Below, piece after piece: positions 1 to 64,000 of a DNA stretch of 64,000 nt. The notes beneath the pieces were generated by a model. That model saw nothing but the letters and a program-made list of their open reading frames with translations, did not search any database and was not told the origin of the DNA. Origin of the DNA: Deltaproteobacteria bacterium HGW-Deltaproteobacteria-18 (lineage in GTDB: Bacteria > Desulfobacterota > Desulfovibrionia > Desulfovibrionales > Desulfomicrobiaceae). The position numbers were made by a program, and so were the translations under genes. Location: contig PHBE01000009.1 in the NCBI GenBank assembly GCA_002841885.1, positions 1-64,000 on the forward strand, in the 5' to 3' direction. Every line of letters starts with the position of its first letter. Position 1 is the first letter of the stretch.

Positions 1-78
1 CCGAACTCGGAAGTTAAGACCTCCAGCGCCGATGATACTGCAAGTTCACTTGTGGGAAAGTAGGTCGTCGCCAGGACC
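1..78 (+). rRNA. rrf: 5S ribosomal RNA, 3' part
   Basis: The first ~78 bases match the 3' two thirds of a bacterial 5S rRNA: the conserved CCGAACTCGGAAGTTAAG segment, a GATGATACTGC segment, then GGGAAAGTAGGTCGTCGCCAGG closing the terminal stem. The 5' part lies outside the window. A T-rich tract at 79-90 directly follows and probably ends the rRNA transcript. An rRNA operon therefore lies to the left. Confidence 0.93.
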
Positions 79-104
79 TTTTTTTTCTCTTCTCTTCTCA
101 AAAA

Positions 105-611
105 ATGAGCATCACTCTCGCAATCCTCACCTTCCTTCTTCTTGTCATCGCCTTTTTCACCCATATATTCTCTTTTCCTGCAAATTGGTTCATCATTTTG
201 ATCTTGGGCGTCTGGGCCTGGATCAGTCCCGAATCTACGCTCACTCTGACAACCTTTTTGATTTTTGTGGCTGTTGCCTTCCTTGGGGAATGTATCGAGT
301 TCGCATTGCAAACCGTAGGTGCTCGCAAATATGGCGCATCATCATCCGGAAACTGGGGTGCTTTTGCGGGCGCCATATTCGGAGCGATACTGGGAGCTCC
401 CTTTTTCCTTGGCTTGGGCGCTCTTTTGGGAGCGGTTGCCGGAGCGTATCTGGGGTGCCTTGGCGTTGAACTGATGAATCACCGTCCTCTCGCGGACGCA
501 AAAAAAGCGGCTCTGGGCGCAATGATAGGCAAGATTCTTGGCTTGGCAATCAAGATCGGGATAGGCATTGCGTTTCTCGTTCACGCATTCGAGCTGCTCT
601 TCGGGAATTGA
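105..611 (+). CDS. DUF456 family membrane protein
   Basis: This 168-residue protein is almost entirely hydrophobic, with about four to five membrane segments. A glycine/alanine-rich stretch around residues 75-125 (GNWGAFAGAIFGAILG and ALLGAVAGAYLG) is typical of the DUF456 family. DUF456 proteins are inner-membrane proteins of unknown function. It stands alone between the 5S rRNA and the convergent rnhA gene. The start ATG at 105 is only about 27 bases after the 5S end, so it may depend on read-through from the rRNA operon or on a promoter inside it. The family is fairly sure; no function can be given. Confidence 0.75.
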   Translation: MSITLAILTFLLLVIAFFTHIFSFPANWFIILILGVWAWISPESTLTLTTFLIFVAVAFLGECIEFALQTVGARKYGASSSGNWGAFAGAIFGAILGAPFFLGLGALLGAVAGAYLGCLGVELMNHRPLADAKKAALGAMIGKILGLAIKIGIGIAFLVHAFELLFGN

Positions 612-643
612 GGACGTTGACTCGTCTGGCAAAAGTCCTCAAT
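607..643. terminator. hairpin between DUF456 gene and rnhA
   Basis: Nine-base arms ATTGAGGAC (607-615) and GTCCTCAAT (635-643) enclose a 19-base loop between two convergent genes. There is no clear T-run, so its role as a terminator is a guess from position. Confidence 0.35.
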
Positions 644-681
644 ATTCCAAGTTGATGAGGGGATGATTAGGGATGGACTTG

Positions 682-1158
682 TCAGCTATTCCCTGCATAT
701 CCTTCATCTACTTCACGTTCACGGGCTTTGGCCGCGTTTTTTGCCAGTTCGTCGCAGCGTTCATTCTCCGGGTTCCCGTCGTGGGCTTTCACCCAATGAA
801 ACATCACCTTGTGTTTTTTCAGCAAAATCAGGAGTTGCTCCCAGAGATCCCTGTTCTTGACCGGCTTTTTGGCAGAGGTGACCCAACCGTTCTTGATCCA
901 TGACTGGATCCATTTTTTTGAGATGGCGTCGCACACATAGCGCGAGTCCGAATGGACATGTACTACGCATGCCCTTTTGAGGTGCTCAAGTGCATGAATA
1001 ACACCCCTGATTTCCATGCGATTGTTCGTAGTTTCGACATATCCACGGCTCAGTTCCTTTCTCGCGTCAGCCCAGATGAGAACAGCGCCCCAGCCTCCGG
1101 GACCCGGGTTGCCCAGGCTTGACCCGTCAGTATAAATTGTAACCATTGTATCACTCAC
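682..1158 (-). CDS. rnhA: ribonuclease HI
   Basis: RNase HI cleaves the RNA strand of RNA-DNA hybrids, for example Okazaki primers and R-loops. The protein has 158 residues, close to the usual ~155. With a GTG start at 1158 the catalytic residues are D11 (in YTDGSSLGNPGPGGWG), E49 (NNRMEIRG), D71 (VHSDSRYV) and D136, with H126 before it (HDGNPENERCDELA). An ATG at 1146 is an alternative start; a GAGG sequence just upstream of the GTG favours the longer form. It is transcribed divergently from hflK. Confidence 0.93.
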   Translation of the reverse strand: MSDTMVTIYTDGSSLGNPGPGGWGAVLIWADARKELSRGYVETTNNRMEIRGVIHALEHLKRACVVHVHSDSRYVCDAISKKWIQSWIKNGWVTSAKKPVKNRDLWEQLLILLKKHKVMFHWVKAHDGNPENERCDELAKNAAKAREREVDEGYAGNS

Positions 1159-1256
1159 ATTATCCTCAATTTCTGGTTTGAAATGTTGTTGCGATTATAG
1201 AGGCGTTGTCCACGATTCCTTGACCTTGCCTCGGGAGTCTTTTACGAAGGAGCACT

Positions 1257-2339
1257 ATGAATTGGGACTGGGAAAAACTACAAGAAAAACGACAGAGGCA
1301 GTCTGGCCCCATGCCTGGGCCGGATCTTGGTGATTTAAACGAAAAAGTCAAACAGTTTAAACAGATGAATTTGCCAGGCTGGCGGCTCATCTTGCTTGCG
1401 GCCCTTTTGTTCTGGCTCGGGAGCGGTATATATATCGTTCAACCTGATGAAGTCGGCGTTGTCAAACGCTTCGGTGCCTACGAACGCACTACTGAACCTG
1501 GACCGCACTATCGACTGCCTTTTCCGTTTGAATCCGTGTTGACTCCACAAGTCACCAAGATTCAGCGGCTAGAAGTCGGTTTTCGCGGTAGCACCGCCTT
1601 TACCGTAGGCACTGGTGTCCAGGTGCGGCAGGTTCCGGAGGAGTCCCTGATGCTGACCGGCGATGAAAACATCGTCGACGTTCAGTTCATCGTTCAGTTT
1701 CTGATCGATAATGCGCAGGACTATCTGTTCAATGTCGCCAACCAGGATAAGACGGTCAAGGACGCCGCTGAAGCCGCCATGCGTGAGGTCATCGGCTATA
1801 ACAAGATCGATGCCGCGCTCACCGATGACAAGCTGACCATCCAGAATGACACCCGTGATTTGCTGCAAAAAATTCTGGACAGTTACAAGATTGGTATCAG
1901 GGTTGTCGCTGTGCAGCTGCAGGATGTGCACCCTCCGCGTCAGGTTATCGATGCCTTCAAGGATGTCGCCAGCGCGAAAGAGGACAAGAGCCGTTTCATC
2001 AATGAGGCGGAAGCCTACGAAAATGATCTGGTCCCGCGTACGCGCGGAGAGGCTGCTGCCATCATGAATCAGGCTCAGGCCTACAAGGAAACCAAAATCC
2101 TGCAGTCCAAAGGTGACAGCGATCGTTTCCTGTTTGTTCTTGAAGAATACCGAAAGGCAAAGGACATTACGAAAAAGCGTATTTATCTGGAAACAATGGA
2201 AGAGATACTTTCCAGGCCGGAAGTGGAGAAGATCATTATCTCAAATGATTCCATGCAGCGGGTATTCCCCTATTTGCCTTTGCAGCGCTCCGGAAGAGCA
2301 GCCGTGACCGGGCAGGGTAAAGACGGAGGAGCGAACTGA
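1257..2339 (+). CDS. hflK: FtsH protease modulator HflK
   Basis: HflK and HflC form a large periplasmic-side complex around the membrane protease FtsH and limit its access to membrane substrates. This 360-residue protein has a charged, glycine/proline-containing N-terminus, one membrane anchor at about residues 42-60, then a band-7/SPFH domain (from VQPDEVGVVKRFGAYERTT) and an alanine/glutamate-rich helical region (EAEAYENDLVPRTRGEAAA). The ATG at 1257 follows AAGGAG. Its stop overlaps the hflC start by one base (TGATG), implying translational coupling. Confidence 0.95.
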   Translation: MNWDWEKLQEKRQRQSGPMPGPDLGDLNEKVKQFKQMNLPGWRLILLAALLFWLGSGIYIVQPDEVGVVKRFGAYERTTEPGPHYRLPFPFESVLTPQVTKIQRLEVGFRGSTAFTVGTGVQVRQVPEESLMLTGDENIVDVQFIVQFLIDNAQDYLFNVANQDKTVKDAAEAAMREVIGYNKIDAALTDDKLTIQNDTRDLLQKILDSYKIGIRVVAVQLQDVHPPRQVIDAFKDVASAKEDKSRFINEAEAYENDLVPRTRGEAAAIMNQAQAYKETKILQSKGDSDRFLFVLEEYRKAKDITKKRIYLETMEEILSRPEVEKIIISNDSMQRVFPYLPLQRSGRAAVTGQGKDGGAN

Positions 2340-3187
2340 TGAGATCAATTCAATTTGTAATAGCCGGAATAGGCATCGCTGTATTTATTCTTCTGCAATG
2401 TGTTTTTGTAGTCGATCAGACTGAACGAGCCATTGTTCTACAGTTGGGCAAACCAGTTGGTAATGCTGACTATGAACCTGGTTTGCATTTCAAGCTTCCT
2501 TTTGTGCAGAATGTCATATTTTTTGATTCACGGGTTCTTGAATACGATGCACCGGCTGCAGAGATTCTCACTCAAGATAAGAAAAATATGGTTGTTGACA
2601 ATTTTTCCAGATGGAGAATTGTCAATCCGCTATTGTTTTATCAAAAAGTTCGAAGCGTGCAGAACGGATTATCCCGCATTGATGATATCGTTTATTCACA
2701 ATTGAGAGAAGCTTTGGGTCGTTATACGCTTACTGAAATCGTGGCGGTTGAGCGATCGACAATCATGGACGAAGTGACGACTAGATCCAACGTGCTTTTG
2801 GGCGAGTATGGAATTCATATCATTGATGTTCGCATCAAGCGGACTGATTTGCCCCAGGAAAACCAGCTTGCGATCTATGGGCGCATGAAGGCCGAGCGTG
2901 AGCGCCAAGCCAAACAGTATCGCTCGGAAGGGCGAGAAGAGGCCACCAAGATCACGACCCTGGCAGATCGTCAGAGGGCTGTCATCCTGGCCGATGCCAG
3001 ACGTGCGGCCGAGGCTGCACGGGGCGAGGGTGAAGCCGCAGCAACGGCCATATATGCCCAGGCCTTGTCTCAGGATCCTGACTTCTATGAATTTGTGCGA
3101 ACCATGGATGCATACAAGAAGACCATGAAGGATCAGACCCAGTTTGTCCTGACGCCTCAGAGCGAGTTCTTCAAGTATCTCCAATAA
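2339..3187 (+). CDS. hflC: FtsH protease modulator HflC
   Basis: This is the partner of HflK in the FtsH regulatory complex. The protein has 282 residues, with one N-terminal membrane segment at about residues 5-22, an SPFH domain ([17 protein letters not shown] onwards) and a coiled alanine/arginine-rich segment ([20 protein letters not shown]) before the C-terminus, as usual for HflC. It shares one base with hflK and ends just before a strong bidirectional terminator, so hflKC is a two-gene operon. Confidence 0.95.
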
Positions 3188-3200
3188 GACGAAACGACAG

Positions 3201-3240
3201 TACAAAAAAAGGCGACCCTCGGGTCGCCTTTTTTTTGTAC
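3201..3240. terminator. bidirectional rho-independent terminator
   Basis: The arms GGCGACCC and GGGTCGCC (3211-3228) are flanked by a run of A on the left and T on the right, so the hairpin can stop transcripts arriving from hflC (+) and from purE (-). The two genes are convergent. Confidence 0.9.
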
Positions 3241-3248
3241 TGTATATT

Positions 3249-3731
3249 TCAAAGGGATTTTGCGTCTTCTTCCACCTGTTCGATCATCTTGCGCCTTTCT
3301 TCCAGTATCCGCTGCGTCAGTTCCGGATCATGCAGGGCCAGGATCTGGGCTGCTAGCCAGGCCGCGTTGCGTGCTCCGACCTTGTCCAAAGCCAGCGTGC
3401 CAACCGGAAAGCCGGGGGGCATCTGTACAGTGGCCAGCAACGCATCCCAGCCTCCCAGTGCGGATGCTGAAATCGGTATCCCAAGGACCGGCCTTACTGT
3501 TTTCGCGGCGACAGCGCCGGCCAGATGGGCGGCAAGGCCTGCTGCGCAGATAAAAACCTGAACACCATCCTCCTCCAGTTCCTTGATCAGACGGGAGGTG
3601 CGCTCCGGAGTCCGATGAGCTGAAGTGATTGTGAACGTGCAGGAAATTCCGAGTTTTTCCAGAACATCTGCGCAAGGGCGAACCGTAGCCTCGTCGGACT
3701 TGCTACCCATGAAAATTGCTACCTGTGGCAT
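3249..3731 (-). CDS. purE: N5-carboxyaminoimidazole ribonucleotide mutase
   Basis: PurE moves the carboxyl group of N5-CAIR to give CAIR in de novo purine synthesis. The protein has 160 residues, the usual length of class I PurE, with GSKSD at residues 9-13, SAHRTP at about 38-43, and the [10 protein letters not shown] and [11 protein letters not shown] segments that line the active site. Its ATG overlaps the purD stop by one base (TGATG on the minus strand), so it is coupled to purD upstream. No purK is visible here. Confidence 0.95.
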
Positions 3732-5005
3732 CAGGACCTCCTTAATCCTTTATTGGCGATATCTTTACGATAATAGCTGTTGTCAAAATGGATTTTGGCC
3801 ACTGCCTGGTAAGCCCGCTCCCGCGCTTGTTGCAGGTCGGTACCAAGGGCGGTGACACCAAGAACCCGTCCGCCGCTGCTGACGGGAATGCCGTCTTGCA
3901 GTTGCGTACCGGCCTGGAAGACTTTGACCGATTCAATCTGCTCCGCAGCTTCGATGCCAGAGATAGCCATCCCTTTGGGATAGTTTTGCGGGTATCCCAT
4001 CGCCGCCATCACGACGCAGCAGCTGGTTTCCTGATGAAATTCCACCTTTTCAGGAGAAAGGGTGCCGTTCACGCAATCAAGCATGATTTCGACCAGATCC
4101 GATTTGAGCCTGGCCATGAGCGGCTGGCATTCGGGATCCCCAAAGCGGACATTGTACTCCAGCACCATTGGACCCTTGGCGGTCATCATGAGGCCGGCAT
4201 AGAGTACGCCCTTGAAAGGCTGGCCGATAGCCGCCAAATGCCTGGTGATGGGGCGAATGGCCAGATCGGCCATGGCTTCGTATCGGTCCGGCGGCAGGAT
4301 GGGCGCAGGGCTGTAGGCGCCCATGCCTCCTGTGTTGAGCCCGGTGTCGCCGTCGCCGATGCGCTTGTGGTCTTGCAGCGACGGCATGGGCACGATGGTG
4401 GTCCCGTCACAGAATGCCATGAAGGAAGCTTCCTCACCGATCAAGGCCTCTTCGACCACGACGGTTTGGCCAGCCTCTCCGAACACCTGCGTGACCATCA
4501 TGTCCTTGAGGGCCTCTTCAGCTTCGCTCATGCTCTGTGCTATGACCACGCCTTTTCCGGCAGCCAGACCGTCCGCCTTGATGACCATGGGCAGGACCTG
4601 TCCCCGCACGTAATCCAGCGCCCGTTCATAATTGTCGAAGACCTGGAAGTCTGCTGTAGGCACTCCGGTTTCCCGCATCATGTTTTTGGCGAAGGCCTTG
4701 GAGCCTTCCAATTGGGCGTCGAAAGTGCAAGGGCCAAAGCATGGGATATTCACCGCGTTCAGTGCCTCGTGCAGCCCAAGGACGAGGGGCAGTTCAGGTC
4801 CGGCGACGACAAGACCTATTTCATTATCGCGGGCAAAAGCGACAATGCCATCTATGTTGCTGTCTTGGAGGGGAACGTTGGTGCCCAGAAGTGCGGTTCC
4901 ACCATTTCCAGGCGCGATGAACAATTTGTCCAGCAGCGGACTTTGACTGATTTTCCATGCCAGGGAGTGTTCGCGTCCACCGGCTCCAACTATAAGAATA
5001 TTCAA
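3731..5005 (-). CDS. purD: phosphoribosylamine-glycine ligase
   Basis: PurD (GAR synthetase) joins glycine to phosphoribosylamine using ATP, the second step of purine synthesis. The protein has 424 residues, standard for the family, with the N-terminal nucleotide-binding segment ILIVGAGGREHSLAWK, an ATP-grasp fold (VIKADGLAAGKGVVI) and the NTGGMGAYSPAP and NVRFGDPECQ motifs. The start is TTG at 5005, supported by an ideal AGGAGG six bases upstream; no ATG lies nearby. It is the first gene of a purD-purE operon and is separated from mutL by about 40 bases. Confidence 0.94.
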   Translation of the reverse strand: MNILIVGAGGREHSLAWKISQSPLLDKLFIAPGNGGTALLGTNVPLQDSNIDGIVAFARDNEIGLVVAGPELPLVLGLHEALNAVNIPCFGPCTFDAQLEGSKAFAKNMMRETGVPTADFQVFDNYERALDYVRGQVLPMVIKADGLAAGKGVVIAQSMSEAEEALKDMMVTQVFGEAGQTVVVEEALIGEEASFMAFCDGTTIVPMPSLQDHKRIGDGDTGLNTGGMGAYSPAPILPPDRYEAMADLAIRPITRHLAAIGQPFKGVLYAGLMMTAKGPMVLEYNVRFGDPECQPLMARLKSDLVEIMLDCVNGTLSPEKVEFHQETSCCVVMAAMGYPQNYPKGMAISGIEAAEQIESVKVFQAGTQLQDGIPVSSGGRVLGVTALGTDLQQARERAYQAVAKIHFDNSYYRKDIANKGLRRS

Positions 5006-5046
5006 ACAATCCTCCTGTAGTCCAATTCTGTATGGAAACGGGCGCT

Positions 5047-6879
5047 CTAGGATCGGCGCTTAAACAGTTTTTCCAGATCGTTAACGCCCCATCGCACCGC
5101 CACCGGGCGACCATGCGGGCAGAAATTTTTTTCCGGCAGGTTTTGCCAGGAGTCGACAAGCGCCAGCGCTTCGTCCGCAGTGAGCGTATCTCCTGCCTTG
5201 ATGGCGGCCTTGCAGGCCATGACAGCCCAGAGATCTTCCATGGTTGTGGCTTTCCCGGTCAGAATATCCTGCAGAAACTCCTTTGCTTTGGACGGGATCA
5301 GAAGTGCGGGGATGGATTTCAGTTTCAGGAGCCCGGGAGCCAGCTCTAGAGAAAACCCCAGTTCGTCGAGTTTTGTCCAGATCTCCTGCGCCAATGCAGC
5401 CTGTGCAGGATGGAGAGGGATCTCAAGGGGAAGGAGGAGCGGCCGTCTGTCCCCGCGTGATCCCTGTGCGCGCATCATGTTGAACAGGACACGTTCGTGG
5501 GCTGCGTGCTGGTCGATAAGCGTGATCTCGTCCCGTGCGGCAAGAATCAAATATGTTTGGGCAAATTGCCCAAGATATTGGACCTCGGAGGGACGTGGCG
5601 TTTGTGAAGCCCGCTGCAGGTCCGAGGAGAGCTGTGAAGCTTGTGTGTTCTGATCAGGTGTCCCCGGTTCTGGATACGTGCTGCCAGCGGGTTCGAAGAG
5701 TTTTTGCGCAGCGGTGGAGGATGCGAATTTCTGAGGCCACTGCTGGTCGTAAAGCAGGGGAGTCTGCCTTGTTTCGGTCTCGGCCGGGACGGTTGCGGAA
5801 AAACGATGTTCCATTGCGGGCAAGGATGCATGCATCTGACTGACGGAGAGCGGCTGGGCATGATCAACGGCCAGCGTCTGGTGCGAGTTTCGCTCAAGGG
5901 TCTGCAGCACGGCTCTGCGAACGATCCGGAAAATGAATCCGTCGTCCTGAAAGCGGACTTCGGTTTTGGCCGGATGCACGTTCACGTCAACCTCGTCCGG
6001 TGGGATCTGAAGAAAAACGACCGCCTGCGGATATTCCTTGCCGAGAATTCTCCCCCGGTACGCTTCGCGGATGGCGCTCAGTATTGTCTTGTCCTGAACC
6101 GGACGGGAATTCACATAGATCAGAATGCGGTCCGGTCGCGCTTGCGCCATGGCGGGATCCCCGACAAGGCCTTGAATGGATAGTGAGCCTTCATCATGGC
6201 TGACGACATGCAAGGCGTCGACAACCTCCTGGGGCCAGATAGCCGCAAGGCGCTGCGTGAGTTCCTGGCCTGCCAGGAAACGATGCACGCTACGCTCGGC
6301 GTTCAGGAACTCAAAATCGACATGCGGGTTGGCAAGCGCGATGCGTGCGACAAGTTCAGCGCATTTGCGTGTCTCGGTCCCTGGTTTTTTGAGAAATTTG
6401 AGGCGGGCCGGTACGTTGGAGAAAAGATCGCTGACCTCAACTTCAGTCCCGCGGGGCATGGCTGTCTTGTCCTCGCGAACAACGCGGCCATGCAGCACTT
6501 CAAGGACCCCGCCCTCCCCATCCCGCCTGGCGGAGGCGATGCGGAAGCGAGAAACCGAAGCTATGCTCGGCAGGGCCTCTCCGCGGAAGCCAAAACTTTT
6601 GATATCCTGCAGGTCCTGGAGGTTTTCGAGCTTGCTGGTGGCGTGGCGCGTCACGGCAAGTTCGAGTTGATCTTCCCGGATGCCAAGACCGTTGTCGCTG
6701 ACTTTGATGCATGATTGCCCCCCGTCCCGAATTTGAATCCGGATTCGGGTTGCGCCAGCATCCAGGGCGTTTTCCACTAGTTCCTTCAGCACGCTGGACG
6801 GTTGTTCGACGACTTCGCCTGCCGCGATCTGGTTCTGCAGTTCAGGAGGCAGGAGGCGGATCTGCTTTTCAGGTTGCAT
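5047..6879 (-). CDS. mutL: DNA mismatch repair protein MutL
   Basis: MutL couples mismatch recognition by MutS to strand removal. The protein has 610 residues. Its N-terminal GHKL ATPase has the motifs IAAGEVVEQPSSVLKELVEN, DNGLGI and SFGFRGEALPSIASV. A proline/glutamine-rich linker follows (about residues 350-430), then the dimerisation domain. The C-terminal domain contains DQHAAHE and CPHGRP, resembling the endonuclease motifs of MutL from organisms lacking MutH, but the second glutamate of the DQHA(X)2E(X)4E motif appears to be replaced, so nicking activity is uncertain. It lies just downstream of lptD with a 3-base gap. Confidence 0.94.
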   Translation of the reverse strand: MQPEKQIRLLPPELQNQIAAGEVVEQPSSVLKELVENALDAGATRIRIQIRDGGQSCIKVSDNGLGIREDQLELAVTRHATSKLENLQDLQDIKSFGFRGEALPSIASVSRFRIASARRDGEGGVLEVLHGRVVREDKTAMPRGTEVEVSDLFSNVPARLKFLKKPGTETRKCAELVARIALANPHVDFEFLNAERSVHRFLAGQELTQRLAAIWPQEVVDALHVVSHDEGSLSIQGLVGDPAMAQARPDRILIYVNSRPVQDKTILSAIREAYRGRILGKEYPQAVVFLQIPPDEVDVNVHPAKTEVRFQDDGFIFRIVRRAVLQTLERNSHQTLAVDHAQPLSVSQMHASLPAMEHRFSATVPAETETRQTPLLYDQQWPQKFASSTAAQKLFEPAGSTYPEPGTPDQNTQASQLSSDLQRASQTPRPSEVQYLGQFAQTYLILAARDEITLIDQHAAHERVLFNMMRAQGSRGDRRPLLLPLEIPLHPAQAALAQEIWTKLDELGFSLELAPGLLKLKSIPALLIPSKAKEFLQDILTGKATTMEDLWAVMACKAAIKAGDTLTADEALALVDSWQNLPEKNFCPHGRPVAVRWGVNDLEKLFKRRS

Positions 6880-6882
6880 GTC

Positions 6883-9180
6883 TTAACGGCCCAGGGAACC
6901 CAATTGCGCGAGAATGACTCGAAATTCGAAGCGGGAGTCCTCGTCGGTTTGGCTCCATGATGTTTCGGCGGAGAAGCATTGATGATCGTAGCGCAATGTC
7001 AGCCTTTTTTCCAGGTCGGTACTGGCCTCCCAATCGACACGGTACAAAAAGGCGGCACTCCACTGATTGTTAATGGCAAAGCCGCCGCCGAAGGAGGCGA
7101 TACGCTGGCGCTCTTGTTCCTGTCGCAGGTATTCGTCGATCTCCTCCAGAAAATCCAGCCCGAACGATGCGTAGAGGAGATCGTCGTAGTAGGCGGAAAG
7201 GGAGTGTTCATGTTCCGTGACGCTGCCTTCGTACGTGGAGAACCAAGTCTTGTTGTTCAGGTAAAGCCAAGGGTTGATTCTTGTGGTCAGATCCGTCAGC
7301 ACGTCTGAAAATGGCCGATTGGGGTAAGCATCTGTGTCTTCGTTTCGTCTTTCTTCGCGGAGGCTGTAGGATTGTTCGAAGCGCAACCGCGCCATTTCGA
7401 AAAAATCCATCTGTAGCCTGGGCTGTCCTTGTTCTTCAAGGCTGGGCTGCCATTTACCTGTTTTGCTGGTAAAAATATTCGTTATGGAGTATGTGAGTTC
7501 GTTTTTGGCGTCGATTCGATCTGTTTCATCAAAATAGGGATATTTTTCCTGTTCGGAATAGGGAATGTAGTTGTATTCCAGACGAGGCTGAAGGGCATGC
7601 TTCAATTTCAGCCAGGTTGGAGCCTGAGCATCTTTATCGATGCTGTTTTCATCGTTTATGGTAAATATCTTGGAAAATTCAGTGTATGCTGTTGTGGAAA
7701 AATCAGGAAAGAATCTGGTTTGGGTGCTCTTGTCCGTGTCGACATCGTTATCATCACCTTCAAATCGCTGTATGAAATAGCTTGTGCTGCGTAGTCCAGC
7801 TTTTGGAATTACGGAGCCGTAATCAAAGTGCATCGGCATACCAATTACGGGGTGAATATCAAAGCGGTTACCGGTGGTTCCGTATTCTCTCCAAAATGAA
7901 GCCAGCTGGGAACTTCCTTCGACGGTCAATGGGGTGTCGAACAGTTGAGTCTGGTACAGATGAAAATTGAGTTCAGGAAGCCTCTGCAGCGTGGGATCAA
8001 AGGCTCTTTGCTTGTTGGTAAGGTTATTGTTGCTGCCATACTCGAGATTTTGCGTATATTCGAGAAGTCCCTGGAAGCCGATGTCGCCCCAGTTGCGGCT
8101 CAGGAGTGCACGGTTGATTCGCAGATAGCTGTCGCTGTCTTCGATATCGCGGCCAAAATACTGGAGGAAGTCGCGACGGCTTTTGCTGAAACCTGAATAT
8201 CCGTGTGAAAATTCACGCAGGTAATCCTGATCCGAAACCAGATCCAGATCAAATTTGATATTCCAGTCAGGCTCTACGATATAGCCGTCGAATTTGCCTC
8301 GAGCCCACCAGCGATTGCGGTTTTCGCGCGCCATGTCAGTGTTATCGCTGTAAAGAGACTCGCCTTCGGTCTGTTGATCGTAGAGATAGTCGAGTTTCCA
8401 GATCCCTTTGCTGTGGATGTCGGGCACCATGCGGTATTCGGCGCCGAGCATGAGTCCCTTGCTGCTCATGAGGTGGGAGTAGAGGGTGACGTCCTGCTCT
8501 TCGTCGATGACCTGATAATAGGGCTGGTCGTAGGTGATGCCGAGGCGGTCGCTGGTGCCGATCTCGGGCAGAAGGAAGCCGCTTTGCCTCTTGGTTTTGA
8601 CCGGGATCACCGCGTAAGGGGCTGCAAGGACGGGTTGATCGAGAATTTGAAAGCGGGGAGTCCAGAGGTGCGCATAGCCATCGACCGTAATGTCGCCCCG
8701 TGAGGACTTGATCGACCAGGCTGGCCGCTCTCCGTCGCAGACCGTTATGGTGGCTTCCCGAAATTCGTATGTATCCGCGCCTGTTTTCTTGAGTACGGCG
8801 CCTTCGAAATACATGTGCGGGTCTTCCATGAAGATCTGGCCGTTCTTAAGCCAGCCAGTGTTCGTGTTGAGGTCGAACTCCGCTTCCTCGGCCTTCAGGA
8901 AATCCCCCTGAAACCTGGCTTCAACATTGCCCTTGAGGAAGACCCATTTTGTCGACTGGTAGTACCGCGCATAATCGGCGCGGATGTAGTCGCTCCCCCT
9001 GTCCAGGATCACATTTCCGAATGCTTCAAGATACTGGTTGTCGTGACTTGCTGCTGTCTTGTCGGCAAGCAGACGCCATGACTGGGGAGTTTCGTCCTGC
9101 GCCACGGCTGGGGCGAAAGCGGACATTGCCAGCATGGAGGTGGCGCAAAGCAGGGATATGAAAAGGATTCGCAGCTTCAT
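6883..9180 (-). CDS. lptD: LPS-assembly protein LptD
   Basis: LptD is the outer-membrane beta-barrel that inserts lipopolysaccharide into the outer leaflet. The protein has 765 residues from the ATG at 9180, chosen because it starts a clear signal peptide (MKLRILFISLL, then a cut near AVAQDE). The reading frame stays open upstream to 9384, but that extension lacks signal-peptide character. An LptA-like N-terminal domain (about residues 45-200) precedes a barrel rich in aromatic strands ending in RFEFRVILAQLGSLGR. The Shine-Dalgarno sequence is weak. It leads the lptD-mutL gene pair. Confidence 0.9.
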   Translation of the reverse strand: MKLRILFISLLCATSMLAMSAFAPAVAQDETPQSWRLLADKTAASHDNQYLEAFGNVILDRGSDYIRADYARYYQSTKWVFLKGNVEARFQGDFLKAEEAEFDLNTNTGWLKNGQIFMEDPHMYFEGAVLKKTGADTYEFREATITVCDGERPAWSIKSSRGDITVDGYAHLWTPRFQILDQPVLAAPYAVIPVKTKRQSGFLLPEIGTSDRLGITYDQPYYQVIDEEQDVTLYSHLMSSKGLMLGAEYRMVPDIHSKGIWKLDYLYDQQTEGESLYSDNTDMARENRNRWWARGKFDGYIVEPDWNIKFDLDLVSDQDYLREFSHGYSGFSKSRRDFLQYFGRDIEDSDSYLRINRALLSRNWGDIGFQGLLEYTQNLEYGSNNNLTNKQRAFDPTLQRLPELNFHLYQTQLFDTPLTVEGSSQLASFWREYGTTGNRFDIHPVIGMPMHFDYGSVIPKAGLRSTSYFIQRFEGDDNDVDTDKSTQTRFFPDFSTTAYTEFSKIFTINDENSIDKDAQAPTWLKLKHALQPRLEYNYIPYSEQEKYPYFDETDRIDAKNELTYSITNIFTSKTGKWQPSLEEQGQPRLQMDFFEMARLRFEQSYSLREERRNEDTDAYPNRPFSDVLTDLTTRINPWLYLNNKTWFSTYEGSVTEHEHSLSAYYDDLLYASFGLDFLEEIDEYLRQEQERQRIASFGGGFAINNQWSAAFLYRVDWEASTDLEKRLTLRYDHQCFSAETSWSQTDEDSRFEFRVILAQLGSLGR

Positions 9181-9508
9181 GGATATGCCGTTGGATGGTC
9201 GAGAGTTGGTGTGGATGTGGCGGCACTGGTAGCATAAGCGACGCTGGATGCCTAGTCCGAAGTGTGCATGCCGCCGGTTTGGGTGTTGACGAGACGCATT
9301 GTTTGATGGTTGAGACCCAACAGCGGAGAGCTTGAATAACATATTGGATTCATGATCAAGTTTGAGTCGTCCTCCTTGTTTCATTTTTCACAAACAGCTT
9401 GACCTTGAAAAGGAGGTGATTTAAGTACCCCGCTAATCTGTCCTGTGCTTCCAATGCGTTGCGCGGTCAACTGTAAAATATTGTAATTTCAAGTATTTTA
9501 AGGTATTT
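9181..9508. promoter_or_regulatory. divergent intergenic region of lptD and the dsr-linked RsbRD gene
   Basis: This 328-base gap should hold promoters for lptD (-) and the plus-strand dsr region. A candidate sigma70 promoter is TTGACC at 9399-9404 with TAAGTA at 9422-9427 (17-base spacer), a weak -10. The spacer contains AAAAGGAGGTGAT (9408-9420), which is nearly fully complementary to the 16S rRNA 3' end, yet no start codon follows at a useful distance. Nothing else was recognised. Confidence 0.35.
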
Positions 9509-10027
9509 ATGGAACTTCAGAAATTCTTGGCTGACAACCATCACGGCATTTGTGCTCAATGGTCAGAGGCAATCATCAAGACCTACCCTGAAGAGGGTGG
9601 CAAATTTTTTTCCGGTTCTTCCAATGAATTTGCCAATCCTGTGGGGCATACTTTTCGCACTAATGTCGAGCGGATATATAAGGTGCTGATCAGCGAGGCA
9701 GACGTTTCGGAGTGCTCCACCGATCTGGACGGGATCTTGCGCATCAGAGCCGTGCAGGGCTTCGCTCCATCGGTTGCTTTATGTTTTCTTCCTGCCCTCA
9801 AGGAGATAGTTCGCCGTCAATTGGAGAAAGCTTGCACCGACGCGGAAGCTGACGCCATGTTGCATGATTGGAACATTCGGGTTGATAGACTTACAATGCT
9901 AGGATTTGATCTTTACATGAATTGCCGAGAGCTTCTTTGGAAGCAAAAAGCAAATCAGTTATATAGCAGAACTCATAAATTGCTTGAAAGGGCAAATTTA
10001 TTAAAAGACGAGGAGGTAGCGGGGTAG
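9509..10027 (+). CDS. RsbRD-like sensory protein preceding dsrM
   Basis: This soluble 172-residue protein resembles the RsbRD N-terminal domain (RsbT co-antagonist N-terminal fold): an all-helical profile with the opening FLADNHHGICAQWSEAIIKTYP and the later FANPVGHTFRTNVERIYKVL. It has no membrane segment and no STAS domain, so it is a stand-alone sensory module. It lies 51 bases upstream of dsrM on the same strand, suggesting that it senses a signal and modulates the Dsr complex or its expression. The family call is from memory of similar genes near dsrM in other sulfate reducers; the function is inference. Confidence 0.6.
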   Translation: MELQKFLADNHHGICAQWSEAIIKTYPEEGGKFFSGSSNEFANPVGHTFRTNVERIYKVLISEADVSECSTDLDGILRIRAVQGFAPSVALCFLPALKEIVRRQLEKACTDAEADAMLHDWNIRVDRLTMLGFDLYMNCRELLWKQKANQLYSRTHKLLERANLLKDEEVAG

Positions 10028-10078
10028 TGTCCGTTAAGTATATTTTTTGTGTTAACCCTTTAGCGAGGTAAAAGGTAC

Positions 10079-11092
10079 ATGAAAGCTCTTTACTCCCTTT
10101 TCCTGGTCTTTGCCCTCGCGGCATTAGCCCTAGTGGGCGCCGGGGCGTTGGGTATGGAAAAAGCCTTTGGGCTGTACATACCCTTCCTGGCAGTCGCGGT
10201 TTTTGTGGTGGGATTCTGTATGAGAGTAGTAGATTGGGGGAGATCGGCGGTGCCGTTTTGTATCCCCACTACATGCGGCCAGCAGGAATCCCTGCCATGG
10301 ATCAAGCAGAGCACCATCGAAAATCCATCCACCACGGGCGGCGTCGTGATGAGGATGCTTTTGGAAGTGTTGTTGTTCAGGTCGCTGTTCCGCAATACCA
10401 AGGTTGATCTGCACGAAGGTACAAAGGTTACCTACAGTTCAAGCAAATGGTTGTGGCTTGGCGCTCTGGCTTTCCACTACTCCTTTTTGGTCATTGTTCT
10501 GCGGCATATGCGCTTTTTCACAGAGCCGGTGCCGGGCATTATTGCCGGCATTGAAGCCATGGACAGCATGCTGCAGATCGGCGCTCCGACGCTCTATCTT
10601 ACAGACGTCGTTTTTGTTGCCGCTGTAACTTATCTTTTTGTGCGTCGTGTAGTGGTTCCCCAGATCCGTTACATCTCCTTGGTGCAGGACTACTTTCCGC
10701 TGTTCCTGATTCTCGGCATCGCCTTTTCAGGCATTTTCATGCGGTATTTCGCCAAGGTTGACATCATTTCAGTCAAACAGTTGGCGATGGGCCTTGTGAC
10801 ATTTTCCTGGGTCGTGCCGGAAGGGATCGGGGTGATGTTTTACATCCATATGTTCCTTGTTTCCGTGCTTCTTGCCTATTTTCCGCTCAGCAAACTCATG
10901 CACATGGGCGGCGTGTTCCTTTCGCCCACTCGCAATATGAACTGTGCTTCCAGAAAGTTCAGGCACATCAACCCCTGGAAGTTCGAGAACGTTCATTACC
11001 ACACATATGAAGAATACGAGGACGAATTCCGTGAGAAGATGGTCGATAAGGATCTTCCCGTGGACAAGCCTCTAGCAGAAGGAGCCGAGTAA
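10079..11092 (+). CDS. dsrM: DsrM, membrane cytochrome b subunit of DsrMKJOP
   Basis: DsrM is the NarI-like, heme b-binding membrane subunit of the complex that links the menaquinone pool to sulfite reduction through DsrK and DsrC. The protein has 337 residues with about six membrane segments: two near the N-terminus, then LGALAFHYSFLVIVL, a segment around YLTDVVFVAAVTYLFV, LFLILGIAFSGIFMRYF and MFYIHMFLVSVLLAYFPL. Histidines in the third and last of these are candidate heme ligands. The soluble C-terminus ends with an ATG overlap into dsrK (TAATG). Confidence 0.93.
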   Translation: MKALYSLFLVFALAALALVGAGALGMEKAFGLYIPFLAVAVFVVGFCMRVVDWGRSAVPFCIPTTCGQQESLPWIKQSTIENPSTTGGVVMRMLLEVLLFRSLFRNTKVDLHEGTKVTYSSSKWLWLGALAFHYSFLVIVLRHMRFFTEPVPGIIAGIEAMDSMLQIGAPTLYLTDVVFVAAVTYLFVRRVVVPQIRYISLVQDYFPLFLILGIAFSGIFMRYFAKVDIISVKQLAMGLVTFSWVVPEGIGVMFYIHMFLVSVLLAYFPLSKLMHMGGVFLSPTRNMNCASRKFRHINPWKFENVHYHTYEEYEDEFREKMVDKDLPVDKPLAEGAE

Positions 11093-12723
11093 TGTCTGAT
11101 CTGCCACGCCCTGAAGCGCTTTTTGCGAATATCGACTACACGCCGCCCAAGGCGGACTGGATGGACGTGCCGGTGGAGATCAAACCCGGCCGCTACTGCT
11201 ACTCAGCAAATCCGGACAGTGTGAATTATCTGGGTCTGCCTCATGCCCGGAAGTGGAATCCTCTCGACGACGACTGGAAACTCCCGGAAAACTGGCAGGA
11301 AATCATCTTCAACGGCCTGCGTGAACGCCTGCAGAAGTACCGCTCGTTCAAGATCTTCATGGACATATGCGTGCGTTGCGGCGCCTGCGCGGACAAGTGC
11401 CATTTCTTCATCGGTTCCGGTGATCCGAAGAACATGCCGGTGCTTCGCGCTGAGTTGCTGCGTTCCGTCTACCGCGGCGAATTCTCGACCTTCGGCAAGA
11501 TCCTCGGCCGTTTTGCCGGCGGACGCAAGCTGACTCCCGCGGTACTCAAGGAATGGTGGTACTATTTCTTCCAGTGCTCCGAGTGTCGCCGCTGTTCCGT
11601 CTTTTGCCCTTACGGCATAGATACCGCCGAAGTGACCATCATCGGCCGTGAACTCCTGAATCTGCTCGGTCTCAACATTGACTGGATCGCGACTCCGGTG
11701 GCCAACTGCTACCGCACCGGCAACCATCTTGGCATCCAGCCTCATGCCTTCTTCGACATGATTGACTTTTTCTGCGACGATATCGAAGACATTACCGGTA
11801 TCCGTCCGGAGCCCTCGTTCAACAAGAAGGGAGCCGACATTCTCTTCATCACTCCTTCCGGAGACGTTTTCGCCGATCCGGGTACCTACACCTGCATGGG
11901 TTACCTCATGCTGTTCGAGTACCTGAAGCGCGAATACGGTTTGGACGTGACCTGGTCGACATATGCCTCCGAGGGCGGCAACTTCGGTTTCTTCACCTCG
12001 CATGAAACCATGAAGCGTCTCAACTCCAAGATGTACATGGAAGCCGACCGCCTGGGCGTGAAATGGATTCTCGGCGGTGAATGCGGCCATATGTGGCGCG
12101 TCATTCATCAGTACATGGACACGTTGAACGGTCCCGAGTTCCAGCATTCACGCATGGAAGTGCCTTCCAATCCGATCACCGGCACGGTGTTCAAGAATGC
12201 AGCCAGCACAAAGATGGTACACATCGCCGAATTCACGGCGGACCTCATCAAGCACGGCAAGCTCAATCTGAACAAGAAGCGCAATGCCAATATTCATCTG
12301 ACCTGGCATGACTCCTGTAATCCCGCTCGCGGCATGGGACTTCTCGACGAACCCCGGTTCGTGGCCAAGAGCGTTGTCGAGAAATTCACCGATATGCCAG
12401 AAGGCACCATCCGCGAACAGACCTTCTGTTGCGGTGGCGGCGCCGGCCTCAATGCCGGTGAAAACGATGAGCTGCGCATGATGGGCGGCCTGCCGCGCGC
12501 CAATGCCGTTAAATATGTCCATGACAAATACGGTGTGAACATGCTTGGCTGCGTCTGCGCCATCGACCGGGCTGTGCTGCCCAATTCCATGCAGTACTGG
12601 GTGCCGGAAGTCGACGTTTGCGGCTTGCATGAACTTGTTGCCAATGCCCTGGTCTTTCCTGGTGAAAAGGAACGCGAAACCGATCTGCGCGGTGAAGACC
12701 TGCCCGGGATGGAGGATGAATAA
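11092..12723 (+). CDS. dsrK: DsrK, HdrD-like iron-sulfur subunit
   Basis: DsrK is the cytoplasmic catalytic subunit of DsrMKJOP, related to heterodisulfide reductase HdrD, and is thought to reduce the DsrC trisulfide. The protein has 543 residues with two [4Fe-4S] sites (CVRCGACADKC at about residues 97-107 and CSECRRCSVFCP at about 163-174). Later come HDSCNPARG and the CCGGGAGLN signature of the noncubane active-site cluster, then CVCAIDRAV. It is translationally linked to dsrM and dsrJ on both sides by overlapping start/stop codons. Confidence 0.95.
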   Translation: MSDLPRPEALFANIDYTPPKADWMDVPVEIKPGRYCYSANPDSVNYLGLPHARKWNPLDDDWKLPENWQEIIFNGLRERLQKYRSFKIFMDICVRCGACADKCHFFIGSGDPKNMPVLRAELLRSVYRGEFSTFGKILGRFAGGRKLTPAVLKEWWYYFFQCSECRRCSVFCPYGIDTAEVTIIGRELLNLLGLNIDWIATPVANCYRTGNHLGIQPHAFFDMIDFFCDDIEDITGIRPEPSFNKKGADILFITPSGDVFADPGTYTCMGYLMLFEYLKREYGLDVTWSTYASEGGNFGFFTSHETMKRLNSKMYMEADRLGVKWILGGECGHMWRVIHQYMDTLNGPEFQHSRMEVPSNPITGTVFKNAASTKMVHIAEFTADLIKHGKLNLNKKRNANIHLTWHDSCNPARGMGLLDEPRFVAKSVVEKFTDMPEGTIREQTFCCGGGAGLNAGENDELRMMGGLPRANAVKYVHDKYGVNMLGCVCAIDRAVLPNSMQYWVPEVDVCGLHELVANALVFPGEKERETDLRGEDLPGMEDE

Positions 12724-13109
12724 TGTACGACAAGAATAAAATTCTGATCGGTCTTGCCGTGTTCGTGGTCTTCATGACCTATCCTTTTTGGAACAACATC
12801 GGCAGCGCCGCCTACCAGAGACCTGAACTGGAAAAGCCCAAGAACGCCAAGGACTGTGTGGAGAGCGTCGAATTCATGCGCGCCGAGCACATGGCCATGC
12901 TCAACAACTGGCGCGACGAAGTCGTCCGCGGTAGCGAGCATGAGTATCATTCCGTGGCCAATCATCAGGTTTTCCAGAAGAGTCTGTCAAAAACGTGTCT
13001 GAAGTGTCATGAGAACAAGGATCAGTTCTGTGATAAATGCCATGCGACCGTTTCCGTGAACCCCTACTGCTGGGATTGTCATGTTGATCCGAAGGGGGAA
13101 AACAAATGA
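12723..13109 (+). CDS. dsrJ: DsrJ, triheme cytochrome c
   Basis: DsrJ is the periplasmic cytochrome of the DsrMKJOP complex. The protein has 128 residues, with an uncleaved N-terminal anchor at about residues 7-22 and three heme c-binding sites, CLKCH (92-96), CDKCH (103-107) and CWDCH (116-120), all crowded into the C-terminal third. Cys45 lies in a region where DsrJ is known to carry an unusual His/Cys-ligated heme. Its stop overlaps the dsrO start by four bases. Confidence 0.94.
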   Translation: MYDKNKILIGLAVFVVFMTYPFWNNIGSAAYQRPELEKPKNAKDCVESVEFMRAEHMAMLNNWRDEVVRGSEHEYHSVANHQVFQKSLSKTCLKCHENKDQFCDKCHATVSVNPYCWDCHVDPKGENK

Positions 13110-13900
13110 AAACTTTGCGTAGAGACTTCTTGAAGATCGCTGCGGTGGCGGCTTTGGGCTGGGGAGTCCGCCCAGCTTCCGAGCTGCTTGCTGCCGGAGG
13201 AGGGACGGCAAGAGAGGGACTGCTTTTCGCATCCCGGCATGCCGTTCACTCCGGACCCAATGCTCTCAAGGCTTCCCGGTGGGCCATGGTCATCGACACC
13301 GCCAAGTTGACTGATGAGATAGTTGCGGACGTGACAAACATTTGCCACACGACACATAATGTTCCTAATATTCCCGGTAGTCAGAACCTTAAGTGGATCT
13401 GGGAAACATCAATGGAGCATCTCTTTCTGGACAACCATCACGAATATCAGCCCGAGGCCGGCGCCAAATCCGCCCTGGCCTTGTGCAACCATTGTGAGAA
13501 TCCCCCCTGTGTGCGGGTATGCCCGACCAAAGCCACGTTCCAGCGTGAAGACGGCATTGTCATGATGGATTTTCATCGTTGCATCGGCTGTCGTTACTGC
13601 ATGGCCGGATGTCCCTACGGTTCGAGGAGTTTCAACTTCAAGGACCCGCGTCCGTACATTGAAAAGGTTGATCTTGATTACCCCACCCGTACCAAGGGCG
13701 TGGTCGAGAAGTGTGAATTCTGTGCCGAGCGCCTGGCTGAAGGGAAAATGCCTTCGTGCGTTGAAGTCTCCGCAGGAGCCATTACTTTCGGGGACCTGGA
13801 TGACCCCGAATCCAATGTGCGCCAGCTGCTTGCTGAGCGCTTTTCCATCAGGCGCAGCCCGTACCTTGGAACCAAACCTTGTGTTTACTATCTCGTGTAA
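13106..13900 (+). CDS. dsrO: DsrO, periplasmic ferredoxin-like subunit
   Basis: DsrO passes electrons between DsrJ and DsrP on the periplasmic face. The protein has 264 residues and starts with a Tat signal (RRDFLK at residues 5-10 followed by an alanine-rich core). The body has cysteine groups typical of the DmsB/HybA ferredoxin family: CNHCENPPCVRVCP, CIGCRYCMAGCPYG and CEFCAERLAEGKMPSCVE. Tat export agrees with folding and cluster insertion in the cytoplasm before transport. It lies between dsrJ (overlap) and dsrP (10-base gap). Confidence 0.94.
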   Translation: MKTLRRDFLKIAAVAALGWGVRPASELLAAGGGTAREGLLFASRHAVHSGPNALKASRWAMVIDTAKLTDEIVADVTNICHTTHNVPNIPGSQNLKWIWETSMEHLFLDNHHEYQPEAGAKSALALCNHCENPPCVRVCPTKATFQREDGIVMMDFHRCIGCRYCMAGCPYGSRSFNFKDPRPYIEKVDLDYPTRTKGVVEKCEFCAERLAEGKMPSCVEVSAGAITFGDLDDPESNVRQLLAERFSIRRSPYLGTKPCVYYLV

Positions 13901-13910
13901 GGGGTGAGTC

Positions 13911-15065
13911 ATGCTTGAAAAAGCCATAAATGGATCAAAAATTTATTGGGGTTGGATAGCCTTTTTGCTCCTGCTGATGAGCATCGGGGCTGCGTGTTAC
14001 TGGCAGCAGCTCTCGCACGGCCTGACAATCACGGGTATGAGTCGTGATGTCACCTGGGGATTCTACATCGCACAGTTCACCTTTCTTGTCGGCGTGGCCG
14101 CATCTGCCGTCATGCTGGTAATTCCGAAATACCTTCACAATTACCATAAGTTCGGCAAGATTCTCATTCTTGGAGAGTTCAACGCCGTAGCCATGGTTAT
14201 TTTGTGTCTGCTGTTCATTGTCGCCGACCTTGGTTCGCCGCAGCGCCTGATGAACGTACTGATTCATCCCACACCCAATTCCGTGCTGTTTTGGGACATG
14301 GTGGTTTTGAACGGCTACCTGCTCATCAACATACTTGTGGGCTGGGTTACCCTTGAGGCCGAACGCAAGCAGGTAGCGCCTCCCAAGTGGATCAAGTTCT
14401 TCATTTACCTGTCAATTCCCTGGGCAGTCTCCATCCACACCGTTACGGCCTTCCTGTATTGTGGTCTGCCCGGTCGCGGTTACTGGCTGACCGCAGTGCT
14501 TGCGGCGCGCTTTCTGGCATCGGCCTTCGCTGCTGGTCCCGCGTTCCTGATTCTGGTGACTTATATCGCCAAGATCTTTACCGGCTTTGATCCCGGCAAG
14601 GGCGTATTGGCCACGCTTGGAAAGACGGTTGTCTACGCCATGTGCGTGAATCTCTTCCTGCTCTTGTGCGAAGTGTTCACCGTTTTCTACAGCCAGATTC
14701 CCTCGCATATGGCTCACCTTCAGTACCTGTTCGTCGGCTATCACGGACACGGAGTATTGGTGCCCTGGATGTGGTCGGCCATGATCATGGCTGTTGTGGG
14801 CATTCTTATCCTGATCGTCCCCAAGAACAGGGAGCAGGACAACCTGCTCATCATCGGATGTCTGCTCATCTTCATTGGTGCCTGGATCGACAAGGGCCTG
14901 GGAATGATTGGCGGCGGTTTTGTGCCGAACCCGTTGCATGAAATTACTGAATATGTGCCCAGTCAGTTGGAACTTGGCGTTTCCCTTGGTATCTACGCCA
15001 CTGGCTTCCTGGTGTTGACCATCCTCTACAAGGTCGCGATCGGCGTGAAGCAGGAAATCGAATAA
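13911..15065 (+). CDS. dsrP: DsrP, NrfD-like membrane quinone-interacting subunit
   Basis: DsrP is the polytopic NrfD/PsrC-family subunit that exchanges electrons with menaquinol for the periplasmic DsrJO module. The protein has 384 residues with about ten membrane segments, starting with WGWIAFLLLLMSIGAACY. The conserved loop PQRLMNVLIHPTPNSVLFWD is typical of NrfD proteins. Last gene of dsrMKJOP; a hairpin with a T-rich tail follows. Confidence 0.94.
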   Translation: MLEKAINGSKIYWGWIAFLLLLMSIGAACYWQQLSHGLTITGMSRDVTWGFYIAQFTFLVGVAASAVMLVIPKYLHNYHKFGKILILGEFNAVAMVILCLLFIVADLGSPQRLMNVLIHPTPNSVLFWDMVVLNGYLLINILVGWVTLEAERKQVAPPKWIKFFIYLSIPWAVSIHTVTAFLYCGLPGRGYWLTAVLAARFLASAFAAGPAFLILVTYIAKIFTGFDPGKGVLATLGKTVVYAMCVNLFLLLCEVFTVFYSQIPSHMAHLQYLFVGYHGHGVLVPWMWSAMIMAVVGILILIVPKNREQDNLLIIGCLLIFIGAWIDKGLGMIGGGFVPNPLHEITEYVPSQLELGVSLGIYATGFLVLTILYKVAIGVKQEIE

Positions 15066-15074
15066 CACGATAAC

Positions 15075-15105
15075 CGCGGGCGTTATTTTAACGCTCGCGT
15101 TTCTT
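15075..15105 (+). terminator. terminator of dsrMKJOP
   Basis: The arms CGCGGGCGTT (15075-15084) and AACGCTCGCG (15090-15099, one G-U pair) with a five-base loop are followed by TTTCTT. It lies ten bases after the dsrP stop. Confidence 0.7.
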
Positions 15106-15241
15106 ATCTCCTTGAAATTTAAAGGTTAATTTCCTTTTCCGTCAAGGTCGCTATTTAGGTTTACAGCCTTTTTGAAGGTGTGTAAGGGTCCCTTATTCAA
15201 CCCGCATAAGCGGGAATTAAAAAGAATTTTGGAGGTTGATC

Positions 15242-15430
15242 ATGGGTTATTCGGTTATCGTCGACAGCGACAAATGCATCGGATGTGGCGAATGTGTAGA
15301 TGTTTGCCCTGTAGAAGTTTACGAGCTGCAGAATGGCAAGGCAGTCCCCGTGAATGAAGAGGAATGTCTTGGTTGTGAATCCTGCATCGAAGTTTGTGAG
15401 CAGAACGCCATCGTCATCGAAGAAAACTAG
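15242..15430 (+). CDS. 2[4Fe-4S] ferredoxin
   Basis: This 62-residue dicluster ferredoxin is a likely low-potential electron carrier for the neighbouring Dsr proteins. The clusters are bound by Cys12, 15, 18 and 22 (CIGCGECVDVCP) and Cys42, 45, 48 and 52 (CLGCESCIEVCE); the second group lacks the usual proline after the last cysteine. The ATG at 15242 has GGAGG at 15231-15235. It is expressed apart from dsrMKJOP (terminator upstream and its own 170-base leader), and a GC-rich hairpin follows. Confidence 0.92.
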   Translation: MGYSVIVDSDKCIGCGECVDVCPVEVYELQNGKAVPVNEEECLGCESCIEVCEQNAIVIEEN

Positions 15431-15443
15431 GCCTTTATTTTAT

Positions 15444-15470
15444 GGCAGGCCCTGCCGGGGCCTGCCTGTT
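15444..15470 (+). terminator. hairpin after ferredoxin gene
   Basis: The arms GGCAGGCCC (15444-15452) and GGGCCTGCC (15458-15466) are perfect with a five-base loop, followed by only a short TGTT. It may be a weak terminator or an mRNA 3' stabiliser. The rest of the gap up to 15597 shows nothing recognisable. Confidence 0.55.
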
Positions 15471-15597
15471 ACCTCCGGCAATTTCTATATCTGATCTTCG
15501 CGCTGCACTCGGCATGAAGTTTTTATCCTAAGTCCCATTTTTCCATGTAATCGCCATTTCTGCGGGATTTAACGTATCCCGGCGAGGGAATTTCTCC

Positions 15598-16299
15598 ATG
15601 AATCTGGATTTATCGCAATTTTTCACAGAATATGAAGCGCTTGTAGCTCAGGTCGATGCTGTTTTCCACAAGGTTTCGGGGAATTTCGCCTCTGAAGTCC
15701 GTTGTAAGGAAGGATGCAGTGATTGTTGCCACGCTCTTTTCGACGTGACTCTGATCGAGGCCATGTATCTCAATTTCAAATTTTCCGAACTCGAGGAAAT
15801 CCGCAGGAATGAAGTACTGGTCGAAGCCGACAAGGCAGACCGCAAGGCGTATCTTCTGAAGAAAAAGGCTTCGAAAGATGCCGATGAAGTCGATCATTCC
15901 GAAATTCTGCTTCGGACAGCCAAAGAGCGCCTTCGTTGTCCGCTGCTTGACTCTGCGGAGAAATGCGCCCTTTACGCCTATCGTCCCATCACCTGTCGCA
16001 TATACGGGATTCCCTTGGACATCGGGGGCAAATCCCATACTTGCGGTTTGTCGGGGTTCGAACCCGGCCGTCCTTATCCCGCCGTGAAGCTTGAGCGTAT
16101 CCAGGATATGCTGTTGTCAATCAGCAACAGGGTGCTTGATGCTGTTGGTTCCAAGTATGCAGATTTCCGACTGATGCACGTGCCCGTTTCCACGGCCATC
16201 ATGACGGTCTATTCCGATGAATTTTTTGGCGCTGACAGCGCTCAGGCTGATGCGCCCACTGAACAGGGTTCCCCTGAACCCGGAGGCAACGATGCATAG
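15598..16299 (+). CDS. YkgJ-type cysteine-cluster protein in the dsr region
   Basis: A 233-residue protein of the YkgJ/UPF0153 family, whose members carry a conserved cysteine cluster thought to bind zinc or an Fe-S centre. It has CKEGCSDCC at residues 36-44 and, around residues 120-140, CPLLDSAEKCALYAYRPITCRIYG. The central part is lysine-rich and helical (EADKADRKAYLLKKKASKD). Its role in sulfite reduction is unknown. It overlaps the next gene by eight bases and lies between the ferredoxin and dsrAB, implying a shared task such as metal or cofactor handling. Confidence 0.72.
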   Translation: MNLDLSQFFTEYEALVAQVDAVFHKVSGNFASEVRCKEGCSDCCHALFDVTLIEAMYLNFKFSELEEIRRNEVLVEADKADRKAYLLKKKASKDADEVDHSEILLRTAKERLRCPLLDSAEKCALYAYRPITCRIYGIPLDIGGKSHTCGLSGFEPGRPYPAVKLERIQDMLLSISNRVLDAVGSKYADFRLMHVPVSTAIMTVYSDEFFGADSAQADAPTEQGSPEPGGNDA

Positions 16300-16663
16300 A
16301 CCCATGAATATGACCGACGAGCATGAAGCGCAGAAAAAGGCCATTTATGAAAAGATGGCCCCGCGGAGACGCAAGTTTGTGGATCGGATTGGATACGATC
16401 GATGGAACCCTTTTGCAGAGCCGAAGGAGCCCATCGAATGGCGAACCGACGGAACAAAGCGCACGACTCAACAACTCGTGCGCGAATATTTGCAAAATCA
16501 TGCCCCTGAAAAGTACAGCAATGCCTACGGGCAGGGCGTTCTTGAAATGTGCCTGGGCATGGTGAACGGCGATGAGCGATACATTGGAATGTTTGAATTT
16601 TCCAGATGGTATGCTGCAGAACTCGAAAAGCATAATATCGATATCAACGACTATATGCCCTAG
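16292..16663 (+). CDS. unrecognised 123-residue dsr-linked protein
   Basis: I do not recognise this protein. It is soluble, charged and without cysteine motifs. The N-terminal half is basic (KMAPRRRKFVDRIGYDRW), and it ends with EKHNIDINDYMP. The frame is open from 16217, but the ATG at 16292 is preceded by GGAGG at 16282-16286 and overlaps the stop of the YkgJ gene; ATGs at 16304 and 16310 are alternatives. The TPR gene follows after ten bases. The tight packing suggests a YkgJ-unknown-TPR operon next to dsrAB. Confidence 0.7.
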   Translation: MHRPMNMTDEHEAQKKAIYEKMAPRRRKFVDRIGYDRWNPFAEPKEPIEWRTDGTKRTTQQLVREYLQNHAPEKYSNAYGQGVLEMCLGMVNGDERYIGMFEFSRWYAAELEKHNIDINDYMP

Positions 16664-16673
16664 GTAGGTGCTT

Positions 16674-17297
16674 ATGAAACAAAGAGCTGATTATGGTCCT
16701 AAAAGCGTCGAGGCATTGAAGGCTGCATTGCAGGATAATCCCGATTCTGCCGCACTTTTGTACAATTTGGGCGTTTCCTTGGTAGCTGACCGGAACCTTA
16801 CTGAAGCAAAGAAGGCATTCCAAGAAGTGCTGGCGCTGGAGCCGAACATTGCAGAAGCTTATGTTCAGCTAGGTGGTTTGGCAATGCATGACGGCGATCT
16901 TGATGAATGCCTCAAGATGAACCAGAAGGCTGCCGACGTACGGCCACGTTTCGCCGTTCCATGGGGAAATATCGGATTTGTGCACATGCAGCAGCAAAAT
17001 CCGGACAAAGCTGTCAAGGCGTTGAAGAAGGCATTGAGCTTTGACCCGCAGTTCATCCAGGCTCATACTACGCTTGGCAGCGCGTACCTTGCCCTTGGCG
17101 ATCCTGAAGGGTGCATCATGCAGTGCTCAAAGGCACTTGAAATTGAACCGATGTTCGGTCCTGCATACAATAACATCGGCCTTGCTTATCTTGACAAGGG
17201 CGAACCCAAGAAAGCGCTCATGTACTTTGATAAGGCTATAGAGACCGGATTTGAGGTTGAAGCTCAGGTGCTTGAGGAAATCAAGCAGTACCGTTAA
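16674..17297 (+). CDS. tetratricopeptide repeat protein upstream of dsrA
   Basis: A 207-residue protein made almost wholly of about five TPR units, recognisable by repeated patterns such as LYNLGVSLVADRNLTEAKKA, WGNIGFVHMQQQNPDKAVKA and YNNIGLAYLDKGEPKKALMY. No signal peptide or membrane segment is visible, so it is cytoplasmic and probably a protein-binding scaffold. The ATG at 16674 has AGG five bases upstream. Its position directly before dsrAB suggests a role in assembly or docking of Dsr proteins, which is inference. Confidence 0.8.
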   Translation: MKQRADYGPKSVEALKAALQDNPDSAALLYNLGVSLVADRNLTEAKKAFQEVLALEPNIAEAYVQLGGLAMHDGDLDECLKMNQKAADVRPRFAVPWGNIGFVHMQQQNPDKAVKALKKALSFDPQFIQAHTTLGSAYLALGDPEGCIMQCSKALEIEPMFGPAYNNIGLAYLDKGEPKKALMYFDKAIETGFEVEAQVLEEIKQYR

Positions 17298-17359
17298 GCT
17301 AGGCCCTGACTGGGCTTAGCGAAATACAGGTTGACAAAAGAACGGCATTGTACGAAGAT
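17298..17359 (+). promoter_or_regulatory. hairpin and candidate promoter before dsrA
   Basis: A hairpin, GCTAGGCCC (17298-17306) with GGGCTTAGC (17312-17320), starts right at the TPR stop. TTGACA at 17331-17336 is a consensus -35; the -10 is weak (TACGAA-like around 17351-17359). The remaining leader up to 17476 ends in AAGGAGG before dsrA and shows nothing further. dsrA is therefore probably transcribed from its own promoter. Confidence 0.45.
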
Positions 17360-17476
17360 TCACGAGCGTCAATTTTTCAGAACTAGCTGAAATTGTTAAG
17401 AGGTTGAGGGTCGCGCAGTAGTTTAATACCAGCGCGATGACTGTGCACGGTCTAATCTTTTTAAGGAGGATGTGTA

Positions 17477-18790
17477 ATGGCTAAACATGCGACCCCGTTG
17501 CTGGATCAGCTTCAGAGCGGTCCGTGGCCGAGTTTTGTGGCGGACATCAAGGAGGAAGCCGAGAGACGTCATAAAAACGTGAATAGTGTGGAATACCAGA
17601 TTCCTGTTGACGTTTGTGATGACCTTCTCGGAATCCTGGAGCTGTCCTACAAGGATGGCACCACTCACTGGAAGCACGGCGGCATCGTCGGCGTTTTCGG
17701 TTACGGCGGCGGCGTTATCGGCCGTTATTGTGACCAGCCCCAGATGTTCCCCGGCGTTGCTCATTTTCATACCGTTCGTGTCGCTCAGCCTGCAGGCATG
17801 TACTACACGACTGAGTTCCTGAATCAGCTTTGCGATCTGTGGGAGATGCGTGGCTCCGGTTTGACCAATATGCATGGCGCCACCGGCGACATCGTGTTGC
17901 TGGGAACGACCACTCCTCAGCTGGAAGAATTCTACTTTGAGCTGACTCACAAGATGAATAACGACCTGGGCGGTTCCGGTTCCAACCTGCGTACCCCTGC
18001 TTCCTGTCTTGGTGACTCCCGTTGCGAATGGGCTTGTTACGACGCTCAGGAACTGTGCTACCAGATGACTCAGGAATACCAGGACGAATTGCATCGCCCT
18101 GCATTCCCCTATAAGTTCAAATTCAAGTTTGATGGTTGCCCGAATGGTTGCGTGGCTTCCATTGCTCGTTCCGACATGTCCTTCATCGGTACCTGGCGCG
18201 ACGAAATCCGCATCGATCAGGAAGCTGTTGCCGCCTATGTTGGTGGTGAAATCCAGCCCAATGGCGGCGCACACGCCGGCAAGGATTGGGGCGCTTTTGA
18301 CATCGAGAAGGAAGTCATCGGTCTTTGCCCCACCGAATGCATGTGGATGGAAGACGGCAAGCTGAAGATCAACGACCGCGAATGTACCCGCTGCATGCAC
18401 TGCCTGAACGTCATGCCCCGCGCTCTGCGCATCGGTAATGACCGTGGCCTGTCCATCCTGGTTGGCGCCAAGGCTCCGATCCTGGACGGCGCACAGATGG
18501 GCTCCCTGCTCGTACCTTTCATCAAGGTCGAGGATCCTTACGATGAGGTCAAGGAAATCATCGAAGGTATCTGGGAATGGTGGATGGAAGAAGGCAAGAA
18601 CCGCGAGCGTCTTGGTGAACTCATCAAGCGTCAGGGCTTGGCCAAGGCCATCGCCGCTGTCGGCCTGACTCCTGTGCCCCAGCATGTAATGGAACCCCGT
18701 CACAACCCGTACATCTTCTGGAAGGAAGAGGACGTTGAAGGCGGCTGGGATCGCGACATCGCGGATTACCGTAAACACCATCAGAGATAA
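17477..18790 (+). CDS. dsrA: dissimilatory sulfite reductase alpha subunit
   Basis: DsrA forms the alpha2beta2 sulfite reductase with DsrB, reducing sulfite with electrons from DsrC and the membrane complex. The protein has 437 residues. The siroheme-[4Fe-4S] site is formed by Cys177 and Cys183 ([13 protein letters not shown]) and Cys221 and Cys225 (GCPNGC). The inserted ferredoxin domain has Cys284, Cys288, Cys303, Cys306 and Cys309. The length and all cysteines are as expected for a reductive-type DsrA. AAGGAGG precedes the ATG. dsrB follows after 14 bases. Confidence 0.98.
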
Positions 18791-18804
18791 GAAGGGGGTT
18801 GAAA

Positions 18805-19965
18805 ATGGCTTTTGTTTCTTCCGGATACAATCCCGAAAAACCAATGGAAAACAGGATTTCGGACATCGGCCCCCGCCATGCTTCCGACTTCTTTCCTCCG
18901 GTCATTGCCAAGAACAAAGGGCAGTGGCTGTGGCATGAAATCTGTGAACCCGGCATCCTGATGCACAAGGCCGAGAGCGGCGACGAAGTCTACACCGTTC
19001 GTTGCGGCGGCGCCCGCCTCATGACTGTTGGTCATATTCGCGAAATCTGCAACATCGCCGACAAGTTCTGCGGTGGTCATCTGCGCTTCACCACTCGTAA
19101 CAACATCGAGTTCATGGTTACCACTCTTGATGAAGCCAAGAAGCTCAAAGAGTACTTGAATGCGCAGAAGTTCGAGGGCGGCAGCTTCAGGTTCCCCGTT
19201 GGCGGAACCGGCGCCGGCATCACCAACATCGTTCACACCCAGGGTTGGGTTCACTGCCACACCCCTGCCACGGACGCTTCCGGTACAGTCAAGGTCGTTC
19301 TGGATGAACTCTTCGAAGAGTTTGGTCAGATGCGCATGCCTGCACAGGTCCGTATCTCCATGGCTTGCTGTCTGAACATGTGCGGTGCCGTACACTGCTC
19401 CGACATCGCAATCCTCGGTTACCACCGCAAGCCCCCAGTCATCGACCACGAGTGGCTGGACAACCTCTGCGAAATCCCGTTGGCCGTTTCCGCTTGCCCC
19501 GTAGGCGCCATCCGTCCGACCAAAAAGGAAATCGTCACTGAAAAGGGCGAGACCAAGACCGTTAACACCGTTGCCATCAAGAACGAGCGCTGCATGTTCT
19601 GTGGTAACTGTTACACCATGTGTCCGTCTCTGCCCCTGTCCGACCAGACTGGTGACGGCCTGGTCATCATGGCTGGTGGCAAGGTTTCCAACCGCATCAG
19701 CAATCCCAAGTTCTCCAAGGTCGTCGTGGCCTTCATTCCCAACGAACCGCCTCGCTGGCCCAAACTGGCCAAGGTTATCCGCCAGATCGTCGAAGCATAC
19801 GCTGCTGACGCCCGCAAGTACGAGCGCGTTGGTGACTGGGCAGAGCGCATTGGTTGGGAGCGTTTCTTCGAGAAGTGCGAACTGGATTTCTCCGAGCACA
19901 TGATTGATGACTTCCGTGATCCCGCGTACTACACTTGGCGCCAGACCACGAACTTCAAGTTCTAG
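18805..19965 (+). CDS. dsrB: dissimilatory sulfite reductase beta subunit
   Basis: DsrB carries the catalytically active siroheme of the sulfite reductase. The protein has 386 residues from the ATG at 18805 (preceded by AAGGGGG). The cofactor cysteines are Cys151 and the group Cys188-Cys189-Cys193-Cys198 ([12 protein letters not shown]). The ferredoxin domain has Cys231 (SACPVGA) and Cys263, 266, 269 and 273 ([12 protein letters not shown]). It is followed by a perfect hairpin and dsrD. Confidence 0.98.
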
Positions 19966-19991
19966 ACTGGTCGCTGAGAATCGACAACCTA

Positions 19992-20015
19992 TAGGGCCGA
20001 CGCAAGTCGGCCCTA
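19992..20015 (+). other. hairpin between dsrB and dsrD
   Basis: Perfect ten-base arms, TAGGGCCGAC and GTCGGCCCTA, enclose a GCAA tetraloop. There is no T-run, so it more likely protects the dsrAB mRNA 3' end or tunes dsrD output than terminates transcription. GNRA loops are unusually stable. Confidence 0.6.
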
Positions 20016-20034
20016 AACCATAAGAGAGGCGAGC

Positions 20035-20271
20035 ATGGCAGATCCTAAAGAGATCGTGTTGGAGTTCATCCAGTCCAAATCCAAGCAGAAATCTAAGTTT
20101 TATTTCAATGACTTGGCCGCTCTTTTTCCCGATATGAAAATGCGTGAAGCCAAGAAAGTAATCAACCAGCTTGTGTCTGAAGGTGTTCTTGAATACTGGT
20201 CCAGCGGCAGCACCACCATGTACGGTGTTCCCGGCGCTGGAAAGCAGGCACACACAGAAGGCGAAGATTAA
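20035..20271 (+). CDS. dsrD: DsrD, winged-helix protein of the dsr operon
   Basis: A small 78-residue protein that accompanies dsrAB in sulfate reducers. It has a winged-helix fold (MREAKKVINQLVSEGVLEYWSSGSTTMYGVPG) and has been reported as an allosteric activator of DsrAB rather than a DNA-binding regulator. The ATG at 20035 follows AGAGGCGAGC. Its presence supports the reductive rather than the sulfur-oxidising direction of the pathway. The cobB/dsrN gene starts nine bases after its stop. Confidence 0.95.
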   Translation: MADPKEIVLEFIQSKSKQKSKFYFNDLAALFPDMKMREAKKVINQLVSEGVLEYWSSGSTTMYGVPGAGKQAHTEGED

Positions 20272-20280
20272 GATTTCCTG

Positions 20281-21705
20281 ATGCCTGCCTCTTCACTGAC
20301 GTGTCCTCGGATACTTGTTGCCGGCCTTGGTGGCGGTTCCGGCAAGACTATCGTCAGCTTGGGGCTGGCACGCGCCTTCACAGAGCAAGGTCTGACAGTT
20401 CAGGCCTTCAAGAAGGGTCCAGATTATATTGATGCCAAGTGGCTTGGTTTAGCCAGCCGCAGCATCACAAGCAATCTGGATCCTTTTTTATTGTCTTCCG
20501 AAGTGCTTCGGAATCTTTTCTGGTCCAGGTCGCAATCCTATGACCTGGCTTTGCTGGAAGGCAACCGGGGACTCTATGACGGCAAGGATGTGCTTGGGTC
20601 CTGCTCTTCTGCAGAGCTTGCTAAAGCGCTTAAGTGTCCGGTCATTGTCGTGGCCGATTGCACAAAGGTTACACGGACCATGGCAGCCATCATTCTCGGC
20701 CTGACCATGTTCGATCCTGAAGTGGACATCCGGGGCGTGATCTTGAATCGTACCGCCGGCGGAAGACATCAAAAAATTCTGCGGCAATCCATCGAGAAGT
20801 ATACCGACGTGCAGGTCCTCGGCGTTCTGCCCAAACTTTCTGAAAATCCCATTCCCGAACGGCACATGGGGCTTATTTCCGATGCTGAATACAGCGGCGA
20901 CCCATTTTCAGAGCTGGCCACTTTTTTGCGTACCCATGCAGACCTCGATGCCTGTCTGAATATCGCGCGTCAGGCACCTGCCGTCGAGATGGATCTGGCT
21001 CCGCTGTATCCATGCCCGCAAACAAACTCTCCAGTGCGCATCGGAGTCGCTCGGGACGCCGCGCTTTGGTTTTATTATCAAGAAAATTTCGAAGCGTTGC
21101 GCCACGCCGGCGCCGAATTGGTTGAATTCAGTCTTCTGACCGACCAGGAAATTCCTGCTGTTGATGCCGTTTATATGGGCGGTGGTTTTCCCGAGACCTT
21201 GGCCGAGGGCCTGACACGAAACATTTCCATGCGGCAATCGGTCAGGGAGCGCGTTCAGGAAGGCATGCCGCTGTACGCCGAATGCGGCGGACTCATGTAC
21301 CTGAGCCGGGAACTTCACTATGAAGGCGTCCCATATCCCATGGCTGACGTTTTCCCCCTGGACACCAAGGTCTTCAAAAAGCCCCAGGGACACGGTTACA
21401 CGAGCGCGCTCATTGCCACTGCCAATCCGTTCTATCCTCTGCAAAGCCGTCTGACGGGACACGAATTTCACTATTCCCGCTGCGTGGATACCAGCGGCAT
21501 TGATTCCTTTGTTTTTCAGATTGAGCTTGGCCAAGGCATGGCCAAGGGGCACGATGGCGTCTTGTATCGAAATTGTCTGGCTGGCTATACGCATATGCAT
21601 GCCCTGGGAAATCCCCTGTGGGCGAGCAATTTCGTCGCGGCCGCCCGACTTTACAGGCAGTACCGCAATGCCGGACAGGCTTGTCCTGATATCAGATTGA
21701 AATAG
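20281..21705 (+). CDS. cobB: cobyrinate a,c-diamide synthase family amidase (DsrN-type)
   Basis: A 474-residue amidase of the CobB/CbiA family. The N-terminal ATP-binding domain has the P-loop GLGGGSGKT at residues 15-23 and KKGPDYIDAKW. The C-terminal class I glutamine amidotransferase domain has the nucleophile in YAECGGLMYLSR and HEFHYS. Free-standing CobB makes cobyrinic acid a,c-diamide for B12. Next to dsrAB the family is called DsrN and is thought to amidate siroheme to the amide form found in dissimilatory sulfite reductases. Position right after dsrD favours DsrN; sequence alone does not decide between the two. Confidence 0.88.
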   Translation: MPASSLTCPRILVAGLGGGSGKTIVSLGLARAFTEQGLTVQAFKKGPDYIDAKWLGLASRSITSNLDPFLLSSEVLRNLFWSRSQSYDLALLEGNRGLYDGKDVLGSCSSAELAKALKCPVIVVADCTKVTRTMAAIILGLTMFDPEVDIRGVILNRTAGGRHQKILRQSIEKYTDVQVLGVLPKLSENPIPERHMGLISDAEYSGDPFSELATFLRTHADLDACLNIARQAPAVEMDLAPLYPCPQTNSPVRIGVARDAALWFYYQENFEALRHAGAELVEFSLLTDQEIPAVDAVYMGGGFPETLAEGLTRNISMRQSVRERVQEGMPLYAECGGLMYLSRELHYEGVPYPMADVFPLDTKVFKKPQGHGYTSALIATANPFYPLQSRLTGHEFHYSRCVDTSGIDSFVFQIELGQGMAKGHDGVLYRNCLAGYTHMHALGNPLWASNFVAAARLYRQYRNAGQACPDIRLK

Positions 21706-21767
21706 TCCACTTGACGTTCTCAGTAATTGTTATTAATAATTCTTCTCAAGAGAAACGGAGGTGAATT

Positions 21768-22115
21768 ATGGGACAGTTACGAGCTTTCAAGGATCTGATA
21801 ATCGATTGGGAAATGACTCCGGAAGATGCGGTTGCCATTTATCTGGAATGGGGAAACAACGGTTATCGCGGTGGCTATCAGTACGCGGTCAAGGGAAAGG
21901 AAGACCATTCTCACTACTTTGTCGTGAATACCTGGGATGAAAAGCCGATAGTAACGCTTTTATACCGCAACTCAGATGGGGCTGACGAACTCGCCGTGTT
22001 GCCGCTTCCCGAGAAACTGGCCAACCAGTTCATGAAGGAAGTTTACAACCACAAGGGCGTATATCCCGTAAACGCTGATGTGAAGCAGTGGCTTGAGAGT
22101 GAACTCTACAACTAG
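21768..22115 (+). CDS. conserved 115-residue protein at the end of the dsr locus
   Basis: An acidic, soluble 115-residue protein. The opening, LRAFKDLIIDWEMTPEDAVAIYLEWGNN, is followed by an aromatic-rich core (YRGGYQYAVKGKEDHSHYFV) and a helical end (QWLESELYN). No cysteine, membrane or signal motifs. It may belong to the sulfate-reducer family that NCBI names after DVU0772, but that is from memory and unverified. An excellent GGAGGTGA precedes the ATG and a strong terminator follows, so it can be expressed alone at high level or as the last dsr gene. Confidence 0.75.
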   Translation: MGQLRAFKDLIIDWEMTPEDAVAIYLEWGNNGYRGGYQYAVKGKEDHSHYFVVNTWDEKPIVTLLYRNSDGADELAVLPLPEKLANQFMKEVYNHKGVYPVNADVKQWLESELYN

Positions 22116-22144
22116 CTACTGAAATCATCTCGAAAATATCCTCG

Positions 22145-22172
22145 AAAAGCCGGCTCGTCCGGCTTTTCGCTT
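22145..22172 (+). terminator. terminator after the dsr locus
   Basis: The arms AAAAGCCGG (22145-22153) and CCGGCTTTT (22159-22167) have a five-base loop and are followed by CGCTTTTCC. It marks the end of the dsrABD-cobB-115aa unit. Confidence 0.85.
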
Positions 22173-22182
22173 TTCCGGGGCA

Positions 22183-22211
22183 TTGACTGTTTTGTACATG
22201 AAGCTAACCTA
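22183..22211 (+). promoter_or_regulatory. candidate promoter for the second YkgJ gene
   Basis: TTGACT (22183-22188) with TAACCT near 22205-22210 (16-base spacer) lies between the dsr terminator and the next gene. The -10 match is modest. Confidence 0.35.
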
Positions 22212-22292
22212 ACTCAATCAGGTGGACGAGAATATGAGCAGGGCGCGGAAGTCAGGGATCAGTGGGTTGATATTCCAGAAAACGGAGAGAAA

Positions 22293-22919
22293 ATGGCGAT
22301 GAATGCATGTCAACGATGCGGAACGTGTTGCGAGAAGGGCGGCCCTGCCTTGCACGAGGCGGATATGGCTTTGCTTGAACATATTCCCATGAGGGATGTT
22401 GTGTGCCTGCGCCGTGGGGAGTTGGCATTTGATCCACGAACCCAATCCTTGCAGCCTCTGACCTCGGAATTGATGAAGATTCGCGGAAAAGGCACTGGTT
22501 GGGAATGTGTTTATTTCCTGGCGCAGGAAAAATCATGCACGCTATATGCCCATCGTCCTCTTGAATGTCGGTCACTTTTTTGTGCCGATACCACCGCGAT
22601 CCATGAGGCCATGGCTGAGCCGGCTTTATCCCGCGAAGACATCGTTCACAGGGAATCGGGACTTTGGAGCTGCATCGAAGATCATGAAAGAAGTTTTTCC
22701 GTGGAAGAAGCCCTGCGCCTGGCCAAGACTGAACGTGGGTCCGTAAGTGCGATCTGTTCCGAACTGGATGATCTGCTCAGGCGTGAGATCCATTTCAGAA
22801 GGGTTCTTGCCGAAAGGGTGGGAGCTGTGGATGAGGACTTGTGGGCGTATCTGGGACGCCCCCTTTGGCTTGTACTTTTACCGTTGAATCCGAAATTTTC
22901 GCGCTATGAACAAATCTGA
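22293..22919 (+). CDS. YkgJ-type cysteine-cluster protein
   Basis: A 208-residue member of the YkgJ/UPF0153 family: [12 protein letters not shown] near the N-terminus and later [16 protein letters not shown], the arrangement thought to hold a metal or Fe-S centre. It is a second, diverged copy relative to the one at 15598. GGAGAG precedes the ATG at 22293 and the preceding terminator makes it a separate unit. The dnaJ-type gene follows about 80 bases downstream. The function is unknown. Confidence 0.75.
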
Positions 22920-22999
22920 AAATTTATGTCAAATTGTTGACTTGGTTGGGAAGCGCATTATCTTTCGCGTACATCTCGAGCATAAGGAGTGGTACTACT

Positions 23000-23956
23000 T
23001 TGGAATATAAAGATTATTACAATCTGCTCGGAGTGACGAAGGGCGCAAGCCGGGAAGAAGTCAGCAAAGCTTTCAAGAAGCTTGCGAGAAAATATCATCC
23101 TGACCTGAATCCGGGCGATCCAGCGGCCGAAGGCAAGTTCAAGGAAATCAATGAAGCCTATGAAGTTCTGAAGGATCCGGAAAAACGCAAGCTCTACGAC
23201 TCCCTCGGACCCAACTGGAAGGAGGGGCAGAATTTTCAGCCGCCTCCCGGATACGAGAATTTCCAGTTCCGGTCAGGAGGATTCGGAGGGGAAGGTTTCA
23301 GCGATTTCTTTGAAACTATTTTTGGGCAGGCCGGTGGGTTCAACCAGTCGGGGGGCTTTGGCAGTCGTTTTGGCGGAGATCCTTTCGGGCGGACCATGCG
23401 TAGCAAGGGCCGCGATGCAGAGGTACGCCTGACCCTGAGCATGGAGGAAGCCTATCGCGGCGGCCTCAAGTCCATCACCCTGCAGGAGCAGGTTCGTGGC
23501 GCCGACGGCATGCCGAACCTGCAGTCCAAGACCCTGGAGATCAACATCCCGGCTGGAGTGAAGGACGGAGCCAAGATCCGCCTCTCGGGGCAAGGCTCAC
23601 CCGGAATGGGCGGCGGGCCGTCGGGGGATCTGCTGCTGCAGGTCTCCATCGCCGAGCATCCTCTGTTCCGGCTAGAAGGCGTTAATGTTATCTACGATCT
23701 GCGCTTGGCTCCATGGGAAGCGGTTCTGGGTTGCTCGGTGCGCATTCCGACCCTGGACGGTCCCGTGGACATGAACATCCCGGCGGGTCTGAGCAGCGGG
23801 CAAAAGCTCCGTCTGGCGGGCAAGGGCCTGGGCAAGGGCGAGAGTCAGGGCGACCAGTTCGTGCGCATCTCAATCCGGTCACCCAAGACCTTGACGGATC
23901 GGGAACGCGAACTCTGGAGCGAACTGTCCGCAATATCCACATTTCAGGTCAGGTAG
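23000..23956 (+). CDS. cbpA: CbpA-type DnaJ co-chaperone
   Basis: A 318-residue J-protein that should stimulate DnaK. The J-domain (residues 1-70) contains the HPD motif ([12 protein letters not shown]). A Gly/Phe-rich linker (about 85-140) and the C-terminal peptide-binding domains follow ([32 protein letters not shown]). The zinc-finger repeats of true DnaJ are absent, so it is of CbpA type. The best start is TTG at 23000 with AAGGAG 11 bases upstream; an open frame from 22934 gives no J-domain-like sequence. It is followed by cbpM and clpB. Confidence 0.88.
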
Positions 23957-23965
23957 GAGCAGGGA

Positions 23966-24280
23966 ATGACATTTGTGCAGATTCACGAACATGGACTTCC
24001 AGCGACTTCCGAGCGCATCGGCACGAGGGAGTTTCTCGAGTTGACCGGCCTTACCGAAGAAACACTTTTGGAACTTGTGCGCATGGAATGGCTCGTTCCT
24101 TCCACAACGGCTCAACAGGAATTCCTGTTTGTGCGCATGGATGTGCTGCGTGGTCGAAAGTACAGGCGACTGTGCGCCGATTTTGAGCTGAGCCCGGTGG
24201 CAGGGACCATCATTGTCGATCTGCTGGAACGCATCGATCATTTGGAAGGGCGACTGCGCGGTCTGTCGAATCGGATTTGA
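23966..24280 (+). CDS. cbpM: CbpM-like modulator of CbpA
   Basis: A 104-residue protein of the CbpM/MerR-like type. The N-terminal half looks like a MerR-type helix-turn-helix ([25 protein letters not shown]), and the C-terminus is a helix ([15 protein letters not shown]). CbpM binds the J-domain of CbpA and blocks its action. Its position ten bases after cbpA is the standard pairing, which supports the call more than the short sequence does. clpB starts 25 bases later. Confidence 0.78.
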
Positions 24281-24305
24281 CGACGCAGATAAGGGGAGGA
24301 ATCTC

Positions 24306-26900
<2,595 letters not shown>

Positions 26901-26920
26901 ATAGCGTGATCGAATCCGAT

Positions 26921-26962
26921 CCGCCGGCTTCGGCAGACCATGCCGGGGCCGGCCTTTTTTTT
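26921..26962 (+). terminator. terminator after clpB
   Basis: A GC-rich hairpin built on GCCGG and CCGGC repeats (26922-26954) is followed by a run of T at 26955-26962, about 20 bases after the clpB stop. Confidence 0.75.
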
Positions 26963-27129
26963 GGGCTCTTTTTTGACGCCAGGAAGAATCCGGGCCCAAG
27001 GCGCGGCTTCATTTCTGGACCTTGAGACCGAAACAGACTAACTCGGCTTGCTTTGGCCACGAACACGGACGCCTCTTTCTGGCGCACCGCGCGTCGTGGA
27101 AGCGGACGAACATTTCAAGGAGCATCGGC

Positions 27130-28161
27130 ATGACAGCCAAGACCTGTCTCATTCTCGACATCGGCAGCGGCACCCAGGACGTTCTGTTGTACCAGGAAGG
27201 CCTGGAGCTGGAGAACTGCCCCAAGTTCATCCTGCCCTCGCCAGCCCGGAACGTGGCGGCCCGCATTCGGGAACTGACAGCCGCCGGGCGCGACATCTAT
27301 CTGCACGGCCAGAACATGGGCGGCGGATTCTGGCGGGCGGTCAAGGCCCATCAGGACGCCGGGTTCAAGGTCTTCGCGCATCCTGACGCGGCGCTGGCCC
27401 TGGGGGACGATCTGGATCAGGTGCGCGGGCACGGCATCGACATCACTTCGGTTCCGCCGCTCTCGGCATCCCAGGTGCTTCTGACGGATTTCGATCCCGG
27501 CTTCTGGCGCGGCCTGCTGCAACACGCAGGCCTCTCGCAGCCCGATCTCGTCCTGGCCTGTGTGCAGGACCACGGCTTTCATCCCGGCAAGAGCAACCGC
27601 ATTTCGCGGTTCGCGTACTGGGAACGCTTCATGAACGAGGATGGCGGTGAATTTTCGCGGCTGCTTTACGCCGATCCGCCGGAGGAGATGACCCGGCTGC
27701 AATGCCTGCGTCGTTCCATCGGCGTGGGACTGGTGGCCGATACGGGTTCCGCGGCCCTGCTCGGGGCTCTCTTCGATCCCGGCGTTGCCCGGACGGCCGC
27801 CACGGACGGCGTGCTCGTGCTCAATGTCGGCAACAGTCACACCATTGCCTTTCTCGTGCTCGGGCAAAAGGTCCTGGGCGTGTACGAGCATCATACCGGG
27901 CATCTGGACGAGACCAAGCTCCTGGATCATCTGGCCCGGTTTCGGCGTGGGGAGCTTGATAATCAGGAGGTCTTCGATGACGGCGGACACGGCTGCGTGA
28001 CCGTGCCGGACCTGCCGGAAGGATTCCGGCGCATTGTGGTGCTGGGCCCCCGGCGGGCCCTGCTGGCCGACGCCAAGGTGGAGTTCCTCGCTCCGGGCGG
28101 GGACATGATGCTGGCCGGATGCTTCGGGCTTCTGAAGGGTTGGCGTGAGGCGGGCTGGTAA
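27130..28161 (+). CDS. DUF1786 family protein (ASKHA-like)
   Basis: A 343-residue protein of the DUF1786 (COG4012) type. The N-terminus, LILDIGSGTQDVLLY, resembles the phosphate-1 loop of sugar kinase/Hsp70/actin folds, and VLVLNVGNSHTIAFLV resembles a second phosphate-binding loop, so an ATP-dependent role is plausible but unproven. The start is the ATG at 27130, with CAAGGAG upstream; the open frame from 27022 has no family-like sequence. A single gene between two terminator-like regions. Confidence 0.75.
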   Translation: MTAKTCLILDIGSGTQDVLLYQEGLELENCPKFILPSPARNVAARIRELTAAGRDIYLHGQNMGGGFWRAVKAHQDAGFKVFAHPDAALALGDDLDQVRGHGIDITSVPPLSASQVLLTDFDPGFWRGLLQHAGLSQPDLVLACVQDHGFHPGKSNRISRFAYWERFMNEDGGEFSRLLYADPPEEMTRLQCLRRSIGVGLVADTGSAALLGALFDPGVARTAATDGVLVLNVGNSHTIAFLVLGQKVLGVYEHHTGHLDETKLLDHLARFRRGELDNQEVFDDGGHGCVTVPDLPEGFRRIVVLGPRRALLADAKVEFLAPGGDMMLAGCFGLLKGWREAGW

Positions 28162-28234
28162 TCCGCCAGCCCGGTTCGTAAGTCGTCTTCCAAGGCCTTG
28201 ATTCGTGCAGGGCACGCACCCAGGTGGACCATTT

Positions 28235-28756
28235 TCAGGAAAAAGATTTTTTGCCCGTCATTTCAAGCACCTCGATTTTCCACACATCAACACCGCCGAT
28301 TTTTTTTTCGGGAACTCGCGGGGCGTCCGTGGCGTAATTTTCCGTGATGATCTGCAGGGCGGCGAGTTTGGCCTCAGGGTCGACGACCCTGGTGACCGAA
28401 CCGTGGATGATGACAGTGGCGTAATCGAAGCCCCAGTTGCAGGGGCCGTCACCCTTGCGCCTGAGCTCCGCCTGTGCCTCGAAGAGACCGCAGACGCGGG
28501 GGTTTTTAGTCAGGATGTCAGTCTTGAGGCCTTCGGGGGCGCAGTGGAAATAGATGTGTTCCCCGTCGTACCCGTGGGACAGGGGGATGACGTAGGGCGC
28601 GCCGTCGAGGCACAGGGCCAGGCGCATGACCGGGCTTTTTCGGATGATGTCCCGCATTTGCGCGGGATCGGTGATCTCGTTCTTCCTGCGGCGCATGGGG
28701 TGATGCAGCATAGCAATTTTTCCGCGGTTGATGATTTGGCACTCAGGCTTGGTCAT
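28235..28756 (-). CDS. pyridoxamine 5'-phosphate oxidase-like flavin protein
   Basis: A 173-residue protein of the PNPOx-like split-barrel family, whose members bind FMN (or F420/heme). The segment MRRRKNEITDPAQMRDIIRK then MRLALCLDGAPYVIPLSHGY is typical of the nitroimidazole-resistance (NimA)-like branch; HIYFHCAPEGLK follows. The start is the ATG at 28756, with GAAGG seven bases upstream and only 10 bases after the stop of the upstream flavin reductase gene. The substrate is unknown. A pair with the neighbouring FMN reductase suggests a small redox operon. Confidence 0.82.
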   Translation of the reverse strand: MTKPECQIINRGKIAMLHHPMRRRKNEITDPAQMRDIIRKSPVMRLALCLDGAPYVIPLSHGYDGEHIYFHCAPEGLKTDILTKNPRVCGLFEAQAELRRKGDGPCNWGFDYATVIIHGSVTRVVDPEAKLAALQIITENYATDAPRVPEKKIGGVDVWKIEVLEMTGKKSFS

Positions 28757-28766
28757 GCGCCGGCCT

Positions 28767-29411
28767 TCAGCGCAGCAGGGCTTCGGCCAGGTCCGACCCG
28801 AGCTGCTCGGCCCGGATGAGTGCCTCGTTGTCTTCCTTGACCTTGCCTTTTTCGAACACCTTGAACACCGGCAGCACACCGACAATCTCGTATCCCAGGG
28901 CTTCCAGAGGCAGACGCATGGCGTCGACGGTAAAGCCCATGTCCCGCTCGTCCACCTGCTCGCAGATGGCTCCGATGACGGCCTTGCGGCCCTGGCCCGC
29001 CAGGCGGCTGGACCAGCCCCGGGGGCACTCGCGGTCGAAGTTGTAAAAGCAGTAAAGGCGGTCGATGAAGGCCTTCATCCAGGCCGTGACATTGTAGTTG
29101 TGCGTGGGCGAGACGAGGATGAGCCCCCGGGAATCGAGGATGTCCGGGTACAAAAACGACATGCCGTCCGTGAGCCCGGTGCAGATCTTGTCTTTCCTGC
29201 ACCGCTCGCAGCCGACACAGCCCTGGAAGCTCACGTCGCGCAGGTGCAGGCCATGGGCCTCGATCTTGTGTTTGCGGGCTCCTTCAATCATGAACCTGAG
29301 CAGGGTATCGGAGTTCCCGCCTTTTCTGGGACTCCCGCCAATGCCCAGTATGCTGGCCTGGGGCGGCTGGAGGTCGTTGCCTTTTCTGATGAGGTTTTCC
29401 CGTGCGTTCAT
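28767..29411 (-). CDS. flavodoxin-fold NAD(P)H-dependent FMN reductase family protein
   Basis: A 214-residue protein with the flavodoxin-like fold of iron-sulfur flavoproteins/NADPH-dependent FMN reductases: the phosphate loop GIGGSPRKGGNSDTLL near the N-terminus, a compact cysteine group, CVGCERCRKDKIC, around residues 65-77, and SPTHNYNVTAWMKAFIDR. The cysteines resemble those binding a [4Fe-4S] cluster in iron-sulfur flavoproteins. The ATG at 29411 is preferred over 29417 because AGGAGG sits seven bases upstream of it. It is co-transcribed with the PNPOx-like gene. Confidence 0.82.
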   Translation of the reverse strand: MNARENLIRKGNDLQPPQASILGIGGSPRKGGNSDTLLRFMIEGARKHKIEAHGLHLRDVSFQGCVGCERCRKDKICTGLTDGMSFLYPDILDSRGLILVSPTHNYNVTAWMKAFIDRLYCFYNFDRECPRGWSSRLAGQGRKAVIGAICEQVDERDMGFTVDAMRLPLEALGYEIVGVLPVFKVFEKGKVKEDNEALIRAEQLGSDLAEALLR

Positions 29412-29562
29412 GGTCATGCCTCCTGATTAAAGGTTTTTCGATATTCATGCCGTCGTCGCATGGCATCGGGTACACCGGGAAGTATTTTCTGTCGACACGG
29501 GGGAGACCGTCCTGCACCGCAGCGGATGCTCCTTCCACGCACCAAACCAAAGGGAGAGACAC

Positions 29563-31701
<2,139 letters not shown>

Positions 31702-31741
31702 ACTCTCCGGCTATAGGCTCCCGTGAACGTCCTCGGGAAAA

Positions 31742-31782
31742 AAAGGGTCATGACAAGGACTAGGTTCCTGTCATGACCCTTT
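31742..31782. terminator. bidirectional terminator between tex and the DMT transporter gene
   Basis: Fourteen-base perfect arms, AAAGGGTCATGACA (31742-31755) and TGTCATGACCCTTT (31769-31782), have A-rich and T-containing flanks between convergent genes. Confidence 0.85.
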
Positions 31783-31845
31783 CGCGTTGCGTCGAATTCT
31801 GCTTCAGTTGATGTCCTTGGCGATTCGAAGCCCCGTTCTTTCGCC

Positions 31846-32721
31846 TCAGGAAGAAGGGCGATTGGCCAGATACACTCCGGAGATGACCATGGCCCCGCCG
31901 CTTAAAAGTGAGGAGGTCACGGGTTCGTCCAGAATGATGTAGCCCATGGCGATGGCAAAAACCGGCACCAGGTTGATGAAGATCCCGGCCCTGGCCGGGC
32001 CGATGGCCCGGATTCCGGCGTAGTACCAGGTGAAGGCTACGCCCGTGGCGATCACGCCTAGAAAAAGGATGTTGCCCCAGTCCACCAGCCCCGCCCGCCC
32101 GATGTCCGCCAGCAGTCCGTGGCTCAGGGCCGGGCCGATGAGCATGAGGGTGCCCAGCAGGCATGACCAGGTCACCGTCAGGAGCGGATCGAGTCTGCGC
32201 ATGACCCGGCTGCCGGCCAGGGAATAAGCGGTCCAGGCGCCGACGCAGCCGAGGATCATGAGGTCTCCGCGCGATAGGCCGCCGTGAAAGAGGCTCAGGG
32301 GATTTCCTCCGGAGAGGACGACGCTGGCCCCGGTAAGTGACAGCAGGGTGCCCAGGATTTTTCCCCAGGTGAGCTTGTCTCCCAGGAAGATCGTCGCCAT
32401 GATCCCGATGACCACAGGCACAGAGGCGATGATCAGCGCCGCCCGTCCGGCCGGTACGGTCTGAAGGCCCGTAAAGAAAAAGGCGTTGTAGAGGAAGATG
32501 CCGGTCAGACCGAGAAAGGCAACGGGCAGAATCTCCTTTTTGGGCAAGCGCGGAAAACCATGCCCTGCGTGCCAGGACCACAGGAAAAGAAAAATCGAAG
32601 CGGTCACGAAGCGCAGCAGGGCGGCGGAGAACGGTCCCATGTCCTGAGCCAGGACCCGGCCGGAGATCCAGGTCGCGCCCCAGAAAAAGACGGAGCCGAC
32701 GAGTTTGGCGTAGACGAGCAT
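31846..32721 (-). CDS. EamA-type DMT superfamily exporter
   Basis: A 291-residue protein with about ten membrane segments arranged as two EamA repeats (FFWGATWISGRVLAQ in the first, TAYSLAGSRVMRR leading into the second). The EamA branch of the drug/metabolite transporters exports small metabolites or amino acids; the substrate cannot be deduced. It has an ATG at 32721 with AAGGAA upstream. It is a single gene, divergent from the bacterioferritin gene. Confidence 0.85.
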   Translation of the reverse strand: MLVYAKLVGSVFFWGATWISGRVLAQDMGPFSAALLRFVTASIFLFLWSWHAGHGFPRLPKKEILPVAFLGLTGIFLYNAFFFTGLQTVPAGRAALIIASVPVVIGIMATIFLGDKLTWGKILGTLLSLTGASVVLSGGNPLSLFHGGLSRGDLMILGCVGAWTAYSLAGSRVMRRLDPLLTVTWSCLLGTLMLIGPALSHGLLADIGRAGLVDWGNILFLGVIATGVAFTWYYAGIRAIGPARAGIFINLVPVFAIAMGYIILDEPVTSSLLSGGAMVISGVYLANRPSS

Positions 32722-32743
32722 GGGCAGTTCCTTTGCGTTATAA

Positions 32744-32766
32744 GCGTGATGCGTGATGCGTGATGC
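32744..32766. repeat. short tandem repeat
   Basis: Three tandem copies of GCGTGAT lie just upstream of the DMT transporter gene, outside any coding region. The repeat is short enough to change in copy number by slippage. Confidence 0.6.
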
Positions 32767-32927
32767 GCTGGAAAGAGTGGTTGCTTACTCCTCTGTCGGC
32801 GGAGGTTCAAGGGGCGGGGGAGATGAATTCGGTTTTGAAATGACTTGCCCCGCGGCCCCGGTCTTTGCTAAACATGGTCTGCACCTTTTGTTGAAGCAAC
32901 GAACCTCAAATATTTCAGGAGAAAACC

Positions 32928-33467
32928 ATGACTGAAAGACTTCCCAAAGAAGAACGCAGGGCGAAGGTCATCGACGTATTGAACCAGGCTCGCTCCATGG
33001 AACTTTTCGCCATTACCCAGTACATGAACCAGCATTACGGCCTGGACAGCATGGACTACGGCGAGTTGGCCGCCAAGATGAAGCTCATCGCCATTGACGA
33101 GATGCGTCACGCCGAGATGTTCGCCGAGCGCGTCAAGGAGCTTGGCGGCGAGCCGGCCACTTCCTACGAGGGCGACCTGAAAAAAGCTCAGGATGTGCGC
33201 TCCATCTACCCCTACGACGCGACGCTGGAAGACGACACCATCGACATCTACAGCCAGTTCCTGCTGATCTGCCGCGACAATGGCGATGCCATCAGCGCCA
33301 AGCTCTTCGAGACCATCGTCGAGGAAGAGCAGGCCCATATGAACTATTTCGAGAACGTGGGCACACATATCGATACCCTTGGAGATACCTATCTCTCCAA
33401 GATCGCGGGCACCTCCGCCTCCACCGGTCCTTCCACCAAGGGCTTTTTGATCAGCGGCGGAAACTGA
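32928..33467 (+). CDS. bfr: bacterioferritin
   Basis: Bacterioferritin stores iron in a 24-subunit shell and oxidises Fe(II). The protein has 179 residues with a four-helix ferritin fold. The diiron ligands visible are E25, E58 and H61 (in EMRHAEMF), E101, and E134 and H137 (EEQAH). Met59, within EMRH, matches the heme-ligating methionine of Bfr. Desulfovibrio Bfr is known to bind iron-coproporphyrin III instead of heme b, so the same may apply here (inference). A terminator follows. Confidence 0.93.
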   Translation: MTERLPKEERRAKVIDVLNQARSMELFAITQYMNQHYGLDSMDYGELAAKMKLIAIDEMRHAEMFAERVKELGGEPATSYEGDLKKAQDVRSIYPYDATLEDDTIDIYSQFLLICRDNGDAISAKLFETIVEEEQAHMNYFENVGTHIDTLGDTYLSKIAGTSASTGPSTKGFLISGGN

Positions 33468-33489
33468 TTTTTGACGGGCGAAATGCCGA

Positions 33490-33525
33490 AAGGCGCACGG
33501 GCGTGAAGTCCGTGCGCCTTTTTGT
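33490..33525 (+). terminator. terminator after bfr
   Basis: The eleven-base arms AAGGCGCACGG (33490-33500) and CCGTGCGCCTT (33510-33520) are followed by TTTGTTTT. The rest of the gap up to 33704 shows nothing recognisable. Confidence 0.9.
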
Positions 33526-33704
33526 TTTAAAAGGCCTGGGATTTTCGGATTCAAAGACCCGCTCGGGCTGGTCCCCGGCACGAGAAGCCGGCGCTTGACC
33601 GAGGATGGTTTACAGGCCAATTTACCGGGCGATCTTGCGATAAAAGCAAGTCTTTTCCTCGGCGAACATGTAGCCCCTTGCCCATCAGACATACGGGAGT
33701 TTTG

Positions 33705-35474
33705 ATGTCCAAATTGCCGGATTTTACTTCAGTACGTGAACTGCGTTACGGCCGGGACCCATATCTTGACGCCTGGCTGCTGCATTTCATGACCGAAAAC
33801 AATATCGAGCCCACGGTCAACCCGGCGGAGAACGCCCAGCAGGAACAACTGCGTTTCATGGTCGACGTCGATGACGATCAGGTCTTCGTGCCCTGTTCGG
33901 ACGAGATGTTCGAGAACCTGCTGCACACCCGCCTCTCTTCGACCCTGCGGCAGGAGTACCGGGAGAAATGGCGCATACTGGTGCATCTGGCGCGCATCAA
34001 CATCAAGGACCGCTACACCCGGCGCAAGATTTTCGCCCTGTCCAGGCACAAGGTCCGGCAGGTGCTCCATGCCCCGTTTCTCATCCCTTCACGATTTTTG
34101 AAGCAGCTCATGACCATCTTCATGGCCATGAGCGGGGTTCACGACCCGCAACGCAAGGAAAAGCGCCAGGCCAACAAACGTGCCCTGGATTTCATGAACA
34201 GCCCGGACATGAACCGAAGTCTTTACGCCTGCCCCGAATCAAACTTGGGCTGTTCCTCCATCAAACACCTGCGCTGGGAACTTGAACTGCTGGAGATGGC
34301 CCGCCTCTGCCGACTGTCGCTGCGTTCACAGATCTGGGATAAGCCGGGCATGGTCCACGAAGACGCCGCGTTTTTCGACGAGATTTGCGCTCCGTGGCCC
34401 GAATTCGCCGAGATAATGACCAGAATCATGGGCCCATCCAGCGAACAGAAAAAGCTCAAGATTCTCTATCTGCCCGGCAGCAGCGGCGGGATCATCTTCG
34501 ATCTGCGCCTCATCCGCGTGCTGATCCGCCTGGGGCACAAGGTCATCCTGGCCCTGAAGGAAGGCTATTGCCTGGACAGCACCGCGATTTGGGATGTTGA
34601 GCATGACAAGGCCCTGCAGGACGCCCTGGGCGAGGCTCTTTTTGTGGAAAACAGCCGCATGAGCAAAAACGAGCTTTTACGCGTCCAGCGTGAGAGCTCG
34701 CTCCTGGTCATCTCCGACGGTACCCGCGAGCGGCTCAACCTGTGGCGTACCAGCGTGACTTTCGCCCGCTCCTGGAAAGAGGCGGACCTGATCATTGCCA
34801 AGGACTTTCCCCATCATCGCAGGCTGATCAAGAACTCCCACCTCTTCACGCGCGACATTCTCTGTCTGTATAGAGACCGGGATGGGCTGGATCAGGTCCG
34901 TTTCAAGGAAAAATCGTCGCGTGTGACCAAAATCACCGAATCCCAGATCGTGGCCCAGTCCGACGCCATCATCGCGCAGATGCGAACGGCTCGGGGAATG
35001 GGCCGCCAGGTCATGTTCTACAGCGCCATCATCGGCAGCATCCCGGGGCAGACCAAGGTCGCCCTGGGTGTCGTGAACACTTTTGTGTCCCATTTGCGGT
35101 CCAAGCACGCCAACCTTCTGATCATCAACCCGGCCGAGCATTTCGTCGATGGGATGGACGGGGACGACCTGATGTACATGTGGGAGAGGGTCCAGCGCAG
35201 CGGGTTCATTGATGTCTGGCGGTTCCAGACCGTTGGCGACATCGAGACCAGCTTCGAACTGACGGGCGAGGCGGTCCCTGCGGAATGGCACGGCAAGGAT
35301 TCGACATTTTCCACGGGCTGCACCAAGGAGATGAACATCGCTCTTGAAATGCAGCAAAAGCATCCCGAAATGCAGATCATCGGCCCGGATCCCAAGCGCT
35401 TCTTCAGGCGCATGGAGTACGGGGTGGGCAAGTATTTCGATGCGCGCATCACGGACAAGGGGCGCAGCCTGTGA
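33705..35474 (+). CDS. large protein with a degenerate DUF89/ARMT1-like domain
   Basis: A soluble 589-residue protein. The N-terminal ~250 residues are unrecognised and helical. Residues ~252-370 resemble a DUF89 (damage-control phosphatase) domain: LYLPGSSGGIIFDLRLI corresponds to the family's LYLxDNAGEIVFD and EADLIIAKDF to ADLIIxKGxGN. The metal-binding Asp-Asn and the Glu of the DNAGE motif are replaced by Gly-Ser and Gly, so phosphatase activity is doubtful. The ATG at 33705 has GGGAG upstream. Its stop overlaps the GTG of mltA. Confidence 0.55.
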   Translation: MSKLPDFTSVRELRYGRDPYLDAWLLHFMTENNIEPTVNPAENAQQEQLRFMVDVDDDQVFVPCSDEMFENLLHTRLSSTLRQEYREKWRILVHLARINIKDRYTRRKIFALSRHKVRQVLHAPFLIPSRFLKQLMTIFMAMSGVHDPQRKEKRQANKRALDFMNSPDMNRSLYACPESNLGCSSIKHLRWELELLEMARLCRLSLRSQIWDKPGMVHEDAAFFDEICAPWPEFAEIMTRIMGPSSEQKKLKILYLPGSSGGIIFDLRLIRVLIRLGHKVILALKEGYCLDSTAIWDVEHDKALQDALGEALFVENSRMSKNELLRVQRESSLLVISDGTRERLNLWRTSVTFARSWKEADLIIAKDFPHHRRLIKNSHLFTRDILCLYRDRDGLDQVRFKEKSSRVTKITESQIVAQSDAIIAQMRTARGMGRQVMFYSAIIGSIPGQTKVALGVVNTFVSHLRSKHANLLIINPAEHFVDGMDGDDLMYMWERVQRSGFIDVWRFQTVGDIETSFELTGEAVPAEWHGKDSTFSTGCTKEMNIALEMQQKHPEMQIIGPDPKRFFRRMEYGVGKYFDARITDKGRSL

Positions 35475-36619
35475 GGAGACTTTTTGCGGCATGTCTGTGT
35501 CTGGCGCTGCTCTGCGCCTGCGCCGTGGCTCCCAGGCAGCCCATGCTCGTGGAGCAGGCTCCCGGGAGAGATCTTGCGGCGCGGGTGGCAAGCACTGCAG
35601 CCAGCGATCCGGCCGCGCTGACTCGCGCCATCGGGCACTCACTGGCCTACGTGCTGACCCGGCCCGCGGATGGCAAGCCCTTTGGCGCGGACGGCCCGGC
35701 GTGCACATGGGGGGAGCTTGGGGATTCTCTGGAGCACCTGCGTACGCTCATCCCTGGCCTTGCGCAGGACCCGGACCTCCTGACCCGGGAGTTCCGATGG
35801 ATCGAAGTAAGACCGGAACCGCTCATGACCGGCTACTACGAGCCGTGGATGGAGGGCAGCCTTGAGCCGGACCCGCGTTTTCCGGTACCCATATACGGGC
35901 TCCCGGCCGATCTGCGCAGCGTCGACCTGGGGTTATTCCACCCACGCTGGAAGGGGCAGCGGCTGACGTACCGCCTGGATGAAAACGGCATCGCGCCCTA
36001 CCATTCGCGAGAGGAGATCGATGAGCTGGGCGCCCTGACTTCGAAGGAGACTCCCATCGCCTGGACCCGGGATCTCGTGGACGTCTTTTTTTTGCAGGTG
36101 CAGGGCTCGGGCCGGTTGAATCTGCCGGACGGCTCGGTGCGTCATGTCCTGTACGCGGGTAAGAACGGGCACGAGTACGTTTCCCTGGGCAAGGTCATGA
36201 TCGAGCGCGGACTTGTCCCGGCCGAGGAAATGTCCATGCAGCGCATCCGGGCCTATCTGCGCGAGCATCCGCATGAGGTTTCGGTACTCTTGAACACCAA
36301 CCCGAGCTACGTCTTTTTCCGGTTGGCGCAAGACGGGCCGCTCGGAGCCATGGGGCGAACATTGACGCCAATGGTCAGCATGGCTACTGATTCTGCCTTT
36401 CTGCCGCTCGGCAGTATCCTGGCTGTGGATGCCGTGCTTCCGGATGCGGACGGCACGGAGACACGGACGGCGTTTCTGGGATTGGCCCAGGACCGTGGCG
36501 GGGCCATCAAGGGCAGCCGCCTGGATCTTTTCTGCGGCGCGGGGCAGAGGGCCGAATTTCTGGCCGGGCATCTGCAGGCCACGAGCCGCGTCTATCTTCT
36601 GCTCAAGAAAAAGGAATAA
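35471..36619 (+). CDS. mltA: membrane-bound lytic murein transglycosylase A
   Basis: MltA cleaves peptidoglycan glycan strands to 1,6-anhydro products at the outer membrane. The 382-residue lipoprotein begins MRRLFAACLCLALLCAC, a signal with a lipobox ending at cysteine. The MltA domain has EPLMTGYYEPWMEGSL, IAWTRDLVDVFFLQVQGSGRL and, near the end, the 3D (three-aspartate) region with LAVDAVLPD and RGGAIKGSRLDLFCG. The GTG start overlaps the upstream stop (GTGA), so it is coupled to the DUF89-like gene. Confidence 0.92.
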   Translation: MRRLFAACLCLALLCACAVAPRQPMLVEQAPGRDLAARVASTAASDPAALTRAIGHSLAYVLTRPADGKPFGADGPACTWGELGDSLEHLRTLIPGLAQDPDLLTREFRWIEVRPEPLMTGYYEPWMEGSLEPDPRFPVPIYGLPADLRSVDLGLFHPRWKGQRLTYRLDENGIAPYHSREEIDELGALTSKETPIAWTRDLVDVFFLQVQGSGRLNLPDGSVRHVLYAGKNGHEYVSLGKVMIERGLVPAEEMSMQRIRAYLREHPHEVSVLLNTNPSYVFFRLAQDGPLGAMGRTLTPMVSMATDSAFLPLGSILAVDAVLPDADGTETRTAFLGLAQDRGGAIKGSRLDLFCGAGQRAEFLAGHLQATSRVYLLLKKKE

Positions 36620-36621
36620 TC

Positions 36622-37275
36622 ATGCAGCCCATGGACCCCCAGACCTTGAAGGACCTTTTGCATCAGGCCTGGACGGCGCAGCTCGCGAGCGTCGCCCTGT
36701 GGCATGAGGAGGACGCTCCGGCAGACCTCCCGGCGCGTCCAGGCGACGGACTGGTGGAGCTCGTTCTGCGCCAGCATCTGAAGAATTTTCTGCTCTGGCA
36801 TGTCGAGGACAGAGCCCGGCGCAAGGATGTGGACGCCAGTGTCATCACCGGCTGCAAGCGCGAGATCGACGGCCTCAACCAGCAGCGCAACGACCTCATG
36901 GAGCAGGTCGATGCCTGGCTGGTGCGCGTCGTGGGCGCCTTTGCCGCACAGAAGGATCTGCCTGAGGAGTCGCGCCGCTTCAATACCGAGACGCTGGGTG
37001 CGGCTCTGGACCGCCTCTCCATCCTGAGCCTCAAGATTTTTCACATGCGCGAACAGACCGATCGCATGGACGTGGACGCCGGGCATCTTGAGAGCTGCCG
37101 GGGCAAGCTCGCCCTGCTTGAAGCCCAGCACCGGGACCTCTCTCAGTCCATCCTGGAACTGATCGACGACTACGCCCGGGGCGTGAAGAGCCCGAAGGTT
37201 TATTTTCAGTGCAAAATGTATAACGATCCGGCCCTCAATCCGGAATTGTATGCCGCAAAGCCTGTCGCGGGCTGA
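36622..37275 (+). CDS. DUF4254 family protein
   Basis: A 217-residue, mostly helical soluble protein with the pattern of DUF4254: [24 protein letters not shown], then [15 protein letters not shown] and [21 protein letters not shown]. It has no catalytic motif I can name. It starts right after mltA and ends 17 bases before gatB, so it lies in a mltA-DUF4254-gatB run. The function is unknown. Confidence 0.75.
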
Positions 37276-37292
37276 CGCGGGAAGGAGCCAGT

Positions 37293-38723
37293 ATGCGCGA
37301 TTACGAAGTGGTCATCGGCCTTGAAGTACATGCCCAGCTTAAGACCAGCAGCAAGATATTCTGTTCCTGTTCGACCCTGTTCGGGGCCGGCCCCAATGAG
37401 AACACCTGTCCGGTCTGCACGGGGATGCCAGGCCAGCTGCCCGTCCTGAACGCCCGGGCCGTGGAATACGCGGTCAAGATGGCCATGGCCGTGGATTGCA
37501 CCGTCAATCGCCGTTCGCTTTTCGCGCGCAAGAACTATTTTTATCCCGACCTGCCCATGGGCTACCAGATATCGCAGTTCGAGCTGCCGGTGGCCGAGCA
37601 CGGGCACATCGTCATCCACACGGAGAAGGGCGAAAAGCGCATCGGCATCACCCGCATCCACATGGAGAATGACGCGGGCAAGAACATCCATTCTTCCACG
37701 GACAACGCATCTTACGTGGATCTGAACCGCGCCGGAGTGCCGCTCATTGAAATCGTGAGCGAGCCGGACATGCGCTCCGCCGAGGAGGCCGTGGCCTACC
37801 TGAAGAGCCTGCGCGCCATTCTGGTGTACCTCGGCATCTGCGACGGCAATCTGGAAGAAGGAAGCTTTCGCTGCGATGCCAACGTTTCCGTCCGCCCCCG
37901 CGGGCAGGAAGAGTTCGGAACCCGCGCGGAACTCAAGAACATGAACTCCTTTCGCAACATTCTGCGGGCAATAGAGTACGAGGTGGAGCGCCAGATCGAT
38001 CTGGTCGAGGACGGGGAGAAAGTTGTGCAGGAGACCAGGCTCTTTGATGCGGCCAAGGGCGTGACCCGCTCCATGCGCGGCAAGGAGGAGGCCCACGACT
38101 ATCGCTACTTCCCGGATCCGGATCTCTTGCCCCTCATTGTCGAGGAAGAGTGGATGGAGAAATGGCGGGGCGAGCTGCCGGAGCTGCCGGAGGCCCGCTG
38201 CCGTCGCTTCCAGGAAGCGCTCGGGCTGCCTGGGTACGACGCCCTGGTCCTGACGGCGGAGAAGGAGGTGGCCGACTATTTTGAGACCGCGCTTGCGACC
38301 TACAACGAGCCCAAGAAGATTTCGAACTGGGTTATGGGCGAGGTCATGCGCGAGTTGAACGACCGCGGCGTGACTCTGGCCGAGTGCAAGCTCCGTCCGG
38401 AAGATTTGGCCCGGCTGGTCAAATTGGTCGATGACGGACTTGTGAGCGGAACCATCGCCAAGGGCGTGTTCAAGGAGCTGTTCGAAACCGGCGGCGATCC
38501 CGAGGCCTACGTCAAAGCCAAGGGCCTGGTGCAGATTTCGGACACTTCGGCCATCGAGAGCCTGGTGGACGAGGTTCTCGCCGAAAATCCGTCGGAAGTG
38601 GAACGATACAAGGGCGGAGACAAGAAGCTGACCGGCTTTTTTGTCGGCCAGGTCATGAAAAAATCCAAGGGCAAGGCCAATCCGGGACTGGTCAATCAGT
38701 TGCTGGCGAAGAAGCTCGGCTAG
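37293..38723 (+). CDS. gatB: Asp-tRNA(Asn)/Glu-tRNA(Gln) amidotransferase subunit B
   Basis: GatB is the kinase/transamidase subunit that, with GatA and GatC, converts misacylated Glu-tRNA(Gln) or Asp-tRNA(Asn). The protein has 476 residues, standard length. The N-terminal catalytic cradle shows [35 protein letters not shown] and [14 protein letters not shown]; the C-terminal YqeY-like domain ends with a tRNA-binding tail rich in lysine. gatA and gatC are not adjacent. A terminator follows. Confidence 0.97.
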
Positions 38724-38750
38724 ACGGAATGGAAGGCCCCGCAAAAACGA

Positions 38751-38778
38751 AACGGGCGGCCCAAGGGTCGCCCGTTTG
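38751..38778 (+). terminator. terminator after gatB
   Basis: The arms AAACGGGCG (38751-38759) and CGCCCGTTT (38770-38778) lie between convergent genes. A's precede the left arm, so the hairpin may also act on minus-strand transcripts. Confidence 0.75.
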
Positions 38779-38872
38779 CGTTCGGACGGAGGGGCGCAGC
38801 AATTCTCCCCTCGTCATCATGCTATTGCCGACAGTGGGCTGCGGACCGCACATCTCGGAACCTTTCGGCCTT

Positions 38873-39979
38873 CTATCTCTGCATCAGCGCCGCGGTCAGT
38901 TGCACGGCCTTGACCATGTCGTCGACCCGGATGAACTCGTCCGTGGTGTGAACCCGGCTCATGCCGATGCCCAGGTTGATGCAGGACAGGCCCTGGCCGG
39001 CGAAGATGTTGGCGTCGCTGCCGCCGCCCGTGCCCTTGACCGCAGCGACGAGGTTCAGATCGTTGCAGGCGTGCAGGGCGCGATGCAGGAGCCTGCTGTC
39101 AGCGGGAACGTCCATGGCTGGGTAGGAGATTTCGTGACTGAAATCGAAGTTTCCGCCCGCTTCCTGGGCCGCTTCGACGCAACACAGGCGCATGTGCTCG
39201 ATCTGGGCCATGAGTCTGGCGTTGTTCTGCGATCTGGCCTCTCCGGTAAGGGTCACGCAGTCCGGCACGATGTTCGTTTGTCCGCCGCCCTCGATGCGTC
39301 CGAGATTGGCGACGGTTTCTTCATCGATGCGCAGGAGTTTCATGCGGCTGATCGCATTGGCCGCCATCTGGATGGCGCTGATGCCTTTTTCCGGCTCGAT
39401 GCCGGCATGGGCCGAGCGGCCGTGAAAGGTGATGGTCATGCCGGCCTTGGATGGCGCGCGGACAATGATGGTTCCCACATCCCCGCTTGAATCGAGGACC
39501 ACGACCTCTTTGGCCTTGACCCGCGAAAAATCGAGATGCTTGGCTCCGAACATCCCGGCTTCTTCGCAGACCGTGAACAGCAGGAAAAGTTCGGGATGAG
39601 GGGTGCCGTCTTCCTCAAGGTGGAAGAGGGCTTCCAGAATGGCGCTGATGCCGGCCTTGTCGTCGCCGCCGAGGACCGTATTCGAGGCGGAGCGGATGAT
39701 TCCGTCGCTCAGGACCGGCTTGACGCCAACGCAGGGGTCGACGCAGTCCATGTGCGCGGAGAACGCCATGGCGTCGCCGGGGCCGGTGGCGGGAACGCGG
39801 ACAATGACATTGCCTGAGTTGCCGCCGAAAAAAGTGCCTGCATTGTCGACGTGAACGTCATAGCCCCGGGCGCTGAGCAGGGCGCACAGGTGATCGGCCA
39901 CGGGCTTTTCCTGTCCGGAGGGGCTGTCGAGGCGGACCAGGTCGAGAAACGTGTTTGTCAGTCGGTCTTTATTTATCAT
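38873..39979 (-). CDS. M20-family zinc peptidase, peptidase T-like
   Basis: A 368-residue M20/M25/M40-type metallopeptidase. The metal-binding pattern is visible: AFSAHMDCVDP (His and Asp), GGDDKAGISA (bridging Asp), CEEAGMFG (catalytic Glu-Glu) and VVLDSSG (Asp), with a dimerisation/lid insert (GRSAHAGIEPEKG). The arrangement fits PepT-like tripeptidases or related aminopeptidases, but the substrate is not certain. It is a single gene with ATG at 39979. Confidence 0.85.
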   Translation of the reverse strand: MINKDRLTNTFLDLVRLDSPSGQEKPVADHLCALLSARGYDVHVDNAGTFFGGNSGNVIVRVPATGPGDAMAFSAHMDCVDPCVGVKPVLSDGIIRSASNTVLGGDDKAGISAILEALFHLEEDGTPHPELFLLFTVCEEAGMFGAKHLDFSRVKAKEVVVLDSSGDVGTIIVRAPSKAGMTITFHGRSAHAGIEPEKGISAIQMAANAISRMKLLRIDEETVANLGRIEGGGQTNIVPDCVTLTGEARSQNNARLMAQIEHMRLCCVEAAQEAGGNFDFSHEISYPAMDVPADSRLLHRALHACNDLNLVAAVKGTGGGSDANIFAGQGLSCINLGIGMSRVHTTDEFIRVDDMVKAVQLTAALMQR

Positions 39980-40122
39980 GGGAAATATGTTCCTTGTCGA
40001 TGAGAGTTGCCGGGATCATTGCTTTTTGAATAGAAAAGGTCAACAAGCCAGAACGAGTCGGTACTGGCCCTACAACGTCCGGCCGCGGCTTTCAACTTGC
40101 GAAACCATTTGGTCGGCCAGTA

Positions 40123-40128
40123 TATAAT
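40123..40128 (+). promoter_or_regulatory. consensus -10 box before TM2 gene
   Basis: A perfect TATAAT at 40123-40128 lies 37 bases upstream of the chosen start of the TM2 gene. The possible -35, TTGCGA at 40097-40102, would have a 20-base spacer, longer than usual. Confidence 0.4.
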
Positions 40129-40164
40129 TCAATGAAACAGGGATCATTCTTGCAGGGAGAGAAT

Positions 40165-40557
40165 ATGGTTGAAACACACAGCACTTTCATGGGCTATCTG
40201 CTCTGGATTTTCGGATTCACTGGCGCGCATCGTTTTTATTATGGCCGCCCCATTTCCGGGACGATCTATTTTTTTACACTCGGACTTCTTTTCATCGGCT
40301 GGATCGTGGACCTCTTCCTGATTCCCTCCATGGAGCGCACGGCCGCACTGCGTTTTCGGCCCGGACGCATCGATTACTCCCTGGCCTGGATTCTGCTAAC
40401 ATTTCTGGGCGTTCTGGGGGTGCACCGAATGTACATGGGCAAGTGGATTACGGGCATCCTCTATATGCTGACCGGAGGGTTTTTTCTGATCGGGTATATA
40501 TACGATTTCTGGACATTGAACGATCAGATCACCGTCATCAACGCAACCAAAGGCTAG
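40165..40557 (+). CDS. TM2 domain membrane protein
   Basis: A 130-residue membrane protein with two TM2-like hairpins: FGFTGAHRFYYGRPISGTIYFF and, after LGVLGVHRMYMG, KWITGILYMLTGGFFLIGYIYDFW. The GxHRxYxG turn between paired helices is the TM2 signature, and here it occurs twice, suggesting internal duplication. The start at 40165 is chosen for GGGAG upstream; 40132 is possible but overlaps the promoter. The function of bacterial TM2 proteins is largely unknown. Confidence 0.8.
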   Translation: MVETHSTFMGYLLWIFGFTGAHRFYYGRPISGTIYFFTLGLLFIGWIVDLFLIPSMERTAALRFRPGRIDYSLAWILLTFLGVLGVHRMYMGKWITGILYMLTGGFFLIGYIYDFWTLNDQITVINATKG

Positions 40558-40584
40558 CAACCTGCCCTCTCGCGACGAACTGTT

Positions 40585-40635
40585 GAAAATCCAGAGCCGA
40601 TACGTATGTAAATTACGTATCGGCTCTGGATTTTC
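40585..40635. repeat. perfect 22-bp inverted repeat (terminator-like)
   Basis: Arms at 40585-40606 (starting GAAAATCCAGAGCCGATACG) and 40614-40635 are perfectly complementary with a seven-base loop (TGTAAAT). It lies between the convergent TM2 and periplasmic binding-protein genes, with A-rich/T-rich ends, so it probably acts as a bidirectional terminator. Its end sequence is shared with a hairpin at 61239-61290. Confidence 0.8.
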
Positions 40636-40716
40636 TTTGTTTCTCGCTGCTCGGCATTCTTGCGCGGCCTTGGCATTTGCAAATCCCTGACAGAGATCCG
40701 GGAAGAGCTGGAGTTT

Positions 40717-41469
40717 CTAGTCGTGCAGTACTGGGGGCTCCCCGGAGAACCATTTGCGGGCCAGGGCATCGAGTTCTCCATCGGCCTGAAGATCCCGCAG
40801 CGCCGCGTTTATCCTCCCGAGCAATTCGGGGTGCCCCTTGCGTAGCGCGATGGCAATATCGGAACCTGGGTCCGGATTGCTGAGCGTTCGGATTTCAAGG
40901 CCTCTCAGGGCGGCCAGATATTTTCCGACCTCCCGCGGCATGATGGCCGCCGCGGTTTCTCCACGGGCCAGCAGGTCCAAGGATTCTTCCTTGCTCCCAA
41001 CCTGCATGATGCGGATTTTCTGAAAGATGCCCCGCTCTTTCCAGTGCAATTCTACAAAGGAATGCCTGTCTCCGGTGATGACGAGGCCAAACAGGTCTTC
41101 AACGCTGGTCACGGTGCTGTTCGCGCAGACAAAAACCACATCGTGACGCTTGGCGTACGGCGTGGAAAAGTCGAAGTAGTCGTGCCGGAATGCGTTGACC
41201 TCCATGCCCACGATCATGTCGATCCGGCCGAAAAGCAGCATGCTTACGACATTGTCCCATTTTCCCTGCTCGAAACGGGCCGATACTCCGAGCCTGGCAC
41301 AGACGGACTTTGCCACGTCCACATCGAATCCGGCAGGCCGGTCGTCAATGGCGAATTGATACGGTGGAAATCCGGTGGCGACCCCGCAGGTCATTTGCAG
41401 ATCCTGGGCACGTCCAGAAACGGCGCTCAGGAAAATGATCAGGAGGAGAGTGGGCAAAACCCGAATCAT
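40717..41469 (-). CDS. periplasmic solute-binding protein (amino-acid type, SBP_bac_3)
   Basis: A 250-residue secreted protein: signal peptide MIRVLPTLLLIIFLSAVSGRAQ, then the family-3 binding fold (CGVATGFPPYQFAIDDRPAGFDVDVAKSVCARLG and RIDMIVGMEVNAFRHDYFDFSTPY). Such proteins deliver polar amino acids to ABC transporters or act as stand-alone sensors. No permease or ATPase gene is adjacent, so its partner is unknown. It is a single gene. Confidence 0.85.
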   Translation of the reverse strand: MIRVLPTLLLIIFLSAVSGRAQDLQMTCGVATGFPPYQFAIDDRPAGFDVDVAKSVCARLGVSARFEQGKWDNVVSMLLFGRIDMIVGMEVNAFRHDYFDFSTPYAKRHDVVFVCANSTVTSVEDLFGLVITGDRHSFVELHWKERGIFQKIRIMQVGSKEESLDLLARGETAAAIMPREVGKYLAALRGLEIRTLSNPDPGSDIAIALRKGHPELLGRINAALRDLQADGELDALARKWFSGEPPVLHD

Positions 41470-41591
41470 GGGGACTCCACGGAAATTGAAGGGTAGTAGT
41501 TCATAACCCTACCTGATCCGCCGTGGTTGAACAAGGACGGGGCGTGAAATTTCGCGCCCCGCTGTTTGCCGTCCTGGTGACCGGAAAGGAA

Positions 41592-41612
41592 AAACCCGGC
41601 TGGGCCGGGTTT
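41592..41612 (-). terminator. terminator of the carbonic anhydrase gene
   Basis: The arms AAACCCGGC and GCCGGGTTT (41592-41600 and 41604-41612) are followed on the minus strand by TTTCC, just past the carbonic anhydrase stop. Confidence 0.85.
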
Positions 41613-41617
41613 GATTT

Positions 41618-42574
41618 CTAGTTCTGATCGGGGTTGAGTATCTTCTTGTCGAGTACGAAGACCGCTCCAATGAGCAGCAGGACGAACACGATAAAGGAGA
41701 AAAATCCGAATCCTCCGGACGAAGGGGCCTCTGCTGCCTCGGTGTGACCTTCAGCATTGGCCTGCTCCACGGCGGGTTCTGCATGGGCGGGAGTGTCCTT
41801 GGCGGGCTCGGCGTGGGTGGCGGGCTCGGCGTGGGTGGCGGGTTCGGCGTGGGCCGGGGGAGTCACTCCACCCAAAAGCGCGGTCTGGTTCGGATGGGTG
41901 CCCAGAATGTTCACCTTGCCGGTAAGGATGTCGTAAACGCCCCCAACCACGACGACCCGGCCGTCTTTTGCCCGGTCGGCGATGGCGTGACTTTTGCCCA
42001 AAAGATCTTCGATGGCCTGCCAGACGTTGGTCTCGATGGCCTTGACGATGAGTTCGGGAGTGTCGGCATCCGGGTGCTCTTGGCGCGCCTTCTCCACTGC
42101 AGGAACGATGTTGTCCACCAGAGCGGGGATGCTGCCATGGACTTCGGCTCCTATGGTCACGGCCGTCACGGCGCCGCAATAGGAGTGCCCGAGCACCATC
42201 AGCACCGGAGTGCCGAGGTGATCAACGCCGTATTCGGCGGACCCTATTTCGTCCGTGTCGGCCACGTTGCCCGCCACCTTGATGACGAACAGATCCCCGA
42301 CTCCCTGATCGAAAAGAATTTCAACGGGGACCCTGGAATCCGAACAGGCGATGACCGTGGCGAAGGGAGCCTGTCCTTCCGTGGTGGTCAGCAGGCGTCG
42401 GGAGAAGCTTGTGTTGGGGTGGGTAGATTGGCCCAGGGCGAACCGCAGGTTTCCCTCGGTGAGCATCTTGAGCCCTTTTTCTGGACTTACGGGATGAACG
42501 CCGGGAGCCGAGGCCATGGCCGCAAGCGGGGCCAGAACGAGCAGAAAGACCAGGATAAGACGTTTGATGAACAT
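41618..42574 (-). CDS. secreted, membrane-anchored beta-carbonic anhydrase
   Basis: Converts CO2 and water to bicarbonate, here outside the cytoplasm. The 318-residue protein has a signal peptide (MFIKRLILVFLLVLAPL) and a beta-class catalytic domain with zinc ligands Cys77, His130 and Cys133 and the Asp79-Arg81 dyad (ACSDSR; GHSYCG). A linker holds three tandem HAEPAT-like units, encoded by 18-base DNA repeats at 41801-41854. One C-terminal membrane helix (GFFSFIVFVLLLIGAVFVL) completes it. A catalytic domain tethered by a flexible stalk is uncommon for the class. A zinc-less paralogue lies just upstream. Confidence 0.9.
   Translation of the reverse strand: MFIKRLILVFLLVLAPLAAMASAPGVHPVSPEKGLKMLTEGNLRFALGQSTHPNTSFSRRLLTTTEGQAPFATVIACSDSRVPVEILFDQGVGDLFVIKVAGNVADTDEIGSAEYGVDHLGTPVLMVLGHSYCGAVTAVTIGAEVHGSIPALVDNIVPAVEKARQEHPDADTPELIVKAIETNVWQAIEDLLGKSHAIADRAKDGRVVVVGGVYDILTGKVNILGTHPNQTALLGGVTPPAHAEPATHAEPATHAEPAKDTPAHAEPAVEQANAEGHTEAAEAPSSGGFGFFSFIVFVLLLIGAVFVLDKKILNPDQN
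41801..41854. repeat. three 18-bp tandem repeats inside the carbonic anhydrase gene
   Basis: Units of GGCGGGCTCGGCGTGGGT (third copy with changes) encode the stalk repeat HAEPAT on the minus strand. Copy number could vary without a frame change. Confidence 0.75.
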
Positions 42575-42637
42575 GTTGAACCCCTGATAATGTTTGAGGT
42601 GAACAGCCGTGGCTGCGATCTTGTGAGTGTTTCACGC

Positions 42638-42655
42638 TTGAGAAAATTTTCTCAA
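42638..42655. promoter_or_regulatory. perfect 18-bp palindrome upstream of the carbonic anhydrase gene
   Basis: TTGAGAAAATTTTCTCAA is fully palindromic and lies about 64 bases upstream of the carbonic anhydrase start. It could be an operator for a dimeric regulator; no regulator gene is nearby. Confidence 0.45.
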
Positions 42656-42792
42656 AACTAACGCAGCTTCAGGCACATTTCAAGAACTGTTGCGGAGAAA
42701 AGTTCCTTTTGCGGCTGGACCTGTCACTCAAAAACCCCGCGCCAACAAAACAGGCCACTTCATTCTTGACGGTGGCTCACACAAGAAAAAAA

Positions 42793-42823
42793 ACGGCGCG
42801 CGACCGAAGCCGTGCGCCGCATG
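42793..42823 (-). terminator. terminator of the zinc-less carbonic anhydrase paralogue gene
   Basis: On the minus strand, CGGCGCACGGC, a TTCG loop and GTCGCGCGCCG (two weak pairs) are followed by eight T residues. The two paralogous genes are therefore separate transcripts. Confidence 0.85.
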
Positions 42824-42848
42824 CAGGCGGAGTTGCACTTGCTGGCGG

Positions 42849-43670
42849 CTAGCCTTTGAGCACGGTCTTGTCCATGAACACGATAACTCCGATGAGGGCG
42901 CCGATGAACACGAGGACAAGCATGAAACCCGAGCCGCCGGATTCCTGGGCAGCCTGGGCGTCGTCGGCTGCTGCCGCGTGGACTGTTTCGGCGGGAGCAG
43001 CGTGGCTTTCTGCCGGGGCGGCGTCTTCCTGGACCATTGCCTCATGGGTTTCGGTGTCCGCTTTTTCTTCCGCTGCGGGAGCCAGAGCTGCCTGCGCTTC
43101 GGCCGCGGCTGCGGTTTCAGGCGCAACTTCTGAAGCAGGTTCGGCAGCCCCCTCAGCCTCGGTACCGGAAGGCAGCGTGAGCAGGTACTGTCCGACCAGA
43201 ATCTGCAGTTCCGGGTGAGCGCCCAGGACCGTAACGGCTCCGCTTTGCGCGTCGACCACGGCGCCTACGGCTGAGATCTGGCCTTTCATCACCGCATGGA
43301 TCAGATCAGGAGAAGCTACCAGCGTATTGGCATATACCGTCCACACGGCATCTTCGGTCAGCCCGAGAACAACGACCAAGGGAGCGGTGAGGTCGGCGCT
43401 CTTGACGGCAATGCCGGTCGTGGGTGCAAAGCCGCCTTCGGGCTTGACCACGGCGATCCGTGATTCGCTCATGCCAAAGAGATCGGCTGCCGGTACGGAG
43501 ATGGCCGGATCGGCGATGACGATGGCCAGGGGAGCGGGCGCAAGGCTTTGTTCCAGTACGAATTTTTCATTGCCCAGAGTCAGGGCTTTCAGGGCTGCCT
43601 CCGGAGCGGCGGCCAGAGCGGACACGGCAACGGCACAAAAGAGCACCGTCAGGGAGAGGATTCTTTTCAT
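42849..43670 (-). CDS. zinc-less carbonic anhydrase paralogue (pseudoenzyme)
   Basis: A 273-residue secreted protein built like its neighbour at 41618: signal peptide, a shortened beta-carbonic anhydrase-like domain, an Ala/Glu-rich stalk (about residues 170-235) and a C-terminal membrane helix (FMLVLVFIGALIGVIVFM). Matching blocks are ALKALTLGNEKFVLEQ versus GLKMLTEGNLRFALGQ, VIADPAISVP versus VIACSDSRVP, VVVLGLTEDAV versus LMVLGHSYCGAV, and GAVTVLGAHPE versus GKVNILGTHPN. All zinc ligands are lost (Cys77 to Asp54, His130 to Leu104, Cys133 to Asp107), and so is the Asp-Arg dyad. The gene is intact with a good AAGGAA site, so it is a maintained non-enzyme rather than a pseudogene (inference). 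Confidence 0.78.
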   Translation of the reverse strand: MKRILSLTVLFCAVAVSALAAAPEAALKALTLGNEKFVLEQSLAPAPLAIVIADPAISVPAADLFGMSESRIAVVKPEGGFAPTTGIAVKSADLTAPLVVVLGLTEDAVWTVYANTLVASPDLIHAVMKGQISAVGAVVDAQSGAVTVLGAHPELQILVGQYLLTLPSGTEAEGAAEPASEVAPETAAAAEAQAALAPAAEEKADTETHEAMVQEDAAPAESHAAPAETVHAAAADDAQAAQESGGSGFMLVLVFIGALIGVIVFMDKTVLKG

Positions 43671-43703
43671 GTACGGTTTCCTTATGAAATGAAGTTTATG
43701 GTC

Positions 43704-43919
43704 TCAAAGAATGCCCGGGTCCGAACCGTTCCCGGAGCACAAGCCTTGTTTGTATGCTTCTATGGCGTCCTTGTAAGCGCTGGCCAAGACGTCACTCCCG
43801 CAGGACCTGCAGGAGATGCGGGCCGCGGCTCACCTGCCCGTGATCTGCGCTGGTTTGTCACAGATCGGGCAGGGAATGTGGTCGTTTTCGCGGGAGTGAT
43901 CCCGCTTGTTATTTTTCAA
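43704..43919 (-). CDS. probable small selenoprotein with two CxxC motifs
   Basis: A 71-residue frame read through an in-frame TGA at 43830-43832 as selenocysteine (residue 30). Before the TGA is CPIC (residues 17-20), after it CRSC (37-40) and a helix, SAYKDAIEAYKQGLC. Fourteen bases after the TGA is a hairpin with arms CTCCTGC and GCGGGAG and loop AGGTCCT, very like the AGGUCU loop of bacterial SECIS elements. The only usual start in frame is TTG at 43919, overlapping the end of the Tim44-domain gene. I recall an NCBI family called dual CXXC motif small (seleno)protein, which fits, but cannot verify it. The alternative is a decayed gene with a stop mutation. Confidence 0.68.
43795..43815 (-). 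other. SECIS-like hairpin
   Basis: On the minus strand, CTCCTGC (43815-43809), loop AGGTCCT and GCGGGAG (43801-43795) form a seven-base-pair stem with one G-U pair. The apical GGTC lies 22 bases after the TGA. Bacterial SECIS elements sit within the coding region just 3' of the UGA with a GU in the apical loop, as here. Confidence 0.65.
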
Positions 43920-44760
43920 GTTGCTGAATGCCTTCCACTACCCAGTGTTTCTCGCCGCCGGTTTCGTAGCGGCTGAAATGCCAAGCCTCGCGAACCTGTT
44001 CGGCCGGAGCCGATGCAGAGTCCTCGCGCAGCATGGTGTCAAAGAGAACCGTGGCGATGGTCTGGTTGCCCAGCGTTTTTACTTCAAGCAGAGTGGCCTC
44101 GAGAAGCAGGATTTCTGTCTTGCCCGGAGCGGAATCCGCCGCCGCCTGGGCCTGAATCTCGGCAAAGACATCCGCGGAGGTGAACTGACGCAGGTCATCC
44201 ATGTCGCGGGCGTCCCATGCCGCCTGAAGACGTGTATATGCAGCCTTGGCGCCTTGCAGGAAGTCGTCGGCGTCAAACCCTGCCGGATAGTTCGGGGCAG
44301 TGGGGGCGGTGTTCTGCTGCGTGGTGCGCAGGTTGTCCCATGCACCGCGGTTCATGTCGTGTACCCGGCCCGGCCCTCCTGCGGTCTGCGTGGCTGGTTG
44401 ACGGCTGCGCAGAAAACGCATGAGCAGAAAAAGACCGCCTCCGATCAGCAGGATGTCGATGAACGAGATCCCGGAAAATCCGCCGCCGAAAAAGAGCGAA
44501 CCGAGCAGACCGCCCATGAGCATGCCGCCGAGAAGCCCTCCGAACATGCCGCGTCCACCCATGGGTGAAGCTCCGGGTGCCGCCTGTTTCGACTGCGAGG
44601 AAGTGGGCGCTGCGGGTTTTTGATAGCTTTTGGAGTAGGATGGCCTGCTCCCGAAAGAACCTCCTCCGCCAAGGCGTCTTGCTTCGACCAGGTCCGGCAT
44701 GGTCAGCAAAACAAGTCCAAGGCTCAGAATGATGGCTCCCAGGAATGAGAATTTTGTCAC
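43909..44760 (-). CDS. Tim44-domain membrane protein
   Basis: A 283-residue protein. GTG at 44760 is the chosen start, with AAGGAGG five bases upstream; the longer open frame to 44823 is less likely. A first membrane segment or signal (FLGAIILSLGLVLLTMP) precedes a Ser/Gln-rich stretch and a Gly-rich segment (GGLLGGMLMGGLLGSLFFGG). A second membrane helix and a C-terminal Tim44-like domain follow (about residues 150-283: DADDFLQGAKAAYTRLQAAW through HWVVEGIQQLEK). Bacterial Tim44-domain proteins are membrane proteins of unclear function. It ends overlapping the putative selenoprotein gene. Confidence 0.82.
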   Translation of the reverse strand: MTKFSFLGAIILSLGLVLLTMPDLVEARRLGGGGSFGSRPSYSKSYQKPAAPTSSQSKQAAPGASPMGGRGMFGGLLGGMLMGGLLGSLFFGGGFSGISFIDILLIGGGLFLLMRFLRSRQPATQTAGGPGRVHDMNRGAWDNLRTTQQNTAPTAPNYPAGFDADDFLQGAKAAYTRLQAAWDARDMDDLRQFTSADVFAEIQAQAAADSAPGKTEILLLEATLLEVKTLGNQTIATVLFDTMLREDSASAPAEQVREAWHFSRYETGGEKHWVVEGIQQLEK

Positions 44761-44901
44761 AAGTCCTCCTTGATAAGTTTGATCCCGTAACCGATATGGG
44801 CACAGGATGGAAACTGGAAACATGAATGCGCGTTATTTATGATTATAATGACCCGATGAGGATGGGGAAGGGTTGTGCGCGCGGAAGAACAACTCAAATG
44901 T

Positions 44902-44936
44902 AAAAAAAAAGGCAGGAGCGAAAATTTCGCACCTGC
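44902..44936 (-). terminator. terminator of the SRP RNA gene
   Basis: On the minus strand, GGCAGGTGCGAAA and TTTCGCTCCTGCC form a hairpin followed by nine T's, immediately 3' of the SRP RNA. Confidence 0.92.
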
Positions 44937-44938
44937 CA

Positions 44939-45025
44939 GGGAAGCCGGGTACCCGAAAACAACTGTTACCGCTGCTTCCTTTCGGACCTGACGGGGTTGG
45001 CAGCGTTTCCGCCACCCGGCTTCCC
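44939..45025 (-). ncRNA. ffs: signal recognition particle RNA (4.5S-type)
   Basis: The minus-strand sequence GGGAAGCCGGGTGGCGG pairs with its far end (CCCGGCTTCCC), and the middle holds the conserved SRP domain IV: GTCAGGTCCGAAAGGAAGCAG. About 87 bases long, the short form usual in Gram-negative bacteria. It binds Ffh to target membrane proteins. It lies 16 bases downstream of the tRNA-Ser gene, so the two may be co-transcribed and processed. Confidence 0.95.
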
Positions 45026-45041
45026 TTTCATTTTCAAAAAA

Positions 45042-45133
45042 TGGCGGAGAGGAGAGGATTCGAACCTCCGGTACCCGTTGAGGTACACACACTTTCCAGG
45101 CGTGCGCCTTAAACCAGACTCGGCCACCTCTCC
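45042..45133 (-). tRNA. tRNA-Ser (GGA)
   Basis: A 92-base minus-strand gene including an encoded CCA. The acceptor stem is GGAGAGG/CCTCTCC, the D-arm GCCGAGTCTGGTTTAAGGC, the anticodon arm CACGC-CTGGAAA-GTGTG with anticodon GGA, the long variable arm typical of serine tRNA (TACCTCAACGGGTA), and the T-arm GGTTCGAATCC. Confidence 0.95.
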
Positions 45134-45240
45134 GCGATCGGGAAAAACGTCTCTATGTCAGAGGACTTTGTTTGGCAAGGGAAAAGTTGGCGAAAATCAC
45201 AAATTCAGAATCTTTAAAGAGACGAGATTGCGCCTTGGTA

Positions 45241-45281
45241 TTGACAGTTTTTGTGATAGTTTCATATTGTGCATGCACAAT
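45241..45281 (+). promoter_or_regulatory. vapBC promoter with palindromic operator
   Basis: TTGACA at 45241-45246 is a perfect -35; a -10 (CATATT, 45263-45268) follows after 16 bases. The 16-base perfect palindrome ATTGTGCATGCACAAT (45266-45281) overlaps the -10 and start region. This is where a VapBC complex would bind to repress its own operon. Confidence 0.7.
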
Positions 45282-45302
45282 GATGGCAAAAAAGGAGGCG
45301 TT

Positions 45303-45563
45303 ATGAAGACATTAAGCATTCGCGGCGTGGATGAGGATTTAGGTAAGCTCATCAAGTGTGCAGCAAAAAAAGAAGAAAAAAGCGTCAATAACTTCGTGTT
45401 GGATGTCCTGCGCAAACAGGTCGGAGCAGGCAAGGAAAAGCGGTTCTCAAGGGAGTGGCATGATCTGGACAGTCTTTTCGGCATTTGGAGCGACGAGGAA
45501 TATTCCAAAATCCAGGGCAGGATCGATGCGCAGAGACAGGTCGACGAAGAGTTGTGGAAATGA
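45303..45563 (+). CDS. vapB: VapB-type antitoxin
   Basis: An 86-residue protein with a ribbon-helix-helix-like N-terminus of the FitA type (LSIRGVDEDLGKLIKCAAKKEEKSVNNFVLDVLRKQ) for DNA binding. The C-terminal tail (about residues 50-86, including SLFGIWSDEEYSKIQGR) should wrap the VapC active site. AAAGGAGG precedes the ATG. It overlaps vapC by four bases (ATGA), the usual arrangement ensuring antitoxin is made first. Confidence 0.88.
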   Translation: MKTLSIRGVDEDLGKLIKCAAKKEEKSVNNFVLDVLRKQVGAGKEKRFSREWHDLDSLFGIWSDEEYSKIQGRIDAQRQVDEELWK

Positions 45564-45946
45564 ACAGAATACTCATCGACACCAATATCTATTCCGGCGC
45601 TCTGCGCGGCGATCAGGAGATTGTCCGGGTTTTGCGGGGAGCGGAGCACATCGGCCTGAGCGCCATATCACTGGGTGAACTGTTTTCCGGGTTCAAAGGA
45701 GGAAACAGAGAGGAAGAGAACAAAAGGGAACTTGGTATTTTTATCGACTCAGCCCGGGTGGCACTCTATCCTGTGGACGAGTACACCGCCCAGCATTATT
45801 GCGCCATTCTCGATCAACTGCGCCGCAGCGGTACGCCTATACCCACCAACGACATCTGGATAGCGGCCATAGCTTTTCAGCACGGACTTCCGCTCTTCAC
45901 GCGGGATCGGCATTTTTCAAAAATCGAAGGCCTGCTCCTCCGCTAG
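45560..45946 (+). CDS. vapC: VapC-type PIN-domain ribonuclease toxin
   Basis: A 128-residue PIN-domain RNase. The acidic residues expected in the active site are visible: the Asp in LIDTNIYSGAL, the Glu in ISLGELFSGF, and the Asp pair in PTNDIWIAA and FTRDRHF. VapC toxins cleave tRNA or rRNA when VapB is degraded. The start ATG at 45560 overlaps the antitoxin stop. The pair lies right beside tRNA-Ser, a common place for acquired modules. Confidence 0.9.
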   Translation: MNRILIDTNIYSGALRGDQEIVRVLRGAEHIGLSAISLGELFSGFKGGNREEENKRELGIFIDSARVALYPVDEYTAQHYCAILDQLRRSGTPIPTNDIWIAAIAFQHGLPLFTRDRHFSKIEGLLLR

Positions 45947-46034
45947 GCCTTCAACATCTCCTGATGCTTTATTGCTCGTTGCATCATGGATAGATTGCGT
46001 TGGTGTGTGAAAGGCGTTGTTCCAGCAAAATTCC

Positions 46035-46466
46035 TCAGATTTGCTGCCTTACCCAAGCCTGGATTTGGCCTGCAGGCATGGCTCCGGCCTTGCGAGCGGT
46101 TTCTTTGCCCTGCCGAAAGAGAACCAGACTTGGTACGGACTGGATGTTGAAGCGGGAAGGAACGGCGCGCTGGGCCTCGGTGTCCATCTTGGCGAGGATT
46201 ACCTGTCCCTGAAGGGCCGCAGCGGCCTGGGCGAAGGCCGGAGCCATCATCTTGCACGGGCCGCACCAGGGCGCCCAGAAATCAACCAGCACCGGCAGAG
46301 TGGAACGGGAGATGAAGCGCTCAAAGTTCTGGTCTGTAAGGTCCACTGGGTGAACGGGAAGGAGAGGTGTGGCGCATTTGGCGCAGACCGGGTTCTGGCG
46401 GATGCGTTCGGTGAGGACGGCGTTGACGGTCTGGCAGCCTGAGCAGACGGCGTGTATTTTTTCCAT
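46035..46466 (-). CDS. trxC: thioredoxin 2-type, zinc-ribbon thioredoxin
   Basis: A 143-residue thioredoxin with an N-terminal zinc ribbon (CSGC at residues 8-11 and CAKC at 28-31) and the active site WCGPC in DFWAPWCGPCKMMAP, followed by SVPSLVLFRQG with the cis-proline. This is the TrxC (thioredoxin 2) layout, linked to oxidative stress resistance in other bacteria. The ATG at 46466 has GGAGGT upstream. No operon partners. Confidence 0.92.
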   Translation of the reverse strand: MEKIHAVCSGCQTVNAVLTERIRQNPVCAKCATPLLPVHPVDLTDQNFERFISRSTLPVLVDFWAPWCGPCKMMAPAFAQAAAALQGQVILAKMDTEAQRAVPSRFNIQSVPSLVLFRQGKETARKAGAMPAGQIQAWVRQQI

Positions 46467-46574
46467 GAGGGTGACCTCCGGTTTGTGGTGAGGTTGAGAA
46501 GTATTGGAAATAAACATCTCTGAGCGCTGTGCAAGGTGGAAGGGAAGAAATTCAGGGGCGACAGCACGGAACGC

Positions 46575-46749
46575 GGCCCGCTATCGACATGGCCGTCGAC
46601 CCCGCCGGAACTCCTTCTCCGGCCTCGTAGAGTTGAATCGTTGCGTGCAGTGCGAAAAATCCGAGCAGTTCGCCAGGCAACGATTCAACAAACGATGCCT
46701 GGCTCAGTCAGACAACCGACGAGGCCGACGGCCATGTCGACATCGGGCC
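46575..46749. repeat. structured repeat element, copy A
   Basis: Outer arms 46575-46598 and 46726-46749 are complementary with three mismatches (15 perfect: TCGACATGGCCGTCG with CGACGGCCATGTCGA). The core 46604-46720 is clearly homologous to 60951-61066. It has an inner stem, GAATCGTTGC (46635-46644) with GCAACGATTC (46677-46686), and the conserved strings CTCCTTCTCCGG and GATGCCTGGCTCAGTCAGAC. No coding potential. The rest of the 46467-47014 gap holds another repeat fragment (46831-46883) and a terminator. Confidence 0.75.
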
Positions 46750-46830
46750 TTGAGGCGCTGGGGGGGGATTTTTGACTGACGGTGAAGAATATGACTGCGG
46801 AATTCGCTCGAACATACGCATCATTCAACC

Positions 46831-46883
46831 CGTCATTACGAGGAGTCTTTGTACGTAGCCCGACTTTCGTCGCGGCAATCCAG
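46831..46883. repeat. dispersed GTAGCCCGACTTTCG repeat, fragment 1
   Basis: It starts CGTCATTACGAGGAGTC and contains GTAGCCCGACTTTCGTCGCG then GCAATCCA, matching parts of 53613-53676 (reverse) and 60821-60891. This copy lacks the internal AGGCTCTGCGTGGG part. Confidence 0.65.
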
Positions 46884-46965
46884 CTTTTTCTGCGTCCGCT
46901 CCATGCATTTGATCCGCTATAAAACGCAGCGGTCGACTCAAAGGGAGAAGCGAAGCCAACAAAAA

Positions 46966-46987
46966 AACCCCTTCGCGGGAAGGGGTT
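46966..46987 (-). terminator. terminator after fabI
   Basis: The arms AACCCCTT and AAGGGGTT (46966-46973, 46980-46987) are followed by T's on the minus strand. This is the end of the hisD-purC-fabI run. Confidence 0.88.
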
Positions 46988-47014
46988 GGTGTCGATTGCA
47001 TGGTAGGCAGGGGC

Positions 47015-47779
47015 TCAGATGCCCATGATGTTGTAGCCCGAATCCACATAGATGACTTCGCCGGTGATGGCGCGGGACAGGTCCGAGGCCAGGAAGAGGC
47101 CGGTCTTGCCTACGTCTTCCTGGATGATGTTGCGGCGCAGGGGGGCACGTTCCTCGATGGTGGAGAGGATGGTCTTGAATCCGGAGATGCCGGACGAGGC
47201 CAGGGTCTTCAACGGACCGGCGCTGATGGCATTGACTCGGATGCCGCGTTCGCCGAGATCCATGGCCAGGTAACGCACGCTGGCTTCCAGGGCCGCCTTG
47301 GCCACGCCCATGACATTGTAATGGGTGATGACCTTTTCCGCTCCGTAGTAGGTCATGGCCATGACAGACGAGTTGTCATTCAGAAGGTGCTCGTAAGCCT
47401 TGCATATGGCCACCAGGGAATAGGCGGAAATGTCGAGGGCCAGATGAAATCCTTCGCGGGAGGTTTCGACATAGCGTCCCTTCAGGTCGTCGCGGTTGGC
47501 GAAGGCCACGGAGTGGACCAGAATGTCGAAATTGCCCCATTTTTCCTTCACCAGTTCCGCAGACTCGGCAATGGCGGCATCGTCGGCCACGTCACATTGA
47601 AACAGGAAATCACTGCCAAGTTCCTCATGAATGGGCTCGACCCGTTTTTTGAGCGCCTCCCCTGCGTAGCTGAGGGCGATGGATGCTCCGTTGTCCTTGA
47701 GCTCTTTGGCAATGGCGTAGGCGATGCTCTTGTCGTTGGCCACGCCAAAAATCAGGGCTTTCTTCCCTTGAACGAGCAT
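47015..47779 (-). CDS. fabI: enoyl-[acyl-carrier-protein] reductase (NADH)
   Basis: FabI carries out the last reduction of each fatty acid elongation cycle. The protein has 254 residues with the atypical SDR nucleotide-binding pattern of FabI (GKKALIFGVANDKSIAYAIAKELKDNGA), the active-site Tyr/Lys region (MTYYGAEKVITHYNVMGVAKAAL) and INAISAGPLKTLASSGISGF. Twenty-six bases separate it from purC upstream, and a terminator follows. Confidence 0.96.
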   Translation of the reverse strand: MLVQGKKALIFGVANDKSIAYAIAKELKDNGASIALSYAGEALKKRVEPIHEELGSDFLFQCDVADDAAIAESAELVKEKWGNFDILVHSVAFANRDDLKGRYVETSREGFHLALDISAYSLVAICKAYEHLLNDNSSVMAMTYYGAEKVITHYNVMGVAKAALEASVRYLAMDLGERGIRVNAISAGPLKTLASSGISGFKTILSTIEERAPLRRNIIQEDVGKTGLFLASDLSRAITGEVIYVDSGYNIMGI

Positions 47780-47805
47780 GGATTTTCTCCAGTTATGTTT
47801 GCGCC

Positions 47806-48705
47806 TTACGGCAATTGCAAAGGGGATCCGGTCAGCAGTTCGAAAGCTTCCAGGTATTTTTTCTGTGTTTCAGCGATAACCTCGGCGGGCAGCGTCGGGG
47901 GCGGAGGGGTCTTGTCCCAATCCGTTTCGCTCAGCCAATCGCGCAGGTACTGCTTGTCGAAGCTGGGTTGCGCCTGGCCCGGGACGTACCTGTCGGCGGG
48001 CCAGAACCGGGAGGAGTCCGGGGTCAGAACCTCGTCGATGAGCAGGATATCCTTTTCGTTCAGGCCGAATTCGAACTTGGTATCAGCGATGATTATCCCG
48101 CGCTTGGCAGCCAGATCCCTGCCACGTGAATAGATGGCCAGGGACAGCTCCTGGATTTTTTTGAGCAATCCTTCGCCGATGCGCGATTTGGCGTCGGCCA
48201 GGGTGATGTTTTCATCGTGTGCACCCAGGTCCGCCTTGGTGGACGGGGTAAAGAGCGGAATCTCGAGTTTGTCGGAGTCTACCAGCCCGGCGGGCAGTTT
48301 GTATCCGCAGACCGAGCCGGTGGCCTTGTAGTCCTTGAAGCCCGAACCGGTCAGATAGCCGCGTACGATACACTCGATGGGCAGGGGTTTGGCCTTCCTC
48401 ACCACGACTGCGCGGCCTTCCAACTCGTCCTTGTAAGGTGCGAGGGCGGCAGGAAAATCGCTTACGTCAGTGGCCAGAAGATGGTTGGAAACCAGATCCT
48501 TGAACGCGTCCATCCAATAGAGGGTGATCTGGTTGAGGACAACGCCCTTGTAGGGGATGGGCTCGTTCATGATCACGTCAAAGGCGGACATGCGGTCCGT
48601 GGTCACGATAAGAAGGGTTTGTGGGTCGATTTCGTAGATATCGCGGACTTTCCCGCGAGAGATGAGCGGAAATTCACGAATTTTAGTTTTGGTAACGATT
48701 TTCAT
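47806..48705 (-). CDS. purC: phosphoribosylaminoimidazole-succinocarboxamide synthase
   Basis: PurC (SAICAR synthetase) joins CAIR and aspartate with ATP. The protein has 299 residues, the longer form as in yeast Ade1 and many bacteria: SRGKVRDIYEIDPQTLLIVTTDR at the N-terminus, PIECIVRGYLTGSG, and DTKFEFGLNEKDILLIDEVLTPDSSRFW. The ATG at 48705 overlaps the hisD stop by four bases, so it is coupled to hisD; the open frame upstream of it is the hisD shadow. Confidence 0.96.
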   Translation of the reverse strand: MKIVTKTKIREFPLISRGKVRDIYEIDPQTLLIVTTDRMSAFDVIMNEPIPYKGVVLNQITLYWMDAFKDLVSNHLLATDVSDFPAALAPYKDELEGRAVVVRKAKPLPIECIVRGYLTGSGFKDYKATGSVCGYKLPAGLVDSDKLEIPLFTPSTKADLGAHDENITLADAKSRIGEGLLKKIQELSLAIYSRGRDLAAKRGIIIADTKFEFGLNEKDILLIDEVLTPDSSRFWPADRYVPGQAQPSFDKQYLRDWLSETDWDKTPPPPTLPAEVIAETQKKYLEAFELLTGSPLQLP

Positions 48706-50012
48706 GGGTTCTCCAGACGTTGTTCGACGCTGCGGGCATGAGCTTCCAGGCCTTCCAGGCGGGCCAGACGGGCCACCTTGAAACCGTGGTTGCCCAAGTA
48801 TGCCAGATCGGTGCTGATCAGGCTGGTTTTTTTGCAAAAAGTGTCCACGGACAGGGCTGATGAAAAGCGTGCCGTGGAAAGAGTGGGCAGCACGTGGTTC
48901 GGGCCCGCAAAATAATCACCCACGGGTTCGGGGGTGCTGTGGCCCATGAAAACGGCTCCGGCGTTGCGTACCGAGCCGATCCAGGCCCAGGGGTCGGCCA
49001 CGCTCAGTTCAAAATGTTCCGGCGCAAGGCGGTTGATGAGGTCCATGCCGGTTTCAAGATCAGGCACATGAACGAGCGCACTCCAATCGGCAAGGGACTT
49101 GGTTGCGATCTCCTGACGCGGCAATTCCGAGAGCTGTCGGCCAAGTTCTCTTTTGACCTCGTTCAGGAGTTGGCTGTCCGAAGAAATAAGAATGCTTGAA
49201 GCCAGCGGATCGTGCTCGGCCTGGGAGAGCATGTCGGCGGCCAGCCATTTCGGGTTGGCGGTAGAGTCAGCCAGGATGGCGATTTCGCTTGGGCCTGCGA
49301 TCATGTCAATGCCGACTTGGCCAACCAGCAGGCGCTTGGCCGTGGTCACGAAAATATTGCCCGGTCCTGCGATGACATCGACACGGGGGATGGATTCTGT
49401 GCCGTAAGCCAGGGCAGCAATGGCCCATGCCGAACCGCACATGAAAATGGTGTCAATCCCGAGAATGGCGGCGGTGGCCAAAATGTAAGGGTTGAGCGTG
49501 CCATCCTTGCGCGGCGGGCTGACCACGCAGATTGCCTTTACGCCTGCAACCTGAGCCGGGATGGCGTTCATGAGCAGGCTCGAAATGAGCGGAGTCTCCC
49601 CGCCCTGGCCACCGGGCACGTACAGCCCCGCACGGTCCACGGGCAGTACGAACTGGCCCAGCGTAGTTCCGGGAGCGGGGGTGGTGATCCAGGAGTTCTG
49701 CTTCTGGCGCAGGTGGAAGTCGCGGATGTTGGCAGCGGCTTCACGGATGATGGCCGCATCCTCTGCCGGGATCTGTTCCAGGGCTCGGCTGATATCGGCC
49801 TTTGGCACGGCCAGTTGGGTCGCTGTCAAAGACGGGCAGTCAAAGCGCCTGGTGTAATCGGCCACGGCTTCGTCACCGCGCTCACGCACTTGGGCCAGAA
49901 TGTCTCGCACCAGAGGTTCGACATTGTCCTCGCTGGCATCCCGGCGCGCCAGCCAGGACGTGATGCCGTTCCAGTCATTGGATGAAATATATTCAAGGAG
50001 TCTCAAAGGCAT
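48702..50012 (-). CDS. hisD: histidinol dehydrogenase
   Basis: HisD oxidises histidinol to histidine in two NAD-dependent steps with a zinc ion. The 436-residue protein has the family blocks VDRAGLYVPGGQGGETPLISSLLMNAIPAQVAG, EHDPLASSILIS and the end FAGPNHVLPTLSTARFSSALSVDTF, where the zinc-binding Asp/His lie. The start is the ATG at 50012, with AGGAGTCTC-like sequence only on the other strand; upstream the frame runs into repeat DNA and is not coding. First gene of hisD-purC-fabI. Confidence 0.96.
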   Translation of the reverse strand: MPLRLLEYISSNDWNGITSWLARRDASEDNVEPLVRDILAQVRERGDEAVADYTRRFDCPSLTATQLAVPKADISRALEQIPAEDAAIIREAAANIRDFHLRQKQNSWITTPAPGTTLGQFVLPVDRAGLYVPGGQGGETPLISSLLMNAIPAQVAGVKAICVVSPPRKDGTLNPYILATAAILGIDTIFMCGSAWAIAALAYGTESIPRVDVIAGPGNIFVTTAKRLLVGQVGIDMIAGPSEIAILADSTANPKWLAADMLSQAEHDPLASSILISSDSQLLNEVKRELGRQLSELPRQEIATKSLADWSALVHVPDLETGMDLINRLAPEHFELSVADPWAWIGSVRNAGAVFMGHSTPEPVGDYFAGPNHVLPTLSTARFSSALSVDTFCKKTSLISTDLAYLGNHGFKVARLARLEGLEAHARSVEQRLENP

Positions 50013-50061
50013 GAATGCTCTCGCATGGGTTCGCGGTGGAATGCCGGGGTGGACAAATGCA

Positions 50062-50175
50062 GGATTCCGCGCCGTTGCCCGACAGGGCCCGTTTCCACGG
50101 GAATGACATAAATTCGCTCGCCGCTTCGTGTCATTCCCGCGAAGGCGGGCCATGTCGGGCAACAGCGCGGAATCC
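50062..50175. repeat. large imperfect palindrome
   Basis: 47-base arms (50062-50108 and 50129-50175) match at about 41 positions around a 20-base loop. The outer part begins GGATTCCGCG and the inner part is CGGGAATGACA/TGTCATTCCCG. No coding sign; it resembles dispersed CATTCCCGCGAAGGCGGG-type repeats of proteobacteria. It lies upstream of hisD. The rest of the 50013-50367 gap shows only the porin terminator. Confidence 0.8.
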
Positions 50176-50313
50176 ATCCTTTCGCTAAAGGGGCTGCTTT
50201 ACGCAACGACAAAATGTCTATGCCCCGAATCCTCCAAAAGTCAATTCCTTCATCAGGCGTGAAGTACCGCCCACGGGGTTCACCACTCATGAAGGCCGCC
50301 TGCAAATAAAAAA

Positions 50314-50339
50314 GGGCCGGAGTTTTGCGTCTCCGGCCC
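50314..50339 (-). terminator. terminator of the porin gene
   Basis: The arms GGGCCGGAG and CTCCGGCCC (50314-50322, 50331-50339) are followed by a T-run on the minus strand. Confidence 0.9.
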
Positions 50340-50367
50340 AAAGTGGCGTCAGGTGTGAAAACCCGAA

Positions 50368-51666
50368 TTAGAACTTGTACTGGAAGCCGACGGTGGCGAA
50401 GTAGGAAGCGTCGAGGTCGTCGCCAGTGGCATCTTTATAGGTTTCGCTGGAAGCCTTGAAGTAACCGAGCTCATTGATGGCGGCCAGGTTTTCATAGATC
50501 ATGTACTTGTTGACCAGCCAGAATTCCCACAGGTCGTCTTCTTCGGTGAAGGCAACGCCGCTGTCTTCGTCGGAAGTACCCTGGGCATATGCGATGACCA
50601 GCTTGTGGGACAGCTTTTCAACAAAGGAGATGTCGTCCAGTACGAGGCCCAGGACCCAGAGGCCGGTGCCGTCGCTTCCAACACCAAGGGCTTCAGTGCC
50701 CCAAGAGTCGTTAGCAGCGATGAAAGCGCGATCGCCACCAACGTAGGGGGTCAGGCCCCAGCCTTCACGGAGGGTCGGCAGGTAGTTGTCTTCACCATCT
50801 TCATCATCAGCACCAGTAGCATAGGTGGTGAACAAGGTGGCGGTCAGCATGTCCATCTTGTAGGAAGCGGCCAGAGCGGCGTACCAGCCCTTGGTCTCGT
50901 ATTCATCATTGTCGCCAACACCGTAGATCAGGTCGGCGGCAAAGGTCAGCGGATCGAACATGGTCAGAGCTGCGTTAGCACCAAGAACCCATACAGTGGA
51001 GTCGTCAGTGTTGTTATAAGAAGCGCCAGAATTCTGACCAAGCCAAGCGTAACCAAAGTAAGGAGTGAGGGCAAAGCCATCAAGGGTGATGGGCGCAGCA
51101 ATGAAAGCCATATCGACATCATCACTCTCGGTGCCATCTTCCATCAGCTCATCGCTGAAGGAGGTGCTTCCGTCAGTGCCGCGGGTGTAACCGACGGTCA
51201 CGCCAAACATTTCATTGATGGGTGCGGACACAGTGATTGCGGCAGCATCGTCATCGAAGACAGGGTTGCCGAAAACGCCAGGCAGGGCAACGTACTGCAG
51301 ACCGGCCTGCACGTTGATCTGAGTGTCAGGGAAATTGAAGTTGAGGTAAGCGTGCTTGACTTCCAGGCTATCCTTTCCGTCAGTGCCCCAGTCAGAGCCG
51401 GTGTCTGCGCCCCAAACGTTGTCAAATTCAAAACCCAGGACAGCCTTCAGATTTTCGTTGGCCACGTAGTCAAAGTAGGTACGCATGCGCTGTACGGTGG
51501 AATAGTTGTCTCCGTCTTTGTAGTTGGAGTCATGGTCATTCAGGTTGGCTGACCAAATTCCGTAGACATCGAAGTTGCCGCGAACTTTCAGTTCGGTGGC
51601 GGAAGCGCTGGTGACCATGCTGAAAAGCAGGGCGGCAACCAAGGCTACGAGTGCAAAACGTTTCAT
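50368..51666 (-). CDS. outer-membrane porin
   Basis: A 432-residue beta-barrel porin of the Desulfovibrio homotrimeric type: signal peptide MKRFALVALVAALLFSMV up to SASA, a mature part rich in Gly, Tyr, Asp and Asn with alternating strands, and a final strand ending in phenylalanine (FATVGFQYKF) as required for BAM insertion. The ATG at 51666 follows AAAAGGAG. Likely a highly expressed general porin; the ion selectivity is unknown. Confidence 0.9.
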   Translation of the reverse strand: MKRFALVALVAALLFSMVTSASATELKVRGNFDVYGIWSANLNDHDSNYKDGDNYSTVQRMRTYFDYVANENLKAVLGFEFDNVWGADTGSDWGTDGKDSLEVKHAYLNFNFPDTQINVQAGLQYVALPGVFGNPVFDDDAAAITVSAPINEMFGVTVGYTRGTDGSTSFSDELMEDGTESDDVDMAFIAAPITLDGFALTPYFGYAWLGQNSGASYNNTDDSTVWVLGANAALTMFDPLTFAADLIYGVGDNDEYETKGWYAALAASYKMDMLTATLFTTYATGADDEDGEDNYLPTLREGWGLTPYVGGDRAFIAANDSWGTEALGVGSDGTGLWVLGLVLDDISFVEKLSHKLVIAYAQGTSDEDSGVAFTEEDDLWEFWLVNKYMIYENLAAINELGYFKASSETYKDATGDDLDASYFATVGFQYKF

Positions 51667-51812
51667 GTTCTTTCTCCTTTTGCTGTGAAAAAAACGAATC
51701 ATCTGACGCCTGGAAAGCTTCTAATCCAGCTGCGGTCCAAAAAGCAAGCCTTTTATGGCCGATTGGTGACTGAAAGTTTAATTTTTTTTACCGTCCAGTT
51801 TTTTGAATCAAC

Positions 51813-53420
51813 CTATTGATTGTCCAAGTTTAAAGGATACGCCACCACCATCGTGCGTTTTTTGGCCGTCCCGGCCATGCCGGTGTGGGAGTTGATGCTG
51901 ACCACGAGGTCAAGGGCCCCGTCGTTGTCCAAGTCCGCCAAGGCGTAGTCCGTGACAGTGCCCTTGATGCGGGCCGTCTTCCACTGCAGGCTCATGCCGA
52001 CGCCATCCCAGTACATGGAATGGATTTCGCCCTGCGGATAGTCCCTGTAGTTTGAGAAAATCTGGGCCGAGACGGAGATGTTACGGCTGAGAATGAGTTC
52101 GTGGCGGCTGTCCCTGTCTAGATTTGACGGGATGGCGCGCAAGGGGATGAAAACTTTGTTCGACGGCATGTTCTGCTCCGTGGGCGGCTGCAGGCCCATG
52201 GGGGCAGAGTGGTATTCGATCCCGAGGTTGGACCCGGCATAGGTTTCGTCCGTTGAAGTCAAGAGCGCTCCGGTTGAGCTGTATATTCTCATATGGTCAT
52301 AGTCGTCGATCATGACGATCTGATGTCCATCTTCGAAGGGCAGGAAGGTCACGTTAAAAACAGTGCCGCCAAGGGGTAGATCTATGGCCGGACCGAGGTC
52401 ATAGGAATCGTCACGCTTGATCATCTGGTGAATCTTGCTGTCCAGATATTTGGTGCGTCCCGTTTCCTGTCCAACCAGTGTCGGCATGAAGGCCGGAGGC
52501 ATGTTGAGGACTCCGAGAAAGTAGGGGATCGAATCGGCCTTGATGGAGAACTTGCCGTCGAAGTCGACGATGAGGGACTTGGGGGCTTTGTCCAGAGCTG
52601 CGGCGATAACTAGCTCGTGGCGGCCGTCGCGGTTAATGTCGATGCTGTTCAGGCGCACGTAATTCCGGTTTTTTGGCAGGTCGAGTTCAGCGACCTGTTT
52701 CATTTCTCCGCCAGTGACTCTGTAAGCGAGCAGGGTGCTGTCCGTCATCAGGAACACTTCATTCTGCCCGTCCCCGTCCCCGTCACACACCACCATCCCG
52801 CGAGAGGCAAACGGCAGGGTCTGGCTGCGCCAGCGGCCCATGGAGGTGTCGGCGTCTTCATACTTCAGGGAGGGGTTGGCGTAGGCCGTGTCAGCCTTGG
52901 TTTCGTTGACGATGAGGGCCTTGTTCATGGGGGTGGCTACCGGCTGCGCCTTGGCAACGGCGGTTTCTGGCTTGCCGAAGACCTGGGCGTTGATGTCTTT
53001 GGCGACCGTCTCCAGACTCGGGATGACCTGGCTCAGTTGCGTCTGTGTGGGCCGGGGCAGGTTATTGCCTTGGGGATCGATGGTGTTGACGTCGAGGCTG
53101 CATTCCTGACCCATGACGGTCAGCGAGCCCCAGACCAGATAGTCGACGCCCAGAGCCTGGCGGATTTTCTCGGCTGCGCCGGAATCCGCAGGCAGGCTGG
53201 TCACGGTCTTTTTGACTGTCCCTGCATCAAGGGGAGTTAAATTTTCGGGCCAGGTCAGACGCGTGGTCAGCATGCTTTGAATGCCCTGGCTCAGATATTG
53301 ATACTCCTGCGGTCCATGCACCCCAAAGGGCAGCACCGCGAAGGTCTTGGCCTCCTGGGCCAGGGCCGGGGCGGCGCAAAGAAGCAGGACGGCGAGGTTG
53401 ATGAGAAGTCTCTTGAACAT
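51813..53420 (-). CDS. secreted TolB-like/FG-GAP repeat protein
   Basis: A 535-residue secreted protein. After the signal peptide (MFKRLLINLAVLLLCAAPALA) comes a TolB-N/CsgG-like domain (KTFAVLPFGVHGPQEYQYLSQGIQSML to ~residue 140). From about 190 onwards are FG-GAP/VCBS-type units with Asp-rich calcium-loop patterns: DGDGDGQNEVFLMTD, DINRDGRHELVIAAA, DLDNDGALDLVVSI. These repeats form a beta-propeller. It probably acts in the outer membrane or periplasm near the porin encoded downstream on the same strand. The function is unknown. Confidence 0.78.
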   Translation of the reverse strand: MFKRLLINLAVLLLCAAPALAQEAKTFAVLPFGVHGPQEYQYLSQGIQSMLTTRLTWPENLTPLDAGTVKKTVTSLPADSGAAEKIRQALGVDYLVWGSLTVMGQECSLDVNTIDPQGNNLPRPTQTQLSQVIPSLETVAKDINAQVFGKPETAVAKAQPVATPMNKALIVNETKADTAYANPSLKYEDADTSMGRWRSQTLPFASRGMVVCDGDGDGQNEVFLMTDSTLLAYRVTGGEMKQVAELDLPKNRNYVRLNSIDINRDGRHELVIAAALDKAPKSLIVDFDGKFSIKADSIPYFLGVLNMPPAFMPTLVGQETGRTKYLDSKIHQMIKRDDSYDLGPAIDLPLGGTVFNVTFLPFEDGHQIVMIDDYDHMRIYSSTGALLTSTDETYAGSNLGIEYHSAPMGLQPPTEQNMPSNKVFIPLRAIPSNLDRDSRHELILSRNISVSAQIFSNYRDYPQGEIHSMYWDGVGMSLQWKTARIKGTVTDYALADLDNDGALDLVVSINSHTGMAGTAKKRTMVVAYPLNLDNQ

Positions 53421-53612
53421 TGTCTCCTCCGGGAATACAGATTTCGGACTTTGTCGGTTGAATGGCTAACAATAAAGTGGTTCTTCATGGTAAGGAATCC
53501 CGGGAATGTCAACAACGGCGGTGGATACGGCGGGTTGGGCCGGGGGTGGTTCGGGCGGGACGCAGGGAAGTCGCTGCGGTCGTAGAAATGGATTTCACGC
53601 ATAGCCTGACCT

Positions 53613-53676
53613 GCCGCGTCGAAAGTCGGGCTACGCGCGAAGACTCCCACGCAGAGCCTGGCTTCTCGCAATGACG
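53613..53676. repeat. dispersed GTAGCCCGACTTTCG repeat, copy 2 (reverse)
   Basis: Reverse complement of 60821-60884 with about one difference over ~60 bases (GCCGCGTCGAAAGTCGGGCT onwards). Within the 53421-53833 gap, further TCATTGCGAG words occur at 53691. No gene is supported in this gap. Confidence 0.75.
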
Positions 53677-53833
53677 ACGTCGGTGCTGCGTCATTGCGAG
53701 CGCAACGCGGACTTGTCGGGCGCATGCGCGAAATCCATGCCTTTGCCAAAGGCCGCGAGAACTATGGATGGCCGACGATGTATTATCCTGGTTGGCCCTG
53801 CAAATTCTTTTCATCATAACAATAGAGGTATCC

Positions 53834-54322
53834 ATGATCTCAAGACGCGACCTTCTCTTCGGCATGGCCCGCCGCCTGCGCGAGTCGGGTGGGGACAAGC
53901 CTGTCTCCGGTATCGGCGCGGATATCGGCGCCGCCGATGCCGCCTATGTCCGCAAGGACTATGGCGCTGCCCGTGACCTTTACAAGGACGTGCTCAAGGA
54001 GAACCGCGCTCACAAGGAGGCCAGGATCAGGCAGGGCATGTGTCATTACCATCTGGGTGAGTACGTGCAGGCCAAGGATCAGTTGCTCTTGGTCTGCAAG
54101 CAGCATCCCGGTGAATACCTGGCCTGTCTGTATCTGGGGCTGGCCTATGCCCGGCGGGAGCAGCTCGAGAAGTGCATGGAGGTCTGGAAAGGCTTTGTGG
54201 ACCGCGATCATATCGCCGTGATGCGTGAAATCAACGTGCATCGCGCTCTTTTTGAAACCGGCGAACCTCTGACCGGAGTGGAAGTGGCCGACGCCGTGGA
54301 AAAGGCGCTGACTCAGGCGTAG
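53834..54322 (+). CDS. tetratricopeptide-like protein
   Basis: A 162-residue protein. The N-terminus MISRRDLLFGMARRLR is basic and amphipathic rather than a clear signal. The middle contains two to three TPR-like units (AAYVRKDYGAARDLYKDVLKE, ARIRQGMCHYHLGEYVQAKD, LACLYLGLAYARREQLEKCM). It is likely cytoplasmic and protein-binding. GAGG precedes the ATG at 53834; the longer frame from 53768 begins in repeat DNA. It is a single gene; the partner is unknown. Confidence 0.72.
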   Translation: MISRRDLLFGMARRLRESGGDKPVSGIGADIGAADAAYVRKDYGAARDLYKDVLKENRAHKEARIRQGMCHYHLGEYVQAKDQLLLVCKQHPGEYLACLYLGLAYARREQLEKCMEVWKGFVDRDHIAVMREINVHRALFETGEPLTGVEVADAVEKALTQA

Positions 54323-54440
54323 TGAGTTTATCCTGTCGTTTTTTTGCCCCTATGCCGTTATGTTTCCATAAGCTTGGAAAGGATTTTTTTTGTGACTGGG
54401 CGCTGCTTCTTTGCAAGCTCAATGTTTTCGCTTTCAAGGC

Positions 54441-54555
54441 CGGGGCAAAACGCCCCGTTTTCTCCTGCCTGTTAATATTTCATCCATGATTTCAAGCAAG
54501 TTGCCTGCCCGATGTCCAGTTCGGGGCGAAACGTCCCTGTGGGGCGAAACGCCCC
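54441..54555. repeat. three GGGGCRAAACGYCCC mini-hairpins
   Basis: Short palindromes occur at 54442-54456 (GGGGCAAAACGCCCC), about 54523-54536 (GGGGCGAAACGTCCC-like) and 54541-54555 (GGGGCGAAACGCCCC, followed by GG then TTTT). They lie in the 470-base gap between the TPR gene and the receiver gene. The last could act as a terminator; repetition of the same hairpin is unusual. Confidence 0.55.
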
Positions 54556-54710
54556 GGTTTTGGGCTCGAAATCGTTTTGGCGCGGGTTTCGTCGCGCTTT
54601 GATGGCGAATCATCCAGTCGCTCTTCTTTGTACCCGTCCATAAAATCAGCTAGTTGCAAATATGGCATGGCCTGGCCTTTGATAGTTCAACCGCAGAAGG
54701 CGGTTCGCGT

Positions 54711-54727
54711 TGGCATACGCGTTGCTT
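54711..54727 (+). promoter_or_regulatory. sigma54 (-24/-12) promoter
   Basis: TGGCATACGCGTTGCTT has the GG at 54712-54713 and GC at 54724-54725 with exactly ten bases between, matching TGGCAC-N5-TTGC closely. It lies 67 bases before the first receiver gene of a cluster that ends with an NtrC-type sigma54 activator. Confidence 0.72.
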
Positions 54728-54793
54728 TATGCGATTGAACCAGAAGGAGGCTTGCTCGCGGATCATGCAGGCAGGCCCGTCAAGGAGGACTGA

Positions 54794-55225
54794 GTGACCG
54801 ACGCCAATATTTTGCTTGTCGACGACGATGCGCAGTTCATCGAAATCATGAAGAAACGCCTGACCATGCGGCGCATGGAAGTGTTTCACGCAAGCAGCGG
54901 CGAAGAGGCCTTGCAGAAGCTTGCAATGCATGGCGAAATCGAGGTTGTCATCCTTGACGTGAAGTTGCCCGGGCGGAGCGGCATTGAGATGCTGCAGCTC
55001 ATCAAGCAGCAATTTCCTCTGGTGGAAGTGATCATGCTGACCGGACACGCCACCGTGGAATCGGCCATCGACGGCATGCGGCTGGGGGCTTCGGATTATC
55101 TGATGAAGCCTTGCAGTATCGACGTGCTGGTTGAAAAGGTCAAAGAAGCGGTGGAAAAGAAGCGCAGGCATGAAGAGAAGATAGTCGACGCACGGGTTCG
55201 GGAGATCGCCAGTCGCCGAACGTAG
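54794..55225 (+). CDS. single-domain response regulator 1
   Basis: A 143-residue receiver with no output domain. Phospho-acceptor Asp55 (VVILDVKLPGRSG), acidic pocket Asp10-Asp12, the Thr in VIMLTGHATVESA and the Lys in YLMKPCS. A charged C-terminal helix (EKKRRHEEKIVDARVREIASRRT) extends beyond the receiver. The GTG at 54794 has AAGGAGG upstream. First gene after the sigma54 promoter; likely acts with the histidine kinase of the same cluster. Confidence 0.9.
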   Translation: MTDANILLVDDDAQFIEIMKKRLTMRRMEVFHASSGEEALQKLAMHGEIEVVILDVKLPGRSGIEMLQLIKQQFPLVEVIMLTGHATVESAIDGMRLGASDYLMKPCSIDVLVEKVKEAVEKKRRHEEKIVDARVREIASRRT

Positions 55226-55248
55226 AGGCGATTAAAAATGGAGCGTTC

Positions 55249-55644
55249 ATGGCTGACAGCATTCTTCTCATCGACGACGAGACGCAGTTCCTGATCACCA
55301 TGGCCAAGCGCCTGCGTAAAAGGGGGTTTCTCGTCAGGGAGGCCGGCAGCGGTCTGAATGGGTTGCGAGAGCTAGAGGCGGAGCCCGCCGATGTGGTAGT
55401 GCTTGACGTCGGAATGCCGGGTATGGACGGCATTCAGGTCCTACGGGAGATCAAGTTGCGTTTTCCGCAGGTGCAGGTGCTCATGCTGACCGGGCACGCC
55501 GACATGGAAGTTGCGCTTTCGGGAATGGCCATGGGCGCGTTCGACTATCTGATGAAACCGGTGGAGCTTGATGTCCTGGTCGGTAAAATCCGGGAGGCCT
55601 GTTCCCGGAGCAGGAAAGCGGGTGAGAGGCGCGGGTTGGAGTAA
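55249..55644 (+). CDS. single-domain response regulator 2
   Basis: A 131-residue receiver with no output domain: Asp9-Asp10, phospho-acceptor Asp53 (VVVLDVGMPGMDG), Thr in LMLTGHADMEVA and Lys in YLMKPVEL. It is similar to the receiver encoded just upstream and probably arose by duplication. The ATG lies 24 bases after the first receiver's stop. Confidence 0.9.
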   Translation: MADSILLIDDETQFLITMAKRLRKRGFLVREAGSGLNGLRELEAEPADVVVLDVGMPGMDGIQVLREIKLRFPQVQVLMLTGHADMEVALSGMAMGAFDYLMKPVELDVLVGKIREACSRSRKAGERRGLE

Positions 55645-55704
55645 GCCACCTGCACAGGGAACATGGTCCTGTATACACAAGATTACGAGGAGGCGGTAAC
55701 GCGT

Positions 55705-56982
55705 ATGGGATTCTTTAAAGATTGGGGATCATTCATGGTGGAGGGCTCGCGGTCCTTTGCCCGGTGGGAAGTGGAAAACGCCCGGATCATCCTGGGCGAC
55801 AAGAAGCGTATCTGGCTGCTTTGTCTCATGCTCATTCCCGCCCTGCTTGGCGGATGGGCCTATGCCGATGAAATCGGGCAGGCCTTGCCGACAGTGATCG
55901 GAGGCAAGGAAGCCTATAGTCCTTCCTTTTACAGCCTTTATATTTTCTTCGTGTCAATTTTTGTCGGTGTGGGCGCGGGCCTCATTTCTGGCTGTATCGG
56001 CGCGGGTGGCGGCTTCATCATCGCTCCCGCGCTCATGAGCGCGGGCGTCAAGGGCATCCTGGCCGTCGGCACGGACCTCTTTCACATCTTCGCCAAGGCC
56101 ATCATGGGTAGCGTGCTGCATCGCAAGATGGGCAACGTGTCCGTGCCCCTGGCGTTCGTCTTCCTCATCGGCGCCATCATCGGCACGACTGTCGGCGCAG
56201 GCATCAACCGTGCTCTCTACAATGTAAACCCGGTTTTGAGCGACGCCTTTATCACCACCGTGTACACGGTCATGCTCGGCTTCCTGGGTTTTTACGGCAT
56301 GTACGACTACTTCAGTGCCAAGAAGGCTGGTCATTCCGGCGGCGCGCATGATACCGGCGAAGGCTCCGGCATGACCGGCATCGCCCAGAAGCTGCAGTCC
56401 GTGAACCTGCCCCCCATGGTCTCCTTCGACCAGGGCCTCATTCCCGGCGGGCGCAAGATCTCCTGGATATTCCTGGTCCTGTCCGGCGTGCTGGTCGGCA
56501 TGGCTGCGGGCATCATGGGTGTCGGCGGCGGCTTCCTGACCTTCCCCATCTTCGTCTACATCCTGGGCGTTTCCTCCCTGACCACCGTAGGCACGGACAT
56601 CTTCCAGATCGTGTTCACGGCCGGTTACGGTGCCATCACCCAGTACGCCATTTACGGCTTCATCTTCTACACCCTGGCCATGGGCATGCTGCTCGGTTCC
56701 CTGATCGGCATCCAGGTCGGCGCGCTGGTGACCAAGGTCGTTCCCGGGATCACCATCCGCGGCTTCTTCGCCCTTTCGGTCATGGCCGGTTTCGTGAACC
56801 GATTCTTCGCCCTGCCCAAGAAGATGGTTGCAATGGGCTATCTGCCCGAATCCATGGCCGGTTTCACCAAAGTCATGGACACAGTGGGCATGTACCTGTT
56901 CTTCATCGTCATCGCCCTGTTCGGCATCTGGGTATTCGGGGCATTTTTCAAGAATATCAAGACACTGAAGTATGAGGACTGA
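55705..56982 (+). CDS. TauE/SafE family permease (putative sulfite or organosulfonate exporter)
   Basis: A 425-residue membrane protein with an amphipathic N-terminal extension and about nine membrane segments. The TauE/SafE repeat is visible twice: GAGLISGCIGAGGGFIIAPALMSAGV and, later, GMAAGIMGVGGGFLTFPIFVYILGVSSLTTVGTD. The family moves sulfite, sulfoacetate and related anions across the inner membrane; in a sulfate reducer a sulfur oxyanion is plausible but unproven. Start at 55705 chosen for AGGAGG at 55688-55693; an ATG at 55663 would add 14 residues. Confidence 0.88.
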   Translation: MGFFKDWGSFMVEGSRSFARWEVENARIILGDKKRIWLLCLMLIPALLGGWAYADEIGQALPTVIGGKEAYSPSFYSLYIFFVSIFVGVGAGLISGCIGAGGGFIIAPALMSAGVKGILAVGTDLFHIFAKAIMGSVLHRKMGNVSVPLAFVFLIGAIIGTTVGAGINRALYNVNPVLSDAFITTVYTVMLGFLGFYGMYDYFSAKKAGHSGGAHDTGEGSGMTGIAQKLQSVNLPPMVSFDQGLIPGGRKISWIFLVLSGVLVGMAAGIMGVGGGFLTFPIFVYILGVSSLTTVGTDIFQIVFTAGYGAITQYAIYGFIFYTLAMGMLLGSLIGIQVGALVTKVVPGITIRGFFALSVMAGFVNRFFALPKKMVAMGYLPESMAGFTKVMDTVGMYLFFIVIALFGIWVFGAFFKNIKTLKYED

Positions 56983-56986
56983 TCTT

Positions 56987-57688
56987 ATGATTCATAACAA
57001 AAAGGAATTCACCGGGGGAATTGCCCTGCTCGTGGTCTTCTTCATAGTCCTTTTCGCAATGTTCCAGCCCCTTTTCGATGGGCACAACGCAATGGGGTAT
57101 CTGGACAACCTGTACAACTCCATCTCCAAGGGTTCGGCCTACTATGTGGACAACCTGAAGGAAGAGGCCAAGACCGTGTCCGGCTATCAGGTCAACGTTA
57201 CCATGAAGATGGAAAACGAGACGCAGGCCGCCGACAGCGTCGCGCTGATCACCGCCGCCGGAGCGACGGCGACGGCTCAGGGAAAGGAATTGACCATATC
57301 CGGCGATTATTTCGCCATCCTGAGCGCCAGTCTTGAGGATGCAGACCGCATGTACCATAACGACGGCGCGGCTCTCAAGGCCAAGTATCCGGTTTTCGAG
57401 TCCAAGGATGATCGTCAGGCGCTCTACAACTGGAGCACGATCCTGGCCGGTTTCGACAAGAAATTGAAGGACCAGGAGGCGTTCGCCGAAGCCAAGGTGG
57501 CCTTCAACATCAATTCCAAGGTCGTGGAGACCGCCTACAACTACTACAGCGTGGTGCCGGAGCAGATCAGGGACAAGGCCGGAATCGTCATCTTCTCCCT
57601 GGCGTTCTATGTCATCTACACCATGTGGTACGGCTTCGGCATCCTCTTCGTCTTCGAAGGCTGGGGTCTGAAGATCAGCGGTCATTGA
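56987..57688 (+). CDS. two-helix membrane protein next to the TauE/SafE permease gene
   Basis: I do not recognise this 233-residue protein. It has one membrane helix near the N-terminus (GGIALLVVFFIVLFAMF), a ~165-residue extracytoplasmic part with SGYQVNVTMKMENETQAA and a coiled region, and a second helix (IVIFSLAFYVIYTMWYGFGILFVFEGW). The start at 56987 is preferred for the GAGGA upstream; ATG 56972 overlaps the permease gene. Tight linkage suggests a partner of the permease, perhaps a sensor or accessory subunit. A strong hairpin follows. Confidence 0.72.
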   Translation: MIHNKKEFTGGIALLVVFFIVLFAMFQPLFDGHNAMGYLDNLYNSISKGSAYYVDNLKEEAKTVSGYQVNVTMKMENETQAADSVALITAAGATATAQGKELTISGDYFAILSASLEDADRMYHNDGAALKAKYPVFESKDDRQALYNWSTILAGFDKKLKDQEAFAEAKVAFNINSKVVETAYNYYSVVPEQIRDKAGIVIFSLAFYVIYTMWYGFGILFVFEGWGLKISGH

Positions 57689-57733
57689 TGCCAAATTAAG
57701 CCAGGGCCTTCCCTGCAAGAGAATCATCATTGT

Positions 57734-57770
57734 CGGCGCGGCCTCCACAGGAGGCCGCGCCGAAATTTTT
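57734..57770 (+). terminator. terminator/attenuator before the histidine kinase gene
   Basis: Perfect thirteen-base arms, CGGCGCGGCCTCC (57734-57746) and GGAGGCCGCGCCG (57750-57762), are followed by AAATTTTT. It separates the permease part from the kinase-regulator part of the cluster. Confidence 0.85.
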
Positions 57771-57823
57771 GGGCCGGCGAATGTCCTTTGCCAGGTGGGT
57801 CGGCTCAGGATACTGGAGAGTGC

Positions 57824-59338
57824 ATGAATCTTTCCGAATATTACAATACCGTCATGGAACTCAGCCACGGCATCGTCATCACCCTCGACGAGGACGGGCG
57901 GATCATCCATGGAAATTCGCGTTTCGAAGCGCTTTCCGGCTACGAAATCGGCGACATCGCAGGCCAGGACTGGTTTGAGCTTTGCGTGGACGCCAAACGC
58001 GCGGACACGTCCAGGGCGATATTCGCGGGGATCGTCGAGGCCGGGACGCTGGCGTTCATGAAAGGCTCCCTCATGACCAGGGACGGGCGCAAGATCTATA
58101 TCGACTGGAACATGAAACCCCTGTTCGACTCCCGGCAAAGCCTGGTCAGCGTCCTCTGCGTTGGCCAGGATGTCACGGCCCATGTGCTGCGTCAGCGCGA
58201 GTTGCTGCACGAACATGGTCGACTGGTGGCCCTGAACAAGGAGCTTTCCTGCCTGCACGCCATGAACCGCATCGTCTCGAACATGGATAGTGAACTGCCG
58301 GACATTCTGCGCGAGATATTGGCCATAATCCCTCCCTCGTTCCAGAATCCCCAGTCCACTGGCGTGCGCCTGCTGCTCGACGGGCAGGTGATAATCAGCG
58401 GGAAATTCACGCCAGATGCCTCGTGCCGTCTGGAGCAGGAAGTGCTCGTGCAGAAGGTGAAACGCGGGCACCTGAGCGTCAGCCTTTCGGGGAGCGCCGA
58501 GGACGGGACTGATTTCGCCTTTCTGCCCACGGAGTCCGAACTTCTTGGAGCCCTGGCCAAGCATGTGGGCTGGATCATCGCCAAACGCGAGGCCCTGTCG
58601 ACCAAGAGAAATCTCGAACGGCAATTGCAGCACGCAGACCGGCTGGCCAAGATCGGCCAGTTTGCGGCCGGCGTGGCGCATGAATTGAACGAGCCCCTGG
58701 CCAACATCCTCGGCTTTGCGCAGCTGGCCGAACAGACCCCTGGCCTTCCGGCGCAGGTCATGAAGGATCTGGACAACATCATCAAGGCGGCCCTGCACAG
58801 CCGCGAGGTGATCAAGAAGCTGATGATTTTCGGTCGTCAGGTGCCACTACAGAAAAGCCTTGTCGATTTGAATCAGATCATCCGCGATTCCCTGTATTTC
58901 ATCGAGATGAGCGCCTCCCGAGGCAAGGTCGAGGTGCGCATGAACCTGGCCGAAGGACTGCCCACGATCATGGCCGACCCGCAGCATCTCAAGCAGGTCA
59001 TCGTCAATCTGGTGGTCAACGGCATTCATGCCATGCCGGGGGGAGGGGTCTTGACCATAGAAACCATGTCCTTCAAGGATGACGTCTATCTTCTGGTCAG
59101 CGACATAGGCGTTGGCATGTCTCCGGAAGTCATGCGGCAGATTTTCAGCCCGTTCTTCACCACCAAGGACGTGGATCAGGGTACGGGCCTGGGTCTTGCG
59201 GTGGTGCACGGGATTGTCCATGCCCATGGCGGGGTCATCGAAGTGGAGAGCGAACCGGGCCGTGGCACGCGCTTTGAGATCACCTTCCCATGCCGCCAGA
59301 GCGTGCCTGACATGAATCCGGCCACCGACGACAAATAA
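57824..59338 (+). CDS. PAS-domain sensor histidine kinase
   Basis: A soluble 504-residue kinase. It has a PAS domain (about residues 5-125: GIVITLDEDGRIIHGNSRFEALSG), a GAF-like middle segment (130-260) and a HisKA domain with the H-box GVAHELNEPLANILGFAQL at ~residue 286. The HATPase domain has N-box VNLVVNGIHAMPGG, SDIGVGMSPEV and GTGLGLAVVHG. There are no membrane segments, so it senses a cytoplasmic signal. The ATG at 57824 follows GGAGAG; the NtrC-type regulator follows 7 bases after its stop, forming a cognate pair. Confidence 0.92.
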   Translation: MNLSEYYNTVMELSHGIVITLDEDGRIIHGNSRFEALSGYEIGDIAGQDWFELCVDAKRADTSRAIFAGIVEAGTLAFMKGSLMTRDGRKIYIDWNMKPLFDSRQSLVSVLCVGQDVTAHVLRQRELLHEHGRLVALNKELSCLHAMNRIVSNMDSELPDILREILAIIPPSFQNPQSTGVRLLLDGQVIISGKFTPDASCRLEQEVLVQKVKRGHLSVSLSGSAEDGTDFAFLPTESELLGALAKHVGWIIAKREALSTKRNLERQLQHADRLAKIGQFAAGVAHELNEPLANILGFAQLAEQTPGLPAQVMKDLDNIIKAALHSREVIKKLMIFGRQVPLQKSLVDLNQIIRDSLYFIEMSASRGKVEVRMNLAEGLPTIMADPQHLKQVIVNLVVNGIHAMPGGGVLTIETMSFKDDVYLLVSDIGVGMSPEVMRQIFSPFFTTKDVDQGTGLGLAVVHGIVHAHGGVIEVESEPGRGTRFEITFPCRQSVPDMNPATDDK

Positions 59339-59345
59339 GGACGAA

Positions 59346-60686
59346 ATGAGCATGCAGGACAAGGCTACTTCAATTCTGGCCGTGGATGACAGCCCCGCAA
59401 CCCTCGAAGTCATCTCGCGCAACCTGACCGGGGCGGGCTATGTGGTCCATACCTGCGGCAGCGTCGAGGAGGCCGGAGCATTTCTGGACGGGACGCCTGT
59501 GGACCTTATCATCACCGATTACAAGATGCCCCGGGCAAACGGACTGGAACTCATCAAGTATGTGCGGGACAATTTCAAAGACACCGAAATCATGATGATC
59601 ACCGGCTATCCGACGATCAGCGGAGCCGTGGAAGCCATGCGAGACGGGGCCGGGGAATACCTGGCCAAGCCATTCACCGGCGAGGAGCTCCTGGCCGTGG
59701 TCCGGCGGATTCTTGAAAAACAGGCCAGAAGGCGAGCGGCCCACGCCGATGATCAGGAGCTCAGCGCATTCGGGATCATCGGTAACTGCCCCGAGATGCA
59801 GGCCGTTTACGGGCTTATCCGCAAGGCCGCCCAGACCAGCGCCAATGTGTTCATTTCCGGAGAGTCGGGCACGGGCAAGGAACTGGTGGCCCGCGCCGTG
59901 CACTACAACAGCGACCGCAGAGCCTCCGCCTTTGTGCCGGTCAACTGCTCGGCCATTCCCGACACCCTGCTTGAGAGTGAACTCTTCGGCCACGTCAAGG
60001 GCGCCTTCACCGGCGCCAAGGACAGCCGGGCCGGTTTTTTCGAGATCGCCAACGGCGGGACCATTTTTCTGGACGAAATCGGGGACGCCAGCCCCAATCT
60101 GCAGGCCAAGCTGCTGCGGGTCATGCAGAGCAAGGAGTTCTGCATGGTCGGGTCATCAAGAACCCGCACCGTGGACACCCGCATCATCGCGGCCACGCAC
60201 AAGGATTTGAAACGTCTGGTGGCGCAGGGCCTTTTCCGGGAAGATCTTTTTTACCGCATCCACGTCGTGGAGATCCCGCTGCCGTCCCTGGCTGAACGCG
60301 GGGACGACATCCTCATGCTGGCCAACCATTTCCTGCGCAAATTCGCCGCAGACATGAACCGCGAGACCCCGCGCATGACCGACGAGGCTCTGCAAGCCCT
60401 GGCGCAGTATGCCTGGCCAGGCAATGTCCGGGAGCTCGAAAACCTGTTGCAACGCCTAGTCATCATCGGCGACGGGCCTGTCATCGACATCACCGACCTG
60501 CCCGAGTCCATGCGATTCTCCATCAACCGCGGCCGCCACGGGGACAAGACCCTGGCCGAGGTGGAAGCGGATCACATCCGCGCAGTCCTGGCCCGCACCG
60601 GCGACAACAAAACCCGCGCCGCCGAGATACTGGGCATCGATCGCAAGACACTCAGGGAGAAGCTGAAGCGTCTGGGATTGGGGTGA
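59346..60686 (+). CDS. NtrC-family sigma54-dependent response regulator
   Basis: A 446-residue activator: receiver domain with phospho-acceptor Asp58 (DLIITDYKMPRANG), an AAA+ domain with Walker A GESGTGKE and the sigma54-contact loop GAFTGA (in HVKGAFTGAKDSR), Walker B FLDEIGDASP, and a C-terminal Fis-type helix-turn-helix (KTRAAEILGIDRKTLREKLKRLG). It is paired with the PAS kinase. The sigma54 promoter at 54711-54727 in front of the same cluster is its most likely target (inference). Confidence 0.95.
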   Translation: MSMQDKATSILAVDDSPATLEVISRNLTGAGYVVHTCGSVEEAGAFLDGTPVDLIITDYKMPRANGLELIKYVRDNFKDTEIMMITGYPTISGAVEAMRDGAGEYLAKPFTGEELLAVVRRILEKQARRRAAHADDQELSAFGIIGNCPEMQAVYGLIRKAAQTSANVFISGESGTGKELVARAVHYNSDRRASAFVPVNCSAIPDTLLESELFGHVKGAFTGAKDSRAGFFEIANGGTIFLDEIGDASPNLQAKLLRVMQSKEFCMVGSSRTRTVDTRIIAATHKDLKRLVAQGLFREDLFYRIHVVEIPLPSLAERGDDILMLANHFLRKFAADMNRETPRMTDEALQALAQYAWPGNVRELENLLQRLVIIGDGPVIDITDLPESMRFSINRGRHGDKTLAEVEADHIRAVLARTGDNKTRAAEILGIDRKTLREKLKRLGLG

Positions 60687-60695
60687 CGGGTTTGT

Positions 60696-60758
60696 GAGGA
60701 GTCTTCGCGAACGTGTCGGGCTATGCGTGAGAGCCCAGCTTTCGACACGGCGATCCAG
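60696..60758. repeat. dispersed GTAGCCCGACTTTCG repeat, diverged copy
   Basis: Contains GAGTCTTCGCGAACGTGTCG and CAGCTTTCGACACGGCGATC, a diverged relative of 60821-60891. Confidence 0.5.
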
Positions 60759-60820
60759 ATCTGTAATTCTTGAGCATTTCGCATCGCGGCCGCGCTGCGG
60801 GTTGGATTGATTCAGCGAAG

Positions 60821-60891
60821 TCATTGCGAGAAGCTAGGCTCTGCGTGGGAGTCTTCGCGCGTAGCCCGACTTTCGACGCGGCAATCCATGC
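60821..60891. repeat. dispersed GTAGCCCGACTTTCG repeat, copy 3
   Basis: Runs TCATTGCGAGAAGCTAGGCT to GCGGCAATCCATG, nearly identical to the reverse complement of 53613-53676. The 15-base word GCATCGCGGCCGCGC also occurs twice nearby, at 60781 and 60912. Confidence 0.75.
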
Positions 60892-60922
60892 CTTCGATTG
60901 TTGGATGCATCGCATCGCGGCC

Positions 60923-61094
60923 GCGCCCCGGGCTAGGCCGGGCAAGGCCCGCCGAAACTCCTTCTCCGGCTTCGTAGAGCCGAATCGTTGCGTGTAAAAC
61001 GGGAAATTTGGGCAGCGCAGCGGCAACGATTCAGCAACCGATGCCTGGCTCAGTCAGACAGTCGGCGCCCCTCGCCCGGCCCAACCCGGTGCGC
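60923..61094. repeat. structured repeat element, copy B
   Basis: Outer arms 60923-60943 and 61074-61094 pair at about 17 of 21 positions, with a sequence unrelated to the outer arms of copy A. The core 60951-61066 is homologous to 46604-46720, with the same inner stem GAATCGTTGC (60982-60991)/GCAACGATTC (61023-61032). The rest of the gap up to 61331 holds only the hairpin at 61239-61290 and a short ATCCCCTT/AAGGGGAT palindrome near 61190-61210. Confidence 0.75.
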
Positions 61095-61238
61095 TGGAGC
61101 GGCGCAGGGATGGGCTGCCTGAAAATTACTGCCCCAGGTTGCCGAAAATGGCGGGATGCGAGAAATAAAAGCCGTTGCACAGAGCCTTCATCCCCTTGAA
61201 GAAGGGGATCCATGTCTTTGCAGGGTCTCAGGGAACAA

Positions 61239-61290
61239 AGAAAATCCAGCCCCTATGCGCATTTTCATACGTGTAGGGCCTGGATTTTCT
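61239..61290. repeat. inverted repeat sharing ends with 40585-40635
   Basis: Arms begin AGAAAATCCAG and end CTGGATTTTCT, complementary over ~20 bases with a few mismatches. It lies just past the 3' end of the minus-strand HEAT-receiver gene and probably ends its transcript. Confidence 0.7.
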
Positions 61291-61331
61291 GCAGTGACGA
61301 ATCGGATCGTCATTTGGGGCAGGAGGGCTTC

Positions 61332-62945
61332 CTACAAAAACTTCTTGAACACAGCCTGCAGGCTTTCGGCCGTGAAGGGTTTGCGCAGGATGTCGTTGAC
61401 TCCGGCTTCAAGGGCCGCCTTGTTGTCGTTGGCCTCATCCTGGGTGGTGACCATGACTACGGGCAGGTCCTTCTTGGAGAAGGATTTGCGGATCTCCCGG
61501 GTCAGGTCGATGCCGGTGATGTCGGGCATGTTCAGGTCGGTGAGCACCATCTCCGGAGTGTTCGATTGCAGCCATTCCAGGGCGCTGGCCGGGAATTCGA
61601 AGAGCACGGGCTCAAAGCCAAGTTCATGCAGGGTGGACTTGTAGATGCTCAGGATCATGCGCGAGTCGTCCACGGCGCAGATGCGCTTGCGGACCGTCTT
61701 TTTTTCTTCCGGGGCCAGCAGTTTGAGGGCCAGCCCCGAATAGCCGTGTTCTTTGAGGATGGCGTAGAAGAAGTCGCGGATGTCCTGATGGGCCCGGGTC
61801 AGTTGGCTCAGCGCCATGGGCTGGAAGCGCTCCTCTTCCATGAGGCTGAGGAATATCTGTTTGGCCTGGGCGTTGATGGTGGTCTTGATGATGCGCTGGG
61901 CATCCTCTTCCCTTTCGCTGGCCAGGTTCTTGATCCCGGCGGCCATGATCTCGTTGAAGTTGCGGTCTATGGCCTTGGCAGCGGCGATGCATACGTGATC
62001 CACCGGGTCACTGAGGCCCTGCGTCAGCACGTAAGCGCCCCGGTCCAGCGGCAAGAGGCCCAGGGCTTCGTAGGCGGCGAAGCGCACATTGGCGTTGGCG
62101 GGGTGGGTGTGCAGCAGTTTGCGGATGGGCGAGATGGCGGCCGGGTCCCCGATGTCGCCCAACACATTTAATGTATGGATGCGCAGATCGGCGTCGTCGA
62201 AGAGCAGGTTCTCGGTCAGAATGGGGACGGCTTTGGGGCCGATGCCGACCAGAGTCTTCTTGGCGTAGGAGCGCAGATGGGCGTAGTGTGAGCGCATGGC
62301 CTCGTTGAGCTTGTCCAGGGAGATGGAGTCCTGGACCTTGGCGAAGATGTCGAGGATGAGCAGGTCGAGCTGGTTGTCCGTGCCCATGCGTTCTGCCAGC
62401 CGCAGCATGGCTGTGGGCGTGCCCAGCTTGCCCAGGGCCTTGGTGGCGGTGATGATCAGGGCGCGGTTGCCGGAGTAGAGGAACTCGCTCACGGGATTGG
62501 TGGCCTGCGGATCGCCGATTTCACCCAGGGTGTCGAGGATCTGGTTGATCTCGCTTATGTCCGTGGCTGCGAGCAAGGCTTCGATCAGATTGTCGACCAC
62601 TTCCTCCAGGCGCAGCTCTCCGGCCATGGCGATGTACATCTCGCGGCAAGGGGTCTGCGGGTTGCTTATGGCCGTGGCGAGCAATTGGGGTTGGGCCAGG
62701 ATCTTGACGGCCAGGATTTCCCGGACCAGCGGCAGGCTCGCGACCATGTCCCGGTGTTCGGAAATGAATCGGCAGAGGACGGGTACGGCAAACTCGGGCG
62801 CAGCTTCACGAAACGCGCCAAGTACCTGCTCACGGATGTTTTTGTCCATGTTCTCCAGGTATCCCAGCACCAGACGTGCCTTGATGGTGTCTTTATGATG
62901 AATGTTGTCCCGGATCTCGGCGAGCAGATGGGCGTGATCAGCCAT
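61332..62945 (-). CDS. HEAT-repeat protein fused to a C-terminal receiver domain
   Basis: A 537-residue soluble protein. Residues ~1-400 consist of HEAT-like helical repeats (LIEALLAATDISEINQILDTLGEIGDPQ, ALGKLGTPTAMLRLAERMG, VLGDIGDPAAISPIRKLL). Residues ~415-537 form a CheY-type receiver: acidic CAVDDSRMI, phospho-acceptor Asp in VLTDLNMPDITG, VVMVTT and LRKPFTAESL. The order (repeats first, receiver last) suggests a phosphorylation-switched binding scaffold. The ATG at 62945 overlaps the upstream punA by eight bases; no kinase is adjacent. Confidence 0.85.
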   Translation of the reverse strand: MADHAHLLAEIRDNIHHKDTIKARLVLGYLENMDKNIREQVLGAFREAAPEFAVPVLCRFISEHRDMVASLPLVREILAVKILAQPQLLATAISNPQTPCREMYIAMAGELRLEEVVDNLIEALLAATDISEINQILDTLGEIGDPQATNPVSEFLYSGNRALIITATKALGKLGTPTAMLRLAERMGTDNQLDLLILDIFAKVQDSISLDKLNEAMRSHYAHLRSYAKKTLVGIGPKAVPILTENLLFDDADLRIHTLNVLGDIGDPAAISPIRKLLHTHPANANVRFAAYEALGLLPLDRGAYVLTQGLSDPVDHVCIAAAKAIDRNFNEIMAAGIKNLASEREEDAQRIIKTTINAQAKQIFLSLMEEERFQPMALSQLTRAHQDIRDFFYAILKEHGYSGLALKLLAPEEKKTVRKRICAVDDSRMILSIYKSTLHELGFEPVLFEFPASALEWLQSNTPEMVLTDLNMPDITGIDLTREIRKSFSKKDLPVVMVTTQDEANDNKAALEAGVNDILRKPFTAESLQAVFKKFL

Positions 62946-63774
62946 GGCGACCTCCCAGGTTGGGGATGAATGCGGACAGGAGTGAACCCAGGGCATTGGC
63001 GGAGGCATTGGCCTGACTCAGAATCTCTGCATGAGATGTCTGGGCCATGCAATCCGGCAGGTTTTTGTTGGTCAGGCAGGAAATCCCCAGAACCTTGATG
63101 CCCATATGGTGGGCGGTGATGGCTTCGGGTACCGTGGACATGCCGATGGCGTCGGCTCCCATGATGCGGAACATGCGCGTCTCGGCCGGAGTCTCAAGAC
63201 TGGGACCGGCCACGGCCACGTAGACCCCCTGCTCCAGGCGCTGTCCGCAACTCATGGCGGCCAGCATGGCCTGCTCGCGCAGGGCAGGGCAGTACACCTG
63301 GGACATGTCCGGGAACCTTGGTCCCCAGTCGTCGACATTGGGCCCGGTCAGGGGATTGTGTCCGGTCATGTTGATGTGGTCAGTCAGCAGCATGAGCCCG
63401 CCGGTGGCAAACAGGGGATTCAAGGCTCCTGCGGCATTGGTCAGGATCAGGTTTTCGGTCCCGAGCAGGCCAAGGCAGACGATGGGCAGAGTCACTTCCT
63501 GCGGGCGGTAGCCCTCATAAAGGTGAAAGCGTCCGGAAAAGACGAAGACAGGCGTGCCCTTGATCTCGGCCACAAGCAGCGTCCCAGCGTGGCCTTCAAC
63601 GGTGGAGACCGGGAAGCCGGGGATGTCCGCATAGGGGATGCTTTTTTGAATCCACGCGGGTTCGATCCATTTTCCCAGGCCGCTGCCGAGCACAAGGGCG
63701 GTTCTGGGCATGGACAGGCAGTTTTTCTTGATCCAGTCGGCGGCGGTGCGGGCTCTGGTCTGTATATCAGTCAT
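62938..63774 (-). CDS. punA: purine nucleoside phosphorylase
   Basis: Splits purine nucleosides with phosphate in purine salvage. The 278-residue protein is of the trimeric PNP type: ALVLGSGLGKWIEPA (phosphate-binding), FSGRFHLYEGYRPQEVTLPI, LTNAAGALNP and the base-binding ETPAETRMFRIMGADAIGMSTVPEAI. The MTAP branch has similar motifs but the length and ETPAE fit PNP. It is translationally coupled to the HEAT-receiver gene by an eight-base overlap, a curious partner. Confidence 0.9.
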   Translation of the reverse strand: MTDIQTRARTAADWIKKNCLSMPRTALVLGSGLGKWIEPAWIQKSIPYADIPGFPVSTVEGHAGTLLVAEIKGTPVFVFSGRFHLYEGYRPQEVTLPIVCLGLLGTENLILTNAAGALNPLFATGGLMLLTDHINMTGHNPLTGPNVDDWGPRFPDMSQVYCPALREQAMLAAMSCGQRLEQGVYVAVAGPSLETPAETRMFRIMGADAIGMSTVPEAITAHHMGIKVLGISCLTNKNLPDCMAQTSHAEILSQANASANALGSLLSAFIPNLGGRHG

Positions 63775-64000
63775 GGTCGTTATCCTTGATTATTTTCGTC
63801 CCGGAGCGATTCTGCCCGTTAATCTGGACAGCCCTCCAAACGCTGTTATACTGTTTCTTCAAGACGGTTTCTTTGGACTCCTCAGCTTGTTTGAAGGCGT
63901 CCACGGCGCAAAGAAATCAGACTTATCTTTCATCTTTCTTGCGGATTGTTTTGGTTTTGGCAAGGATTCCGAAGAGTTTATTTCTCTTTTTGACGAGGAC

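What the first reader, a model, noticed from the sequence alone, without database searches (positions are those of the whole stretch)
43704..43919. Unannotated small selenoprotein gene with SECIS hairpin
A 71-codon minus-strand frame has CPIC, then an in-frame TGA, then CRSC. Fourteen bases after the TGA sits a hairpin with loop AGGTCCT, almost the same as the apical loop of known bacterial SECIS elements, with the GU at a normal distance. Standard gene calling would miss this gene. Two CxxC motifs flanking Sec imply a zinc- or redox-active protein. It nests between a Tim44-domain protein and a zinc-less carbonic anhydrase paralogue. The presence of Sec machinery in the genome is assumed from the lineage, not seen here.
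Basis: partly seen in the sequence, partly recalled or inferred. Interest (0 to 1): 0.85.

Follow-up and report, generated by a model that had tools for sequence, protein, structure and literature searches.

The report
Small selenoprotein with two CxxC motifs

Summary
Window 43704-43919 (-) encodes a 71-residue protein with CPIC, in-frame TGA (residue 30) and CRSC. A hairpin 14 nt after the TGA meets the published bacterial SECIS criteria and shares TGCAGGTC with E. coli fdhF. The genome (genus Desulfomicrobium) has SelA, SelB, SelD and tRNA-Sec. Homologues occur in 17 of 22 genomes of the family, each with exactly one TGA at this site. Conservation continues past the TGA with third-position bias, and the SECIS stem shows compensatory changes. 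About 75 relatives in the phylum carry TGA here and two carry Cys. It is not a new kind: it forms a clade sister to NCBIfam NF041197 (OS_HP3, RxU motif) and fits the GxU motif listed for "hypothetical protein DW" (deep-Sep, 2025). It scores below the NF041197 cut-off, which may explain why it goes unannotated. The fold is probably a zinc ribbon with Sec between the knuckles; function unknown. New lead: 51 of 52 sampled genomes with this clade encode DsrA, and in five families the gene lies near dsrA or dsrMKJOP genes. In Desulfomicrobium it follows a Tim44-domain gene instead.

The parts
43704..43919 (-). Coding sequence of the small selenoprotein (71 aa, TTG start or equivalent, Sec at residue 30, terminal TGA)
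   Evidence: Translation; 17 genomes of the same family (own included) each with one in-frame TGA; codon-position bias downstream of the TGA
43830..43832 (-). Sec codon TGA (residue 30), in the GRU motif
   Evidence: TGA in every Sec-form homologue, Cys in G057 and G410
43795..43815 (-). bSECIS hairpin CTCCTGC-AGGTCCT-GCGGGAG, 14 nt after the TGA; overlaps the codons of CRSC
   Evidence: -13.5 kcal/mol; compensatory pairs; shares TGCAGGTC with E. coli fdhF
43860..43871 (-). First CxxC (CPIC, residues 17-20), invariant Cys
   Evidence: Alignment A4, invariant columns
43800..43811 (-). Second CxxC (CRSC, residues 37-40), invariant Cys
   Evidence: Alignment A4, invariant columns
43917..43919 (-). 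TTG, only common start codon in frame, inside the last codons of the Tim44-domain gene; relatives use ATG overlapping that gene's stop
43909..44823 (-). Upstream neighbour: Tim44-domain membrane protein, probably co-transcribed (inferred)
   Evidence: PF04280 E 2.5e-18; neighbour kept in most Desulfomicrobium, in G016 and in family f111
42849..43670 (-). Downstream neighbour: carbonic-anhydrase-like paralogue with no Pro_CA match, found as a neighbour only within the genus

Best explanation
The locus is a functional selenoprotein gene. Shown by sequence: the frame is under protein-level selection on both sides of the UGA at codon 30, Cys replaces it in two relatives, a bSECIS hairpin follows, and the genome carries the whole Sec machinery. 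Inferred from established bacterial Sec biology: SelB bound to the hairpin delivers Sec-tRNA-Sec to the UGA. The protein is the Desulfomicrobium member of the GxU branch (very probably the same as 'hypothetical protein DW') of the dual-CxxC small selenoproteins, sister to NF041197/OS_HP3. Inferred with moderate weight (about 0.6): the two CxxC knuckles hold a zinc in a ribbon fold followed by a C-terminal helix, and the Sec in the connecting turn is the reactive residue, working as a reversible selenol/selenenylsulfide or soft-ligand site. Inferred with low weight (about 0.2): in sulfate reducers it serves the dissimilatory sulfite reductase system or the handling of sulfide or persulfide. The confidence below is for the selenoprotein identity and family placement, not for the biochemical role.
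For: 17/17 family homologues with one TGA in place and residues conserved on both sides. Closest relatives differ downstream of the TGA mainly at third positions (L003: 0/2/9; L006: 1/2/7 at codon positions 1/2/3). Cys at the Sec site in G057 and G410. SECIS stem: 89.8% of cells paired versus 80.7% shuffled, three pairs with two-sided changes, covariation score 0.322 versus 0.184 (0/500), slid registers far lower. Hairpin windows average -12.4 kcal/mol versus -5.0 for neighbouring windows over 57 loci. SelA, SelB, SelD and tRNA-Sec present. 26/26 members match NF041197 at E <= 0.01, many also Lar and zinc-ribbon profiles; GxU and RxU form two clades, 100/100. DsrA in 51/52 gene-bearing genomes.
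Against: No protein or selenium measurement. In this strain the relatives' ATG start is gone and a TTG must be used, so expression may be weak. Part of the SECIS stem signal could come from codon constraint: against synonymous recodings the window's segment alone is only z -1.3. Zinc-ribbon structure matches are weak (mean pLDDT 65.9, no Foldseek E below 0.3). The DsrA association is confounded by phylogeny, and in Desulfomicrobium the gene is not beside dsr genes.
Confidence: 0.93

Rival explanations
1. The TGA is an ordinary stop. A 29-residue peptide, or nothing, is made, and the downstream similarity is a remnant or chance.
For: Standard gene calling ends there; this strain lacks the relatives' ATG start.
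Against: Conservation runs past the TGA with third-position bias; every homologue found keeps the frame open through the second CxxC; Cys replaces the TGA in G057 and G410; Sec machinery is present.
Confidence: 0.02
2. A true selenoprotein gene in the genus, but decaying in this particular strain because its start codon was lost.
For: Relatives start with ATG overlapping the Tim44 stop; here the site reads AATAACAAG and only TTG at 43919 is in frame.
Against: The rest of the coding sequence, the TGA and the SECIS are intact and close to the relatives' at the protein level. TTG is a normal bacterial start, here overlapping the upstream gene with a GGAAGG upstream.
Confidence: 0.07
3. The conserved hairpins are a cis-regulatory RNA (attenuator or stability element) between the Tim44 and carbonic-anhydrase-like genes, and the short frame is incidental.
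For: A second strong hairpin ends at the UGA in the six closest genomes (z about -4 against synonymous recodings), and an inverted repeat lies just after the Tim44 stop.
Against: The protein sequence is conserved in genomes where both neighbours differ, and the upstream hairpin is not kept elsewhere in the family.
Confidence: 0.03
4. A genuine selenoprotein (as in the best explanation) but with a different biochemistry: the four Cys bind no zinc and form redox disulfides with Sec (thiol oxidoreductase).
For: CxxC pairs and Sec are the usual redox triad; Cys/Sec exchange at the site.
Against: Spacing and CPxCG knuckles match zinc-ribbon and Lar profiles rather than thioredoxin-like ones.
Confidence: 0.3

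Closest known systems
Hypothetical protein DW (deep-Sep, Xiao and Zhang 2025, PMC12013277; filed as NF041197 with GxU motif in PMC13188914)
   Same: Sulfate-reducing hosts, protein with one Sec in a GxU motif, Cys homologues reported, SECIS downstream. The window motif is G-R-U.
   Different: The DW sequence could not be fetched for direct alignment.
NF041197 CxxC_Se_CxxC / OS_HP3 (Zhang and Gladyshev 2007, as listed in PMC13188914)
   Same: Two CxxC motifs with Sec or Cys between them, similar length; the same genome carries one (G000:C28, RTU).
   Different: RxU not GxU; different C-terminal region (CDRI or IIYD ends); separate clade at 100/100; window protein scores 30.5 against a cut-off of 40.
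Lar family restriction alleviation proteins (PF14354/TIGR03655) and other small zinc ribbons
   Same: CPxCG knuckle, second CxxCG, similar spacing.
   Different: Not known as selenoproteins (own knowledge); the window protein scores below the curated cut-offs.
E. coli fdhF SECIS
   Same: TGCAGGTC apex on a stem just after the UGA.
   Different: Four nt further from the UGA here; otherwise unrelated protein.

Membership tests
Bacterial selenoprotein gene | In-frame TGA conserved as TGA or replaced by Cys in homologues | tested here: met
   TGA in 17/17 family and 29 order homologues; Cys in G057 and G410
Bacterial selenoprotein gene | Sec machinery in the genome (SelA, SelB, SelC, SelD) | tested here: met
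   SelA C7 (580 bits), SelB C22 (366), SelD C23 (327), tRNA-Sec C26 (86.3 bits)
Bacterial selenoprotein gene | Selenium in the protein | not testable with these tools
   Needs 75Se or mass spectrometry
Bacterial SECIS (bSECIS model in PMC13188914) | 3-9 nt loop, 4-16 bp stem, G in first two loop positions, 16-37 nt spacing, MFE <= -7.5 | tested here: met
   7 nt loop AGGUCCU, 7 bp, 21 nt spacing, -13.5 kcal/mol
NF041197 (OS_HP3) | Score at or above the curated cut-off of 40 bits | tested here: not met
   30.5 bits, E 3e-7: related, not a formal member
NF041197 (OS_HP3) | RxU motif | tested here: not met
   GRU, with Gly at -2 invariant
Hypothetical protein DW | GxU motif, NF041197-related, Sec and Cys forms | tested here: met
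Hypothetical protein DW | Direct sequence orthology to the published DW sequence | not tested
   SMF39960.1 not retrievable here
Zinc ribbon | Two CxxC knuckles on beta hairpins | tested here: inconclusive
   Profile matches; AF2 strands, but low confidence and weak Foldseek hits
Zinc ribbon | Bound zinc | not testable with these tools
   Needs purified protein

The most novel reading that the evidence does not exclude
The GxU selenoprotein is an overlooked auxiliary of dissimilatory sulfite reduction: a selenol on a zinc-ribbon scaffold that acts with DsrAB, DsrC or DsrMKJOP, for example in persulfide/trisulfide handling or redox sensing. This rests on DsrA being present in 51/52 gene-bearing genomes and on the gene lying near dsr genes in five families.
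Probability: 0.22. Interest if true: 0.7.

Novelty: new member of a known kind. Interest (0 to 1): 0.45.

Why it matters
It confirms, from raw sequence, a gene that standard gene calling would miss and that falls below the NCBIfam cut-off, and shows that the GxU dual-CxxC selenoprotein is widespread in sulfate reducers rather than confined to Desulfosarcina. Its near-exclusive co-occurrence with DsrA, and its position near dsr genes in several families, give this function-unknown selenoprotein a first testable functional context.

Tried and rejected
Rfam scan of the region: no match. Plasmid collection: no match. The search for related loci with the full alignment failed because no stretch was conserved enough; the part downstream of the TGA was used instead and gave only four named loci. 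A third NF041197 match in the own genome (C15, 17.8 bits) lies in what reads like a nitrogenase iron protein gene in the opposite sense and was taken as chance (identity judged by eye). A conserved operon was sought as a clue to function and rejected: the Tim44 and carbonic-anhydrase-like neighbours are lineage-specific. A class-wide search returned the same genomes as the order-wide one. The 2007 Olavius paper and the 2025 Haft and Tolstoy paper were not held. A first pass over loci in the wrong orientation was discarded and redone.

Full report
Observation. The frame at 43704-43919 (-) reads through one TGA to give a 71-residue protein with CPIC, Sec30 and CRSC. The hairpin CTCCTGC-AGGTCCT-GCGGGAG starts 14 nt after the TGA and folds at -13.5 kcal/mol. 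It meets the published bSECIS constraints quoted in PMC13188914 and shares TGCAGGTC with the E. coli fdhF element, which was checked against E. coli genomes. In the window, 444 TGAs have open frame around them; 34 have some bSECIS-like hairpin, 8 are at -12 kcal/mol or better, and only this one has AGGU at the apex.

Sec machinery and lineage. The window's genome has SelA, tRNA-Sec (86.3 bits), SelB (366 bits) and SelD (327 bits), the last itself with an in-frame TGA. Named relatives place it in or very near Desulfomicrobium, order Desulfovibrionales.

Homologues. In the same family, 17 of 22 genomes carry the gene, and all 17 have one TGA at the same place. The protein is conserved on both sides: C17, C20, G28, Sec30, C37 and C40 are invariant across 26 sequences. 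Compared with the closest relatives, changes after the TGA fall mostly at third codon positions (L003: 0/2/9; L006: 1/2/7), which a non-coding trailer would not show. Order-wide, 29 TGA-bearing members were found, and a phylum sample gave 49 further genomes. Two members from family f38, G057 and G410, have Cys at the Sec site in a GKC context.

SECIS. Counted on 14 distinct sequences of the family, the 7-bp stem keeps 89.8% of cells paired (80.7% in shuffles), with three pairs changed on both sides and a covariation score of 0.322 (0.184 in shuffles, 0 of 500 as high); sliding the partner by 1-3 columns destroys it. The CxxC codons TGC...TGC close the loop, so part of the pairing is fixed by the protein; against synonymous recodings the mean z for the family is -1.7, and -1.3 for the window alone. 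Over 57 loci the segment folds at -12.4 kcal/mol on average, against -5.0 for neighbouring segments. Some lineages (e.g. L102) use a shifted hairpin register.

What family. All 26 aligned members match NCBIfam NF041197 'dual CXXC motif small (seleno)protein' at E <= 0.01, but the window protein scores 30.5 against a cut-off of 40. The same genome carries a canonical member at G000:C28 with RTU. A tree of 77 sequences splits the GxU form, including the two Cys members, from the RxU form with 100/100 support. The 2026 review lists NF041197 twice: OS_HP3 with RxU, and 'hypothetical protein DW' with GxU. DW was reported in 2025 from Desulfosarcina. The window gene therefore most likely belongs to the DW group; the published sequence itself could not be aligned here. 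The 2025 study tested D. orale, whose genome length equals that of G005, a genome in which no match was found.

Structure. Profile matches point to zinc ribbons and Lar. The AlphaFold model (five-sequence alignment, mean pLDDT 65.9) has short strands around the knuckles and a C-terminal helix. Foldseek's best hits include zinc-ribbon chains, but none is significant. A zinc ribbon with Sec in the turn between the knuckles is the working model, not a demonstrated one.

Context. In Desulfomicrobium the gene follows a Tim44-domain gene, whose stop overlaps the start codon in most relatives, and precedes a carbonic-anhydrase-like paralogue. The Tim44 neighbour recurs in G016 and family f111; elsewhere the neighbours differ, so neither is a fixed partner. 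In five other families (f31, f49, f56, f80, f94) the gene lies 0.2 to about 6 kb from dsrA or near dsrPOJKM. In the phylum sample 51 of 52 genomes with the GxU form have DsrA over its cut-off, against 134 of 338 without it. Relatedness inflates that contrast, and the five families may share one ancestral arrangement, so it is a lead, not proof.

Verdict. A real selenoprotein gene, correctly read by the first stage, in a family already on record but uncharacterised.

Noticed in passing
window 43833-43873 (-): A strong second hairpin (CCTGCCCGATCTG...CAGATCACGGGCAGG) ends directly before the Sec TGA; kept in the six closest genomes (z about -3.4 to -4.3 against synonymous recodings), not in the rest of the family.
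   Followed up: partly
window 43890-43905 (-): Perfect inverted repeat GCGGGA-TCAC-TCCCGC just after the Tim44 stop, where relatives have their ATG start; its arm CTCCCGC is complementary to the SECIS 3' arm GCGGGAG.
   Followed up: no
G000:C28:1265-1423 (L037): The same genome has a canonical NF041197 (RxU) selenoprotein gene, so both paralogous branches coexist.
   Followed up: partly
L145 (G050) and G202:C187: The GxU selenoprotein gene lies about 0.2 kb upstream of dsrA.
   Followed up: partly
window 17501-18763 (+): dsrA of this genome lies in the same window, about 25 kb from the selenoprotein gene.
   Followed up: no
G000:C23:27995-28912: SelD of this genome and of 17 relatives is itself encoded with an in-frame TGA.
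   Followed up: no
L102, L103, L108-L111, L114, L115, L118, L120: In these relatives the hairpin after the Sec TGA is in a different register (GGTGAG-GTGT-CTCACC type), so the SECIS has shifted while the protein site stayed.
   Followed up: no
L111 and L117: Two relatives show a TAA inside the profile match besides the Sec TGA, near the C-terminal end, i.e. they are a few residues shorter.
   Followed up: no
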